Assembly (NCBI GenBank): GCA_030447385.1
Contig: JAUJOY010000001.1
Span: 685,629 to 749,628, forward strand
Direction: 5' to 3'
Source of the DNA: Mycobacteriales bacterium
Lineage (GTDB): Bacteria; Actinomycetota; Actinomycetes; Mycobacteriales; SCTD01
Length of the DNA stretch: 64,000 bases
The notes under the pieces are model-generated. The model saw only the letters and a list, made by a program, of their open reading frames with translations, had not been told where the DNA came from and made no database searches. The position numbers were made by a program, and so were the translations under genes. How positions within the stretch are numbered: the stretch's first letter is position 1; every line of letters starts with the position of its first letter. Below are positions 1 through 64,000 of the stretch, piece after piece.

Positions 1-1
1 C

Positions 2-367
2 CTGGCCTCGGTCACCTCGGTGCTGGTGAAGCAGCGGGCGGCGCTGGAGGAGTTCCTGGACGTCGCCCCCACGGCCCTGTCCAACCTGCAGCTCGCGTAC
101 AACCCCGACTCCGGCACGCTGGACACCCGGGACAACAGCCTGGCTGCCGCCGAGGGTGACCCGTTCGGGGCGTTCTGCACGGCGCTGGTCAACGCCGGTG
201 AGGACCCGGCTCTGTGCGAGCAGCTGACCGGCGCGCTCCGGGGGCTCCCGCTGCCGCCTCCCCTCGGCACGGGGGGCGGCGGCGCTCCCCCCGGCGCGGC
301 GCAGCTCCCGGCACCGCCGGCCGGCGACAGCACCCTCGGCGGCATCCTCAGCGGAGGTGCGCGATGA
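2..367 (+). CDS. MCE family protein, C-terminal fragment (5' end outside window)
   Basis: This is the last 121 codons of a gene that begins before the window. Seen: an alpha-helical stretch with the phrase VLVKQRAALEEFLDVAP, then NLQLAYNP and a proline/glycine-rich tail, which is the usual end of the MlaD-domain subunits MceC or MceD; the MlaD domain itself would lie upstream. The stop TGA overlaps the ATG of the next gene (mceE-like) by two bases, so the two are translationally coupled. The family builds a periplasm-spanning substrate channel for lipid import with YrbE permeases and an MceG ATPase. Which Mce subunit it is (C or D) is inferred from its place directly before the lipoprotein subunit. 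Confidence 0.8.
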   Translation: MASVTSVLVKQRAALEEFLDVAPTALSNLQLAYNPDSGTLDTRDNSLAAAEGDPFGAFCTALVNAGEDPALCEQLTGALRGLPLPPPLGTGGGGAPPGAAQLPAPPAGDSTLGGILSGGAR

Positions 368-1605
368 GAGCGACGACCTCCCGGGGCGCCGCCACCCTGC
401 TCGCCGTGGCCCTCGGCGCCGGGACCCTCGCGGGCTGCGGCTTCGAGGGTGCCTCCAGCATCCCGCTGCCCGGCGGGCAGGGCAACGGCAAGGGGGCCTA
501 CGAGGTGACGCTCGAGTTCTCCGACGTCCTGGACCTCGTACCGCAGTCCGCGGTGAAGGTGAACGACGTCACGGTCGGCAGCGTGCAGTCGCTCGACGTG
601 GAGAACTTCACGGCCCGGGTCGTCGTGAGCCTGAACCGGGAGGTCACCCTGCCGGCGAACACCCGGGCCAGCCTGCGCCAGACCAGCCTGCTGGGCGAGA
701 AGTTCGTGAGCTTCGAGCCGCCCCCCCAGAGCGAGGCGGTCGGGCGGCTGCGGGGCGGGGAGACGATCGGCCTGGACCGCACCACCCGCAGTGCCGAGAT
801 CGAGGAGGTCCTGTCGGCGCTGTCCCTGGTGCTGAACGGCGGCAGCCTCGAGCAGCTCCAGGTGATCAACGCCGAGCTGATCGCCGCGCTCGAGGGTCGC
901 GAGGACCGGGTCAAGGACCTGCTCCGCCAGCTCGACACCTTCGTCGGGGGACTGGACGCGCAGAAGGGCCAGATCGTCCGGGCGCTCGACAGCCTCGACC
1001 GGCTGAGCGCGCGACTGGTCACCGAGCAGGACACGATCGCCACCGCGCTGGCCGACATCCCGCCGGGGCTGGACGTGCTCACCGGGCAGCGGGAGAACCT
1101 CACCGAGGTGCTGACCTCGCTCGACCAGCTCGGGGATGTGGCGGTCCGCGTGATCCGCGCCTCGCAGGCCAACACCGTGGCCGACCTGCGGGCGCTCGAG
1201 CCGATCCTGACCCAGCTCAACGCGGCGGGGCGGGCGCTGCCCGAAGCGTTCGAGATGCTGGTCACCTACCCGTTCCCCCGGAACGTCACCGAGGGCATCC
1301 AGGGCGACTACGCCAACCTGTTCGTCACGCTCGACATCGATGCGCGCGGGCTCGGCCGCTTCACGGGCCTGCCCGTGCCGGACGACCTGCCCCTGATTCC
1401 GGGTCCCGCCCCGCCGCCGGGGGGGCCTCCCGGCTCACCGGCTCCGCCGCCGCTCCCGGGGGCACCGCCGCCGCCAGCGCTTCCGACGGAGCCGCTGCCG
1501 GGGCTGAGCCCGCCGCCGCCCCCGCCCGGGCTGCCACCCCTGCCCGGGCTGTCCACCCGGGACAGCGGCGGACTGCTCCGTCTGCTGATCGGAGTCTTCA
1601 CGTGA
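364..1605 (+). CDS. MCE family lipoprotein (MceE-like)
   Basis: 413 residues. The start ATG at 364 gives a good lipoprotein signal peptide: basic N-terminus, hydrophobic core and lipobox LAGC with Cys25 as the lipidation site. An MlaD domain follows (about residues 40-120, including AVKVNDVTVGSVQSLDV), then a long helical region to about 330 and a C-terminal tail of almost pure Pro/Gly/Ala/Leu. The lipobox marks this as the MceE-type subunit, which is anchored to the outer face of the membrane. Start and stop codons overlap both neighbours (ATGA at 364, GTGA at 1602), so it belongs to one operon with the flanking mce genes. The substrate (sterol, fatty acid or other lipid) cannot be told from sequence. 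Confidence 0.9.
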   Translation: MRATTSRGAATLLAVALGAGTLAGCGFEGASSIPLPGGQGNGKGAYEVTLEFSDVLDLVPQSAVKVNDVTVGSVQSLDVENFTARVVVSLNREVTLPANTRASLRQTSLLGEKFVSFEPPPQSEAVGRLRGGETIGLDRTTRSAEIEEVLSALSLVLNGGSLEQLQVINAELIAALEGREDRVKDLLRQLDTFVGGLDAQKGQIVRALDSLDRLSARLVTEQDTIATALADIPPGLDVLTGQRENLTEVLTSLDQLGDVAVRVIRASQANTVADLRALEPILTQLNAAGRALPEAFEMLVTYPFPRNVTEGIQGDYANLFVTLDIDARGLGRFTGLPVPDDLPLIPGPAPPPGGPPGSPAPPPLPGAPPPPALPTEPLPGLSPPPPPPGLPPLPGLSTRDSGGLLRLLIGVFT

Positions 1606-2924
1606 TCTCCCGCCAGACGAAGGCGCAGCTGCTGGTCTTCCTGCTCATCGCGCTCGCCGGCTTGAGCTACACCGGCCTGCGCTACGCCGGCCTGGGCAAG
1701 TACTTCGTGGACCAGGGCTACGTCGTCTCCGCCGAGTTCCGCGACTCGGGCGGCATCTTCGAGGGCGCCGAGGTCACCTACCGCGGTGTGCCGGTGGGCG
1801 AGGTCACGCAGCTCTCGCTGATCGAGGGTGGTGTGCAGGTCGACCTCCTGCTGCGGCCCGGGACCGAGGTGCCGACCGGAGCCTCGGCGGTCGTGGCCAA
1901 CCGCTCCGCGATCGGCGAGCAGTACGTCGACCTGCTGCCCGCCCGTGCCGGCGCTCCCTACCTCGCGGCGGGGGACACCATCCCCATGGGGCAGACCTCG
2001 ATCCCCGTCTCGCCGACCGAGCTGATCGTCAACCTCGACGACTTCGTCACGAGCGTCGACACCGAGAAACTCGGCATCGTGCTCTCCGAGCTCGGCACGG
2101 CATTCGGCAACGGTGCCGGAGACAGCCTGCAGAAGATCCTGGACGACGGGGATGCGCTGACGCGCGCCGCGCTGGACGCCCTGCCTGAGACGACCCAGCT
2201 GATCCGGGACGGCGAGACGGCGCTCGACACCCAGCGCGACGTCTCCGGCCAGTTCCTGAGCTTCAACGAGGACCTGGCTGCGCTGACCACGACCCTGCGC
2301 AGCAGCGACCCCGACTTCCGCCGGCTGTTCGCCAACGGGACGCAGAGCGCCAACGAGATCACCGACCTCCTGCGCAAGAACCGCAGCGACCTGCCCGTCC
2401 TGCTGCAGAACCTCACCACGGTCGCGCAGATCCAGAAGGTGCGCCTGCCCGCCCTCCGGCAGATCCTGGTGACCTACCCCAACGTCGTCGCCGGCGGCTT
2501 CACCGTGGTCCCCGGCGACGGCACGAGCCACTTCGGCCTGGTCACCGAGACCGACCCGCCGGTCTGCGAGAGCGGGTACGAGGAAACCGTGGAGCGGTCA
2601 CCGGAGGACACCTCGAAGCGCACCCCCAACCTGCAGGCCGGTTGCAACCTGCCACGTGGCAGCGAGTCGAGCGTGCGCGGCGGGGCACGGGGTCGTGAGG
2701 CCGGCGCGGCCGCTCGCAGCACCCAGCGTGCGGCCGGCTCGCGGGTGCCAGCCGTGGACGGCCAGGAGGCCGCCACGATGCAGTTCGGCGACTACGACCC
2801 CCGAACCGGCCGGGTCATCACCGCCGATGGGGAGCGCCTGTCGATCGGCTCGACGAACGGCGCGCAGCGGGCCTTCGGCAACGACTCCTGGCAGTGGCTC
2901 CTGCTCGGCCCGCTGTCCAGATGA
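1602..2924 (+). CDS. MCE family protein (MceF-like)
   Basis: 440 residues from GTG at 1602. It has an N-terminal hydrophobic anchor (about residues 8-26), then an MlaD domain (about 37-115, with FEGAEVTYRGVPVGEV) and a long helical MCE segment ending near residue 300. The C-terminal part (about 310-440) holds three cysteines and a basic low-complexity stretch, and ends in the aromatic phrase NDSWQWLLLGPL, common in last-position MceF proteins. It lacks a lipobox. Overlap with mceE and with the downstream Mce-associated gene (ATGA at 2921) indicates a single transcript. Role by family: the distal subunit of the Mce lipid-import complex. Confidence 0.9.
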   Translation: MISRQTKAQLLVFLLIALAGLSYTGLRYAGLGKYFVDQGYVVSAEFRDSGGIFEGAEVTYRGVPVGEVTQLSLIEGGVQVDLLLRPGTEVPTGASAVVANRSAIGEQYVDLLPARAGAPYLAAGDTIPMGQTSIPVSPTELIVNLDDFVTSVDTEKLGIVLSELGTAFGNGAGDSLQKILDDGDALTRAALDALPETTQLIRDGETALDTQRDVSGQFLSFNEDLAALTTTLRSSDPDFRRLFANGTQSANEITDLLRKNRSDLPVLLQNLTTVAQIQKVRLPALRQILVTYPNVVAGGFTVVPGDGTSHFGLVTETDPPVCESGYEETVERSPEDTSKRTPNLQAGCNLPRGSESSVRGGARGREAGAAARSTQRAAGSRVPAVDGQEAATMQFGDYDPRTGRVITADGERLSIGSTNGAQRAFGNDSWQWLLLGPLSR

Positions 2925-3577
2925 CCCTTCCGGACGTCCCGCCCTCCGCGGCCGGGGCGCTGGCTGCGCCCGCGCTGGCGACGGAGGGCAAGGCCGCCGG
3001 TAGCGCCACCGTCGGTAGCGGGTCCACCGCTGCCGGGTCGGTCGACGCCTCCACCGGGCCCGCGTCCAGCGAGGAGCCGGCGGACCCGCCGCCCGCCTCG
3101 GGCCGCTCACGGGTGCTGATCGCGCTGGCGGCCACGTGCGCCCTCCTGGCCGTTGCGGCCGTGGTGCTCGGGTTCCAGCTGCGTCGCTACGCACAGGTGG
3201 AGGACGCGCGCCAGGACGCGCTTCGGGCAGCTCGCCAGTCGGCCCTGAACCTGACGTCCATCGACAACGAGCGGTTCGACGAGGCCGTCCAGCGCGTGCT
3301 CGACGGAGCCACCGGTGACTTCCGCCGCGAGTTCGAGGACAACACCGAGAGCCTGAAGAAGCTGCTGGCGGACAACCAGGTCAACGCGCAGGGCAGCGTC
3401 CTCGAAGCCGGGCTGGTCCGCGCCGACAAGAGCAACGCCACGGCGCTGGTCGTGGTGGACAGCACCGTGCGCAACGTCGCCACCCCAGCGGGTCGCGTCA
3501 ACACCTATCGCATGCAGATCGAGGTGGAGCGCGTCGACGGCCGCTGGCTCACCTCTGGCCTGCGGTTCGTGGGCTGA
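2921..3577 (+). CDS. Mce-associated membrane protein (Mas-type)
   Basis: 218 residues. I chose ATG 2921 because it overlaps the mceF stop in an ATGA junction; an in-frame ATG lies 27 bases upstream but would run deep into mceF. Architecture: a disordered Ala/Gly/Ser/Thr-rich N-terminus (1-62), one transmembrane helix (about 64-87) and an extracytoplasmic domain of about 130 residues with the Mas-like phrases ATGDFRREFEDNT and DGRWLTSGLRFVG. Mas/Mam proteins in mycobacteria stabilise Mce complexes. The short gap of two bases to the next gene keeps it in the operon. Confidence 0.85.
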   Translation: MTLPDVPPSAAGALAAPALATEGKAAGSATVGSGSTAAGSVDASTGPASSEEPADPPPASGRSRVLIALAATCALLAVAAVVLGFQLRRYAQVEDARQDALRAARQSALNLTSIDNERFDEAVQRVLDGATGDFRREFEDNTESLKKLLADNQVNAQGSVLEAGLVRADKSNATALVVVDSTVRNVATPAGRVNTYRMQIEVERVDGRWLTSGLRFVG

Positions 3578-3579
3578 CC

Positions 3580-4887
3580 ATGACCGGACCGGGCGCACCC
3601 GGGCCCTTCGGTGACCGGCCCCCACCCCCTCCGGTCAGCGATCAGGACACGGGCGCGGAGGAGGCGACCGCTGGGGCGGACGGCCCGACGAGCAGCGCCG
3701 GAGCCGTGCCGGACAGCCCAAGGGTCGCCGAGCCGTCCGAGCCGGCTCCGCCGGCGGACGGGAAGGTCTCCGCGCAGATCCCGCCTGATTCGGCCCAGGC
3801 CGACGCACCCGCCCGGCCTCCCGCCGCCCCGGTGGAGAGCGTGCCCGTGGAGCCGGCCGCGCCGCCTGCCGTCCCGCCTCCCGTGCAGCCCGAGCAACGC
3901 GAGCAGCCCGACGCGGCGGAGCCCCCCCGAGCAGTCGACGCAGCGGAGGTGCCGAGGGTCGAGCTCAGCAAGCACAGCGCCTCCCCATCCCCCTCCCCGC
4001 CCACGGCGGAGCCACCGGCTCCTCCGGCGGCGGCGGCCGAGCCCGCTGCGCCGCCGGTCGCTCCTCCCGGCCCCCCCGCGCCGGTCGCCGAGCAGTCGGC
4101 CCCTGCTCCGTCGGCCGCTGCCCCCTCAACGCCGCTGCCCACGCCTGCGCCGGCGGTGCCCCCGTCCACGCCCACCCCTGCACCGGCGGTGCCCCCGTCC
4201 ACGCCCACCCCTGCACCGGCGGTGCCCCCGTCCACGCCCACCCCTGCGCCGGCGGTGCCCCCGCCCACGCCCACCCCTGCACCGGCGGTGCCCCCGCCCA
4301 CGCCCACCCCAGCGCCGGCGGTGCCCCCGCCCACGCCCACCCCTGCACCGGCGGGCTGGCAGCCGGCCGCTGACCCGCCCGTGCCGTCGGCGGTGGCTCG
4401 GACGCGCCGACGTGAAGCGCTCACCCTCGGACTGGTCGCGGCGCTGACCGCGCTGATGGTGGCGGGGGTCGCGTACCTCGGGCTGCGCCTACGCGCGGAG
4501 GCGCAGACGGAGTCCGCGCGCAACGAAGCGGTCGCGGCCAGCCGGGACGCCGCCAGGCTCCTCTTCTCCTACGACCACGCCAAGCTCGAGGAGGACTTCG
4601 CCAAGGGGCTGTCGGTCACGACCGGGAAGTTCCGCGACGAGTACGCGCGCACCACCTCGCAGGTCGTGACCCAGGTCGCGAAGGACTACAAGGCAGTGGT
4701 GGTCGCCGACGTCGTCGAGAGCGCGGTGGTGGGGGCCTCCCCGGACGAGGTGACGACGCTGGTGTTCCTCAACCAGGCGACCACCAGCACCCAGACGCAG
4801 GGGCGGCAGGTCGACCAGAGCCGGGTGCGGATGCGCCTGGTGGAGAAGGACGGCCGCTGGCTCGTCGCCGAGGTGCAGGCGCTGTGA
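3580..4887 (+). CDS. Mce-associated membrane protein with proline-rich repeat linker
   Basis: 435 residues. The C-terminal 155 residues repeat the architecture of the preceding gene: a transmembrane helix (about 280-302) and a small extracytoplasmic domain with TGKFRDEYARTT and a DGRWLVAEVQAL ending. The first 275 residues are a cytoplasmic, Pro/Ala-rich disordered region that contains six copies of an 11-residue repeat (TPAPAVPPSTP or TPAPAVPPPTP). The tail domain and position make it a paralogue of the upstream Mas protein. It is the last gene of the mce operon; rpoB starts about 210 bp further on. The function of the long linker is unknown. Confidence 0.82.
   Translation: MTGPGAPGPFGDRPPPPPVSDQDTGAEEATAGADGPTSSAGAVPDSPRVAEPSEPAPPADGKVSAQIPPDSAQADAPARPPAAPVESVPVEPAAPPAVPPPVQPEQREQPDAAEPPRAVDAAEVPRVELSKHSASPSPSPPTAEPPAPPAAAAEPAAPPVAPPGPPAPVAEQSAPAPSAAAPSTPLPTPAPAVPPSTPTPAPAVPPSTPTPAPAVPPSTPTPAPAVPPPTPTPAPAVPPPTPTPAPAVPPPTPTPAPAGWQPAADPPVPSAVARTRRREALTLGLVAALTALMVAGVAYLGLRLRAEAQTESARNEAVAASRDAARLLFSYDHAKLEEDFAKGLSVTTGKFRDEYARTTSQVVTQVAKDYKAVVVADVVESAVVGASPDEVTTLVFLNQATTSTQTQGRQVDQSRVRMRLVEKDGRWLVAEVQAL
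4138..4335 (+). repeat. 33-bp tandem repeat, six units, in frame
   Basis: Six contiguous 33-bp units begin at 4138, 4171, 4204, 4237, 4270 and 4303; a partial seventh follows. Units differ at few positions (TCC/CCC and GCA/GCG changes), so the array is recent or homogenised. The period equals 11 codons, so copy-number change keeps the reading frame of the Mce-associated protein. Confidence 0.95.
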
Positions 4888-4941
4888 CCCGGCCTGCCCG
4901 GGCCGCCGGCAGGGGCTCCGCCACCTAGCCACGGCTTCATC

Positions 4942-4970
4942 TCGACATCAGTGCAGCCGGCGGCTACACT
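4942..4970 (+). promoter_or_regulatory. Probable rpoBC promoter
   Basis: A TCGACA box (4942-4947), a 17-bp spacer and a TACACT box (4965-4970) match the housekeeping sigma-70 type consensus well. The predicted transcript has a leader of about 120 nt before the rpoB start. The region 4888-4941 holds only a weak hairpin (CCTGCC/GGCAGG) after the mce operon. Confidence 0.7.
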
Positions 4971-5098
4971 GACTGTTTGCGCTGCCCCCGTCATATACCC
5001 GTCCGGGCCGGATGCCCGAGACAGGCGGTCGGAGTGGAGATCGCGCCGCCTCACAGAACGACTCTGGCAGTCGACCGCTGCCGTCGGAAGGACCCCTC

Positions 5099-8547
<3,449 letters not shown>

Positions 8548-8626
8548 CCCCCGCCCGCCGGTGATCTTCTCCTTGTTGTGGCGCGGCACGCGTCCCGGCG
8601 CCCCAGAAGGCGAAGATTCCCGCTCC

Positions 8627-8647
8627 GGACGGGCTCGGAGCCCGTCC
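8627..8647 (+). terminator. Intercistronic hairpin between rpoB and rpoC
   Basis: A perfect 9-bp stem (GGACGGGCT / AGCCCGTCC) closes a three-base CGG loop in the 153-bp rpoB-rpoC gap. No U-tract follows, so it is more likely an attenuator or an RNA-processing or stability element than a full terminator. Confidence 0.55.
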
Positions 8648-8700
8648 CATCGCCGTCCCTGACTCCAGCAACACCCTGACTTCCTGAGAGAAGGCACCTA

Positions 8701-12592
<3,892 letters not shown>

Positions 12593-12607
12593 GGTACTGA
12601 TGCACCT

Positions 12608-12655
12608 CGACGGCCGCTCCGCCCCTCGTCGCGACGGGAGGCGGGGCGGCCGTCG
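12608..12655 (+). terminator. rpoBC terminator hairpin
   Basis: A 16-bp stem, perfect except for one G-U pair, spans 12608-12623 and 12640-12655 with a 16-nt loop, 15 nt after the rpoC stop. There is no long U-tract, as is common in high-GC actinobacteria. Confidence 0.75.
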
Positions 12656-12723
12656 GGCTGTGGGCCGGCGCCGTCTTCCGGATCTGCCCGGCGCAACCCC
12701 TGTCGGCCGGGTCCGCCTGGTCC

Positions 12724-12729
12724 TACTGT
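12724..12729 (+). promoter_or_regulatory. TACTGT -10 box, probable leaderless start
   Basis: TACTGT lies 7 nt before the ATG of the DUF4190 gene and there is no ribosome-binding site, the pattern of an actinobacterial leaderless transcript. Confidence 0.5.
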
Positions 12730-12736
12730 CGGGACG

Positions 12737-13270
12737 ATGACGAGCCCTCCGCCGCAGGACCCCTTCGCGCCTCCGCCCGGCGGTCAGGGAGGGGGGGACC
12801 CTCCTGGCCAGGCGCCCCCCTCCTACGGTGGCCAGCCTGCGTACGGCGCAGCCTCCGGCTACGGCGCGCCGCCGGCCGGCTACGGCCCGCCGCCGCCGTA
12901 CGGACAGCCACCGGCGTACGGGCCGGCAGCCGGATACGGCCCGCCGCAGCCGGGCTGGGGACCGCAGGGCACGCCGCCACCGAACGACACCAAGGCCGTC
13001 TGGGCGCTGGTGATGGCGATCGGCTCGTACGTGCTCATCCCCTTCGTGCTGGCTCTTGTCGCCCTCGTGCTCGCGTCGATGTCGAGCCGGGACATCCGTG
13101 CCTCCGATGGCCGCCTCGGCGGCGGTGGCCTGGTCACCGCGGCGAAGGTGCTGTCGTGGATCAACATCGCGCTGTGCCTGCTCGCCGTCGTCTTCGTGCT
13201 GCTGGTCCTCGGCGTGCTCGCGAGCGTCTTCGGCACGATGGGCGAGCTCCAGCCGCCGCTCGAGAGCTGA
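12737..13270 (+). CDS. DUF4190 domain-containing membrane protein
   Basis: 177 residues. The first 80 or so residues are a Gly/Tyr/Pro-rich disordered region with repeated YGPP, YGAPP and YGQPP units. The rest is a DUF4190-like double-hairpin membrane domain: hydrophobic segments at about 94-115 and 137-165 separated by a short polar loop ([17 protein letters not shown]). Such proteins are common in actinobacteria, with no established biochemical role; the Tyr-rich cytoplasmic tail may mediate protein contacts. It is monocistronic between the rpoC terminator and a convergent gene, with a probable leaderless start. Confidence 0.8.
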
Positions 13271-13286
13271 GCAGGCGCAGCCGCGC

Positions 13287-13805
13287 TCACGGCGCGGCGG
13301 GCAGCTCGCGTCCGAGTGCGGCCACACGCAGGGCGCCGTAGGCCGCCGCGAGGCGCGGCAGCTGCCAGGAGGCGTTCAGGCCGCTCGGGTTGGGCAGCAG
13401 CCAGACCTCGGCCGGGCCGATGCGCCGTTCCTGCGGCCCGACCTGCGCCTGCCGCAGCCCCGTCGCGGTCCGGTAGGAGGTCAGCCCGAGGAAGGCGACC
13501 CAGCGCGGCCGGACCCGCTCGGCCAGCGCCTCGAGCGCCGGCAGGCCGGCGCGAAGCTCGGCGTCGGTCAGCTCGTCGGCCCGGGCCGTCGCCCGGGCGA
13601 CGAGGTTGGTGATGCCGAGTCCGGCCTCGAGGATGTCGGCTGTCTCGGAGGGGTGCAGCCGCCGGGAGGTCCAGCCGGAGGCGTGCAGGGTCGGCCACAG
13701 CCGGTTGCTCGGGCTGGCGAAGTGCAGCCCCACCGCGCCGGACCACAGCGAGGGGTTAATGCCGCACAGCAGTACCGGCAGGCCCGGCCGAACGAGGTCG
13801 GGCAC
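13287..13805 (-). CDS. mug: G/U mismatch-specific uracil-DNA glycosylase (Mug/TDG family)
   Basis: A base-excision repair enzyme of the family-2 uracil-DNA glycosylases. Both signature motifs are visible: GINPSLWS near the N-terminus (the Asn of GINP is the catalytic position of the family) and NPSGLNA near residue 130 (the helix-penetrating loop). 172 residues from GTG 13805. In-frame codons upstream to a CTG at 13859 encode [16 protein letters not shown], which resembles the extra N-terminus of relatives, so the true start may be up to 18 codons earlier. It is convergent with the DUF4190 gene (stops 16 bp apart) and divergent from rpsL. Confidence 0.88.
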
Positions 13806-13898
13806 GGTTCGTCCGTACGCCTGCTGGAGCGCCTCGCGGGGTCGGGCGCGAGGCGGCAGCGCTCACGCCGGCAGCGTACGTGGGGGCCCGCCCCGATT

Positions 13899-13927
13899 TT
13901 GACCCTCGTTCGGCCGACAGGTACTGT
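13899..13927 (+). promoter_or_regulatory. Promoter of the rpsL-rpsG-fusA-tuf operon
   Basis: TTGACC (13899-13904), a 17-bp spacer and TACTGT (13922-13927) form a near-consensus housekeeping promoter. It predicts a 5' leader of about 200 nt before rpsL. Confidence 0.8.
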
Positions 13928-13938
13928 TCCCTCTTGTG

Positions 13939-14136
13939 CCTGGGGCGACCCAGGTCGTCCGCGCCCGCTTCCGGGCTGCGGCCAGTGCCAGAACCCGTGT
14001 CAGAACTTCGGCACGAACCTCTGCACCACCTCCCTGCGTGGCTTCCACGCGGGCGGAAACGGCCGGCCGACACACCCGACCGCGTGGGGCGCAGGAGCAG
14101 GGTCCAGAACCTATCGAAGGACGAGCAGGAGACGCT
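13939..14136 (+). promoter_or_regulatory. Structured 5' leader of rpsL
   Basis: The gene-free stretch 13860-14136 holds the promoter and a leader with two visible hairpins: CCTGGG/CCCAGG closed by a GCGA tetraloop of GNRA type (13939-13954), and GCGTGG/CCACGC with a CTT loop (14036-14050). The ribosome-binding site GCAGGAGA ends just before the TTG start. No known riboswitch class is recognised. Confidence 0.5.
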
Positions 14137-14511
14137 TTGCCCACGATCCAGCAGCTGGTCCGCAAGGGCCGGCAGGACAAGGTCGAGAAGACCAAGACGC
14201 CGGCCCTCAAGGGGAGCCCGCAGCGTCGAGGTGTCTGCACGCGCGTCTACACGACCACGCCGAAGAAGCCGAACTCGGCGCTGCGCAAGGTGGCCCGAGT
14301 GCGCCTCACCAGCGGCATCGAGGTGACGGCCTACATCCCCGGCGTCGGCCACAACCTGCAGGAGCACTCCATCGTGCTCGTCCGCGGCGGCCGGGTGAAG
14401 GACCTCCCCGGCGTCCGCTACAAGATCATCCGCGGTTCGCTCGACACCCAGGGTGTCCGCAACCGCAAGCAGGCACGCAGCCGCTACGGCGCCAAGAAGG
14501 AGAAGAGCTAG
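14137..14511 (+). CDS. rpsL: 30S ribosomal protein S12
   Basis: 124 residues from TTG 14137, which gives the conserved start [17 protein letters not shown] and GTG codons farther upstream would add an unconserved extension. S12 sits at the decoding centre. The streptomycin-determining lysines are wild type: Lys43 in TTPKKPNS and the Lys of GGRVKDLPG (residue 88). First gene of the str operon. Its stop TAG overlaps the GTG of rpsG by one base (TAGTG), so the pair is coupled. Confidence 0.97.
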
Positions 14512-14981
14512 TGCCTCGCAAGGGTCCCGCCCCGAAGCACCCGGTCGTCACCGACCCGGTCTACGGCTCCCCCCTGGTCACGAGCCTGATCAACAAGGTG
14601 CTCGTCGGCGGCAAGCGCTCGGTCGCCGAGCGCATCGTCTACGGCGCCCTGGAGGGCTGCCGGACCAAGAACGACACCGACCCGGTGATCACGCTCAAGC
14701 GCGCGCTCGACAACGTCAAGCCCACGCTCGAGGTCAAGAGCCGGCGCGTCGGCGGCGCCACCTACCAGGTGCCGATCGAGGTCAAGGCCGGACGCTCCAC
14801 GACCCTCGCGATGCGCTGGCTCATCCAGTACTCCCGTGCCCGCCGCGAGAAGACGATGACCGAGCGGCTGATGAACGAGCTGCTCGACGCCAGCAACGGC
14901 CTCGGCGCCAGCGTCAAGCGGCGCGAGGACACCCACAAGATGGCCGAGTCCAACAAGGCCTTCGCGCACTACCGCTGGTAG
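14511..14981 (+). CDS. rpsG: 30S ribosomal protein S7
   Basis: 156 residues, the standard length, starting at GTG 14511. It begins [20 protein letters not shown] and ends [14 protein letters not shown], both typical. S7 nucleates the 30S head by binding the 3' major domain of 16S rRNA; in E. coli it also represses its own operon at the rpsL-rpsG gap, but here the genes overlap, so that site cannot exist in the same form. The 64-bp gap to fusA carries a GCAGAGAAG ribosome-binding region. Confidence 0.97.
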
Positions 14982-15045
14982 CGCGTCCCACTCGACCCGT
15001 ACGACCGCCGAGAAGCACCCGACACCGGAAAGCAGAGAAGCAGCA

Positions 15046-17172
<2,127 letters not shown>

Positions 17173-17213
17173 GCGCCAGCGAACGGGTCCACGGGGCCGA
17201 GCCCATGCCATCA

Positions 17214-17234
17214 GCGAAGGTCCGGGGCGAGTAG
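17214..17234 (+). repeat. Partial duplicate of the fusA 3' end
   Basis: The 18 bases 17214-17231 match the last coding bases of fusA (17152-17169) at 16 positions, and both are directly followed by a stop codon (TAG here, TGA in fusA). The copy is in a different frame relative to fusA and has no credible gene of its own. Confidence 0.7.
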
Positions 17235-17319
17235 GTCCCGAGCCACCCCCTGCACGACTCACCCGGGCCTTCGACACCACGTCGTACGGCACACCCGCAC
17301 TGTGAAGGAGAGAGGCCAG

Positions 17320-18513
<1,194 letters not shown>

Positions 18514-18518
18514 TACCC

Positions 18519-18554
18519 GGTCCGGCGGCGGAGCGCGAGCGCCGCCGCCGGACC
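18519..18554 (+). terminator. Hairpin after tuf (terminator or attenuator)
   Basis: A perfect 13-bp GC-rich stem (18519-18531 with 18542-18554) and 10-nt loop begin 5 nt after the tuf stop. A second, shorter palindromic stretch (CCGGAC/GTCCGG) follows at about 18565-18580. I see no convincing separate promoter for rpsJ, so partial read-through is likely. Confidence 0.65.
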
Positions 18555-18625
18555 AGCACTTCCCGGACCCGGTCCGGACCGGCAGGTCTCTTCGCGGCAC
18601 AGACCAGACAGGACGTACAGCTTCC

Positions 18626-18934
18626 ATGGCGGGACAGAAGATCCGCATTCGGCTCAAGGCCTACGACCACGAGGTCATCGACAGCTCGGCGCGAAAGATC
18701 GTCGAGACGGTGACGCGTACCGGTGCGTCGGTCGCCGGCCCGGTGCCGCTGCCGACCGAGAAGAACGTGTACTGCGTGATCCGCTCACCCCACAAGTACA
18801 AGGACTCGCGGGAGCACTTCGAGATGCGCACCCACAAGCGCCTCATCGACATCCTCGACCCCACCCCGAAGACGGTCGACTCGCTCATGCGGCTCGACCT
18901 CCCGGCGGGCGTCGACATCGAGATCAAGCTCTGA
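18626..18934 (+). CDS. rpsJ: 30S ribosomal protein S10
   Basis: 102 residues, standard length. Starts at ATG 18626; conserved phrases [14 protein letters not shown] and [13 protein letters not shown] are present. S10 is part of the 30S head and, as NusE, of antitermination complexes on rRNA operons. It leads the S10 operon; the gap to rplC is 7 bp. Confidence 0.97.
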
Positions 18935-18941
18935 GGGACCG

Positions 18942-19637
18942 ATGACCAACACCACACCGCTGCGCGGGACCCAGGGGGTCCTCGGCGAGAAGCTGGGGAT
19001 GACCCAGGTCTTCGACGCCAACAACCGGATCGTCCCGGTGACCGTCGTCAAGGCCGGTCCCTGCGTCGTCACCCAGATCCGCACCCCGGACAAGGACGGC
19101 TACAGCGCGATCCAGATGGCGTACGGCGCCATCGACCCGCGCAAGGTCAACAAGCCCGAGGCCGGTCACTTCGCCAAGGCAGGCGTCCCGCCGCGCCGCT
19201 ACCTGGTGGAGATCCGCACCGACGACGCCTCGTCCTACACCGTCGGCCAGGAGATCCGCGCCGAGGTGTTCGCACCGACCGAGGGCGCTGTGCTGCGGGT
19301 CGACGTCGTCGGCACGAGCAAGGGCAAGGGCTACGCCGGCGTCATGAAGCGGCACAACTTCAAGGGGCTCGGCGCGGGGCACGGCGTCAAGCGCGCCCAC
19401 CGCAAGCCCGGGTCGATCGGCGCCTGCGCGACCCCCGGCCGCGTCTTCAAGGGCACCCGCATGGCTGGGCGCATGGGCAACGTCCGGACCACGACGCAGA
19501 ACCTCGCGGTCCACGCGATCGACGTCGAGCGCGGCCTGCTGCTCATCCGCGGCGCCGTCCCCGGCCCGCGGGGCGGCATCGTGCTCGTGCGCAGCGCTGC
19601 CAAGGGCGGCCTCGGCAAGGGCGGGGTGCCGCGATGA
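18942..19637 (+). CDS. rplC: 50S ribosomal protein L3
   Basis: 231 residues, slightly longer than usual (about 210-220) through an N-terminal [10 protein letters not shown] extension. The core begins [13 protein letters not shown] and includes the 23S-contacting loop [20 protein letters not shown]3 is an early assembly protein near the peptidyl-transferase centre. ATG 18942 follows an AGGGA ribosome-binding site. The stop overlaps the rplD start (ATGA). Confidence 0.96.
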
Positions 19638-20512
19638 CCGCCACCGACACCGCCGCGCCGGCCGACAGCATCCGCGTCGACGTGCGTACTCCGGAGGGCT
19701 CCTCCGGCCGCACGGTCGAGCTGCCCGCCGACGTGTTCGGCGTGCAGGTCAACATCCCGCTGATCCACCAGGTCGTCGTGGCCCAGCTCGCCGCGGCCCG
19801 GCAGGGCACGCACGACACCAAGACGCGCGGACAGGTACGCGGCGGTGGCCGCAAGCCCTACCGGCAGAAGGGCACCGGGCGCGCCCGGCAGGGCTCGACC
19901 CGCGCGCCGCAGTTCGTCGGCGGCGGCGTGGTCCACGGGCCGCACCCGCGCGACTACAGCCAGCGCACCCCGAAGAAGATGAAGGCCGCCGCCCTGCGCG
20001 GTGCCCTCTCGGACCGCGCCCGCAACGGCCGCGTCCACGTGATCTCGGCGCTGACGACCACCGACGCCCCGTCGACCAAGTCGGCGGTGCGCCTGCTCGG
20101 TGCGATCAGCACCCGCCCGCACGTGCTCGTCGTCGCGGAGCGCTCCGACGAGATCAGCTGGAAGTCCCTGCGCAACGCGCAGGCCGTCCACCTGCTCAGC
20201 CCCGGCCAGCTCAACACCTACGACGTCCTCGTCAGCGACGACGTGGTGTTCACCGAGTCGGCGCTGTCGGCGTTCCTCGCGGGTGTGCCGAAGGGCCGCC
20301 GCGCCAAGGCCCGGGCGTCCTCCGGCGAGGCCGCGGCGCTGACCGCTCCGACGCCTGGGCAGGACCTCACCCCGGCCCACCTGGACAGCGAGACCCCGTC
20401 GGTGGCGCAGGCCGACAGCGCCCCCGACAGCGTCCAGGCCGGCAACGGCGGCGGCGGCAGCAGCGCCGGGACCGGCAGCCCGGTCGACGGCAAGAAGGAG
20501 GGCTCGTCGTGA
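19634..20512 (+). CDS. rplD: 50S ribosomal protein L4 with long C-terminal tail
   Basis: 292 residues, about 75 longer than a typical L4. The core (to about residue 217) carries the exit-tunnel loop [25 protein letters not shown] in pieces typical of L4. The extra C-terminus is rich in Ala, Ser, Pro and Gly and ends in a [12 protein letters not shown]-like stretch; it should be disordered and exposed on the ribosome surface. No frameshift is needed to explain it, because the stop overlaps the rplW start (GTGA) exactly. It is coupled to rplC and rplW. Confidence 0.95.
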
Positions 20513-20808
20513 GCGACCTGACCGACCCGCGCGACATCCTGCTCGCGCCGGTCATCTCCGAGAAGAGCTACGGCCTGCTCGACGAGAACAAGTACACCTT
20601 CCTGGTCCACCAGGACGCCAACAAGACGCAGATCAAGATCGCTGTCGAGAAGGTGTTCGGGGTCAAGGTGAGCGACGTCAACACGCTGAACCGCTCGGGC
20701 AAGCGCAAGCGCACGCGGGCCGGCTACGGCCAGCGCGCGTCCTCCAAGCGCGCGATCGTGACGCTGCGCGAGGGCCGGATCGAGATCTTCGGGGGCCCGG
20801 TCTCCTAG
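20509..20808 (+). CDS. rplW: 50S ribosomal protein L23
   Basis: 99 residues from GTG 20509, overlapping rplD by four bases. Conserved core: PVISEKSY near the start and [20 protein letters not shown] in the middle. L23 lies at the tunnel exit and docks trigger factor and SRP. The 47-bp gap to rplB contains a weak hairpin and a GAGGGACTGAG ribosome-binding region. Confidence 0.96.
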
Positions 20809-20855
20809 CGGGGACCGGTCACCGGGGATCGAGAAGAAGCTAACGAGGGACTGAG

Positions 20856-21689
20856 ATGGCCATCCGCAAGTACAAGCCGACGACGCCGGGCCGACGTGGC
20901 TCGTCGGTCGCCGACTTCGCCGAGATCACGCGTGACACGCCGGAGAAGTCGCTGGTCCGCCCGCTGCACGGCAAGGGCGGGCGCAACTCCTACGGGCGCA
21001 TCACGACCCGGCACCAGGGCGGTGGGCACAAGCGCGCCTACCGGGTGATCGACTTCCGCCGGCAGGACAAGGACGGCGTGCCCGCCAGGGTCGCGCACAT
21101 CGAGTACGACCCCAACCGCACCGCCCGCATCGCGCTGCTGCACTACGCCGACGGCGAGAAGCGCTACATCGTCGCGCCTCGGGGTCTCACGCAGGGCGAC
21201 CGGGTCGAGGCCGGGCCGAACGCCGACATCAAGCCGGGCAACGCCCTGCCGCTGCGCAACATCCCGACCGGCACGACGGTGCACGCCATCGAGCTCCGGC
21301 CCGGTGGCGGCGCCAAGATCGCCCGCTCCGCCGGCACGAGCGTCCAGCTCGTGGCCAAGGACGGCCCCTACGCCCAGCTGCGCATGCCCTCGGGGGAGAT
21401 CCGCAACGTCGACCTGCGCTGCCGCGCCACCGTCGGCGAGGTCGGCAACGCCGAGCAGAGCAACATCAACTGGGGCAAGGCCGGCCGCATGCGCTGGAAG
21501 GGCAAGCGCCCCTCGGTCCGCGGCGTCGCCATGAACCCGGTCGACCACCCGCACGGCGGTGGTGAGGGCAAGACCTCCGGCGGCCGCCACCCGGTCAACC
21601 CGGCGGGCAAGCCTGAGGGCCGCACCCGCCTCCGCAAGCCGAGCGACGCGCTCATCGTCCGCCGCCGCAAGACCAACAAGAAGCGCTAG
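20856..21689 (+). CDS. rplB: 50S ribosomal protein L2
   Basis: 277 residues, standard length. Starts [20 protein letters not shown]; the C-terminal loop [11 protein letters not shown], with the conserved His next to the peptidyl-transferase centre, is intact. L2 is essential for subunit association and peptide-bond formation. It has a good ribosome-binding site (GAGGGACTGAG) and is followed at 11 bp by rpsS. Confidence 0.97.
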
Positions 21690-21700
21690 GGGTAGCCACG

Positions 21701-21982
21701 ATGCCGCGCAGTCTGAAGAAGGGTCCCTTCGTCGACGACCACCTGATCAAGAAGGTGGACGTGCAGAACGACAAGGGCACCAAGAACGTGATCAAGACCT
21801 GGTCGCGCCGCTCGACGATCATCCCGGACATGCTGGGCCACACGATCGCCGTGCACGACGGCCGCAAGCACGTGCCGGTGTTCGTCACGGAGGCGATGGT
21901 CGGTCACAAGCTGGGCGAGTTCGCGCCGACGCGCACCTTCCGCGGGCACGTCAAGGACGACCGGAGGGCCCGTCGTGGCTGA
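21701..21982 (+). CDS. rpsS: 30S ribosomal protein S19
   Basis: 93 residues, standard length, starting [14 protein letters not shown]. It binds S13 and 16S rRNA in the 30S head. Its 3' end overlaps the GTG start of rplV by 8 bases, giving tight coupling. Confidence 0.96.
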
Positions 21983-22421
21983 GAACAAGGCGCGCCACCT
22001 GCCCGCCAACGCCGCCCTGGCGCAGGCCCGCTACGTGCGGATGACCCCCATGAAGTGCCGCCGGGTCATCGACATCGTGCGCGGCCTGCCGGTCGGCGAG
22101 GCCCTCGACATCCTGCGGTTCCAGCCGCAGGCCGCCAGCGAGTCGATCGCCAAGGTGATCGCGAGCGCCGCCGCCAACGCCGAGCACAACAAGCAGCTCC
22201 ACCCCGACTCGCTGTTCATCAGCCAGGCCTACGTGGACGAGGGCCCGACGCTCAAGCGTTTCCGTCCGCGCGCGCAGGGACGGGCCTACCGCATCCGCAA
22301 GCGGACCAGCCACATCACGGTCGTGGTGCAGGCGGCGCCGTCGCGTACACCCGCTCCCTCCCGGGCCAGGACGCCCGCCACCAAGACGACCACCACCAAG
22401 ACGAAGGCAGGTGCCCGCTAG
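21975..22421 (+). CDS. rplV: 50S ribosomal protein L22
   Basis: 148 residues from GTG 21975. The core runs to about residue 117 and includes the tunnel-lining beta-hairpin ([20 protein letters not shown]). The last 30 residues are a basic Thr/Lys/Ala/Pro tail ([11 protein letters not shown]-like). The stop TAG shares its last base with the rpsC GTG (TAGTG). Confidence 0.95.
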
Positions 22422-23443
22422 TGGGTCAGAAGGTCAACCCCTACGGGTTCCGGCTCGGTATCACCACCGACTGGGTCTCCCGGTGGTACGCCGACAAGAA
22501 CTACGCGGACTACGTCAAGGAGGACGTCGCGATCCGCCGCATGATGGGCAAGGGCATGGAGCGCGCCGGCATCTCCCGGGTGGAGATCGAGCGCACCCGT
22601 GACCGGGTCCGGGTGGACATCCACACCGCGCGTCCGGGCATCGTCATCGGCCGCCGGGGCGCCGAGGCCGACCGCATCCGCGGTGACCTCGAGAAGCTCA
22701 CGGGCAAGCAGGTGCAGCTCAACATCCTCGAGGTCAAGAGCCCCGAGTCCGACGCGCAGCTCGTCGCGCAGGGTGTCGCCGAGCAGCTCTCGAGCCGCGT
22801 CAGCTTCCGCCGGGCGATGCGCAAGTCGATGCAGTCCGCCATGAAGAGCCCCGGCGTCAAGGGCATCCGGGTGCAGTGCGCCGGCCGCCTCGGCGGCGCC
22901 GAGATGAGCCGCTCGGAGTTCTACCGCGAGGGCCGCGTGCCGCTGCACACGCTGCGCGCCAACATCGACTACGGCATCTACGAGGCCAAGACCACCTTCG
23001 GCCGGATCGGCGTCAAGGTCTGGATCTACAAGGGCGACGTCGTGCAGAGCCGGGTCGAGCGCGAGGCGCAGGAGGCCGAGCAGCGTCAGCAGCGCAGGGA
23101 CCGCCCGGCGCGCCGCGGACCTCGCTCGGGCTCCACGGGCACGACCGCCGGCGGCACCGACGCCGGCCGTCAGGCCTCCGACCAGACCGACGGCGGCTTC
23201 GTCCTGCCCACCGCCGAGCCGGAGCTGGCCAACGCGCCGGTGGAGCGCACCGCCGACGTCGCCGACACCCCCGCGGTCCCCCTCGCCGAGGTGAGCAGCG
23301 CCCTGTCCCAGGGCGGTCCCGCCGCCAGCCCGCAGGTCGCCAGCGACAAGGGCGCTGTCCAGGAGGCCCATGCCCCCTCGACCGCCAACACCGAGACGGA
23401 GCCCTCCCTCGATGGCCCGCCCGCTGCCGACACGGAGGCCTGA
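22421..23443 (+). CDS. rpsC: 30S ribosomal protein S3 with long acidic C-terminal tail
   Basis: 340 residues from GTG 22421. N-terminal and KH type-2 domains are conserved ([13 protein letters not shown] at the start; [17 protein letters not shown] as the KH nucleic-acid site; C-terminal domain to about residue 215). The remaining 120 residues are first Arg-rich and then acidic and Ala/Ser/Pro-rich, longer than the tail of Streptomyces S3 (about 277 residues in total). S3 forms the mRNA entry channel with S4 and S5. It is followed after 2 bp by rplP. Confidence 0.95.
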
Positions 23444-23445
23444 GC

Positions 23446-23862
23446 ATGCTCATCCCCCGAAGGGTCAAGCACCGCAAGCAGCACCACCCGGACCGCGGTG
23501 GCGCGGCCAAGGGCGGTACGTCACTGGCGTTCGGCGAGTACGGCATCCAGGCTCTGGAGTCGGCCTACCTCACCAACCGGCAGATCGAGTCCGCGCGTAT
23601 CGCGATGACCCGGCACATCCGCCGTGGCGGGAAGGTCTGGATCAACATCTACCCGGACCGCCCGCTGACCAAGAAGCCGGCCGAGACCCGCATGGGCTCC
23701 GGCAAGGGCTCGCCCGAGTGGTGGGTGGCCAACGTCAAGCCGGGCCGGATCCTGTTCGAGCTGGCCGGCCCGCCGGAGCCGCTGGCCCGCGAGGCCATGC
23801 GCCGCGCCATGCACAAGCTGCCGATGAAGTGCCGCTTCGTCACCCGGGAGGTGAAGGACTGA
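23446..23862 (+). CDS. rplP: 50S ribosomal protein L16
   Basis: 138 residues, standard length, from ATG 23446. Conserved start [14 protein letters not shown] and core [20 protein letters not shown]16 is a late-assembly protein that positions the A-site tRNA. The stop overlaps the ATG of rpmC by one base (TGATG). Confidence 0.97.
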
Positions 23863-24098
23863 TGGCCGAGACCACTGCCGCGGAGATGCGCGACCTGGCC
23901 GACGAGGAGCTGCTCACCCGGCTCACCGACTCCAAGGCCGAGCTGTTCAACCTGCGCTTCCAGGTCGCCACCGGCCAGCTCGACAACAACCGGCGGCTGC
24001 ACGACGTACGCAAGGACATCGCCCGCATCTACACCGTGATGCGCGAGCGCGAGCTCGGCATCGTCCGCGAGTCCGCCAGTGAGGAGGGCAACGCATGA
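23862..24098 (+). CDS. rpmC: 50S ribosomal protein L29
   Basis: 78 residues from ATG 23862; a short two-helix protein near the tunnel exit, beside L23. Typical phrases: [28 protein letters not shown] and [15 protein letters not shown]. The stop overlaps the rpsQ start (ATGA). Confidence 0.96.
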
Positions 24099-24421
24099 GC
24101 CAGAGCGAGGGAGCTCCCGAGATGACCGAGACAGCGCCAGGCGCCGCGGCCGGGCGGGGCGCGGCACCCGAGCGCGGTTTCCGCAAGACCCGCGAGGGGC
24201 TCGTCGTCAGCGACAAGATGGACAAGACCGTCGTCGTCGCCGTCGAGGACCGCGTGCAGCACGCGCTCTACAAGAAGACCCTGCGGCGGACCAGCAAGCT
24301 TGCGGCGCACGACGAGCAGAACACCTGCGGGATCGGCGACCGGGTCCTGCTCATGGAGACCCGTCCGCTGTCGGCGACCAAGCGCTGGCGCGTCGTGGAG
24401 ATCTTGGAGAAGGCGAAATGA
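24095..24421 (+). CDS. rpsQ: 30S ribosomal protein S17
   Basis: 108 residues from ATG 24095. The OB-fold core begins near residue 29 ([19 protein letters not shown]) and ends [12 protein letters not shown]. The first 28 residues are an Ala/Gly/Glu-rich extension; a start at the internal ATG (24122) is also possible. S17 is a primary binder in the 30S body. The stop is embedded in ATGA, followed by a GAGCG-rich hairpin. Confidence 0.95.
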
Positions 24422-24430
24422 GCGCGAGCG

Positions 24431-24483
24431 GAGCGAGCTTGCTCGTTTCGCAACGGTAAGGCTGCACCGCCGCAGGCGGTTCA
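24431..24483 (+). terminator. Two small hairpins between rpsQ and rplN
   Basis: CGAGC-TT-GCTCG followed by TTT (about 24434-24449) and ACCGCC-GCA-GGCGGT (about 24467-24482) lie in the 135-bp gap that splits the S10 and spc groups. They could attenuate transcription or stabilise mRNA ends. No clear promoter is visible before rplN. Confidence 0.4.
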
Positions 24484-24556
24484 GAGCAGGAGACGGCAGC
24501 AGCCATTGACTGGAGTCACGTCCCTGGAAGGGGATACGGACTCCGAAGGAGAAGCA

Positions 24557-24925
24557 GTGATTCAGCAGGAGTCGCGACTGCGTGTCGCCGACAACACCGG
24601 TGCCAAGGAGATCTTGTGCATCCGCGTGCTCGGCGGCTCGGGTCGGCGCTACGCCGGCATCGGCGACATCATCGTCGGCACGGTGAAGGACGCCCTCCCC
24701 GGAGCGGGCGTGAAGAAGGGCGACGTGGTCAAGGCCGTCATCGTGCGCACGGTCAAGGAGCGGCGTCGACCGGACGGCTCCTACATCCGCTTCGACGAGA
24801 ACGCCGCGGTCCTCATCAAGGACGGTGGTGACCCGCGCGGCACCCGCATCTTCGGCCCGGTCGGCCGGGAGCTGCGGGACAAGCGCTTCATGAAGATCAT
24901 CTCACTGGCGCCGGAGGTGCTGTAA
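24557..24925 (+). CDS. rplN: 50S ribosomal protein L14
   Basis: 122 residues, the exact family length, from GTG 24557 after a GAAGGAGAAG ribosome-binding site; the longer in-frame reading from 24506 covers that site and is rejected. Starts [20 protein letters not shown]14 forms inter-subunit bridges and is the RsfS docking site. rplX follows after 2 bp. Confidence 0.96.
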
Positions 24926-24927
24926 CC

Positions 24928-25269
24928 ATGTCCGGACTGTTCGTCAAGAAGGGCGACACCGTCCTCGTCGTCAGCGGCAAGGACCGTGGCGTCAAGGGCA
25001 GGGTCATCGCGGCCAACCCCGAGTCCTCGCGGGTGCTCGTCGAGGGTGCCAACCGGGTGAAGAAGCACACCAAGGTGACCTCGTCGGCCCGCGGCTCCCA
25101 GCAGGGCGGCATCATCACCACCGAGGCACCCGTGCACGTGTCGAACGTGCAGGTCATCTGCCCCAGCTGCGGCAAGGCGACCCGCATCGGGCACCGCCGC
25201 AGCGAAGAGGACGAGTACGGCAAGACCCACAGCGTGCGCGTGTGCAAGCGCTGCAACGGAGACATCTGA
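24928..25269 (+). CDS. rplX: 50S ribosomal protein L24
   Basis: 113 residues. The KOW motif is visible near the N-terminus ([20 protein letters not shown]). L24 is an early assembly initiator at the tunnel exit. The C-terminus contains CPSC and CKRC pairs (residues about 77-110), a possible zinc-binding site seen in many actinobacterial L24 proteins. The stop overlaps the rplE start by one base (TGATG). Confidence 0.95.
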
Positions 25270-25850
25270 TGAGCGCCCCCACCACGACCTCGGCGCAGGC
25301 CAGGCCCCTGCCGCGCCTCAAGCGGCGCTACCGCGAGGAGGTGGCCTCTGCGCTGACCGAGCAGTTCTCCTACACCAACCCCATGCAGGTGCCCGGCGTC
25401 GTCAAGGTCGTCGTCAACATGGGTGTCGGGGACGCCGCGAAGGACTCCAAGCTCATCGACGGCGCTGTACGCGACCTGACCGCCATCACCGGCCAGAAGC
25501 CGCAGATCCGCAAGGCCACCAAGTCCATCGCGCAGTTCAAGCTGCGCGAGGGAATGCCGATCGGGGCGAAGGTCACGCTGCGCGGGGACCGCATGTGGGA
25601 GTTCCTGGACCGCCTGGTCACCATCGCGCTGCCCCGCATCCGCGACTTCCGCGGCCTGTCGCCCCGGCAGTTCGACGGCAACGGCAACTACACCTTCGGC
25701 CTGACCGAGCAGTCGATGTTCCACGAGATCGACATTGACCGGGTCGACCGCACGCGCGGCATGGACATCACGGTCGTCACGACGGCCGCCAACGACGACG
25801 AGGGCCGCGCACTGCTGCGGGCGCTCGGCTTCCCGTTCAAGGAGAGCTAG
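25269..25850 (+). CDS. rplE: 50S ribosomal protein L5
   Basis: 193 residues from ATG 25269, slightly long through an N-terminal [15 protein letters not shown] extension. Conserved phrases: [19 protein letters not shown] and [20 protein letters not shown]5 binds 5S rRNA and contacts P-site tRNA. rpsN follows after 2 bp. Confidence 0.96.
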
Positions 25851-25852
25851 AC

Positions 25853-26038
25853 ATGGCGAAGAAGGCGCTCGTCGAGAAGGCGAACCGCAAGCCCAAGTTC
25901 GAGGTCCGCGGCTACCGCCGCTGCAACCGGTGCGGCCGGCCCCGCGCGGTCTTCCGCAACTTCGGGCTCTGCCGCATCTGCTTCCGGGAGATGGCGCACG
26001 CCGGTCAGCTCCCCGGCATCACCAAGTCGTCCTGGTAA
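25853..26038 (+). CDS. rpsN: 30S ribosomal protein S14, zinc-binding (type Z)
   Basis: 61 residues, the short zinc-binding form. The four ligands are visible as CNRC (about 24-27) and CRIC (about 40-43). Actinobacteria often carry this form in the spc operon and a longer cysteine-free paralogue elsewhere under zinc control. The 113-bp gap to rpsH carries a 7-bp hairpin (CCGTGGC/GCCACGG, 26110-26138). Confidence 0.96.
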
Positions 26039-26109
26039 CCCCTCCACCGTTCCCGCAGCTCCACACCGCGGCGTCCCGAACAACCGCACGTCACAGGTCC
26101 GCAAGGAAA

Positions 26110-26138
26110 CCGTGGCGAGAAAGGCCACCAGGCCACGG
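26110..26138 (+). promoter_or_regulatory. Hairpin upstream of rpsH
   Basis: A 7-bp stem (26110-26116 with 26132-26138) with a 15-nt loop lies 14 nt before the rpsH start. In other bacteria S8 represses the spc operon by binding mRNA, but this stem does not obviously copy the known S8 site, so its function is unknown. Confidence 0.3.
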
Positions 26139-26151
26139 AAATGAGCAGCTC

Positions 26152-26550
26152 ATGACCATGACTGACCCGATCGCCGACATGCTGACACGCGTGCGCAACG
26201 CCAACTCGGCGTACCACGACCGGGTGTCCATGCCGCACAGCAAGATCAAGACGCACATCGCCGAGATCCTCCAGCAGGAGGGCTACATCGCCGGCTGGTC
26301 GACCGAGGAGGGGGAGAAGGGCAAGATCCTGTCCATCGACCTCAAGTACGGCCCGCACCGCGAGCGGTCGATCGCCGGTGTGCGCCGGGTCTCCAAGCCG
26401 GGCCTGCGCGTCTACGCCAAGGCCGGCCAGCTGCCCAAGGTCCTCGGCGGTCTCGGGGTCGCGATCATCTCGACCTCGTCCGGCCTGCTGACCGACCGGC
26501 AGGCCAACAAGAAGGGCGTAGGTGGGGAAGTCCTCGCCTACGTCTACTAG
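26152..26550 (+). CDS. rpsH: 30S ribosomal protein S8
   Basis: 132 residues from ATG 26152, giving the typical start [18 protein letters not shown]. The RNA-binding end [20 protein letters not shown] and final GEVLAYVY are conserved. S8 binds the central domain of 16S rRNA. 23 bp separate it from rplF. Confidence 0.96.
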
Positions 26551-26573
26551 CCGGCGGAAGGCAGGTAGACGAC

Positions 26574-27113
26574 ATGTCACGCATCGGCCGCCTCCCCATC
26601 CCGGTCCCCAGCGGCGTCGAGGTCACCCTCGACGGCCAGGCGGTCACCGTGAAGGGCCCGAAGGGCACGCTGTCGCACGAGGTTCCCGCCCCGATCACGA
26701 TCGAGCGGACCGACGAGGGCACCCTTCAGGTTCTCCGCCCCAACGACGAGCGCGAGAGCCGCAGCCTGCACGGGCTCACCCGCAGCCTCGTGGCCAACAT
26801 GGTCACCGGGGTGACGGACGGCTACGCCAAGGCCATGGAGATCCGGGGCGTCGGCTACCGCGTGGCCGCCAGGGGCTCCGACCTCGAGTTCGCCCTCGGC
26901 TACAGCCACCCGGTCCCCGTGCCGGCGCCCGAGGGCATCACCTTCGAGGTGCAGACCCCGACCCGGTTCGTGGTCCGCGGCATCGACAAGCAGAAGGTCG
27001 GCGAGGTCGCCGCCAACATCCGCAAGCTGCGCAAGCCCGACCCCTACAAGGGCAAGGGCGTCCGCTACGAGGGCGAGCAGATCAAGCTCAAGGTCGGGAA
27101 GACGGGTAAGTGA
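26574..27113 (+). CDS. rplF: 50S ribosomal protein L6
   Basis: 179 residues, standard length. Starts [16 protein letters not shown] and ends with the conserved [18 protein letters not shown] region. L6 lies at the factor-binding site near the sarcin-ricin loop. The stop overlaps the rplR start. Confidence 0.96.
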
Positions 27114-27478
27114 TGGCGAACATCTCCGCGCAGCGGCGCATCGGCAAGGCACGGCGGCACTTCCGTGTCCGCAAGCGCGTGACCGGTACACCGGCGCGTC
27201 CCCGGCTGGTCGTGACGCGGTCCTCGCGCCACATCAGCGCCCAGGTCGTCGACGACACCGCCGGCCACACGCTGGCCAGCGCCTCCACCCTGGAGCCCGA
27301 CCTGCGCAGCGCCGATGGCGACAAGAGCGCCCTTGCTCGCCAGGTGGGAGCCCTGATCGCTGCCCGCGCCAAGGACAAGGGCGTCGACACCGTGGTCTTC
27401 GACCGCGGGGGCAACGCCTACCACGGGCGCATCGCCGCTCTTGCCGACGGCGCCCGCGAGAACGGCCTGACCTTCTGA
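27113..27478 (+). CDS. rplR: 50S ribosomal protein L18
   Basis: 121 residues from ATG 27113 (a GTG three bases upstream is an alternative that adds one residue). Conserved ending [21 protein letters not shown]18 binds 5S rRNA with L5 and L25. The 67-bp gap to rpsE holds a GAGAGAAGG ribosome-binding site. Confidence 0.95.
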
Positions 27479-27545
27479 TGAGCGCTCTTTCGACAAGCAC
27501 GACGTCCGTACCCACCTCCGCACGCAACGAGAGAAGGAACCTCTG

Positions 27546-28136
27546 ATGCCAGGACCCCAGCGCGCAGGCGCGGGCGGACAGGCCGGTCGTGGCGGCGGTC
27601 GAGGTGGAGCCGAGAAGAGCAACCACATCGAGCGCGTCGTCGCGATCAACCGCGTGGCCAAGGTCGTCAAGGGCGGTCGGCGGTTCAGCTTCACCGCGCT
27701 CGTCGTCGTCGGTGACGGCGACGGCCAGGTCGGCGTGGGCTACGGCAAGGCCAAGGAGGTGCCCGCCGCGATCGCCAAGGGCGTCGAGGAGGCCAAGAAG
27801 CACTTCTTCCGCGTCCCCCGGATCGCCTCGACCATCCCGCACCCGATCCAGGGCGAGGCCGCTGCCGGCGTCGTGCTGCTCAAGCCGGCCAGCCCGGGGA
27901 CCGGCGTGATCGCCGGGGGGCCGGTCCGGGCCGTGCTCGAGTGCGCCGGCATCCACGACGTCCTCAGCAAGTCGCTCGGCTCGTCCAACCCGATCAACAT
28001 CGTGCACGCCACCGTGGCCGCCCTGAAGGGCCTGGTCCGTCCCGAGGAGATCGCCGCCCGGCGCGGCCTGACCCTCGAGGAGGTCGCCCCGGCGGCCATG
28101 CTGCGTGCCCGGGCCCAGGCTGCGGCGGGCACGTGA
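27546..28136 (+). CDS. rpsE: 30S ribosomal protein S5
   Basis: 196 residues. A Gly-rich N-terminus (to about residue 20) precedes the dsRNA-binding-like domain ([19 protein letters not shown]) and the C-terminal domain with [19 protein letters not shown]5 lines the mRNA entry channel and affects fidelity. The stop overlaps the rpmD start (TGATG). Confidence 0.96.
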
Positions 28137-28318
28137 TGGCCCGGCTCAAGGTCACCCAGGTCAAGTCCGGGATCGGCGGCAAGCAGAACCAGCGCGACAC
28201 CCTGCGCTCGCTCGGGCTGAAGCGGATCTCCGACACCGTCATTCAGGAGGACCGTCCCGAGATCCGCGGGATGGTGCAGACCGTCACCCACCTGGTGACG
28301 GTCGAGGAGGTGGAGTAG
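28136..28318 (+). CDS. rpmD: 50S ribosomal protein L30
   Basis: 60 residues, standard for bacterial L30: [20 protein letters not shown], then [10 protein letters not shown]. It begins at ATG 28136 inside the rpsE stop, with 3 bp to rplO. Confidence 0.95.
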
Positions 28319-28321
28319 CCC

Positions 28322-28837
28322 ATGGTCGAGCTGACCAAGACCGACCAGGCCGGCGAGAAGACCGGCAGCCTGGAGACCGGCCGCTCAGGCGGCTCACCGC
28401 TGAAGGTCCACCACCTGCGTCCGGCGCCCGGCGCCAGGAAGGCCAAGACGCGGGTCGGCCGTGGTGAGGCGAGCAAGGGCAAGACCGCCGGGCGCGGCAC
28501 GAAGGGGACGAAGGCGCGCTACCAGGTGCCGGCGGCCTTCGAGGGCGGCCAGATGCCGCTGCACATGCGGCTGCCCAAGCTCAAGGGCTTCTCGAACCGG
28601 TTCCGCACCGAGTACCAGGTCGTCAACCTCGACCGCATCGCGGAGCTCTTCCCGCAGGGCGGTCCGGTCGGGGTCGACGAGCTGGTCGGCGCGGGTGCGG
28701 TCCGGGACAACGCCCTGGTGAAGGTCCTCGGTGGCGGCGGCGAGCTCACCGTCGCCCTGCAGGTCCGGGCCCACGCCTTCTCGGCCTCCGCACGCTCCAA
28801 GATCGCTGCTTCGGGCGGCACCGCAACCGATCTCTAG
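28322..28837 (+). CDS. rplO: 50S ribosomal protein L15
   Basis: 171 residues; the core starts at about residue 26 ([20 protein letters not shown]) and contains [16 protein letters not shown]. The first 25 residues are an acidic, unconserved extension; no alternative start lies at the core boundary. L15 is a late-assembling 50S protein. It ends the spc run, and a hairpin follows. Confidence 0.95.
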
Positions 28838-28844
28838 GAGCTCC

Positions 28845-28868
28845 GAACCGGCCGCTGGGGCCGGGTTC
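28845..28868 (+). terminator. Hairpin after rplO
   Basis: GAACCGGCC and GGCCGGGTTC pair with one bulged base around a 5-nt loop, 7 nt after the rplO stop. It is a probable terminator or attenuator separating the ribosomal genes from secY. Confidence 0.5.
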
Positions 28869-28903
28869 CAGCACCTGAGCAGGCACGCCTGTCAAGGGCC
28901 GGC

Positions 28904-28912
28904 TGTTACAGT
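28904..28912 (+). promoter_or_regulatory. Possible extended -10 promoter of secY-adk-map
   Basis: TG-T-TACAGT (28904-28912) fits an extended -10 element; no good -35 is present at 17-18 bp. The 251-bp gap 28838-29088 otherwise contains only the rplO hairpin and C-rich leader sequence. Confidence 0.4.
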
Positions 28913-29088
28913 CGGGCTCGCGGCGACACGTCGCGATCGTCTGCTCGCCGCACGTCCGCACGCCCCAGCGAGTCGGCGATACCCCGCCCGCCCCGCCCGC
29001 CCCGGCGACGTCCTCGACCTCGGTCGAGACGCTGCCGGGACCCCCTTACCGGTTGGTGCCTCGCGCCCGGCCGATGCCAGGAGGACCC

Positions 29089-30384
29089 GTGCTCACCGCC
29101 TTCGGTCGGGCCTTCAAGACCCCGGACCTGCGCCGGAAGATCTTCTTCACGCTGTTCATCATCGCGATCTACCGGCTGGGCTCGTTCATCCCCGGCCCCG
29201 GCGTCTCCTACGTCGCGATCCAGAAGGCCCTCGAGAGCACCGAGGGCAGCAGCCTGTACGGGCTGGTCAACCTGTTCAGCGGCGGAGCGCTGCTGCAGCT
29301 GAGCGTCTTCGCGCTCGGGATCATGCCCTACATCACGGCGTCGATCATCCTGCAGCTGCTCGTCGTGGTCATCCCGCGGCTGGAGGAGCTGAAGAAGGAG
29401 GGCCAGGCCGGCCAGGCCAAGATCACGCAGTACACCCGCTACCTGACCGTGGCGCTCGCGGTGCTGCAGTCCACCGGCATCATCGCCCTGGCGCGCTCGG
29501 GACGGCTGTTCCCCGACGCGAGCATCGAGGTCATCCCCGACGACTCGCTGTTCCGCATCCTCCTGCTGGTGATCACGATGACCGCGGGCACTGCCGTGAT
29601 CATGTGGCTGGGTGAGCTGATCACCGACCGCGGCGTGGGCAACGGCATGTCCGTGCTGATCTTCACCTCGATCATCTCCTCGATCCCGGCTCAGGCGGTG
29701 CGGCTCTACCAGCAGCCCCGCGGGCCGCTGATCGTGATCTCGATCGCCCTGCTGGCGCTCATCGTCATCACCCTGGTCGTCTACGTCGAGCAGGCCCAGC
29801 GCCGCATCCCGGTGCAGTACGCCAAGCGCATGATCGGCCGGCGTATGTACGGCGGCACGTCGACCTACATCCCGCTGAAGGTCAACCAGGCCGGCATCAT
29901 CCCGGTGATCTTCGCGTCCTCGCTGCTCTACCTGCCGCAGCTGCTGAGCAACGTCTGGACGAGCAACGCGACCTTCACCCGCTTCATCAACACCTACCTG
30001 GTCGACCCCAGCAACCCGGTCTACCTGCTGATCTACTTCGGCCTGATCGTGTTCTTCACGTTCTTCTACGTCGCGATCACGTTCAACCCGGTCGAGGTCA
30101 GCGACAACATGAAGAAGTACGGCGGCTTCGTGCCGGGCATCCGGCCCGGCCGTGCCACCGCGGAGTACCTCGACTACATCCTGTCGCGGGTCACGTCCTT
30201 CGGCGCCGTCTACCTCGGAGCGGTGGCGGTCCTGCCGTACCTGCTGTTCGGGCTGACCGGCGCGGGCAACCAGATCCCGTTCGGCGGCGCGGCGATCCTC
30301 ATCATCGTCGGGGTGGGGCTCGAGACGGTGAAGCAGATCGAGAGCCAGCTGATGCTGCGCAACTACGAAGGCTTCCTGCGCTGA
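29089..30384 (+). CDS. secY: Protein translocase subunit SecY
   Basis: 431 residues from GTG 29089, which follows a GGAGGA ribosome-binding site; the longer in-frame reading from 29053 is rejected for that reason. Ten hydrophobic segments are visible, starting at about 17-37; the cytoplasmic loop with IPVQYAKRM and the plug region with GLVNLFSGGALLQLSVFALG are conserved. SecY forms the membrane pore with SecE and SecG. It is followed by adk and map, the usual order. Confidence 0.97.
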   Translation: MLTAFGRAFKTPDLRRKIFFTLFIIAIYRLGSFIPGPGVSYVAIQKALESTEGSSLYGLVNLFSGGALLQLSVFALGIMPYITASIILQLLVVVIPRLEELKKEGQAGQAKITQYTRYLTVALAVLQSTGIIALARSGRLFPDASIEVIPDDSLFRILLLVITMTAGTAVIMWLGELITDRGVGNGMSVLIFTSIISSIPAQAVRLYQQPRGPLIVISIALLALIVITLVVYVEQAQRRIPVQYAKRMIGRRMYGGTSTYIPLKVNQAGIIPVIFASSLLYLPQLLSNVWTSNATFTRFINTYLVDPSNPVYLLIYFGLIVFFTFFYVAITFNPVEVSDNMKKYGGFVPGIRPGRATAEYLDYILSRVTSFGAVYLGAVAVLPYLLFGLTGAGNQIPFGGAAILIIVGVGLETVKQIESQLMLRNYEGFLR

Positions 30385-30412
30385 TGTGGTGTGCGCACAT
30401 GAGGCACAGCTA

Positions 30413-30430
30413 GTGGCGGGCTCGCGCTAG
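30413..30430 (+). CDS. Possible five-codon leader ORF upstream of adk
   Basis: GTG-GCG-GGC-TCG-CGC-TAG starts 8 nt after a GAGG box, and its stop shares one base with the adk GTG (TAGTG). adk itself has no obvious ribosome-binding site, so ribosomes ending this mini-ORF could start adk. It is a candidate only; there is no comparative evidence here. Confidence 0.3.
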
Positions 30431-31098
30431 TGCGTCTCGTCCTGGTCGGGCCTCCCGGAGCGGGCAAAGGCACGCAAGCCCAGTTCATCGCGGAGCACGT
30501 CGACGTGCCCAAGATCAGCACAGGCGACATCTTCCGGGCCAACGTCAGCCAGGGGACTCCCCTCGGTGTGCTGGCCAAGCAGTTCATGGACCGCGGCGAC
30601 CTCGTCCCAGACGACATCACGATCGACATGGTGCGCGACCGCCTGCAGCAGCCCGACGCGCGGGCCGGCTTCCTGCTCGACGGCTTCCCCCGCACGGTGC
30701 CGCAGGCCCAGGTGCTCGACGACCTGCTGCGCGAGACCTCCTACTCCAAGCTGGACGTGGTGCTCGAGCTGGTGGTCGACGACGACGAGGTCATCCGCCG
30801 GCTGTCCGGTCGGCGGACCTGCCGCACGTGCAACCGCATCTGGCACGTGGACTTCGACCCGCCGCAGAAGGACGGGATCTGCGACGTGGACGGCGGCGAC
30901 CTCTACCAGCGCGATGACGACCAGGCCGAGACGATCGCGAACCGGCTGGAGGTCTACGCCGAGTCGACGGCGCCGCTGGTCGCCTACTACGCCAGCCGCG
31001 GCGTGCTCATCGGCATCGACGCGACCGGGCCGGTGGACGACGTCACGCAGCGGGCCATCGACGCGTTGCGCCCGATGCAGCCCAACCTCGCGCGCTGA
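30430..31098 (+). CDS. adk: Adenylate kinase
   Basis: 222 residues from GTG 30430. It catalyses ATP + AMP to 2 ADP. P-loop GPPGAGKGT (7-15); AMP-binding [10 protein letters not shown] (about 80-89). The long LID carries a zinc-type site: CRTC followed by C-x2-D (CDVD), as in many Gram-positives. Standard long-form length. secY lies 45 bp upstream, with a 10-bp TGTGCGCACA palindrome in the gap, and map starts 11 bp downstream. Confidence 0.96.
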
Positions 31099-31109
31099 TC
31101 CGCCGCCTC

Positions 31110-31985
31110 ATGGCCCGCCGCACCCGGCGCCCGCGCGGCGTCACGGTCAAGACGCCGGAGCAGCTCGAGGCGATGCGGCTCGCGGGGCTCGTGGTCGGGC
31201 GCACCCTGGAGCGGCTGGTGACCGCCGTCGCGCCGGGCGTGACGACCGGCGAGCTGGACCGCATCGCCGAGGAGTCGATCCGCAGCGCGGGCGCTGTGCC
31301 GAGCTTCCTCGGCTACCACGGGTTCCCCGCCTCGATCTGCACGTCGATCGGCGCCGAGGTCGTGCACGGCATCCCCTCGTACGGCCGGGAGCTGGCCGAG
31401 GGGGAGCTGCTCAGCATCGACTGCGGAGCGATCCTCCGGGGCTGGCACGGTGACGCCGCCGTGACGGTGCCGGTCGGGCGGTGTGCTCCGGAGCTGCTCG
31501 CGCTGTCCGCCGTGGCCCGCGACGCGCTGCGGGCGGGGCTGGCCGCCGCGCAGCCGGGGGGCCGGCTGTCCGACATCGGCGACGCGGTGCACAACGTCGT
31601 ACGCCCGCACGGCTACGGCCTTGTCGAGGACTACACCGGGCACGGCATCGGCACGTCGATGCACGAGCCGCCCTGCGTCCCGAACGTCGCTCCGGAGGGC
31701 CCTGGGCGGGGGATGGCCCTCGAGGTGGGGATCGTGCTGGCCATCGAGCCGATGGTGACGCTGGGCTCCGCCCGGGTGCACGAGCTCGAGGACGGCTGGA
31801 CCGTGGTGACCGACGACGGCCGGCAGGCCGCCCACTGGGAGCACACCGTGGCGGTCACGGCGAGGGGCCCCTGGGTGCTGACGGCTCTTGACGGCGGCGC
31901 GGCGCTGCTCGGCGACGCGCCGCGCGTGCCCGCCGGTCGTACCGGCACCACCCCCGCATTGGACCGGGGCGCCAGCGCGACGTAG
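31110..31985 (+). CDS. map: Methionine aminopeptidase, type I
   Basis: 291 residues. It removes N-terminal Met from new proteins. Expected metal ligands are visible in order: Asp in LLSIDCG, Asp in WHGDAAV, His in TGHGIG, Glu in LAIEPM and Glu in HWEHT; the substrate His is in VVHGIP. The final 35 residues after the catalytic fold are an unconserved Ala/Gly/Pro tail. ATG 31110 is chosen, 11 bp after adk. Confidence 0.95.
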   Translation: MARRTRRPRGVTVKTPEQLEAMRLAGLVVGRTLERLVTAVAPGVTTGELDRIAEESIRSAGAVPSFLGYHGFPASICTSIGAEVVHGIPSYGRELAEGELLSIDCGAILRGWHGDAAVTVPVGRCAPELLALSAVARDALRAGLAAAQPGGRLSDIGDAVHNVVRPHGYGLVEDYTGHGIGTSMHEPPCVPNVAPEGPGRGMALEVGIVLAIEPMVTLGSARVHELEDGWTVVTDDGRQAAHWEHTVAVTARGPWVLTALDGGAALLGDAPRVPAGRTGTTPALDRGASAT

Positions 31986-31988
31986 ACT
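31959..31988 (+). promoter_or_regulatory. Probable infA promoter
   Basis: TTGGAC (31959-31964), an 18-bp spacer and TAGACT (31983-31988) overlap the end of map. This predicts an infA leader of about 200 nt (31995-32194); no known regulatory RNA class is recognised in it. Confidence 0.6.
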
Positions 31989-32194
31989 TCGCGATTGGAC
32001 TGCACTCCGGCGCTACGCCATGTCTGCGTCCGGGGGGTGCCACCTCTTCTCGTCGCCAGGACGGAGCGGGCGGCGCGCAGTCCCGCGGACCGGCTCCGGC
32101 CGGAAACCTACTCAGCACCCTCGCCTGACCGCAAGACCCCAGCACCGCAGCACGCCTGCCCACGACGACGCACGAACGACGGATAGCGGAGGAC

Positions 32195-32416
32195 ATGCCG
32201 AAGAAGGACGGGGCCATCGAGATCGAAGGTCGCGTGGTCGAGCCGCTGCCCAACGCGATGTTCCGCGTGGAGCTGGAGAACGGCCACAAGGTCCTGGCCC
32301 ACATCAGCGGGAAGATGCGCCAGCACTACATCCGCATCCTGCCCGAGGACCGGGTCGTCGTGGAGCTCTCCCCCTACGACCTCACCCGGGGTCGCATCGT
32401 CTACCGCTACAAGTGA
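32195..32416 (+). CDS. infA: Translation initiation factor IF-1
   Basis: 73 residues, standard length, with a single S1/OB fold: [20 protein letters not shown] at the start and [11 protein letters not shown] at the end. It binds the 30S A site during initiation. It heads the infA-rpmJ-rpsM-rpsK-rpsD-rpoA-rplQ group and has a GCGGAGGA ribosome-binding site. Confidence 0.97.
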
Positions 32417-32480
32417 GTCCCGACCGCACCTGGCCGTCACCCTCGGGTGAGGGCGGGCGCACGACCGAGGAACGAGAGCT

Positions 32481-32597
32481 GTGAAGGTCAAGCCGAGCGT
32501 CAAGCCGATCTGTGACAAGTGCCGCGTGATCCGGCGCAACCGCCGCGTCATGGTCATCTGCTCGTCCAGCGCCCGCCACAAGCAGCGCCAGGGCTAG
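32481..32597 (+). CDS. rpmJ: 50S ribosomal protein L36, zinc-binding form
   Basis: 38 residues from GTG 32481, too short for many gene finders. It starts [16 protein letters not shown], followed by a C-x4-or-more-H end ([13 protein letters not shown]). Cys11, Cys14, Cys27 and His33 form the zinc ribbon, so this is the zinc-binding type. It lies between infA (64 bp) and rpsM (205 bp). Confidence 0.96.
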
Positions 32598-32688
32598 CCG
32601 CACCCGTACGCCCGCTCCACCCGCTCCACCCGCACGCCGCACCAGCCCGAGCATCAGCACTCCAGCACGACATCAGCACCGCGCACAT

Positions 32689-32706
32689 CTGCGCCCTCGG
32701 GCGCAG
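32689..32706 (+). terminator. Hairpin between rpmJ and rpsM
   Basis: A perfect 7-bp stem (CTGCGCC/GGCGCAG) with a CTCG loop, followed by a second GC-rich stem (CCCCGG/CCGGGG at about 32709-32728). Both lie in the 205-bp rpmJ-rpsM gap; they may attenuate or protect the transcript. Confidence 0.4.
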
Positions 32707-32802
32707 CACCCCCGGTCGGAGGCCGGGGCCCGTCACTCCGGAGCCTGCGGAGCCGGAACGTGTCGCGCCAGACCTTCGGAGACAGGAAGAGAGACCGGCC
32801 GC

Positions 32803-33180
32803 ATGGCCCGACTTGCCGGCGTCGACCTCCCCCGCGAGAAGCGGCTCGAGATCGCGCTCACCTACATCTTCGGCATGGGTCGCACCCGTGCGCAGAAGAC
32901 GCTGCAGGAGACCGGGGTGAGCCCGGACGTGCGCGTCCGCGACCTCACCGACGACGACCTGGTCAAGCTGCGCGACTGGATCGACGCCAACTACAAGGTC
33001 GAGGGGGACCTGCGTCGCGAGGTCGCGAGCGACATCCGGCGCAAGATCGAGATCGGGTGCTACCAGGGCATCCGCCACCGCCGCGGGCTCCCCGTCCACG
33101 GCCAGCGCACCCACACCAACGCCCGGACCCGCAAGGGCCCGAAGAAGACCGTGGCGGGCAAGAAGAAGCCCAAGAAGTAG
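32803..33180 (+). CDS. rpsM: 30S ribosomal protein S13
   Basis: 125 residues, standard. Starts [20 protein letters not shown]; the C-terminal basic tail [15 protein letters not shown] reaches the P-site tRNA. It is in operon with rpsK, across a gap of 132 bp that contains a tandem repeat and hairpin. Confidence 0.96.
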
Positions 33181-33219
33181 CTGATCTGGGGGCTCCTGAT
33201 CTGGGGGCTCCGCCCCAGA
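33181..33219 (+). repeat. 15-bp tandem duplication with hairpin after rpsM
   Basis: CTGATCTGGGGGCTC occurs twice in tandem (33181-33195, 33196-33210). The second copy pairs with downstream CCCCAGA (33213-33219) through TCTGGGG (33200-33206); the first copy could pair with the same arm instead, giving two alternative hairpins. Confidence 0.7.
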
Positions 33220-33312
33220 GACCCCGGGCAGCCAGCGGCTTCCTGCCCCGGCTCCCGGTGCCGCCCAGCCTGGTCAGTGACCACCTCATCTCGATTCCGA
33301 AGGAAGAGTGAT

Positions 33313-33720
33313 TTGCCCCCCAAGACTCGTACGGGCGCCGCGGTCAAGAAGATCCGGCGCAAGGAGAAGAAGAACATCGCCCACGGGCAGGCTCACATCA
33401 AGTCCACGTTCAACAACACGATCGTCTCGATCACCGACCCTCAGGGCAACGTCATCAGCTGGGCCTCCGCCGGCCACGTCGGCTTCAAGGGCTCGCGCAA
33501 GTCCACGCCCTTCGCCGCGCAGCTGGCCGCGGAGAACTGCGCGCGCAAGGCGCAGGAGCACGGCATGAAGAAGGTCGACGTCTTCGTGAAGGGCCCGGGC
33601 TCGGGCCGCGAGACCGCGATCCGCTCCCTGCAGGCCGCCGGCCTCGAGGTCGGCGCGATCCAGGACGTCACCCCGGTGCCGCACAACGGCTGCCGCCCGC
33701 CCAAGCGCCGGAGGGTCTGA
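33313..33720 (+). CDS. rpsK: 30S ribosomal protein S11
   Basis: 135 residues from TTG 33313, preceded by a GAAGGAAG ribosome-binding site and giving the conserved [20 protein letters not shown]. The longer reading from ATG 33277 covers the ribosome-binding site and is rejected. The conserved ending is [13 protein letters not shown]11 is part of the 30S platform. 70 bp to rpsD. Confidence 0.95.
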
Positions 33721-33790
33721 CGTGACCACCCCTCTCGTTCCCGCAGCTGCGCAGCTGCGTCGCCGTCCGACGTTCTGGAGAAGCTGACAC

Positions 33791-34417
33791 ATGGCCCGCT
33801 ACACGGGTGCCGACTGCCGCCGCTGCCGCCGCGAGAAGATGAAGCTGTTCCTCAAGGGCAGCAAGTGCGAGTCGCCGAAGTGCCCGATCGAGATCCGCCC
33901 CTACCCCCCCGGCGAGCACGGCCGCGGGCGTACCAAGGACTCGGAGTACCTCCTGCAAAAGCGCGAGAAGCAGAAGTGCGCCCGCATCTACGGGGTGCTC
34001 GAGAAGCAGTTCCGCGGCTACTACGAAGAGGCCAACAAGAAGAGCGGCAAGACCGGCGAGAACCTCCTGATCATCCTGGAGAGCCGCCTGGACAACGTCG
34101 TCTACCGCGCCGGCTTCGCGACCTCCCGCGACCACGCCCGGCAGGCCGTCCGCCACGGGCACGTCCTGGTCAACGGCAAGAAGGTCGACATCCCGTCCTA
34201 CCGCGTCGGCCCCAGCGACATCGTCGAGATCCGCCCGAAGAGCCGCGAGCTGACCCCGTACATCATCGCGCGTGAAACCGCCGGCGATCGCCCGTCGCCC
34301 GCCTGGATGGAGGTCATCTCCAGCCAGATGCGCGTGCTCGTGCACAACCTCCCGGCCCGGCAGGTCATCGACACCCCGGTCCAGGAGCAGCTGATCGTCG
34401 AGCTCTACAGCAAGTAG
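33791..34417 (+). CDS. rpsD: 30S ribosomal protein S4, zinc-binding form
   Basis: 208 residues. The N-terminal Cys cluster (CRRC near residues 9-12, then Cys26 and Cys31 in GSKCESPKC) marks the zinc-binding type. The S4 RNA-binding domain spans about 97-160 ([18 protein letters not shown]). S4 is a primary 16S rRNA binder and the likely autorepressor of this operon by analogy with other bacteria. Confidence 0.96.
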
Positions 34418-34553
34418 GAGCAGGACCGCGCCCGTCGGCGCCGGTCCTGTCGCACCCCCGCTGCACCCCGTACGCCGGCATGGGACTCGCCACCCCATGC
34501 ACCCCACGTGACGTCATATGGCGGACGTCGCGGAAGTCTTGGAAGGACACCAC

Positions 34554-35626
34554 GTGCTCATCGCACAGCGCCCGACACTGACCGAGGAGCCCGTCAGCGA
34601 CAACCGCTCACGGTTCGTCCTGGAGCCGCTCGAGCCGGGCTTCGGCTACACCCTTGGCAACTCGCTCCGCCGCACGCTGCTCTCCTCGATCCCGGGTGCC
34701 GCCGTCACGAGCATCCGCATCGACGGGGTGCTGCACGAGTTCACCACGGTTCCAGGAGTCAAGGAGGACGTCACCGACCTGATCCTGAACCTCAAGGAGC
34801 TGGTCGTGTCCTCCGAGAGCGACGAGCCGGTGGTCATGTACCTGCGCAAGCAAGGTCCCGGCCCGGTCACCGCGGCCGACATCGCGCCGCCGGCCGGTGT
34901 CGAGATCCACAGCCCGGACCTGCACCTGGCCACGCTGAACGGCAAGGGCCGGCTCGAGATCGAGCTGACCGTCGAGCGCGGCCGCGGCTACGTCTCCGCC
35001 GTGCAGAACAAGCAGGCCGGCCAGGAGATCGGCCGCATCCCGGTCGACTCCATCTACTCGCCGGTCCTGAAGGTGACCTACAAGGTCGAGGCCACCCGCG
35101 TCGAGCAGCGCACCGACTTCGACAAGCTCATCCTCGACGTCGAGACCAAGCCCGGCATGACGCCGCGTGACGCGGTGGCCAGCGCCGGCAAGACGCTCGT
35201 CGGGCTGTTCGGCCTCGCCAGCGAGCTCAACGAGCAGGCGGAGGGCATCGACATCGGCCCGTCGCCGACCGACGCCGCCCTCGCGGCCGACCTCGCGCTG
35301 CCGATCGAGGAGATGGACCTGACGGTCCGCTCCTACAACTGCCTCAAGCGCGAGGGCATCCACTCCGTCGGCGAGCTCGTCTCGCGCTCCGAGGCCGACC
35401 TGCTCGACATCCGCAACTTCGGCGCGAAGTCGATCGACGAGGTCAAGGTCAAGCTCCACTCGATGGGCCTCGCTCTCAAGGACAGCCCCCGGGGTTCGAC
35501 CCCAGCTCGATCGTGAGCACCTACGGCACGGACGAGTTCGGCGCACCGGACTTCTCCGACCCCGCCGACGACGTGGCCGTGGACGACACCGGCGACTCCG
35601 GCTTCCAGGAGACCGAGCAGCTCTAG
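34554..35626 (+). CDS. rpoA: DNA-directed RNA polymerase subunit alpha (frame broken at 35486-35490)
   Basis: I chose GTG 34554 after a GGAAGGA ribosome-binding site, giving [20 protein letters not shown]. The N-terminal dimerisation domain and C-terminal DNA/activator-binding domain ([29 protein letters not shown]) are complete. After LALKDSP the frame shifts at a run of five C (35486-35490); one more C restores GFDPSSIV and then an acidic tail ending GFQETEQL, the usual actinobacterial end, with stop at 35626 and 357 residues. As sequenced, the frame ends at TGA 35514-35516 after eight wrong residues. The loss removes only the acidic tail, so a truncated alpha could in principle function; a sequencing error is still more likely. 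Confidence 0.94.
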
Positions 35627-35750
35627 CCCGTACGCCAGGTCCCAGGTCTGCCTGCGGCAGGCCGCAGCAGCAAGGCAGGGCCCCGGCAACCGCCGCGGCG
35701 CCCCCACGGACCCGACCCGGGTCCCGCACCTCGCAGGAAGTGAGACCCAC

Positions 35751-36536
35751 ATGCCCACCCCCGCCAAGGGCCCGCGGATGGGCGGCAGCCCTGCCCACGA
35801 GCGCCTGATGCTGGCCAACCTCGCCACGTCGCTGTTCGAGCACGGGCGGATCACGACCACGCTCGCCAAGGCCAAGCGGCTGCGGCCCTACGCCGAGCAC
35901 CTGATCACCTTCGGCAAGCGGGGCGACCTGCACGCCCGCCGCCAGGTGCTCAAGCGGCTCAACGACAAGAGCGTGGTCCACACGCTGTTCGCCGAGATCG
36001 GCCCGCGCTACGCCGACCGTCCGGGTGGCTACACCCGGATCCTCAAGGTGGGCAACCGCAAGGGTGACAACGCGCCGATGGCGATCATCGAGCTGGTCGA
36101 GGCGATGACGGTGCGCCAGGAGGCCGTGGGTGAGGCCGAGCGTGCCCGCGGCACGAAGGTGGCCCCGCGCAAGGCCCCGACCGGCGCGACCCGTGAGTCG
36201 GCGAAGGCCCTGGCGGCCGACAGCCCTACGGCCGCCGGTGTGGCCGCAGCGCCAGAGGGGGACAGCGCTGCCGCGGACAGCCCTGCCTCGGACAGCGCGG
36301 CCTCGGACAGCCCTGCCTCGGACAGCCCTGCCTCGGACAGCGCTGCCTCGGACAGCGCTGCCCCCGCTGCTGCGGCTCCCGCGGCGAGTGGAGCGGATGC
36401 TGACGCGGCCGGGGGCGACGCGCCTGACGCCGACGTCGAGGCAGCTGCCGGCGGAGCTGGTGACGCACCCGCCGCCGACGAGAGCGGGGCCACGCCCGGG
36501 GCGGGGACCGACGCCGCGGACGAGGGCCAGAAGTAG
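35751..36536 (+). CDS. rplQ: 50S ribosomal protein L17 with very long repetitive tail
   Basis: 261 residues; a normal bacterial L17 has about 120. The core (1-118) is typical: [20 protein letters not shown] and ERLRPYAE-like segments. The rest is an Ala/Ser/Asp/Gly-rich acidic tail with a five-residue repeat ([10 protein letters not shown]). L17 sits near the tunnel exit, so the tail would be exposed there. 124 bp of C-rich spacer separate it from the rpoA end. Confidence 0.95.
36261..36365 (+). repeat. 15-bp tandem repeat, seven units, in rplQ
   Basis: Seven contiguous 15-bp units starting GACAGC begin at 36261 and encode [10 protein letters not shown] or DSAAS. The period keeps the frame, so unit number can vary without breaking L17. 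Confidence 0.9.
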
Positions 36537-36547
36537 CTCCTGCGCCC

Positions 36548-37366
36548 GTGGGGCGGGTCCGGCTCGACCTGGCGTACGACGGGACCGACTTCATCGGCTG
36601 GGCGTGCCAGCCGGGGCGCCGGACCGTGCAGGGCGTGCTGCAGGAGGCGCTGGGCGTGCTCACCCGGGCTGACCCGCCGCGGGTGAGCGTCGCGGGGCGT
36701 ACCGACTCCGGCGTGCACGCCCGCGGGCAGGTGGCGCACGTCGACCTTCCTTCCGCCGCGGCCGAGGACCCACTGCTGCTCCGGCGCCTCAACGGGCTGC
36801 TGCCGCCCGACGTCAGGGTGCGCCGGGCCGGTGCCGCTCCCGCGGGCTTCGACGCCCGCTTCTCGGCGCTCTCACGGACCTACCGCTACCGGATCGCCGA
36901 TGGACCGGAGGTCGTCGACCCGCTGCGCCGCGACGTGCTCTCCCGCACCAGGCCGCTCGACCTGGCCGCGCTGCGTGCGGCCTGTGTCCGGCTGCTGGGC
37001 GAGCACGACTTCGCGGCGTACTGCCGGCGGCGAGAGGGAGCGACGACGATCCGCCGGCTGCTCGAGCTGGACTGGGAGCGCGACGCCGGCGGGCTGCTGG
37101 TGATGACGGCGCGGGCCGATGCGTTCTGCCACTCGATGGTGCGCTCGCTGGTCGGCGCGATGCTGGCTGTGGGCGAGGGGCGGCGGGAGCCGGACTGGCC
37201 GGGGTCGCTGCTGACGCTGGACCGGCGGGCGGGCGAGGTGGTCGTGGCGCCGCCGCACGGGCTGGTGCTGGAGCACGTGGCGTACCCGCCGGACAACGAG
37301 CTGCGGGCGCGCCAGGACGTCACCCGGGCGGTGCGGGTGCTGCCGGGCGGCGAAGCAACGCGGTGA
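36548..37366 (+). CDS. truA: tRNA pseudouridine(38-40) synthase TruA
   Basis: 272 residues from GTG 36548. It converts U38-U40 of the anticodon stem to pseudouridine. The catalytic Asp lies in AGRTDSGVHA (about residue 58); SRTYRYRI and FCHSMVRSLVGAML are further family signatures. It starts 11 bp after rplQ and is probably cotranscribed with it. The stop is followed at once by a hairpin. Confidence 0.95.
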   Translation: MGRVRLDLAYDGTDFIGWACQPGRRTVQGVLQEALGVLTRADPPRVSVAGRTDSGVHARGQVAHVDLPSAAAEDPLLLRRLNGLLPPDVRVRRAGAAPAGFDARFSALSRTYRYRIADGPEVVDPLRRDVLSRTRPLDLAALRAACVRLLGEHDFAAYCRRREGATTIRRLLELDWERDAGGLLVMTARADAFCHSMVRSLVGAMLAVGEGRREPDWPGSLLTLDRRAGEVVVAPPHGLVLEHVAYPPDNELRARQDVTRAVRVLPGGEATR

Positions 37367-37368
37367 TT

Positions 37369-37387
37369 CGAGGGGGCGGACCCCTCG
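37369..37387 (+). terminator. Hairpin after truA
   Basis: CGAGGGG/CCCCTCG with a 5-nt loop, beginning 2 nt after the truA stop and followed by TTG; a likely end of the alpha operon transcript. Confidence 0.55.
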
Positions 37388-37394
37388 TTGATCA

Positions 37395-37449
37395 TGCGGA
37401 TCGTGGATCCGCACAGGACACGCCGGCGAGCCGCTGCCCGATCCACGAC
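37395..37449. repeat. Palindromic intergenic stretch
   Basis: A perfect 8-bp stem with a GTG loop (TGCGGATC/GATCCGCA, 37395-37413), whose central TCGTGGATC is repeated inverted at 37440-37448 (GATCCACGA). It lies between truA and the sulfite-oxidase-like gene. It may be a protein-binding site or a small repeat element. Confidence 0.4.
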
Positions 37450-37533
37450 GCAGAAGATCGATCCCCGGACCCGGCGCGGCAGCCGGCGCACGCTCAGCGC
37501 GCCGGATCTGGCGCCGTGGTCGAGGATGGCACC

Positions 37534-39219
37534 GTGACCACGTCGCTGACCCCGGGGTCGCCAGCACCGGCGCCAGCCGACGGCGCACCTGCCGAGGGAG
37601 CACCTGCCGACGGCGCACCTGCCGAGGGAGCACCCTGCGACGTCGACGGGCAGCAGCCCCAGGCTGCCACCGGCACACGCGTGCCGCGCTGGGCGGCGGC
37701 GAGTGCGGGTGTGGTGGCAGCAACCGGCGCGCTGGCCGCCGGCGAGCTCCTCGGCCGCATCCTGCCCGGCGCAGCCCCGCCCCTGGTCGCGCTCGGCGAC
37801 GCGGTGATCCGGGTGGCACCGGTCGGCCTGCGCGATGCGGGCATCGAGGCCTTCGGCACCGCCGACAAGCCCATCCTGCTGGCCGCCATCGCGGCGGTCG
37901 TGGCCGCGGCCGCTGCGCTGGTGGGCCTGCGGGCGCGTACGCGTCCGCGATCCGCCGCGGCGCTGGTGGTCGGGCTCTCGCTCGTACCCCTGCTTGCCGT
38001 CGTCCTCCGCACCGGCCGCGGCAGCATCGGCGCGCTGCTCACCACCGCGGCCATGGCGCTCACGGGGATCCTCCTGCTGCGCGCCCTCCTCGGGCTCCGG
38101 CTGCGGACGCCGCGGGCGCAGCCGACGCCGCGGCCGGACGAGAGCGAGGCCGCCTGGTCGCGGCGGGTGTTCCTGCTGCGAGCGGGTGCGGTGCTGGCCG
38201 CGACGACCACCGCCGGCACGCTCGTGCGCTGGCTCGACGAGCGCGTCGACATCGACGCCATCCGGGGGCTGCGCCGGCTGCAGGCACCGGTCCGGCTCGC
38301 GCCCGGGGATGTCGCGGCCGCCTCGCTCGACGTGCAGGGGATCTCGCCGCTGATCACCCCCAACAACGCCTTCTACCGGATCGACACGGCGCTGGTCGTC
38401 CCACGCGTCGACCCGGCCACGTGGGCGCTGGAGATCCGCGGCGGAGTCGAGCGGCCGCTGTCGTTCACCTACGACGACCTCCTGGCGATGCCGCAGTACG
38501 AAGCCGACGTCACCCTGCAGTGCGTCAGCAACGAGGTCGGGGGGAACCTCGTCGGCAACGCCCGCTGGCAGGGCGTGCTGCTTCGTGACCTGCTCGAGCG
38601 CGCAGGTGTACGCGCAGGCGCCGACCAGGTCGTCGGGCGCTCGGTCGACGGCTTCACAGCCGGCTTCCCCACCTCGGTCGCCCTGGACGGGCGGGCCGCC
38701 ATGGTGGCGCTCGGGATGAACGGCGAGCCCCTGCCCCAGCTGCACGGCTTCCCTGCGCGGCTGGTGGTCCCCGGGCTCTACGGCTACGTCTCGGCGACCA
38801 AGTGGCTGTCGAGCATCGAGCTGACCACGCTGGCCGGCTTCGACGGGTTCTGGATCCCGCGCGGGTGGTCCAAGCTCGCACCGGTCAAGATGTCCTCGCG
38901 CATCGACGTGCCGCAGAACCTCAGCCGCGTGCCGGCCGGCCGTACGGTCCTCGCCGGCGTCGCCTGGTCTCCGGGCACCGGCATCGACCGGGTCGAGGTC
39001 CGCGTCGACGAGGGACCGTGGGTGGAGGCCGACCTCGGCGGCGAGCTGTCCGAGGACACCTGGCGGCAGTGGCGCGCCACGGCCGACCTGCCCCGGGGCG
39101 AGCACGTGCTGTCGGTACGCGCCACCGACCGCGCCGCCGCCGTCCAGGACCCGCAGCGCCGGCCGCCCCGGCCGGACGGGGCCACCGGCCACCACTCGAT
39201 CGTGGTCCTCGCCGCCTAG
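37534..39219 (+). CDS. Membrane-anchored molybdopterin-dependent (sulfite-oxidase-like) oxidoreductase
   Basis: 561 residues from GTG 37534, chosen because the 57 upstream in-frame codons look non-coding; a GAGGAT box 6 nt before it hints at a leaderless start. After a repetitive Ala/Pro/Gly N-terminus come about five hydrophobic segments (roughly residues 52-75, 107-128, 136-156, 164-190, 205-225), then a sulfite-oxidase fold. The Cys of VTLQCVSNEVGG is the expected molybdenum ligand, and a C-terminal dimerisation-like domain follows. No haem domain is present, so an external redox partner is needed. The substrate is unknown; relatives include plant-type sulfite oxidases and YedY-like proteins. 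It is the first gene of an accessory island between truA and rplM. Confidence 0.85.
   Translation: MTTSLTPGSPAPAPADGAPAEGAPADGAPAEGAPCDVDGQQPQAATGTRVPRWAAASAGVVAATGALAAGELLGRILPGAAPPLVALGDAVIRVAPVGLRDAGIEAFGTADKPILLAAIAAVVAAAAALVGLRARTRPRSAAALVVGLSLVPLLAVVLRTGRGSIGALLTTAAMALTGILLLRALLGLRLRTPRAQPTPRPDESEAAWSRRVFLLRAGAVLAATTTAGTLVRWLDERVDIDAIRGLRRLQAPVRLAPGDVAAASLDVQGISPLITPNNAFYRIDTALVVPRVDPATWALEIRGGVERPLSFTYDDLLAMPQYEADVTLQCVSNEVGGNLVGNARWQGVLLRDLLERAGVRAGADQVVGRSVDGFTAGFPTSVALDGRAAMVALGMNGEPLPQLHGFPARLVVPGLYGYVSATKWLSSIELTTLAGFDGFWIPRGWSKLAPVKMSSRIDVPQNLSRVPAGRTVLAGVAWSPGTGIDRVEVRVDEGPWVEADLGGELSEDTWRQWRATADLPRGEHVLSVRATDRAAAVQDPQRRPPRPDGATGHHSIVVLAA
37570..37629 (+). repeat. 15-bp tandem repeat, four units
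   Basis: Four 15-bp units from 37570 encode alternating APADG and APAEG near the N-terminus of the oxidoreductase. Confidence 0.85.
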
Positions 39220-39276
39220 CCCGGCACCCGGCGCAAATGCGGTGCGCCGGCGCCCACGAGCCGCGAGACTGCGGGC

Positions 39277-40951
<1,675 letters not shown>

Positions 40952-40962
<11 letters not shown>

Positions 40963-41306
40963 GCTCCGCCGGGTCGCCGTCGAGGACTGGCCGGACCTGC
41001 GCAGGCTGCGTCTGGAGGCGCCCGGTGGCGACGGCCGGTGGCTTCCTCGACAAGGGCGACGGGGTGCTGTTCGGGGTCTACGTCACCCCGTCGCTGCGGG
41101 GGCAGGGCCTGCTCGGGCAGCTGGTCGAGCAGGTGGCGCGGTGGGGAGCCGTGCAGGGTGCCGAGCGGCTGCGCCTGCTGGTCCACGAGACCAACGAGCG
41201 GGCCGCGGCGGCCTATGCCCGGCTAGGCTTCTCGTGCACCGGCCACCGGGAGCCCTACCCGCTGCAGCCGGCCACGGACGAGGTCGAGATGGCTCGGCCG
41301 CTGTAG
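40952..41306 (+). pseudogene. GNAT acetyltransferase, internally deleted and frameshifted
   Basis: From GTG 40952 the first codons read [23 protein letters not shown], a normal GNAT beginning. The typical middle (about 50-60 residues) is missing, and the rest of the fold appears in the next frame from about 41020: [11 protein letters not shown], the acetyl-CoA loop with RGQGLLGQL, and [13 protein letters not shown], ending at 41306. An internal GTG at 41025 could express only the last 93 residues. Deletion in the organism or collapse during assembly are both possible. The substrate is unknown. Confidence 0.75.
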
Positions 41307-41317
41307 GACCCAGCGCT

Positions 41318-41347
41318 TTGCCCCCCGCGATCGGGCTCGGGTATCGT
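41318..41347 (+). promoter_or_regulatory. Possible rplM-rpsI promoter
   Basis: TTGCCC (41318-41323), an 18-bp spacer and TATCGT (41342-41347); the resulting leader would be about 85 nt before rplM. Confidence 0.5.
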
Positions 41348-41435
41348 GGCGGGCTGCTGCGCCGCCCGACGTGTCGTCGTGTGCCCGGCGCGGCCTGCAC
41401 CCCCCGAACCACTCCCTGGAAACTCTGGCGGTCCT

Positions 41436-41879
41436 GTGCGCACGTTCACCCCGAAGCCCGGCGACATCACGCGTGCCTGGCACGTGATCGACGCCGACGA
41501 CATCGTGCTCGGCCGGCTGGCGAGCCAGGTGGCCCAGCTGCTGCGCGGCAAGCACAAGGCCTACTACGCGCCGCACCTCGACACCGGCGACTTCGTCGTC
41601 GTGATCAACGCAGCGAAGGTCGCGATGACCGGCGACAAGGCGGCGCAGTCCACCGTCTACCGCCACTCCGGCTACCCGGGTGGCCTGCGGCGCACGTCCT
41701 ACGCGGACGTCCTCGCGACCCGCCCCGAGCGGATCATCGAGAAGGCCGTCAAGGGGATGCTCCCGCACAACACCCTCGGCCGGCAGATGCTGTCCAAGCT
41801 CAAGGTCTACGCCGGCCCGACCCACCCCCATCAGGCGCAGTCGCCGGTCCCCTACCAGCTGAAGCAGGTCTCGCAGTGA
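41436..41879 (+). CDS. rplM: 50S ribosomal protein L13
   Basis: 147 residues, standard, from GTG 41436: [19 protein letters not shown] at the start, [19 protein letters not shown] near the end. It is an early-assembly 50S protein. The stop overlaps the rpsI start (GTGA), the conserved rplM-rpsI pair. Confidence 0.96.
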
Positions 41880-42286
41880 GCGTTCTGTCCTCCGGCCCCG
41901 GCGAGCTGATCCAGACGGTGGGTCGCCGCAAGGAGGCCATCGTCCGCGTACGCCTCGTGCCTGGCACCGGCACCTACTCGCTCAACGGACGCACCCTGGA
42001 GGAGTACTTCCCCAACAAGGTGCACCAGCAGGCCATTCACTCGCCGTTCGTCGAGGTGGAGAAGGCCGAGCAGTACGACGTCATCGCCCGTCTGCACGGC
42101 GGCGGCATCAGCGGCCAGGCGGGTGCGCTGCGCCTCGCCATCGCCCGCGCCCTCATCGAGATCGAGCCCGATGACCGGCCGGCCTTGAAGAAGGAGGGCT
42201 TCCTGACCCGCGACGCGCGGATCAAGGAGCGCAAGAAGTACGGCCTGAAGAAGGCCCGCAAGGCCCCGCAGTACTCCAAGCGCTAG
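41876..42286 (+). CDS. rpsI: 30S ribosomal protein S9
   Basis: 136 residues from GTG 41876. The core begins [14 protein letters not shown] and the C-terminal basic tail [17 protein letters not shown], which touches P-site tRNA, is intact. It is followed by a hairpin and then glmM. Confidence 0.96.
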
Positions 42287-42302
42287 TCCGGACCGGCTCC
42301 GC

Positions 42303-42333
42303 CGAGGCGGCCACCTTCCGGGGTGCCGCCTCG
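42303..42333 (+). terminator. Terminator hairpin after rpsI
   Basis: A 12-bp stem with one bulged base (42303-42315 with 42322-42333) and a 6-nt loop, 16 nt after the rpsI stop. glmM follows 23 nt later, so it may act as an attenuator. Confidence 0.6.
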
Positions 42334-42356
42334 CGGCATGCGGAGAGGGATTGCCG

Positions 42357-43712
42357 ATGCAGGTGCGACCGACAGCAGCGCCTCGGCTGTTCGGCACCGA
42401 CGGCGTACGCGCGCTGGCCAACGGGGACGTGCTCACCCCGGAGCTCGCGCTCGCCGTCGCCCGCAGCGCGGCAACGGAGCTGCTGGCCCGCCGCGACGGC
42501 AGTGGCGGCCGCGCGCTGGCGGTGATCGGCCGGGACACCCGTCCCTCCGGGCCGATGCTGGAGGCCGCCGCAGCGGCCGGGTTCGCCAGCGCGGGCGTCG
42601 ACGTGCAGCTGCTCGGCGTGGTCCCGACCCCGGTGGTGGCGCACGCGTGCGCCAGGGGCGGCGCCGACCTCGGGCTGGTGGTCAGCGCCAGCCACAACCC
42701 GATGCCCGACAACGGCCTCAAGCTGTTCGGGCCCGGCGGGTGGAAGCTGCCTGACGAGATCGAGCAGGCTCTGGAGGCTGGCCTCGGGCGCAACCGGATA
42801 CGTCCCACCGGCAGCGCGATCGGCCGGGTGAGCACCGCCGGTCCGGAGCTGGTCGAGTCCTACGTCGACGGCCTGCTCGCCGCGCTGCCGGTGCGGGCGG
42901 GAGGGCTCAAGCTCGTCGTCGACGCCGCGCAGGGCGCTGCGTCCGCGCTGGCCCCGGAGGTCTACCGCGCGGCCGGTGCGCAGGTCGTGGCGATCGCGGC
43001 GGACGGCGACGGGGAGCGGATCAACGACGGCTGCGGGGCGACCTCCCTGGACCTCCTGCGGGCAGCCGTCGTGGAGCACGGCGCCGACCTGGGGCTGGCC
43101 CATGACGGGGACGCCGACCGGTGCCTCGCCGTCGATGCCAGCGGCGCCGTCGTGGACGGCGACCAGGTGCTGGCCATGCTCGCGGTCGCCCTGCACGAGC
43201 GGGATGCGCTCCCGCACGACACCGTGGTGGGGACGGTGATGAGCAACCTGGGGTTCGTACGCGCCATGCAGTCGCGGGGGCTCACGGTGGTCCAGACAGC
43301 CGTCGGGGACCGCTACGTCCTCGCCGCGATGCGGGCGGGTGGGTTCACCCTCGGCGGCGAGCAGAGCGGCCACACCGTGCTGCTCGACCACGCCACCACC
43401 GGCGACGGCCTGCTGACCGGCGTGAGCATCCTCGGCCGGATGGCCGAGACGGGGTCGTCGCTGGCGCAGCTCGCCCGCGTCATGACCCGGCTGCCCCAGG
43501 TGCTGCGCAACGTCCGGGCCCCGCGGGAGCGGGCACAGGACGCCGACGTGCGGAAGGCGGTGGCGGTCGAGGAGCGGCTGCTGGGGGAGGACGGGCGGGT
43601 GCTCCTGCGGCCGTCGGGCACCGAGCCGCTGGTGCGCGTGATGGTGGAGGCGCCGACCCCGGAGCAGGCGGCGGCGGTGGCCGAGCGCCTGGCCGAGGTG
43701 GTCGGCCGGTAG
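42357..43712 (+). CDS. glmM: Phosphoglucosamine mutase
   Basis: 451 residues from ATG 42357, which is 8 nt after a GGAGAGGG ribosome-binding site; the in-frame TTG two codons earlier is less likely. It interconverts glucosamine-6-phosphate and glucosamine-1-phosphate for peptidoglycan precursors. Visible motifs: RLFGTDGVRALAN, the phosphoserine loop VVSASHNPMPDNG (Ser about 104), the metal loop HDGDADRC (about 243-250), the sugar loop GGEQSGH, and the phosphate-binding RPSGTEPLVRVM at the end. It cooperates with glmS further downstream. Confidence 0.96.
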   Translation: MQVRPTAAPRLFGTDGVRALANGDVLTPELALAVARSAATELLARRDGSGGRALAVIGRDTRPSGPMLEAAAAAGFASAGVDVQLLGVVPTPVVAHACARGGADLGLVVSASHNPMPDNGLKLFGPGGWKLPDEIEQALEAGLGRNRIRPTGSAIGRVSTAGPELVESYVDGLLAALPVRAGGLKLVVDAAQGAASALAPEVYRAAGAQVVAIAADGDGERINDGCGATSLDLLRAAVVEHGADLGLAHDGDADRCLAVDASGAVVDGDQVLAMLAVALHERDALPHDTVVGTVMSNLGFVRAMQSRGLTVVQTAVGDRYVLAAMRAGGFTLGGEQSGHTVLLDHATTGDGLLTGVSILGRMAETGSSLAQLARVMTRLPQVLRNVRAPRERAQDADVRKAVAVEERLLGEDGRVLLRPSGTEPLVRVMVEAPTPEQAAAVAERLAEVVGR

Positions 43713-43751
43713 GTGCGCGGTGCCCGGGTCCCAGGTGCGCGCTGCCCGGTC

Positions 43752-45359
43752 CTACGGGATCAGCACCCCGGGGTTGAGCACGCCGCCGGGGTCGAGCCGC
43801 GCCTTGACCGCCCGCAGCACCTCGACACCCCTCTCGCCGACCTCGTCGGCGAGCCACGCCCGGTGGTCGGTGCCGATGGCGTGGTGGTGGGTGATGCTGC
43901 CCCCCGCGGCGATCAGCGCGTCGCTGGCCCCGCGCTTGGCCTCCCTCCACTGGGCGACCGGGTCGTCGGCCTGTGCGCACACGACGGTGAAGTAGAGCGA
44001 GGCGCCGGTGGGGTAGACGTGCGACACGTGGCACAGGACCAGCGGCGGCGTCGCCTCCAGCGAGGAGGTCAGCGCCGCGCGTACGGCGTCGTAGACCTGC
44101 GGCAGCGCCGACCAGAAGGCGGCGGTCTCGAGCGTCTCCGCCAGCGCCCCGACGTCAAGGAGTGCGTCGCGCAGGTAGGGGCCGGCGTAGCGGCCGCGCA
44201 CCCAGTCCTTCCCGGGTTCGGCGCCCAGCGGGCGGCCGGAGGAGGCCGTCAGGACCTCGGCGGCAGCGACGCGGTTCCGCTCGACCGCGACGGCACTCCC
44301 CTCGTGGCCCACCACGACGAGGCAGCCGCCGGCGGCGGCCGCCGGTCCGCCGACGTCGTGCGCGCGGGCCAGGCCCACAGCTGTCTCCGCCTCGTCCGAG
44401 AGCCGCAGCACCGTCGGCAGCGGCCCCTCCTGGGCGAGCCGGCGCAGCGCCGCGCATCCTTTGTCGAAGGACGCGAAGTGCCAGCCCTCGTAGGAGCGCA
44501 CCTCGGGCAGGCGGCGCACCCGCAGCGTCACCGACGTGAGGATGCCGAACGCCCCCTCGGACCCGAGGACCAGCTTCCGCAGGTCCGGTCCGGCAGCGGT
44601 CGCCGGCGCGCGCCCCAGCTCCCACACACCCTCCGGGGTCGCGAGCCGGAGGCCGACGACCAGCTCGTCGAAGCGGCCGTACCCGGCCGAGGCCTGACCG
44701 CTGGACCGGGTCGCGGCGTAGCCACCGATCGTGGCGTACTCGTAGGACTGCGGCTGGTGGCCGAGCTGCAGCCCGTGCGCAGCCAGCAGCTCCTCCGCCT
44801 GCGGGGTGCGCAGCCCCGGCTCCAGGGTGGCGGTGAGGGAGACCTCGTCGACGGCGAGCAGCCGGTTCAGGCGGGACAGGTCGAGGGCGATCACCCCGGC
44901 GAAGCCGTCGCGTCGCGCGACGAGCCCGCCGACGACGCTGGTGCCGCCACCGTACGGGACGACCGCCACCCGGTGCGCCACGCAGACGCGCAGGACCGCC
45001 ACGACCTCGTCCTCGTCGGCGGGCAGGACCACCGCGTCGGGCGCGTCGTCGGCCTCACCGCCGCGCAGGCGCAGCAGGTCCGGGGTGGACTTGCCGCGGG
45101 TGTGCAGGATCCGGCTGCGGTCGTCCTCGAGGACGTGGCCGGCTCCCACGGCAGCCGTGAGCGCCTCGCGGGCGTCCTGCGGGAGGCGGCACCCCGGGAG
45201 CCGCACGTCGGTCAGCGCGACCGGCCGCGCGTCCCGCGGCCGGATGCCCAGCCCCGCCTCGAGCAGTCCGAGCACCTCAGGGCTCAGGGGGGTCGCGGCG
45301 TCGTCGGAGCCCCAGCCGAACCAGCGTGACGTCGGTGCAGGCGCCGTGGGACGGGACAT
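43752..45359 (-). CDS. FAD-linked oxidase, alkyldihydroxyacetonephosphate-synthase-like
   Basis: 535 residues from ATG 45359. Members of this family bind FAD through a PCMH/VAO fold: here the phosphate loop VVPYGGGTSVVGGL (about 150-165), GGYAATRSSGQASAGYG (about 230) and a C-terminal FAD-oxidase domain with PTGASLYFTV, GGSITHHHAIG and LDPGGVLNPGVLIP. The His-His-His run matches the region of the ether-lipid enzyme that holds its active-site histidines. The ether-lipid role is a family guess; D-lactate or glycolate-oxidase-like use is also possible. It is divergent from pepN; a promoter with an overlapping inverted repeat lies just upstream. Confidence 0.88.
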   Translation of the reverse strand: MSRPTAPAPTSRWFGWGSDDAATPLSPEVLGLLEAGLGIRPRDARPVALTDVRLPGCRLPQDAREALTAAVGAGHVLEDDRSRILHTRGKSTPDLLRLRGGEADDAPDAVVLPADEDEVVAVLRVCVAHRVAVVPYGGGTSVVGGLVARRDGFAGVIALDLSRLNRLLAVDEVSLTATLEPGLRTPQAEELLAAHGLQLGHQPQSYEYATIGGYAATRSSGQASAGYGRFDELVVGLRLATPEGVWELGRAPATAAGPDLRKLVLGSEGAFGILTSVTLRVRRLPEVRSYEGWHFASFDKGCAALRRLAQEGPLPTVLRLSDEAETAVGLARAHDVGGPAAAAGGCLVVVGHEGSAVAVERNRVAAAEVLTASSGRPLGAEPGKDWVRGRYAGPYLRDALLDVGALAETLETAAFWSALPQVYDAVRAALTSSLEATPPLVLCHVSHVYPTGASLYFTVVCAQADDPVAQWREAKRGASDALIAAGGSITHHHAIGTDHRAWLADEVGERGVEVLRAVKARLDPGGVLNPGVLIP

Positions 45360-45366
45360 GCCGGTC

Positions 45367-45394
45367 AGTGTGACAGATATCAAGCCGGTGTCAC
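45367..45394 (-). promoter_or_regulatory. Promoter of the FAD-linked oxidase, leaderless
   Basis: Read on the minus strand: GTGACA (-35), a 16-bp spacer, CACACT (-10), then 7 nt to the ATG. This fits a leaderless start with a fair -35 box. Confidence 0.5.
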
Positions 45395-45395
45395 A
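45369..45395. promoter_or_regulatory. Inverted repeat TGTGACA-N13-TGTCACA over the promoter
   Basis: Perfect 7-bp arms at 45369-45375 and 45389-45395 cover parts of both the -35 and the -10 box of the oxidase promoter. This is a likely repressor operator; no regulator gene is adjacent, so the protein is unknown. Confidence 0.5.
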
Positions 45396-45442
45396 TGCCG
45401 CGGTCGCCCGGGCACGGTGCTGCCTCCGGCGCGGACATCTCC

Positions 45443-45521
45443 GCACACATCCTGATCGCTGCCGGCGTCCGCGAGGACGCAGTGCGCGGGGGCGGTCGCC
45501 GACGTGGATCACGATGTGTGC
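45443..45521 (+). repeat. 79-bp inverted-repeat element, copy 1
   Basis: The ends are inverted repeats: GCACACATC-C-TGATC inward from the left and GATCA-C-GATGTGTGC at the right (9 bp, one C-C mismatch, 5 bp). A second copy of the same length lies at 63855-63933 in the opposite orientation. Flanking GCGGAC on the left and AGAnGTGACCGC on the right are shared too. The centre is diverged. It is in the oxidase-pepN intergenic region. Confidence 0.8.
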
Positions 45522-45594
45522 AGACGTGACCGCTGGCAGTGCGGAGCGGGCTGCAGGACGGGGTGAGGCATGCGGGGCGGCCCGGCGCGCCACC

Positions 45595-45600
45595 TAGGGT
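45595..45600 (+). promoter_or_regulatory. TAGGGT -10 box of pepN, probable leaderless start
   Basis: TAGGGT lies 6 nt before the GTG of pepN; there is no ribosome-binding site and no clear -35. Confidence 0.45.
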
Positions 45601-45606
45601 CGGCGG

Positions 45607-48078
45607 GTGCGCAACCTGACACGGGACGAGGCCGGCGCCCGGGCGGCGCTGCTGGACGTGGCCAGCTACGACGTGCAGCTCGACCTGACCGGCGCCGACG
45701 ACACCTCGAGCACCGCAGGCCACTTCCGCTCGGGCGTCACGGTGCGCTTCACGGCGACGCCGGGATCGGCGTCGTTTGCCGAGCTGGACGGGGAGCTGCT
45801 CGAGGCGACGCTCAACGGCAGCCGCGTCGGGCCGCTGACCGGCAACCGGCTGGAGCTGCCCGGCCTGCAGACGGACAACGTGCTGGAGGTGTCCGCCCGC
45901 TGCGCGTACAGCCGCACGGGTGAGGGGCTGCACCGGTTCGTCGACCCCGAGGACGGAGCGGTCTACCTCTACGCGCAGAGCTTCCTGGACGACGCCCAGC
46001 GCATCTTCGCCTGCTTCGACCAGCCCGACCTCAAGGCGGTGTTCCGGCTGACGGTCGAGGCTCCGGACACCTGGACGGTGATCGGCAACGAGCGCGGCGC
46101 CGGCGACCGGAACCGCTGGAGCTTCGCGCCGACCCAGCGGATCAGCACCTACCTGTTCACCGTGGCCGCCGGCCCGTGGCACAGCGTCCACCGGGCGCAC
46201 GACGGGATCGAGCTGGGCCTGCACTGCCGGCGGTCGCTGGCCGCGCAGCTGGATCCGGACGAGCTGTTCGAGATCACGGGGCAGAGCTTCGACCTGCAGC
46301 AGGAGCTGTTCGGCCGGCACTACCCGTTCGGGGACACCTACGACCAGCTGTTCGTCCCGGAGTTCAACGCGGGTGCCATGGAGAACCCGGGCGCGGTGAC
46401 CTTCTCGGAGGACTTCGTCTTCCGCTCCAGGGTCACCGACGACAGGCGCCGCCGCCGGGCGATGGTGATCGCCCACGAGATGTCGCACATGTGGTTCGGC
46501 GACCTCGTCACGATGCGGTGGTGGGACGACCTGTGGCTGAACGAGTCCTTCGCCGAGCTGATGGGCTACCTCACCGTCGACCGCGCAACCCGGCACGACG
46601 GCACCTGGGTCGACTTCAGCGCGTCGCGCAAGGCGTGGGGCTATCGGGCCGACCAGCTGCCGAGCACCCACCCCGTCCAGGGCGACGTCGACGACAACCG
46701 CAGCGCGCTGCTCAACTTCGACGGGATCTCCTACGCCAAGGGTGCTTCGGTGCTGCGGCAGCTGGTGGCGACGGTCGGGGAGGACGCGTTCTTCTCGGGG
46801 GTCCGCGCCTACCTGGATCGCCACGCGTTCGCCAACACCACCTTCGCCGACCTGCTCGCCGAGCTGGAGGCGGCCAGTGGTCGCAGCCTGGACGAGTGGT
46901 CACGGGCCTGGCTGCAGACCGCCGGTGTGAGCACGCTGCGCACAGTCGTGACCGGGGACGGGGTGCAGATCCGGCAGGACGGCGGCAGACGGCCGCACCG
47001 GATCGGCGTGGGCCTGTACGACCTGTCCGGCGACGCGCTGGTCCTGCGCTCCCGGCTCGACGTCGAGGTGGACGACGCCGTCACGCCGCTGGACCTGGCG
47101 CCCGACGACCTGCCGGACCTGCTGCTGCCCAACGACGGCGACCTGACCTTCGCGAAGGTGCGCTTCGACGACCGGTCCCTCGCGACCGTACGCAGGGACC
47201 TGCGCCGGCTGGCCGACCCGCTTGCCCGAGCCCTGTGCTGGAGCGCCCTGTGGGACGCCTGCCGCGACGCCGAGCTGAGCGCGGACGACCTCGTTGCCGC
47301 CGTCCTCGCAGGTGTCGACGGCGAGAGCGACCCGGCGGTCGTCGAGACCCTGCTCAGCCAGGCGCGTACGGCCGCGACGCTCTACAGCCCGCGCGGCATC
47401 GAGCTGCGGGACAGCCTCGCGGAGGCGTCCTGGCGAGCGGCCCACGCAGCGCCCGCCGGCAGCGACCTGCAGCTCGTGCGCGTACGCGCCTTCGCCCTCG
47501 TCGCGGACGGGATCGTGCAGCCGGCCGCGCTGGAGGGACTGCTCCGCGGGACGCAGGTGCCGCCGGGTCTTGCCGTCGACACCGACCTGCGGTGGGTTCT
47601 CGTGGAGGCGCTGGCCGCCCTGGGCCGGGTCGACGACGCCGTGATCGACGCCGAACTGACCCGTGACCCAACGGCCGCCGGACGGCTGCACGCGCTCGCG
47701 GCGCGTGCCTCGCGGCCGGATCCCGCGGCCAAGGCGGACGCCTGGCAGGCCGCCGTCGCCGACACCTCCCTGTCCCACCACGAGAGCGCCGCGCTCGCCG
47801 GTGGCATCTGGCGGTTCGGGCAGGAGGCACTGCTGGGGGACTACGTCGACCGCTACGTCACCGACATGCCGGGACTGTGGGCCGCCCGTACACCGCAGGT
47901 CGCCGGCTCCCTGACCGTGCGCCTGTTTCCCTCGACCCTCGTGGAGCCGCGCGTCCTCGAGCGGACCGCGGCGCTGCTCGACGAGGTGCATCCCGCCGGG
48001 CTGCGCCGCTACGTGGCGGAGCAACGCGACGACCTCGCTCGAGCGCTGCGTGCCCGCGCCTGCGCACCACCCAGGTGA
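45607..48078 (+). CDS. pepN: Aminopeptidase N (M1 family)
   Basis: 823 residues from GTG 45607. A zinc metallopeptidase removing N-terminal residues from peptides. GAMEN exopeptidase motif at about 257-261; zinc site HEMSH at about 295-299, with the third ligand Glu in LNESFAEL 18 residues further on. The first 200 residues form the M1 beta-sheet domain, and the last 400 are the ERAP1-like helical C-terminal domain. Length is typical of actinobacterial PepN (about 830-860). Monocistronic, divergent from the oxidase. Confidence 0.95.
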   Translation: MRNLTRDEAGARAALLDVASYDVQLDLTGADDTSSTAGHFRSGVTVRFTATPGSASFAELDGELLEATLNGSRVGPLTGNRLELPGLQTDNVLEVSARCAYSRTGEGLHRFVDPEDGAVYLYAQSFLDDAQRIFACFDQPDLKAVFRLTVEAPDTWTVIGNERGAGDRNRWSFAPTQRISTYLFTVAAGPWHSVHRAHDGIELGLHCRRSLAAQLDPDELFEITGQSFDLQQELFGRHYPFGDTYDQLFVPEFNAGAMENPGAVTFSEDFVFRSRVTDDRRRRRAMVIAHEMSHMWFGDLVTMRWWDDLWLNESFAELMGYLTVDRATRHDGTWVDFSASRKAWGYRADQLPSTHPVQGDVDDNRSALLNFDGISYAKGASVLRQLVATVGEDAFFSGVRAYLDRHAFANTTFADLLAELEAASGRSLDEWSRAWLQTAGVSTLRTVVTGDGVQIRQDGGRRPHRIGVGLYDLSGDALVLRSRLDVEVDDAVTPLDLAPDDLPDLLLPNDGDLTFAKVRFDDRSLATVRRDLRRLADPLARALCWSALWDACRDAELSADDLVAAVLAGVDGESDPAVVETLLSQARTAATLYSPRGIELRDSLAEASWRAAHAAPAGSDLQLVRVRAFALVADGIVQPAALEGLLRGTQVPPGLAVDTDLRWVLVEALAALGRVDDAVIDAELTRDPTAAGRLHALAARASRPDPAAKADAWQAAVADTSLSHHESAALAGGIWRFGQEALLGDYVDRYVTDMPGLWAARTPQVAGSLTVRLFPSTLVEPRVLERTAALLDEVHPAGLRRYVAEQRDDLARALRARACAPPR

Positions 48079-48111
48079 CGCCGGCGCCCACCGCACACGT
48101 ACACCTCCGCC

Positions 48112-48774
48112 TCAGGCGCGCGGCAGCCCGAGGGCGGCGGACAGCGCGTCCGCCCACTGCAGGTAGCCCGCATCGTTGGGGTGGAAGCCATCGGCGTACA
48201 GGCCCTTGTACGGCGCGCCGGTGTAGGCCCACAGGTCCGCCACGCGCAGCCGGTGGGCGGCGGCGCACACCCGCAGCGCGTCGTTCACCTGCCGCGTCTT
48301 GCGCTCGAACACCCCGCGGGCGACGGTCGCAACGACGGCGCCCTCGGGCAGCGCGGCGCACAGGTCCTCGACGTCGGCCCGCCACTGCGCCTCCTTGGTG
48401 TGGAGGGCGTCGTTGCCTCCCACCACCGCCGTCACGAGCTCAGGCTCCGACGACGCCAGCAGCGACAGGGCCGCCGGCCACTGCGCGTCGACGACCTCAC
48501 GCGTACGCGCCCCCGAGCGGGAAAGGTTGACCACCCGCCACGGCTCGCCGCTGGACGCGCGCAGCCGCGACAGGACGACGCCGACGTAGCCCTTGTCGTA
48601 ATCGCTGGCCCCGATCCCCTGCGCGGCGCTGTCGCCGAGCACCAGCCACAGCGGCCCGCTCTCCTGCAGCGCCAGGGCATTGGCCTGCTCCCACGCGGCG
48701 CGGTAGGCCGTCACCTGCCCGATCGTGCGCTTGAAGGGCCGCAGGCGGCGCAGCAGTCCCTGACGTCGATCCAC
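48112..48774 (-). CDS. SGNH/GDSL-type hydrolase
   Basis: 220 residues from GTG 48774. Block I LVLGDSAAQGIG holds the catalytic Ser, block III VGGNDAL the oxyanion Asn, and block V ADGFHPNDAGY the catalytic Asp and His. There is no signal peptide; the N-terminus is basic (RRQGLLRRLRPFKR). It is an esterase or lipase of unknown substrate. It is convergent with pepN (33 bp between stops) and divergent from glmS, with promoters only 11 bp apart. Confidence 0.88.
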   Translation of the reverse strand: MDRRQGLLRRLRPFKRTIGQVTAYRAAWEQANALALQESGPLWLVLGDSAAQGIGASDYDKGYVGVVLSRLRASSGEPWRVVNLSRSGARTREVVDAQWPAALSLLASSEPELVTAVVGGNDALHTKEAQWRADVEDLCAALPEGAVVATVARGVFERKTRQVNDALRVCAAAHRLRVADLWAYTGAPYKGLYADGFHPNDAGYLQWADALSAALGLPRA

Positions 48775-48780
48775 GCCGAG

Positions 48781-48786
48781 ACGCTA
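48781..48786 (-). promoter_or_regulatory. TAGCGT -10 box of the SGNH hydrolase, probable leaderless start
   Basis: On the minus strand TAGCGT is followed by 6 nt and the GTG start, with no ribosome-binding site. Confidence 0.5.
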
Positions 48787-48797
48787 CGTGAGAGGGC

Positions 48798-48803
48798 TAG
48801 CCT
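48798..48803 (+). promoter_or_regulatory. TAGCCT -10 box of glmS, probable leaderless start
   Basis: TAGCCT lies 7 nt before the glmS ATG; the sequence between is GCCCCCC with no ribosome-binding site. Confidence 0.5.
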
Positions 48804-48810
48804 GCCCCCC

Positions 48811-50652
48811 ATGTGCGGCATCGTGGGCTATGTCGGGGATCAGCAGGCGCTGGAGGTCGTGCTCGACGGGCTGCGCCGGCTGGAGTACCGCGGCTACGAC
48901 AGCGCGGGCGTGTCGATCCTCGGCGCCGCCGGCCTGCAGGTGGAGCGCAAGGCGGGCAAGCTCGCCAACCTCGAGAAGCAGCTCGCGGAGCAGGACCTGC
49001 AGGGCAGCCTCGGCATCGGGCACACGCGCTGGGCGACCCACGGCGCGCCCACCGACGGCAACGCCCACCCGCACTCGGACTGCTCCGGCGCCGTGGCCGT
49101 CGTGCACAACGGCACCATCGAGAACTACCAGGCCCTGGTCGCCCAGCTCGACGCCCGCGGCCATGTGCGACGGTCCGAGACCGACACCGAGGTGGTCGCG
49201 CACCTGCTCGAGGAGCGCTACACCGACGGTCCGACCGCGGGCGACCTTCCGGCCAGCCTGCGGTCGGTCTGCCGTGACCTCGAGGGCTCGTTCGTCCTCG
49301 TCGTCAGCCACCGCGAGGAGCCCGACCTGGTCGTGGCCGCGCGGCGCAACCTGCCGCTGGTGATCGGCCTCGGCGACGGCGAGAACTTCGTCGGCTCCGA
49401 CGTCACGGCGTTCATCGCGCACACCCGCAAGGCGCGCGCCGTCGAGCAGGACCAGGTCGTCGAGCTGCGCCGCTCGGGTGTCACGGTCACCGACCTGGAC
49501 GGCACCGTCGTCGAGGGCCCGAGCTACCACGTCGATTGGGACACCGCCGCCGCCGAGAAGGGCGGCTACGAGTTCTTCATGCTCAAGGAGATCGACGAGC
49601 AGCCGGGAGCGGTGCGCGACACCCTCGGCGGCCGCCTCACCTCCGGGGGCCTGCTGCACCTCGACGAGCTGGCGATGAGCGACGAGGACGTGCGCGGCCT
49701 CGAGCAGGTGTTCATCGTCGCCTGCGGCTCGGCCTACCACTCCGGCCTCATCGGCAAGTACGCCATCGAGCGCTGGTGCCGCCTGCCGGTGCAGGTCGAG
49801 ATGGCCTCGGAGTTCCGCTACCGCGATCCGGTGCTCGGCCGGGACACCCTCGTCATCGCCGTGTCGCAGTCCGGCGAGACCGCCGACACCCTGGAGGCCG
49901 TACGCCACGCGCGCAACCAGAAGGCGTGGGTCCTGGCCGTCACCAACACAGTCGGCTCCACGATCTCCCGCGAGAGCGACGCCGCGCTCTACACCCGGGG
50001 CGGTCCCGAGGTCGCCGTCGCCTCCACGAAGGCGGTGATGACGCAGATCACCGCGATGTACCTCGTCGGTCTCTACCTCGCCCAGCTGCGCGGCACCCGC
50101 GACCCGGACGAGGTACGCGCCCACCTGCGCGACCTGCAGTCGATCCCGGAGCTCGTGGCGGAGCTGCTGTCCCGGATGGACGGCGTACGCGACATCGCCC
50201 GGTCCATCGTCGACGCCCCGCGCGTGCTGTTCCTCGGCCGCCACGTCGGCTACCCGATGGCGCTCGAGGGGGCGCTCAAGCTCAAGGAGCTGGCCTACAT
50301 CAGCGCCGAGGGCTTCCCGGCCGGGGAGATCAAGCACGGCCCCATCGCGCTGGTGGAGGAGGGCACGCCGGTCGTGGTGATCGCCCCCCGGCATGCCCTG
50401 CAGCCCAAGCTGATCAACAACATCCAGGAGGTACGCGCCCGCGGCGCACGCACGATCGTGCTGGCCACCGACGGCGACGACAGCGCCACCCCGTACGCCG
50501 ACCACGTGATCCGCATCCCGGACACCAAGTCGCTGCTCGCACCACTGCTGACCCTCGTCCCCATGCAGGTGCTGTCCGCGGAGATCGCCCGGCTGCGCGG
50601 CCTCGACGTCGACCAGCCGCGCAACCTGGCCAAGTCCGTCACCGTCGAGTAG
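48811..50652 (+). CDS. glmS: Glutamine-fructose-6-phosphate aminotransferase (isomerising)
   Basis: 613 residues from ATG 48811, which places the nucleophile Cys directly after the initiator Met (CGIVGYVG). It makes glucosamine-6-phosphate from fructose-6-phosphate and glutamine, the first step to UDP-GlcNAc. N-terminal glutaminase domain (1-230), two SIS sugar-isomerase domains (about 290-420 and 460-600; CGSAYHSG, SQSGETADT) and the C-terminal ending DQPRNLAKSVTVE with the conserved Lys. The long upstream in-frame region is not part of it. No glmS ribozyme is present, since the start appears leaderless. Confidence 0.96.
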   Translation: MCGIVGYVGDQQALEVVLDGLRRLEYRGYDSAGVSILGAAGLQVERKAGKLANLEKQLAEQDLQGSLGIGHTRWATHGAPTDGNAHPHSDCSGAVAVVHNGTIENYQALVAQLDARGHVRRSETDTEVVAHLLEERYTDGPTAGDLPASLRSVCRDLEGSFVLVVSHREEPDLVVAARRNLPLVIGLGDGENFVGSDVTAFIAHTRKARAVEQDQVVELRRSGVTVTDLDGTVVEGPSYHVDWDTAAAEKGGYEFFMLKEIDEQPGAVRDTLGGRLTSGGLLHLDELAMSDEDVRGLEQVFIVACGSAYHSGLIGKYAIERWCRLPVQVEMASEFRYRDPVLGRDTLVIAVSQSGETADTLEAVRHARNQKAWVLAVTNTVGSTISRESDAALYTRGGPEVAVASTKAVMTQITAMYLVGLYLAQLRGTRDPDEVRAHLRDLQSIPELVAELLSRMDGVRDIARSIVDAPRVLFLGRHVGYPMALEGALKLKELAYISAEGFPAGEIKHGPIALVEEGTPVVVIAPRHALQPKLINNIQEVRARGARTIVLATDGDDSATPYADHVIRIPDTKSLLAPLLTLVPMQVLSAEIARLRGLDVDQPRNLAKSVTVE

Positions 50653-50705
50653 CAGCGCCCGCGCATCGGGGATGCTGAGGCCGTGGCCGTCGGCAGGGAC
50701 CTCCC

Positions 50706-51059
50706 GTGATCGTGGGTGTCGGGGTGGACGTCGTCGAGGTGGCCCGAGTGCAGCGGGCGCTCGCGCGGACGCCGCGGCTCGCGGCGCGGCTGTTCACCGA
50801 CGGGGAGCAGGCGCTGACCCGCAGCGACTCGCTCGCGGCGCGGTTCGCCGCGAAGGAGGCCGTTGCGAAGGCGCTCGGCGCGCCCGGCGGGCTGCGCTGG
50901 CGGGACGCCGAGGTCGTGTGCGACCCGAGCGGGCGGCCGCGGCTCGTGCTGCACGGCGGTGTCGCCGAGGAGGCGGCCGCGCAGGGGATCACCGCCTGGC
51001 ACCTGTCGCTGTCCCACGACGGCGGTGTGGCGACCGCCGTCGTCATCGCCGAGTCGTGA
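50706..51059 (+). CDS. acpS: Holo-[acyl-carrier-protein] synthase
   Basis: 117 residues from GTG 50706. It transfers 4'-phosphopantetheine from CoA to acyl carrier proteins. The metal-binding [14 protein letters not shown] at the start and the catalytic region [12 protein letters not shown] (about 56-67) are typical. Start of a compact run acpS-nnr-alr-hydrolase-udg-tsaE. Confidence 0.94.
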
Positions 51060-51081
51060 CGCGAACCGGAGCGGGAGCCCG

Positions 51082-52506
51082 GTGAGGTCGGCGCACACCG
51101 TGGCCTCGGTGCGGGCGGCAGAGGCGGCGTGCGCCCGCTCGCTCCCGCCCGGGACGCTGATGCAGCGGGCCGCCGCCGCACTCGCCGTCGCCTGCGCACG
51201 CCGGCTCGGCTCGGTCTACGGCTCGCGCGTGGTCCTGCTGGTCGGCGGCGGCGACAACGGGGCCGACGCCCTCTGGGCCGGTGCCCGCCTCGCCGCGCGC
51301 GGCGCCGCCGTCACCGCCGTCCTGACCGGCACGCCGCGCGGGGACGCCCTGGCGGCGCTGCTCGCGGCCGGTGGGCGGGTGGCGGACGCGGTGCCGCCGG
51401 ACGGGCTGGTGGTGGACGGCCTGGTCGGGATCGGCGCGAAGGGGCCGCTGCGGGAAGCCGCCGCCGGCCTCGCCGCGGCGGTCGGGGGCCGGGACGTGGT
51501 GGCGGTCGACCTCCCCAGCGGGGTGGACGCGGACACCGGCGCCGTCGCGGGTGCGGCCGTACGGGCGGCGATGACCCTCACTTTCGGCACCTACAAGCCC
51601 GGCCTGCTGGTGGGCGCCGGACGCACCGTCGCCGGCCGGGTCGAGCTGGTGGACATCGGGCTGGGCTCGGCTCTGGGTCCACCGGTGGTGGAGGCGCTGG
51701 AGGCGGGGGACGTGGCCCGCCTGCTTCCGGGGGCCGGCGCCTCGGCGGACAAGTACAGCCGCGGGGTCGTGGGGGTGGCGGCGGGCTCGCAGCAGTACAC
51801 CGGGGCCGCCGTGCTGTGCGTCGGCGCGGCCGTGCGCGCCGGCGCCGGCATGGTCCGCTTCGCGGGCGCTGCGCACGCGGCCGAGCAGATCCGCCTGCAC
51901 TGGCCCGAGGCCGTGGTGCACGAGGCGACGGGGGCGGACGTCGTGGCCGCCGGGCGCGCGCAGGCGTGGGTGGTCGGTCCTGGGCTCGGCACCGATCGCC
52001 GGGCGGAGGCGACCGTGGAGGCGGTGCTGGCGCAGGACGTCCCGGTGCTGGTGGACGCCGACGCCCTGACGGTCTGCGCCCGGCACCAGGGCTGGCTGCG
52101 CGAGCGCGCCGCCCCTACCCTGCTGACCCCGCACGACCGCGAGCTCGCCCGCTTCGTGCCGCTGTCGGCCGACCGGGTGGGCGTGGCGCGCCGGCTCGCG
52201 CAGGACCTGGGCGTGACGGTCCTGCTGAAGGGGGACGCCACCGTCGTGGCCGACGCCGACGGGCCCGCGCGGGTCAACCCCACCGGCTCACCTGTCCTTG
52301 CCACTGCGGGCACCGGTGACGTGCTGGCCGGTGCGTGTGCGGCGCTGCTCGCGCAGGGACTGTCGCCCCGGGACGCTGGTTCGATGGGCGCCTTCCTGCA
52401 CGGCCGGGCCGGGGCGCTGGCCGCGCACGGAGCGGCCACGTCCGCCGGGCCCCTGCTCACCTCCTGGCCGGACGCCGTACGCGAGGCTGTCAGGATGGCC
52501 CGGTGA
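51082..52506 (+). CDS. nnr: Bifunctional NAD(P)H-hydrate repair enzyme (epimerase + ADP-dependent dehydratase)
   Basis: 474 residues from GTG 51082. The N-terminal half (1-205) is a YjeF_N epimerase fold (LLVGGGDNGADALWAGARLA, VDLPSGVDADTG); the C-terminal half (about 225-470) is the carbohydrate-kinase-like dehydratase (KYSRGVVGVAAGS, VLATAGTGDVLAG with the catalytic Asp). It repairs hydrated NADH and NADPH. This fused form is common in bacteria. The stop lies 13 bp before the alr start. Confidence 0.94.
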   Translation: MRSAHTVASVRAAEAACARSLPPGTLMQRAAAALAVACARRLGSVYGSRVVLLVGGGDNGADALWAGARLAARGAAVTAVLTGTPRGDALAALLAAGGRVADAVPPDGLVVDGLVGIGAKGPLREAAAGLAAAVGGRDVVAVDLPSGVDADTGAVAGAAVRAAMTLTFGTYKPGLLVGAGRTVAGRVELVDIGLGSALGPPVVEALEAGDVARLLPGAGASADKYSRGVVGVAAGSQQYTGAAVLCVGAAVRAGAGMVRFAGAAHAAEQIRLHWPEAVVHEATGADVVAAGRAQAWVVGPGLGTDRRAEATVEAVLAQDVPVLVDADALTVCARHQGWLRERAAPTLLTPHDRELARFVPLSADRVGVARRLAQDLGVTVLLKGDATVVADADGPARVNPTGSPVLATAGTGDVLAGACAALLAQGLSPRDAGSMGAFLHGRAGALAAHGAATSAGPLLTSWPDAVREAVRMAR

Positions 52507-52519
52507 GCCGGAGCAGCCG

Positions 52520-53653
52520 TTGAGGACCGAGGCGCGCATCGACCTGGGCGCGATCCGGGACAACGTCCGGGCGCTGCGCTCCCGCGCCGGCGGCGGTGCG
52601 CAGCTCATGGCGGTGGTCAAGGCCGACGGGTACGGCCACGGCCTCGTCCCGAGCGCCCGGGCCGCGGTCGAGGGCGGGGCGGACTGGCTCGGCGTGGCCT
52701 TCCTCGAGGAGGCGCTGGCTCTGCGGGCGGCCGGCCTGCGCGTACCGGTGCTGGCCTGGCTGCACGCCCCCGGTGAGGACCTCGCACCCGCCGTCGGGGC
52801 CTCGGTCGACCTGAGCGTCGACGACCTGCCCCAGCTCACCGCGGTGGTGTCCGCCGCGCAGGGCGCCGGCCGGACGGCCCGGGTCCAGCTCAAGGTGGAC
52901 ACGGGACTGTCCCGGGCCGGGGCGACCCTGCAGGCCTGGCCCGACCTGTGCGCCGCGGCCGTGAAGGCGCAGGCGGGCGGCGAGGTCCTGGTCACGGGGC
53001 TGTGGAGCCACTTCGCCTTCGCCGACGGCGGCCCGGACCACCCCGTCAACGCCCGGCAGGCGCAGGTGTTCGCCGACGCCCTGGACGTCGCCGACCGCGC
53101 GGGGCTGCGGCCCGAGGTCCGGCACCTGGCCAACTCCGCCGCGACCCTCACCGCGCCGGCCACGCACTACGACCTGGTCCGCCCCGGGCTCGCGGTCTAC
53201 GGCCTGTCGCCGGTGCCGCAGCTGGGGACGCCGGCCGAGTTCGGGCTGCGGCCGGCGATGACCCTCGCCAGCACCGTCGCGCTGACCAAGCGGGTGCCGG
53301 CGGGCACCGGTGTCAGCTACCTGCACCGCTACGAGACCGGCCGGGAGACGACCCTCGCGCTCGTGCCGCTCGGCTACGCCGACGGCGTCCCGCGTACGGC
53401 CACGAACGTCGGCTCGGTGCTGCTGGGCGGCCGGCGGCGGACCATCGCCGGAACGGTCTGCATGGACCAGTTCGTGCTCGATGTCGGCGACGATCCGGTG
53501 GCGAGCGGGGACGAGGTGCTGCTGTTCGGGCCGGGCGACGAGGGGGAGCCGACCGCGCAGGAGTGGGCCGAGGCTCTGGGGACCATCAACTACGAGATCG
53601 TCACCCGGGTGGGCGCGCGCGTCCCGCGGGTGCAGATCGGAGCGATGCGGTGA
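52520..53653 (+). CDS. alr: Alanine racemase
   Basis: 377 residues from TTG 52520, preceded by GGAG at 8 nt and giving RTEARIDLGAIRDNV; no ATG or GTG gives a better match. It makes D-alanine for peptidoglycan. The PLP lysine is in AVVKADGYGHG (about residue 34); the second catalytic residue is the Tyr of TGVSYLHRYET (about 264); GTVCMDQFVLD is also conserved. The stop overlaps the GTG of the alpha/beta hydrolase (GTGA). Confidence 0.95.
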   Translation: MRTEARIDLGAIRDNVRALRSRAGGGAQLMAVVKADGYGHGLVPSARAAVEGGADWLGVAFLEEALALRAAGLRVPVLAWLHAPGEDLAPAVGASVDLSVDDLPQLTAVVSAAQGAGRTARVQLKVDTGLSRAGATLQAWPDLCAAAVKAQAGGEVLVTGLWSHFAFADGGPDHPVNARQAQVFADALDVADRAGLRPEVRHLANSAATLTAPATHYDLVRPGLAVYGLSPVPQLGTPAEFGLRPAMTLASTVALTKRVPAGTGVSYLHRYETGRETTLALVPLGYADGVPRTATNVGSVLLGGRRRTIAGTVCMDQFVLDVGDDPVASGDEVLLFGPGDEGEPTAQEWAEALGTINYEIVTRVGARVPRVQIGAMR

Positions 53654-54720
53654 AGGCACCACGCAGGACCGGCCTGATCGGCGCCGCCGCCGGAGTCGTC
53701 GCGGTGGGTGTCGCCGTCGGCCTGGCGGCGGAGCGGCGCGCGGTCGCCGGCCCGCGCCGGCGTCCCGACCCGGACGCGCGCGAGCCCTTCTTCTCGCTGC
53801 CGGCCGACCGCACGCGCCGTGTGGTCACCGACGACGGCGTGCCGCTGCACGTCGAGGAGGTCGGTCCGGCGGATGCGCCGCTCACCATCGTCTTCCTGCA
53901 CGGCTACACCCAGGAGATGGCGGTCTGGCACTACCAGCGCCAGGAGCTGGCGAAGGACAACCCGGGCCGGCTGGTCTTCTACGACCACCGCTCGCACGGC
54001 CGCAGCGGCCGGGGCCGCTCCGAGAGCGCGACCATCGACCACCTCGGCCGCGACCTGTCCACCGTCCTGAACGCCGTGGTGCCGCACGGGCCGATCGTGC
54101 TCGTCGGCCACTCGATGGGCAGCATGACGATCCTCGCGCTGGCCGACTCCGAGCCCGAGCTGTTCGGCAGCCGGGTCGTCGGCGTCGCGCTCATCTCGTC
54201 CTCCACCGGCAAGCTCGCCGAGCTGACGTTCGGCCTGCCGACCGTCGCCCGCCCGGTCGCCTCCGTCGGGCTGGACTGGCTGTTCCGGGGGGTCCGCAAG
54301 CGGCCGGCACCCTTTGAGAAGGGGCGCCAGATCGGGACCGACCTGGCCTACGTGATCGCCCGCTACCTCGTCTTCGGGGGCAAGGACGCGAGCCCGGCGC
54401 TGGTCGAGTTCGTGGAGCAGATGGCGGCCAACACCCCCGTCGACGTGATCGCGGAGTTCTACTCGGCGTTCACCAACCACGACAAGCTCGAGGCTCTCGA
54501 CGTCCTGAAGGGCGTCGAGACGCTGGTGCTGGTGGGCAGCAAGGACCTGCTCACCCCGCTGGAGCACAGCGAGACCATCGCGCAGGCCCTGCCGGACGCG
54601 AGCTTCGTGGTCGTGGAGGGCTCGGGCCACATGGTCCAGCTCGAGCGCGCCCCGCTCGTGACGATGCACCTGCGCACCCTGGTCGCCCGGGCGACGCGCT
54701 CGGTCCAGCGCAGCGCGTGA
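53650..54720 (+). CDS. Alpha/beta hydrolase, membrane-anchored or secreted
   Basis: 356 residues from GTG 53650. An N-terminal hydrophobic segment (about 9-26, GAAAGVVAVGVAVGLAAE) could be an anchor or signal. The hydrolase core has an oxyanion HG motif (VFLHGYTQ), nucleophile elbow VLVGHSMGSM, an acid in LVGSKDLLTP and a terminal His in GSGHMVQLE. The substrate is unknown. Hydrolases of this type are often found between alr and tsaE in actinobacteria; the meaning of this link is not known. The stop overlaps the next start (GTGA). Confidence 0.88.
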   Translation: MKAPRRTGLIGAAAGVVAVGVAVGLAAERRAVAGPRRRPDPDAREPFFSLPADRTRRVVTDDGVPLHVEEVGPADAPLTIVFLHGYTQEMAVWHYQRQELAKDNPGRLVFYDHRSHGRSGRGRSESATIDHLGRDLSTVLNAVVPHGPIVLVGHSMGSMTILALADSEPELFGSRVVGVALISSSTGKLAELTFGLPTVARPVASVGLDWLFRGVRKRPAPFEKGRQIGTDLAYVIARYLVFGGKDASPALVEFVEQMAANTPVDVIAEFYSAFTNHDKLEALDVLKGVETLVLVGSKDLLTPLEHSETIAQALPDASFVVVEGSGHMVQLERAPLVTMHLRTLVARATRSVQRSA

Positions 54721-55325
54721 GCCCGGCGGCGCGGCCGGCGAGCGCGGCGGACGTGCGCCAGGCCGCGCGGGCGGCGGACCTCGAGACGCTGGCGGCCAGC
54801 GCCAGGCAGTGCACCGCCTGTGCGGAGCTGGCCGCGACCCGTCGGAAGGTGGTCGTCGGGCACACGCCGCCGCGGGCGCGGCTGCTGGTGCTGGGCGAGG
54901 CGCCGGGTGCGAGCGAGGACGCCAGCGGGCAGCCGTTCGTCGGGCGCAGCGGGCAGCTGCTCGACCTGCTGCTGGCCGAGGCCGGCCTTTCCCGCGCCGG
55001 GGTGGCGATCCTCAACACCGTGAAGTGCCGGCCACCGGGCAACCGGGCCCCCACCCGGACCGAGAGTGCGAGCTGCCGCCCCTTCACCCGGCGCCAGCTG
55101 CAGCTCGTGTCGCCGGAAGTCGTCGTGGCCCTCGGGCTGTCCGCGACCCGCTGGTTCCTCGGTCCGACCCCGCTCGGCCCGGTACGCGGGCGGCTGCACG
55201 ACGTCGACGGCGTGCGCGTCCTGCCGACCTACCACCCGAGCGCCGCGCTGCGCAGCGGGCCGCGGGGGGAGCCGCGGCGGCTCCTGGCGCAGGACCTGGC
55301 CCTTGCGGCCCGCTCCGTCGCGTGA
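54717..55325 (+). CDS. Uracil-DNA glycosylase, family 4 (iron-sulfur)
   Basis: 202 residues from GTG 54717. Motif 1 LVLGEAPGASEDASGQPFVG, the iron-sulfur cysteines as CTAC near residue 31-34, then one Cys in NTVKCRPPGNR and one in ASCRPF, and motif 3 YHPSAALRS. It excises uracil from DNA. A KRRIH segment, the mark of the cross-linking UdgX subtype, is absent. It overlaps both neighbours (GTGA on each side), so repair is coupled to this operon only by position. Confidence 0.9.
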   Translation: MSPAARPASAADVRQAARAADLETLAASARQCTACAELAATRRKVVVGHTPPRARLLVLGEAPGASEDASGQPFVGRSGQLLDLLLAEAGLSRAGVAILNTVKCRPPGNRAPTRTESASCRPFTRRQLQLVSPEVVVALGLSATRWFLGPTPLGPVRGRLHDVDGVRVLPTYHPSAALRSGPRGEPRRLLAQDLALAARSVA

Positions 55326-55945
55326 GCTGGTCGCGCCAGGTCCGCGACCCGGCTGAGGCGCGGGCGGCGCTGGTGGAGCCCGGCAGCGCGCTGGACCTGC
55401 GCGCGGCGGCGGAGCTGGACGTCGAGTGGGCCGCCCTCGGGTTCACCCCGCTGGTACCGGGTGAGCTGGTCCGTCCGCTCGACCTCGTCCTGACCGGGGC
55501 CGAGCAGACCCGGGCGCTGGGCGTACGCCTGGCCGGCGGGCTGCGGGCCGGCGACCTCGTCGTGCTGTCCGGCCCCCTCGGAGCCGGCAAGACCGTCCTG
55601 GCGCAGGGGATCGGGACGGGGCTGAACGTGCGGGGCGCGGTGACCAGCCCCACCTTCGTCCTGGCCCGCGTCCACCGCGGACCGCTGCCGATGGTCCACG
55701 TCGACGCCTACCGCCTGCGGGCTGCAGGGGGTCCGGTGGACCTGGACGACCTGGACCTCGACGAGGAGCTCGCGTACTCGGTCACGGTGGTGGAGTGGGG
55801 CGAGGGGCTGGTCGAGGACATTTCGGACGCCCGGTTGCAGATCAGCCTCGAACGGGGCAGCGGCACAGGTCGGCACGGCCCGGACGACCGTGTCGTCCGC
55901 GTCGAGCCGCACGGCGGCCGATGGGCGACTGTGCGGCTGCCCTAG
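55322..55945 (+). CDS. tsaE: tRNA threonylcarbamoyladenosine synthesis ATPase TsaE, with N-terminal extension
   Basis: 207 residues from GTG 55322. TsaE powers the TsaB-TsaD complex that makes t6A37 in ANN-decoding tRNAs. Walker A GPLGAGKT (about 85-92), VTSPTFVLARVH and VDAYRL are typical. The first 65 residues (SWSRQVRDPAEARAALVE...) precede the normal start of the family and have an unrecognised origin; the phrase WAALGF resembles the end of a GNAT domain. It overlaps the udg stop. Normally tsaB follows directly; here 6.7 kb lie between them. Confidence 0.9.
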   Translation: MSWSRQVRDPAEARAALVEPGSALDLRAAAELDVEWAALGFTPLVPGELVRPLDLVLTGAEQTRALGVRLAGGLRAGDLVVLSGPLGAGKTVLAQGIGTGLNVRGAVTSPTFVLARVHRGPLPMVHVDAYRLRAAGGPVDLDDLDLDEELAYSVTVVEWGEGLVEDISDARLQISLERGSGTGRHGPDDRVVRVEPHGGRWATVRLP

Positions 55946-55952
55946 GACACGG

Positions 55953-55982
55953 TTGGGACACGCTGCAGCGGGCCACTACCCA
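55953..55982 (+). promoter_or_regulatory. Weak candidate promoter of the liv operon
   Basis: TTGGGA (55953-55958), 18 bp, TACCCA (55977-55982), in the 109-bp tsaE-livK gap. The -10 match is poor. Confidence 0.25.
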
Positions 55983-56054
55983 TGTGCCCGCTGCTGAGGT
56001 TGGCTTGTGGCATCGGTCACCCCTGACCGCCCGCCGTTCCACGAGGAGACAGAC

Positions 56055-57353
56055 ATGAGAGCAAAGCGGTGGGCTGTGGCCTGCACCGCGCTGGCGATGG
56101 GCGTGGTCACCGCCTGCGGCGAGAGCGGCGGCGGCACGGCCACGCAGGCTCCGACCGGCGGCGCGTCGGCGGGCGGTTCGACCGAGACGTTCAAGATCGG
56201 CGTCTACGGGCCCGAGCAGATCCCGCAGGGCGAGGACGTGCGCGACGGCGCGAAGCTCGCCGCCAAGGAGCTGAACGCCACCGGCAAGGGACCCAAGGTC
56301 GAGATCGTCTTCTGCGACTCCGAGGCCAAGCCCGAGAAGGCCATCGCCTGCATCACCCGCTTCGCCCAGGAGGACAAGGTCCAGGCCATCTCGGGCGGGT
56401 TCTCCTCCGCCGAGACCCTGGCGGCGCTCGACACGATCAAGCGCGCGAAGCTGCCCTACGTCTCCGCCGGAGCAGCCGCGCCGGACGTGACCAAGGACGT
56501 CGACTCGACCGGACCCGGCAAGTACATCTTCCGGATCGGCCCGGTCAACTCACTGAACCTCGCTGCGGACATGTGCCTCACGGTGGTCACCAAGCTGACC
56601 AAGGAGGGGTTCACCAAGTTCGGGATCCTGCACGAGGACGCCGCCTTCGCGCTGCCGCTGGTCGACTTCCTCAACAAGTGCCTGACTGCCCCGAGCGCGG
56701 CCACCGGAGGGAAGATCCCGGTCGAGAAGGGCGTCACCGTCGTCGGCACCGAGAAGCACACCCCTCAGGCGACCGACTTCTCGGCGAACTTCAAGTCCCT
56801 CAAGGACAAGGGTGCCCAGTTCGTGATCGAGGTGAACTCCACGCAGGTCGGCATCGCGCTCGGCAAGCAGTGGGCGACCCTCAAGCCGGGCTTCGCACTC
56901 GGAGGCATCAACGTCGCCGGCCAGTCGTCGGCCTACTTCGAGGTCACGAAGGCGGTGGGCGAGCTCAACGGCCCGGCCGGCACGGTGCGCGCGCCGATCT
57001 CGCCGAAGACGATCCCGTTCTTCGACGCCTTCACCTCGGAGTACAAGCGGGAGCCGCTCTACAACGGAGTGTCGACCTACGACGGCATCTACGCCCTGCA
57101 CGAGGCGGCGGTGCGGGCCGGCAGCCTGAGCGCGGACGCCCTGGTCACCGAGCTGGAGAAGACCGACCGCGTCGGCGCCCAGGGCGTCGAGAAGTTCGAC
57201 GCCAAGCACGACGTCATCTACAGCGCCACCGACCCGAAGGCCGGCCTGTCGCTGATCTACTTCCAGTACCAGGAGGACGGCAGCAAGAAGATCGTCTACC
57301 CGGAGACGCTGGCGGAGGGCAACAAGTACAAGAAGCCTCCGGGCGTCAGCTAG
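56055..57353 (+). CDS. Branched-chain amino acid type ABC transporter, substrate-binding lipoprotein
   Basis: 432 residues from ATG 56055, with an ACGAGGAGA ribosome-binding site. Lipoprotein signal with lipobox VTAC (Cys21), then a Gly/Thr/Ala linker and a periplasmic-binding type-1 fold: FKIGVYGPEQIPQGEDVRDG, IVFCDSEAKPEKAIAC, VQAISGGFSSAETLAA, YNGVSTYDGIYALHEA. It captures the substrate outside the cell for the LivHMGF pump. The substrate may be an amino acid or, given the acyl-CoA synthetase at the operon end, an organic or aromatic acid. Confidence 0.92.
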   Translation: MRAKRWAVACTALAMGVVTACGESGGGTATQAPTGGASAGGSTETFKIGVYGPEQIPQGEDVRDGAKLAAKELNATGKGPKVEIVFCDSEAKPEKAIACITRFAQEDKVQAISGGFSSAETLAALDTIKRAKLPYVSAGAAAPDVTKDVDSTGPGKYIFRIGPVNSLNLAADMCLTVVTKLTKEGFTKFGILHEDAAFALPLVDFLNKCLTAPSAATGGKIPVEKGVTVVGTEKHTPQATDFSANFKSLKDKGAQFVIEVNSTQVGIALGKQWATLKPGFALGGINVAGQSSAYFEVTKAVGELNGPAGTVRAPISPKTIPFFDAFTSEYKREPLYNGVSTYDGIYALHEAAVRAGSLSADALVTELEKTDRVGAQGVEKFDAKHDVIYSATDPKAGLSLIYFQYQEDGSKKIVYPETLAEGNKYKKPPGVS

Positions 57354-57443
57354 GCGCGGTTGCGTGGCCGGCGCAGGCATCGCTGCGCCGGCCACGGGTG
57401 AAGAGCCCCTGCCAGACGCCAACGGACGACCCTAAGGAGCCAG

Positions 57444-58295
57444 GTGGACGTCCTCGTGCAGGGCGCGCTCACCAGTGCCGTGATCGCGCTCGTGGCTCTC
57501 GGCTTCTCCCTCGTCTACGGCGTCGGCGGGATCGTCAACCTGGCGCACGGCTCGTTCTTCATGATCGGGGCCTACTCCGCCTACGCCGCGACCCAGGCGG
57601 GGGCGCCGCTGCTCCTGGCCGCCGCGACCGGCATCCTCGCGGCCATGCTCGCCGGCGTCCTGCTCGAGCGGCTGGTCATCGCGCCCATCCGCCACCAGGA
57701 GGTGGCGGTGCTGATCGCGACACTCGCCGTGGCGATCCTCGTGGAGTCGGCTGTCCGGTTCTTCTACGGCGGGCTGGAGCGCCAGCTGCCGGGCTTCGTG
57801 AGCGGGGCCGTCGACGTCGCCGGGGTGACGCTGCAGCAGGCCCGGCTCCTGGCAGGTGTCGTGGCCCTCGTCACGATCGTCGTGGTCCTGCTCGTGCTCA
57901 CCCGTTCGCCGGCCGGCCGGATGGTGCGGGCGGTGGCGCAGGACGAGGAGGCCTCCCGGCTGATCGGGGTGCGCCCGGAGCGCGTCACGCTCTACGTCCT
58001 CGCGATCGGTGCCGGCCTGGCGGGGCTCGCCGGCGTCCTCACCGCGCCCTACGGCGTGCTGACCCCGACGATGTGGCTGCTTCCCCTCACGCAGGCCTTC
58101 GCCATCGTCATCCTCGGCGGGCTCGGGAGCATCCCAGGAACGGTGCTCGCCTCCATCGTGGTCGGCTTCCTGGACCGGTTCGTGGCGTTCAACGTGAAGG
58201 ACGGCGACATCAAGGTCGGCCTCGTGACCGTGGCGGTGATCCTGGTGACGCTCGTCCTGCGTCCGCAGGGCCTGCTCGGGAAGGTCGCCAGATGA
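57444..58295 (+). CDS. Branched-chain amino acid type ABC transporter permease LivH-like
   Basis: 283 residues from GTG 57444 (TAAGGAG ribosome-binding site). About eight hydrophobic segments; typical phrases GFSLVYGVGGIVNLAHGSFFMIGAY and AIVILGGLGSIPGT (in EAA-like position). It forms the channel with LivM. The stop overlaps the livM ATG (ATGA). Confidence 0.93.
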   Translation: MDVLVQGALTSAVIALVALGFSLVYGVGGIVNLAHGSFFMIGAYSAYAATQAGAPLLLAAATGILAAMLAGVLLERLVIAPIRHQEVAVLIATLAVAILVESAVRFFYGGLERQLPGFVSGAVDVAGVTLQQARLLAGVVALVTIVVVLLVLTRSPAGRMVRAVAQDEEASRLIGVRPERVTLYVLAIGAGLAGLAGVLTAPYGVLTPTMWLLPLTQAFAIVILGGLGSIPGTVLASIVVGFLDRFVAFNVKDGDIKVGLVTVAVILVTLVLRPQGLLGKVAR

Positions 58296-59494
58296 CGGCG
58301 CCCGATGAGGCGCCGGAGGAGGGTCGCCGGACGAGCAGCACGAAGGTGGCCAGCGATGTGGCCGGATCATCGGCCGGGTCCTCCCGCAGGGCGGGTGCCG
58401 GAGGACTGGTCCAGCGGCTGCTGAAGGTCAACCTGCTGCTGCTGCTGCTCCTGCCGATCGCGCTGCTCTACTTCCCGCGCTTCGTGGACAACACCACGCT
58501 GCTGCAGGTCGTCGCGACCGCCAACGTGTTCGTCATGTTCGCCGCCTCCTGGGACATCCTGTCCGGCTACACCGGCCAGGTGAGCTTCGGCCACGCGGCG
58601 TTCATCGGCACGGGCGCCTACACCGTGGCGCTGCTGTCGAAGTACGAGCCGGGATTCTCGAACGAGGCGGCGCTGCTCGTGGGGACCTCCACCGCAGCCC
58701 TGCTGGGGATCGCCATCGGGGTGCCGTGCCTGCGCCTGAAGGGTCCCTATCTGGCACTGGCCACGCTCTCGGTCGCCGCCGCGCTGGTGCAGCTGACGTT
58801 CATCTTCAAGAGCCAGACCGGCGGCGAGGACGGCATCGCGAACGTCTCCGCGGTCACCGAGGGCGCGGTGACCGGCCCCGTCGGGGAGTCGCTCGCCAAG
58901 CTGGTGCTGGGTCCGCTGACCTTTGGTGGGCTGGGCGGGTTCGACCAGTACATCTACGTCAGCTACTTCGTCACCCTGCTCGTCATGGTGCTCATGGTCG
59001 GCGGCCTCATGGCCCTCGGCTACGGCAAGCGCGGCCTGGTGCTCCGCTCGATCCAGCAGGACGAGACTGCGGCGGAGGCGGCCGGGGTGCCCCTGACGCG
59101 ATACAAGCTCGGGGCCTTCGTCCTGTCCGCCGCCTGCGCCGGTCTGGCCGGCGGGCTGTACGCGCAGGTGCGTGGCACGGTCGCGCTCGACCTCCTGGCC
59201 GTCGACCTCAGCCTGCTGGTGATCATCATCGCGGCGTTCGGGGGTGCGGGGTCGATCATCGGCCCGGCGATCGGCGCGTACGCCGTGATCCTGCTCCAGG
59301 GCTACTACCTCGACAAGATCTCGCTCTACAAGGACAACCCGGAGCTGAAGATCGGGACGTTCGCGCTGCTGCTCATCGTGGTGCTTCTGGTCCAGCCGCG
59401 CGGGCTGGTGCCGCCGCTCCTGCAGCGCCTGGCCGGGTCCCGCAGCACCGGCGGGGCGCGGGCCGCCGGCTCGACGCTGGCGGAGTCGACGTGA
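58292..59494 (+). CDS. Branched-chain amino acid type ABC transporter permease LivM-like
   Basis: 400 residues from ATG 58292. A polar N-terminus of about 40 residues, then eight to ten hydrophobic segments; the conserved SGYTGQVSFGHAAFIGTGAY and IIAAFGGAGSIIGP are visible. It pairs with the LivH-like permease. 28 bp to livG. Confidence 0.93.
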   Translation: MTAPDEAPEEGRRTSSTKVASDVAGSSAGSSRRAGAGGLVQRLLKVNLLLLLLLPIALLYFPRFVDNTTLLQVVATANVFVMFAASWDILSGYTGQVSFGHAAFIGTGAYTVALLSKYEPGFSNEAALLVGTSTAALLGIAIGVPCLRLKGPYLALATLSVAAALVQLTFIFKSQTGGEDGIANVSAVTEGAVTGPVGESLAKLVLGPLTFGGLGGFDQYIYVSYFVTLLVMVLMVGGLMALGYGKRGLVLRSIQQDETAAEAAGVPLTRYKLGAFVLSAACAGLAGGLYAQVRGTVALDLLAVDLSLLVIIIAAFGGAGSIIGPAIGAYAVILLQGYYLDKISLYKDNPELKIGTFALLLIVVLLVQPRGLVPPLLQRLAGSRSTGGARAAGSTLAEST

Positions 59495-59522
59495 CGGCCC
59501 GCACCGTGATGACGGGGCCGAC

Positions 59523-60251
59523 GTGACCGCGCTGCTCGAGGCGCAGGAGGTGACCCGCCGGTTCGGGGGGCTCACCGCCGTCAACGCGGTGAGCTTCTCC
59601 GTGGACGAGGGCGACGCCGTCGGGCTGATCGGGGCGAACGGCGCCGGCAAGACCACCCTGTTCAACTGCCTGACCGGTTTCGACAAGCCGACCAGCGGCG
59701 AGGTACGGCTGCGCGGCCGCAGCCTGCTGAAGATGGCCCGGCACAAGGTGGTGAGAGCCGGCGTGGCCCGCACCTTCCAGATCGTCAAGCCGTTCCCGGA
59801 CCTGCCGGTGCTGGCCAACGTCATGGTCCCCCTGATCGTCGGCCGGGCTTCGGGCGACCTACGGGCGCAGGCGCTTGCGGTGCTCGATCGGGTCGGGCTC
59901 GCCGCGCGGGCCGCTGCCCCCAGCAGCCAGCTGTCGGAGGGCGACCTCAAGCGCCTGGAGATGGCCCGCGCGCTCGCGACCCGGCCGTCGTTGCTGCTGC
60001 TCGACGAGCCGTTCGCCGGGCTGTCGCAGAGTGAGATCGGCGTCCTGTCCGACACCATCCGCCAGCTGCGCGCGGACGGCACCACCCTGATCGTGGTGGA
60101 GCACAAGATCGGGTCGCTGCTGCGCCTGGTGGACCGCGTCGTCGCGATGGACCAGGGGGCGGTGATCGCCGACGGCGAGCCGGAGAGCGTCATGCGCGAC
60201 CCGGCCGTGGTGACCGCCTACCTCGGAGGGGTGCCCGATGCCCAAGGATGA
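59523..60251 (+). CDS. Branched-chain amino acid type ABC transporter ATPase LivG-like
   Basis: 242 residues from GTG 59523. Walker A GANGAGKTT (about 38-46); the signature is altered to QLSEGDLKRLEMARAL; Walker B LLLLDEPFAGLS; switch His in VVEHKI. One of the two ATPases of the pump. It overlaps the livF start by 14 bases. Confidence 0.93.
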   Translation: MTALLEAQEVTRRFGGLTAVNAVSFSVDEGDAVGLIGANGAGKTTLFNCLTGFDKPTSGEVRLRGRSLLKMARHKVVRAGVARTFQIVKPFPDLPVLANVMVPLIVGRASGDLRAQALAVLDRVGLAARAAAPSSQLSEGDLKRLEMARALATRPSLLLLDEPFAGLSQSEIGVLSDTIRQLRADGTTLIVVEHKIGSLLRLVDRVVAMDQGAVIADGEPESVMRDPAVVTAYLGGVPDAQG

Positions 60252-60990
60252 GCCGGGCCCGCCGGGGGACTCGGCTGCCCGGGTGCTGACGGTGCGCGGC
60301 CTGCGGGTGGCCTTCGGCAAGGCGCAGGTCCTCGACGGCGTCGACCTGCACGTCGACCGCGGCGAGTGCCTGGCCGTCGTCGGCCCGAACGGCGCCGGGA
60401 AGACCACGCTGCTGCGCGCGCTGTCGCGGCTGAACGCCGGGAGCTTCGAGCAGGCCGAGTTCGACGGCAGGCCCCTGCCCGGGTCCCCGTACGACGTGGT
60501 GATGGCCGGGCTGGTGCACTGCCCGGAGCGCCGGCGGCTGTTCCCGGGACTGTCCGTACGCGACAACCTCGAGCTCGGCGCGCGGCGCCTGCGCAAGGCG
60601 GCCGACAGCCGGGCGGAGGACCTCGACCGGGTGTTCACGCTGTTCCCCAAGCTGAAGGAGCGCGCCGGCCAGTCGGCCGGGACGCTGTCGGGCGGGGAGC
60701 AGCAGCAGTGCGCGATCGGCCGCTCCCTCATGGGCCGGCCCACCCTGCTGCTCCTCGACGAGCCGACCCTGGGCCTGTCCGTAGGGGTGAAGGAGGCGAT
60801 CGTCGCCAGCATCCAGGCGATCCAGGACACGGGCACGACGATGCTGCTCGTCGAGCAGGACGTGAACTTCGCCTTCCGCTGCGCCGAGCGTGTCGTCGTG
60901 CTCGAGCACGGGCAGGTCGCCCGGGAGGGCGCCACGGCCCAGATCGCGGCCGACCCGTACGTCAAGCAGGCCTACCTCGGGGTGGCCTGA
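60238..60990 (+). CDS. Branched-chain amino acid type ABC transporter ATPase LivF-like
   Basis: 250 residues from ATG 60238. Walker A GPNGAGKTT (about 50-58), signature LSGGEQQQCAIGRSL, Walker B LLLLDEPTLGLS, and LLVEQDVNFAF. Second ATPase of the pump; a 36-bp gap leads to the acyl-CoA synthetase with an AGGAGAG ribosome-binding site. Confidence 0.93.
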   Translation: MPKDEPGPPGDSAARVLTVRGLRVAFGKAQVLDGVDLHVDRGECLAVVGPNGAGKTTLLRALSRLNAGSFEQAEFDGRPLPGSPYDVVMAGLVHCPERRRLFPGLSVRDNLELGARRLRKAADSRAEDLDRVFTLFPKLKERAGQSAGTLSGGEQQQCAIGRSLMGRPTLLLLDEPTLGLSVGVKEAIVASIQAIQDTGTTMLLVEQDVNFAFRCAERVVVLEHGQVAREGATAQIAADPYVKQAYLGVA

Positions 60991-61026
60991 GCCCTCCCGT
61001 TCCAACCCACGCACCCCAGGAGAGAC

Positions 61027-62568
61027 ATGTCCTTGACGATCGCCAGCATCCTCGCGGAGTCCGCCGTCCGCCATGCCGACCGCACCGCCGTCGTCCTCGG
61101 TGACCTGCGCCTGACCTACGCCCAGCTGTGGGGGCATGCCCTGCAGTACGCCTCCGTCCTGCGCGACCGCGGGATCGGGCGCGGTGACAAGGTGGCGCTG
61201 CTGCTGCCCAACACGCCGCACTTCCCGCTGGCCTACTACGGCACGCTCGCTCTGGGCGCCGTGGTCGTGCCGGTGCACGCCCTGCTCAAGGCCGACGAGA
61301 TCAAGTACGTCCTCGAGGACTCGGGCGCGAAGGCGCTGGTTTGCGCGGCACCGCTGCTGGGTGAGGGGGCGAAGGGCGCGGAGCTCGCGGGCATCCCGGT
61401 GCTGGCGGTGATGGACAGCCCGGACGGGACCGACCCCGGGCTGGAGCGGATCGACACCCTCGCGCTGTCGGCGAAGCCGCTCGAGGCGATGGCTCCCACC
61501 GAGCCCGAGGACACGGCGGTCATCCTCTACACCAGTGGGACGACAGGCACGCCGAAGGGCGCCGAGATCACCCACCTCAACGTCACGATGAACGTCGTCT
61601 CCTCGGCGATGCACTCGTTCGACATCCAGCCCGACGACGTCGTCCTTGGCTGCCTGCCGCTGTTCCACACGTTCGGCCAGACCTGCTGCATGAACACCTC
61701 GTTCTACGTGGGGGCGTCGATCGTGATGCTGCCGCGCTTCGACGGCGCGAAGGCGCTGGAGCTGCTGGTGGGCGAGAAGTGCACGATCTTCATGGGCGTC
61801 CCGACGATGTACCTCGCGCTGCTCGAGGCCGCGAAGGGCTCCGACCTGCGCCCGAAGCTCAAGTCGGCGCTGTCCGGTGGAGCGGCGCTTCCCGTACCCG
61901 TCCTCGAGAAGTTCACCGAGGTCTTCGGCACGCAGGTGCTGGAGGGCTACGGGCTGACCGAGACCTCGCCGGTCGCGACGTTCAACCAGGTGGGCTTCGA
62001 GCCGAAGCCCGGCACGGTCGGCAAGGCCATCTGGGGGGTCGAGGTGGAGGTGGCTCAGGCGGAGGTGGAGGAGTCGATCGAGCTGCTCCCGACCGGCGAG
62101 CTCGGCGAGATCGTCATCCGCGGCCACAACGTCTTCAAGGGCTACCTCAACAAGCCCGACGCGACGAAGGCGGCGATCGTCGACGGCTGGTTCCGCAGCG
62201 GTGACCTCGGCACCAAGGACGAGGACGGCTACGTCTCCATCGTCGACCGCAAGAAGGACATGGTCATCCGCGGCGGCTACAACATCTACCCGCGCGAGGT
62301 CGAGGAGGCGGTGCTGCGCCACCCCGCCGTCGCGCAGGTCGCGGTGATCGGACTGCCCGACCCGCAGTACGGCGAGGAGGTCTGCGCCGTGGTCGTCAAG
62401 GACCCGGCCGGTGGCGAGCTGACCGAAGCCGAGTTGTCCGCGTGGGCCAAGGAGCGGCTGGCGGCCTACAAGTACCCGCGCCGGGTGATCTTCGCCGACT
62501 CGTTCCCGCTCGGCCCGTCCGGCAAGGTGCTCAAGCGCGAGCTGGTCGAGCAGTACAAGGGCGCCTAG
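61027..62568 (+). CDS. Acyl-CoA synthetase (AMP-forming, FadD-like)
   Basis: 513 residues. An ANL-superfamily enzyme that activates a carboxylic acid as acyl-AMP and then acyl-CoA. Motifs: YTSGTTGTPKGAE (A3), GYGLTETSP (A5), GWFRSGDLG (A7), RGGYNIYPREVEE (hinge, A8) and the catalytic Lys in GPSGKVLKREL (A10). The chain-length preference is not readable. Its position directly behind livKHMGF suggests that it may activate the imported compound. Confidence 0.9.
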   Translation: MSLTIASILAESAVRHADRTAVVLGDLRLTYAQLWGHALQYASVLRDRGIGRGDKVALLLPNTPHFPLAYYGTLALGAVVVPVHALLKADEIKYVLEDSGAKALVCAAPLLGEGAKGAELAGIPVLAVMDSPDGTDPGLERIDTLALSAKPLEAMAPTEPEDTAVILYTSGTTGTPKGAEITHLNVTMNVVSSAMHSFDIQPDDVVLGCLPLFHTFGQTCCMNTSFYVGASIVMLPRFDGAKALELLVGEKCTIFMGVPTMYLALLEAAKGSDLRPKLKSALSGGAALPVPVLEKFTEVFGTQVLEGYGLTETSPVATFNQVGFEPKPGTVGKAIWGVEVEVAQAEVEESIELLPTGELGEIVIRGHNVFKGYLNKPDATKAAIVDGWFRSGDLGTKDEDGYVSIVDRKKDMVIRGGYNIYPREVEEAVLRHPAVAQVAVIGLPDPQYGEEVCAVVVKDPAGGELTEAELSAWAKERLAAYKYPRRVIFADSFPLGPSGKVLKRELVEQYKGA

Positions 62569-62660
62569 CCGGTACGCCCTTCCCGAACCCCCTCTGCGCC
62601 AACTCCATGATCGGCGCTGGAAGGACGCGATGGAAGGGCGGGCGCGCCCAGGCGGGCTCG

Positions 62661-62666
62661 TACGCT
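62661..62666 (+). promoter_or_regulatory. TACGCT -10 box of tsaB, probable leaderless start
   Basis: TACGCT lies 7 nt before the tsaB ATG, without a ribosome-binding site. The 105-bp gap upstream otherwise holds only GC-rich spacer. Confidence 0.5.
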
Positions 62667-62673
62667 CGGGCGC

Positions 62674-63348
62674 ATGCTGGTCCTCGGCCTCGACACGTCC
62701 TCACCGGCCGTGTCCGCCGCGCTGGTGGACCTTGACAGCGGGCGGAGCGTCGCCGAGTCGGTGGTCGTCGACGGCCGCCGGCACGGTGAGCTGCTCGCGG
62801 TCGGGGTCCGGGCCGTGCTGGCCGGGACCGGCCGCGGCGAGCTGCGGGCGGTCGTCGTCGGGCTCGGGCCTGGGCCGTTCACCGGGCTGCGCGTGGGGCT
62901 GGTGACGGCGGCGGCGCTGGCGGACGCGCTGGACCTCCCGGTGTACGGCGTCTGCTCCCTCGACGCGATGGTGCCCGAGGAGCTCGCCGACCCGGCTCCC
63001 GGCGTGACGGTGGTCGCCGATGCGCGGCGTCGGGAGGTCTACTGGGCGAGCTACGCGCTGGGCCGCTGCGTGGAGGGACCGGCGGTGGGTCGGTCCGGCG
63101 AGCTCGCCGACCACCTCCGCTCGCTGACTCCGCCGCCGGTGCTGGTCGGAGCCGGCGCGCTCCTCTACCGGGAGGCGTTCGGGGGGCTGTCCGTCCTCGA
63201 CGAGCCGCAGCACCCGAGAGCCAACCGGCTGGTCCGGCTCGCCGCCGAGCGCATCCGCAGCGGCGAGGCGTCCGACCCGCTCACCCCGCTGTACCTGCGC
63301 CGCCCCGACGCCGCGCCGCCAGGCGTTCCCAAGCGGGTGACGGCCTGA
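62674..63348 (+). CDS. tsaB: tRNA threonylcarbamoyladenosine complex subunit TsaB
   Basis: 224 residues from ATG 62674. ASKHA-fold pseudo-enzyme that binds TsaD: LVLGLDTSSPAVSAALVD at the start, VVVGLGPGPFTGLRVGL (about 63-79). The C-terminal PLYLRRPDA is usual. rimI follows after 8 bp. Confidence 0.94.
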   Translation: MLVLGLDTSSPAVSAALVDLDSGRSVAESVVVDGRRHGELLAVGVRAVLAGTGRGELRAVVVGLGPGPFTGLRVGLVTAAALADALDLPVYGVCSLDAMVPEELADPAPGVTVVADARRREVYWASYALGRCVEGPAVGRSGELADHLRSLTPPPVLVGAGALLYREAFGGLSVLDEPQHPRANRLVRLAAERIRSGEASDPLTPLYLRRPDAAPPGVPKRVTA

Positions 63349-63356
63349 CCGTCACG

Positions 63357-63788
63357 GTGGGTCGACTGCGCTGGTGGCACCTGCCGCAGGTGCTCCCGGT
63401 CGAGCGGCAGCTGTTCTCCCCCGAGCCGTGGAGCGAGCGCCTGTTCTGGTCGGAGCTCGGCCAGGTGGACACCCGCCACTACCTCGTCGCCCTGCGGGGG
63501 GAGGACGTCGTCGGCTACGCCGGGCTGTGCGACTACCCCGACGAGGCCTTCGTGCAGACCCTGGCCGTGGCCCCCCACGCACAGGGAGAAGGCCTGGGTA
63601 CGCGGCTGCTGGACGCGCTGCTGGTGGAGGCGGCGCGGCGCGGCCAGCGGGTGGTGAGCCTGGAGGTGCGGGCCGACAACGACCCGGCGCTGCGGCTGTA
63701 CACGCGGCACGGGTTCCGCCGAACCCACCTCCGCCGCGGCTACTACCCCGGCGGGGTCGACGCACTGGTCCTGACCCGCCGCAGCTGA
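63357..63788 (+). CDS. rimI: Ribosomal-protein-alanine N-acetyltransferase (RimI-like GNAT)
   Basis: 143 residues from GTG 63357. GNAT fold: FSPEPWSERLFWSEL at the start, acetyl-CoA loop with QGEGLGTRLLDALL (about 80-93), and SLEVRADNDPALRLYTRHGF near the end. RimI acetylates N-termini (S18 in E. coli; broader in actinobacteria) and commonly lies between tsaB and tsaD, as here. Confidence 0.92.
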   Translation: MGRLRWWHLPQVLPVERQLFSPEPWSERLFWSELGQVDTRHYLVALRGEDVVGYAGLCDYPDEAFVQTLAVAPHAQGEGLGTRLLDALLVEAARRGQRVVSLEVRADNDPALRLYTRHGFRRTHLRRGYYPGGVDALVLTRRS

Positions 63789-63804
63789 GCCACACGGAGT
63801 GGCT
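63788..63804 (+). terminator. Hairpin after rimI
   Basis: AGCCAC/GTGGCT with a 5-nt loop begins at the last base of the rimI stop codon. It is short and without a U-tract; a weak terminator or 3' end stabiliser. Confidence 0.4.
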
Positions 63805-63854
63805 GGCCCCCGCCGTAGCCGGAACCCGGTCTGCGGGCGGAGGCGGTCACTTCT

Positions 63855-63933
63855 GCACACATCGTGATCGACATCGCCACCTGCGCGAGCGTGCACCACC
63901 CGCGAAGGCCCCGACGATGATCAGGATGTGTGC
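63855..63933 (-). repeat. 79-bp inverted-repeat element, copy 2
   Basis: It matches copy 1 (45443-45521) when read on the minus strand: same length, same arms GCACACATC-C-TGATC and GATCA-C-GATGTGTGC, shared flanks GCGGAC and AGAnGTGACCGC. It fills most of the rimI-tsaD intergenic region. Confidence 0.8.
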
Positions 63934-63960
63934 AGCGCGGTCCGCGACCGGCCCGCTCCG

Positions 63961-63966
63961 TACGCT
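63961..63966 (+). promoter_or_regulatory. TACGCT -10 box of tsaD, probable leaderless start
   Basis: TACGCT lies 6 nt before the GTG at 63973 and resembles the box in front of tsaB. Confidence 0.45.
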
Positions 63967-63972
63967 GACGCG

Positions 63973-64000
63973 GTGCCCGACCCGCCCCTCGTCCTCGGGA
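63973..64000 (+). CDS. tsaD: tRNA N6-adenosine threonylcarbamoyltransferase TsaD, first nine codons
   Basis: GTG 63973 gives PDPPLVLG, the normal beginning of TsaD, which continues with IETSCDETG in relatives. The gene runs out of the window. The call rests on this short match and on the conserved tsaB-rimI-tsaD order. Confidence 0.7.

Follow-up and report, generated by a model that had tools for sequence, protein, structure and literature searches.

In Mycobacterium tuberculosis and M. bovis BCG, the gene order given in Table 2 of PMC4564863 is Rv2249c (glpD1), Rv2250c (a regulator), Rv2251 (a flavoprotein) and Rv2252 (a diacylglycerol kinase). When InbR was overexpressed in M. bovis BCG, the log2 values of Rv2249c, Rv2250c, Rv2251 and Rv2252 were 2.28, 2.11, 2.16 and 2.20, respectively, and no InbR peak is listed there (PMC4564863). 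The joint rise of the four BCG genes, including the regulator's own gene, fits autoregulation and is not proof of repression. A palindromic MEME motif between Rv2250c and the divergent gene appears in Table 2 of PMC4482099 with an E-value of 2.4e-11, below the authors' cut-off; it was published as a logo image. Rv2250c has also been presented as a late responder under hypoxia (PMC12269550). The kind of system and a computational motif for one homologue (Rv2250c) are already known, and neither a letter motif nor an operon with its regulator in Streptomyces was found in the open-licence literature.

The stretch of DNA analysed here (the window, 64,000 nucleotides from a Mycobacteriales bacterium) carries a counterpart of Rv2251. 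The same four kinds of genes, judged from the published gene listing of M. tuberculosis and M. bovis BCG (Rv2249c-Rv2250c and Rv2251-Rv2252), form a single cluster in relatives of the window genome, in the order glpD-tetR and oxidase-kinase, with an operator between tetR and the oxidase. In the window genome, in contrast, this cluster is split: the oxidase lies in the window and the others on another contig. The features of the window that are considered below are the following.

42351..43712, plus strand: glmM, TIGR01455 above cut-off; native neighbour, convergent with the oxidase
43752..45359, minus strand: flavoprotein of the AGPS family with FAD_binding_4 and FAD-oxidase_C, 535 aa; Rv2251 counterpart by gene neighbourhood
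45364..45369, minus strand: ACTGAC, in many relatives ACTGTA (= TACAGT), a putative decayed tetR -10
45367..45372, minus strand: putative -10 hexamer CACACT, 3/6 to TATAAT, with the A at position 2 and the T at position 6 present, 7 nt before the ATG
45369..45395, minus strand: putative operator, inverted repeat TGTGACA-N13-TGTCACA with arms at 45389-45395 and 45369-45375, kept before orthologous oxidases
45389..45394, minus strand: putative -35 hexamer GTGACA, 5/6 to TTGACA, within the operator, read from the letters
45607..48078, plus strand: pepN, TIGR02412 above cut-off; native neighbour, divergent from the oxidase

The best PDB matches of the oxidase are the Dictyostelium and mammalian alkyldihydroxyacetonephosphate synthases (AGPS) 2uuu (1.3e-85) and 4bby (2.8e-70). 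Besides the FAD_binding_4 and FAD-oxidase_C domains, the protein has an HHH stretch and a YF/LYF tyrosine that align with these synthases and which we take to be AGPS functional residues, and it falls in the AGPS family on these features. Unlike the two synthases, the window enzyme is bacterial, and it is called AGPS-like from its sequence. NCBIfam returned sub-cut-off matches only, the best being GlcD. The label "FAD-linked oxidase", given in an earlier sequence-only reading of the window, was imprecise, the nearest solved relatives being synthases; "oxidase" is kept below for brevity.

The inverted repeat TGTGACA-N13-TGTCACA, which that reading had pointed out, is present without mismatch at 45369-45395 on the minus strand. 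The broader span assigned to it, 45357-45395, includes the repeat, and the rest consists of the ATG (45359-45357) and the 9-nt gap between the repeat end and the ATG at 45359. In the genome (3.41 Mb, 13 contigs), the repeat occurs once without mismatch (in the window), once with one mismatch and three times with two mismatches. The one-mismatch copy, at G000:C8:260699-260725 in the window genome (G000), spans the start codon of a tetR gene, and the window site and this tetR start site are the sole copies with at most one mismatch genome-wide. A search for further sites had been proposed as a way to find the regulator, and the closest other copy does name a candidate:

G000:C8:260707-261378: tetR, 224-aa TetR-family protein with TetR_N (PF00440)

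As a member of the TetR family, this protein has an N-terminal TetR_N helix-turn-helix (PF00440), which scores 38.1 bits (cut-off 24; 1.3e-9), and as a query it gave a single match in the window genome at E <= 1e-10. Behind tetR lies glpD, forming a tetR-glpD operon, and a lipid kinase gene is divergent from tetR. The best NCBIfam matches of glpD are glycerol-3-phosphate dehydrogenases, below cut-off, and Pfam gives DAO, with DAO_C at 53.8 bits against 31.4. The divergent kinase belongs to the YegS/Rv2252/BmrU lipid kinase family (TIGR00147, above cut-off). All three genes look resident, judging by their products, which are 73-77% identical to those of the congener G007. Two of the three two-mismatch copies of the repeat, G000:C9:37193-37219 and G000:C9:420927-420953, are near-identical to each other across 27 nt, so they look less like members of a regulon than like another repeated element.

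These findings make it very probable that the repeat is the operator of an Rv2250c-type TetR repressor, and that the same repressor (C8:260707-261378) would act in trans on the window oxidase. The earlier interpretation of the repeat as a repressor operator is well supported, as a prediction, by the site at the tetR start, by its conservation and by its distance to the start codon. Conservation was assessed at 30 loci of relatives and at the best 80 of 585 confirmed relatives in named genomes, the latter leaning to Streptomyces, Streptosporangiaceae and Nocardioides; upstream DNA was available for 108 of these 110 loci, and the two without it (L007 and L032) were dropped before counting. Each was scored by its best fit to TGTGAC-N15-GTCACA (12 arm letters) within 300 nt upstream, with a threshold of 10/12. 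At least 10 was reached at 84 of the 90 oxidase loci with tetR in the locus versus 2 of the 18 without it, so the repeat, whose absence before orthologous oxidases had been named as evidence against the operator, is regularly found there, immediately ahead of a same-family oxidase. When 300-nt windows were drawn at random from these loci, 15 of 2107 draws scored at least 10, and none of 11 stretches upstream of paralogous oxidases (about 40% identical) did.

The exceptions on both sides were inspected individually. The two site-bearing loci without a nearby tetR are the window and the congener G005, and each of these genomes carries tetR at another place, again with a site of its own. Among the other 16 loci without tetR nearby, two are the paralogues L033 and L034, and 14 are in genomes in which tetR was not found (4 at E <= 1e-10, 10 at E <= 1e-8). 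Five of the six below-threshold loci with tetR carry diverged variants: the symmetric TTTTAC..GTAAAA at L008 and L011, and TTAC/GTAA- or GTCAA-like variants, judged by eye, at L012, L013 and L014. At L119, where tetR is upstream in the same direction, no operator variant was found upstream of the oxidase. The two arms vary jointly at L008 and L011, and also at L022 (TGTTAC..GTAACA). An oxidase tree with 106 rows, from which the paralogues L033 and L034 (34-39%) had been left out, shows 5 changes of tetR and 6 of the site; it yields three supported independent pairs for tetR and site, concordant in nearly every pairing and too few for sign-test significance.

The same counts bear on two other explanations. 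A functionless palindrome that arose by chance has a very small probability: a relaxed pattern, TGTKACR-N13-YGTMACA, did occur at 26 places in 61 genomes, 7 of them off-locus, and its reversed control at 2 places, but the other 19 lie at tetR/oxidase loci, the exact repeat stands in a putative promoter at the same place as in orthologues, and none of 100 dinucleotide-shuffled versions of the window contained it. Chance origin was ruled out by the shuffles together with the conservation before orthologous oxidases. In the same scan, two on-locus sites occurred only in G000 and G005, which fits the split clusters of both. Ownership of the window site by another regulator (a TetR paralogue, or one of the CRP/FNR or GntR type) is improbable as well. 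The CRP consensus is TGTGA-N6-TCACA, and the half sites TGTGA..TCACA resemble it, but here they are spaced by N17 and not N6, by which a CRP-type site was ruled out; moreover, the site tracks the presence of tetR across loci, and the resident tetR has only its one genome match at E <= 1e-10.

Three loci with unusual arrangements are recorded here. Upstream of the oxidase of Protofrankia coriariae (L123), the only match is the inner pair TGTGAC-N7-GTCACA, a half site, and a search of that genome gave no tetR; this may be a relic or the site of another regulator. In the congener G003 (L127), tetR-glpD is divergent from the kinase, with an operator, and a close oxidase was not found in the assembly, which is 87% complete; the regulator may outlive the oxidase in this lineage. 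L085 is a contig labelled as a Chloroflexi MAG with an actinobacterial tetR-operator-oxidase arrangement, either a mislabelled bin or a transfer.

On the minus strand, the order before the oxidase is GTGACA (45394-45389), a 16-nt spacer, CACACT (45372-45367), 7 nt and the ATG. The letters and the spacing of the overlap between the repeat and the -35 and -10 boxes are thus as the sequence-only reading had them, but CACACT is a poor hexamer (3/6), and a scan of 45330-45650 for the sigma-70 consensus did not find a promoter. CACACT is present in many orthologues of family f1 and of Nocardioides, and a leaderless promoter at the oxidase is plausible. The distance from the repeat to the ATG is conserved among orthologues: at L104, L125, L006 and L097, for example, the ATG is also 9-10 nt past the repeat. 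This supports the start codon at 45359, where a different start site would have weakened the earlier proposal. CTGTAACGCATG, or a sequence close to it, comes after the site at many loci of family f1 and of Nocardioides, with the oxidase ATG 9-10 nt past the site, and the opposite strand of a CTGTAACGCATG-type stretch reads TACAGT-N7-ATG of tetR. Actinobacterial leaderless promoters have a form that obeys the TANNNT rule, and TACAGT is likely the -10 of a divergent leaderless tetR in these relatives. The change from ACTGTA to ACTGAC in the window is apparently a decay of this tetR -10, as would be expected with no tetR next to it.

The window site has all 12 letters of the TGTGAC-N15-GTCACA arms, and its inner 15 bp match those of 85 other sites at 4.7 positions on average and at 7 at most. 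Two inner bases are near-invariant elsewhere, G12 (83/85) and C14 (84/85), and the window has C12 and T14 instead; these two bases are not known to define binding, and in relatives they belong partly to tetR codons. Since C14 mostly falls on a third codon position there, the repressor may read C14 and the window site may bind it more weakly. Conservation of the arms merely through overlap with tetR codons was rejected, since the window site has no such overlap and yet its arms are intact and its inner part is scrambled. Freed from the tetR codons, the window site is a natural experiment on the bases that selection keeps. It is unlikely that the repeat is only a relic, brought along with a transferred oxidase from the tetR-oxidase gap of the donor and now binding nothing. 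The loss of G12 and C14 and the decay of the adjoining tetR -10 would agree with this, but a relic would decay evenly, whereas here the 12 outer arm bases are all intact beside an inner 15 bp that is near random against the 85 others, and a cognate tetR with the same arms exists in the genome.

In the preferred reading, control by the resident TetR, a TetR dimer, or two, would sit on the TGTGAC and GTCACA arms across the -35 to -10 of the leaderless promoter and block RNA polymerase. Release of the protein would come from a small molecule, probably a metabolite of lipids or glycerolipids, and would switch the flavoprotein on, which would make the oxidase inducible rather than housekeeping, as proposed earlier. 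From the site over its own start codon, TetR would control itself and glpD, and perhaps also the lipid kinase divergent from it. In relatives, one operator would thus serve four genes, and here, with the cluster split, the oxidase would be linked in trans by its own operator. We infer binding, repression, the leaderless start and the ligand from the letters and their conservation. KstR, KstR2, BkaR and QacR, as presented in PMC4482099, have in common with this system a palindromic operator and a small local regulon. The present site differs in that it is 27 bp long, with 6-7-nt arms 13-15 bp apart, and lies over the regulator's start codon; any action it has in the window would be in trans, on a single isolated gene. 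The additions made here are an operator spelled out in letters for many Actinomycetota, its pairing with the oxidase gene of the window, and the displacement described below. An anonymous palindrome becomes a repressor-operator pair that can be tested and whose gene is named, and Rv2250c-type regulators gain an operator in letters where the literature search had turned up only a logo of weak significance. The bacterial AGPS-like enzyme is now tied to a glycerol-3-phosphate dehydrogenase and a lipid kinase. DHAP is the product of GlpD, acyl-DHAP is a substrate of AGPS, and the kinase works on lipids; from these substrates one may reasonably guess at a module for glycerolipids or ether lipids whose inducer would be lipid-like.

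The oxidase itself is probably foreign. In a tree of 55 oxidases (25 of the best-80 named loci and 30 loci of relatives), the eleven other family f1 oxidases form one clade (100/100), and the window oxidase groups with those of Nocardioides, Streptomyces, Streptosporangiaceae and Protofrankia (99/97). Constraining it to the f1 clade was rejected in a test without the paralogues L033 and L034 (AU p 9.7e-5). Elsewhere, pepN directly follows glmM in 7 of the 10 other f1 genomes where glmM was matched (L160, L162, L163 and L173 of the genus, L164, L165 and L167 of the family), and in L161, L166 and L177 pepN was not found within the 1.5-kb glmM flank; in the window the oxidase lies in between. In the window genome the gap between tetR and the kinase, its position in relatives, lacks it, and apart from the window copy no close oxidase turned up in this genome, the next listed match having 29% identity. 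There is no clear GC step at the oxidase (0.76-0.77 within it versus 0.69-0.76 around it), so composition gives transfer no support, but the tree and the gene order do. These data point to a probable xenologous displacement, in which the native copy was lost and a foreign oxidase was inserted elsewhere with, or regaining, the operator of the resident repressor; we infer the direction of transfer.

G005 has the same split cluster and a Nocardioides-like oxidase (100/98), and may be a second instance of the same displacement; its assembly is fragmented (83% complete, 3% contamination), and contamination may account for this. A broader proposal, somewhat short of probable, is that the operator serves as a portable address: a foreign AGPS-like gene would have displaced the native one, settled between two unrelated housekeeping genes and kept or joined its place in the resident regulon solely through 12 operator bases. 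It would mark an Actinomycetota-wide module of GlpD, AGPS-like enzyme and lipid kinase, governed by a single repressor and perhaps serving the chemistry of ether lipids or glycerolipids.

A palindromic element of about 108 nt occurs in the gap between the operator and pepN (45431-45533) and again at 63843-63951 of the window. It is found at about a dozen places in the window genome, at 70-79% identity over its length, with 4 matches in the congener G003. No Rfam match was found in 43600-48900, and the predicted fold of the 45431-45533 copy as single-stranded DNA is not better than that of shuffled sequences (z -1.17). Its ends are an inverted pair of the 15-mer GATCACGATGTGTGC and its complement, which has 24 copies with at most one mismatch versus 0 in the reversed control; the two lie at an offset of 63-65 nt in ten measured pairs, around a variable middle. 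Spacing that stays nearly constant around a changing middle points to paired protein sites or to a mobile, REP-like hairpin.
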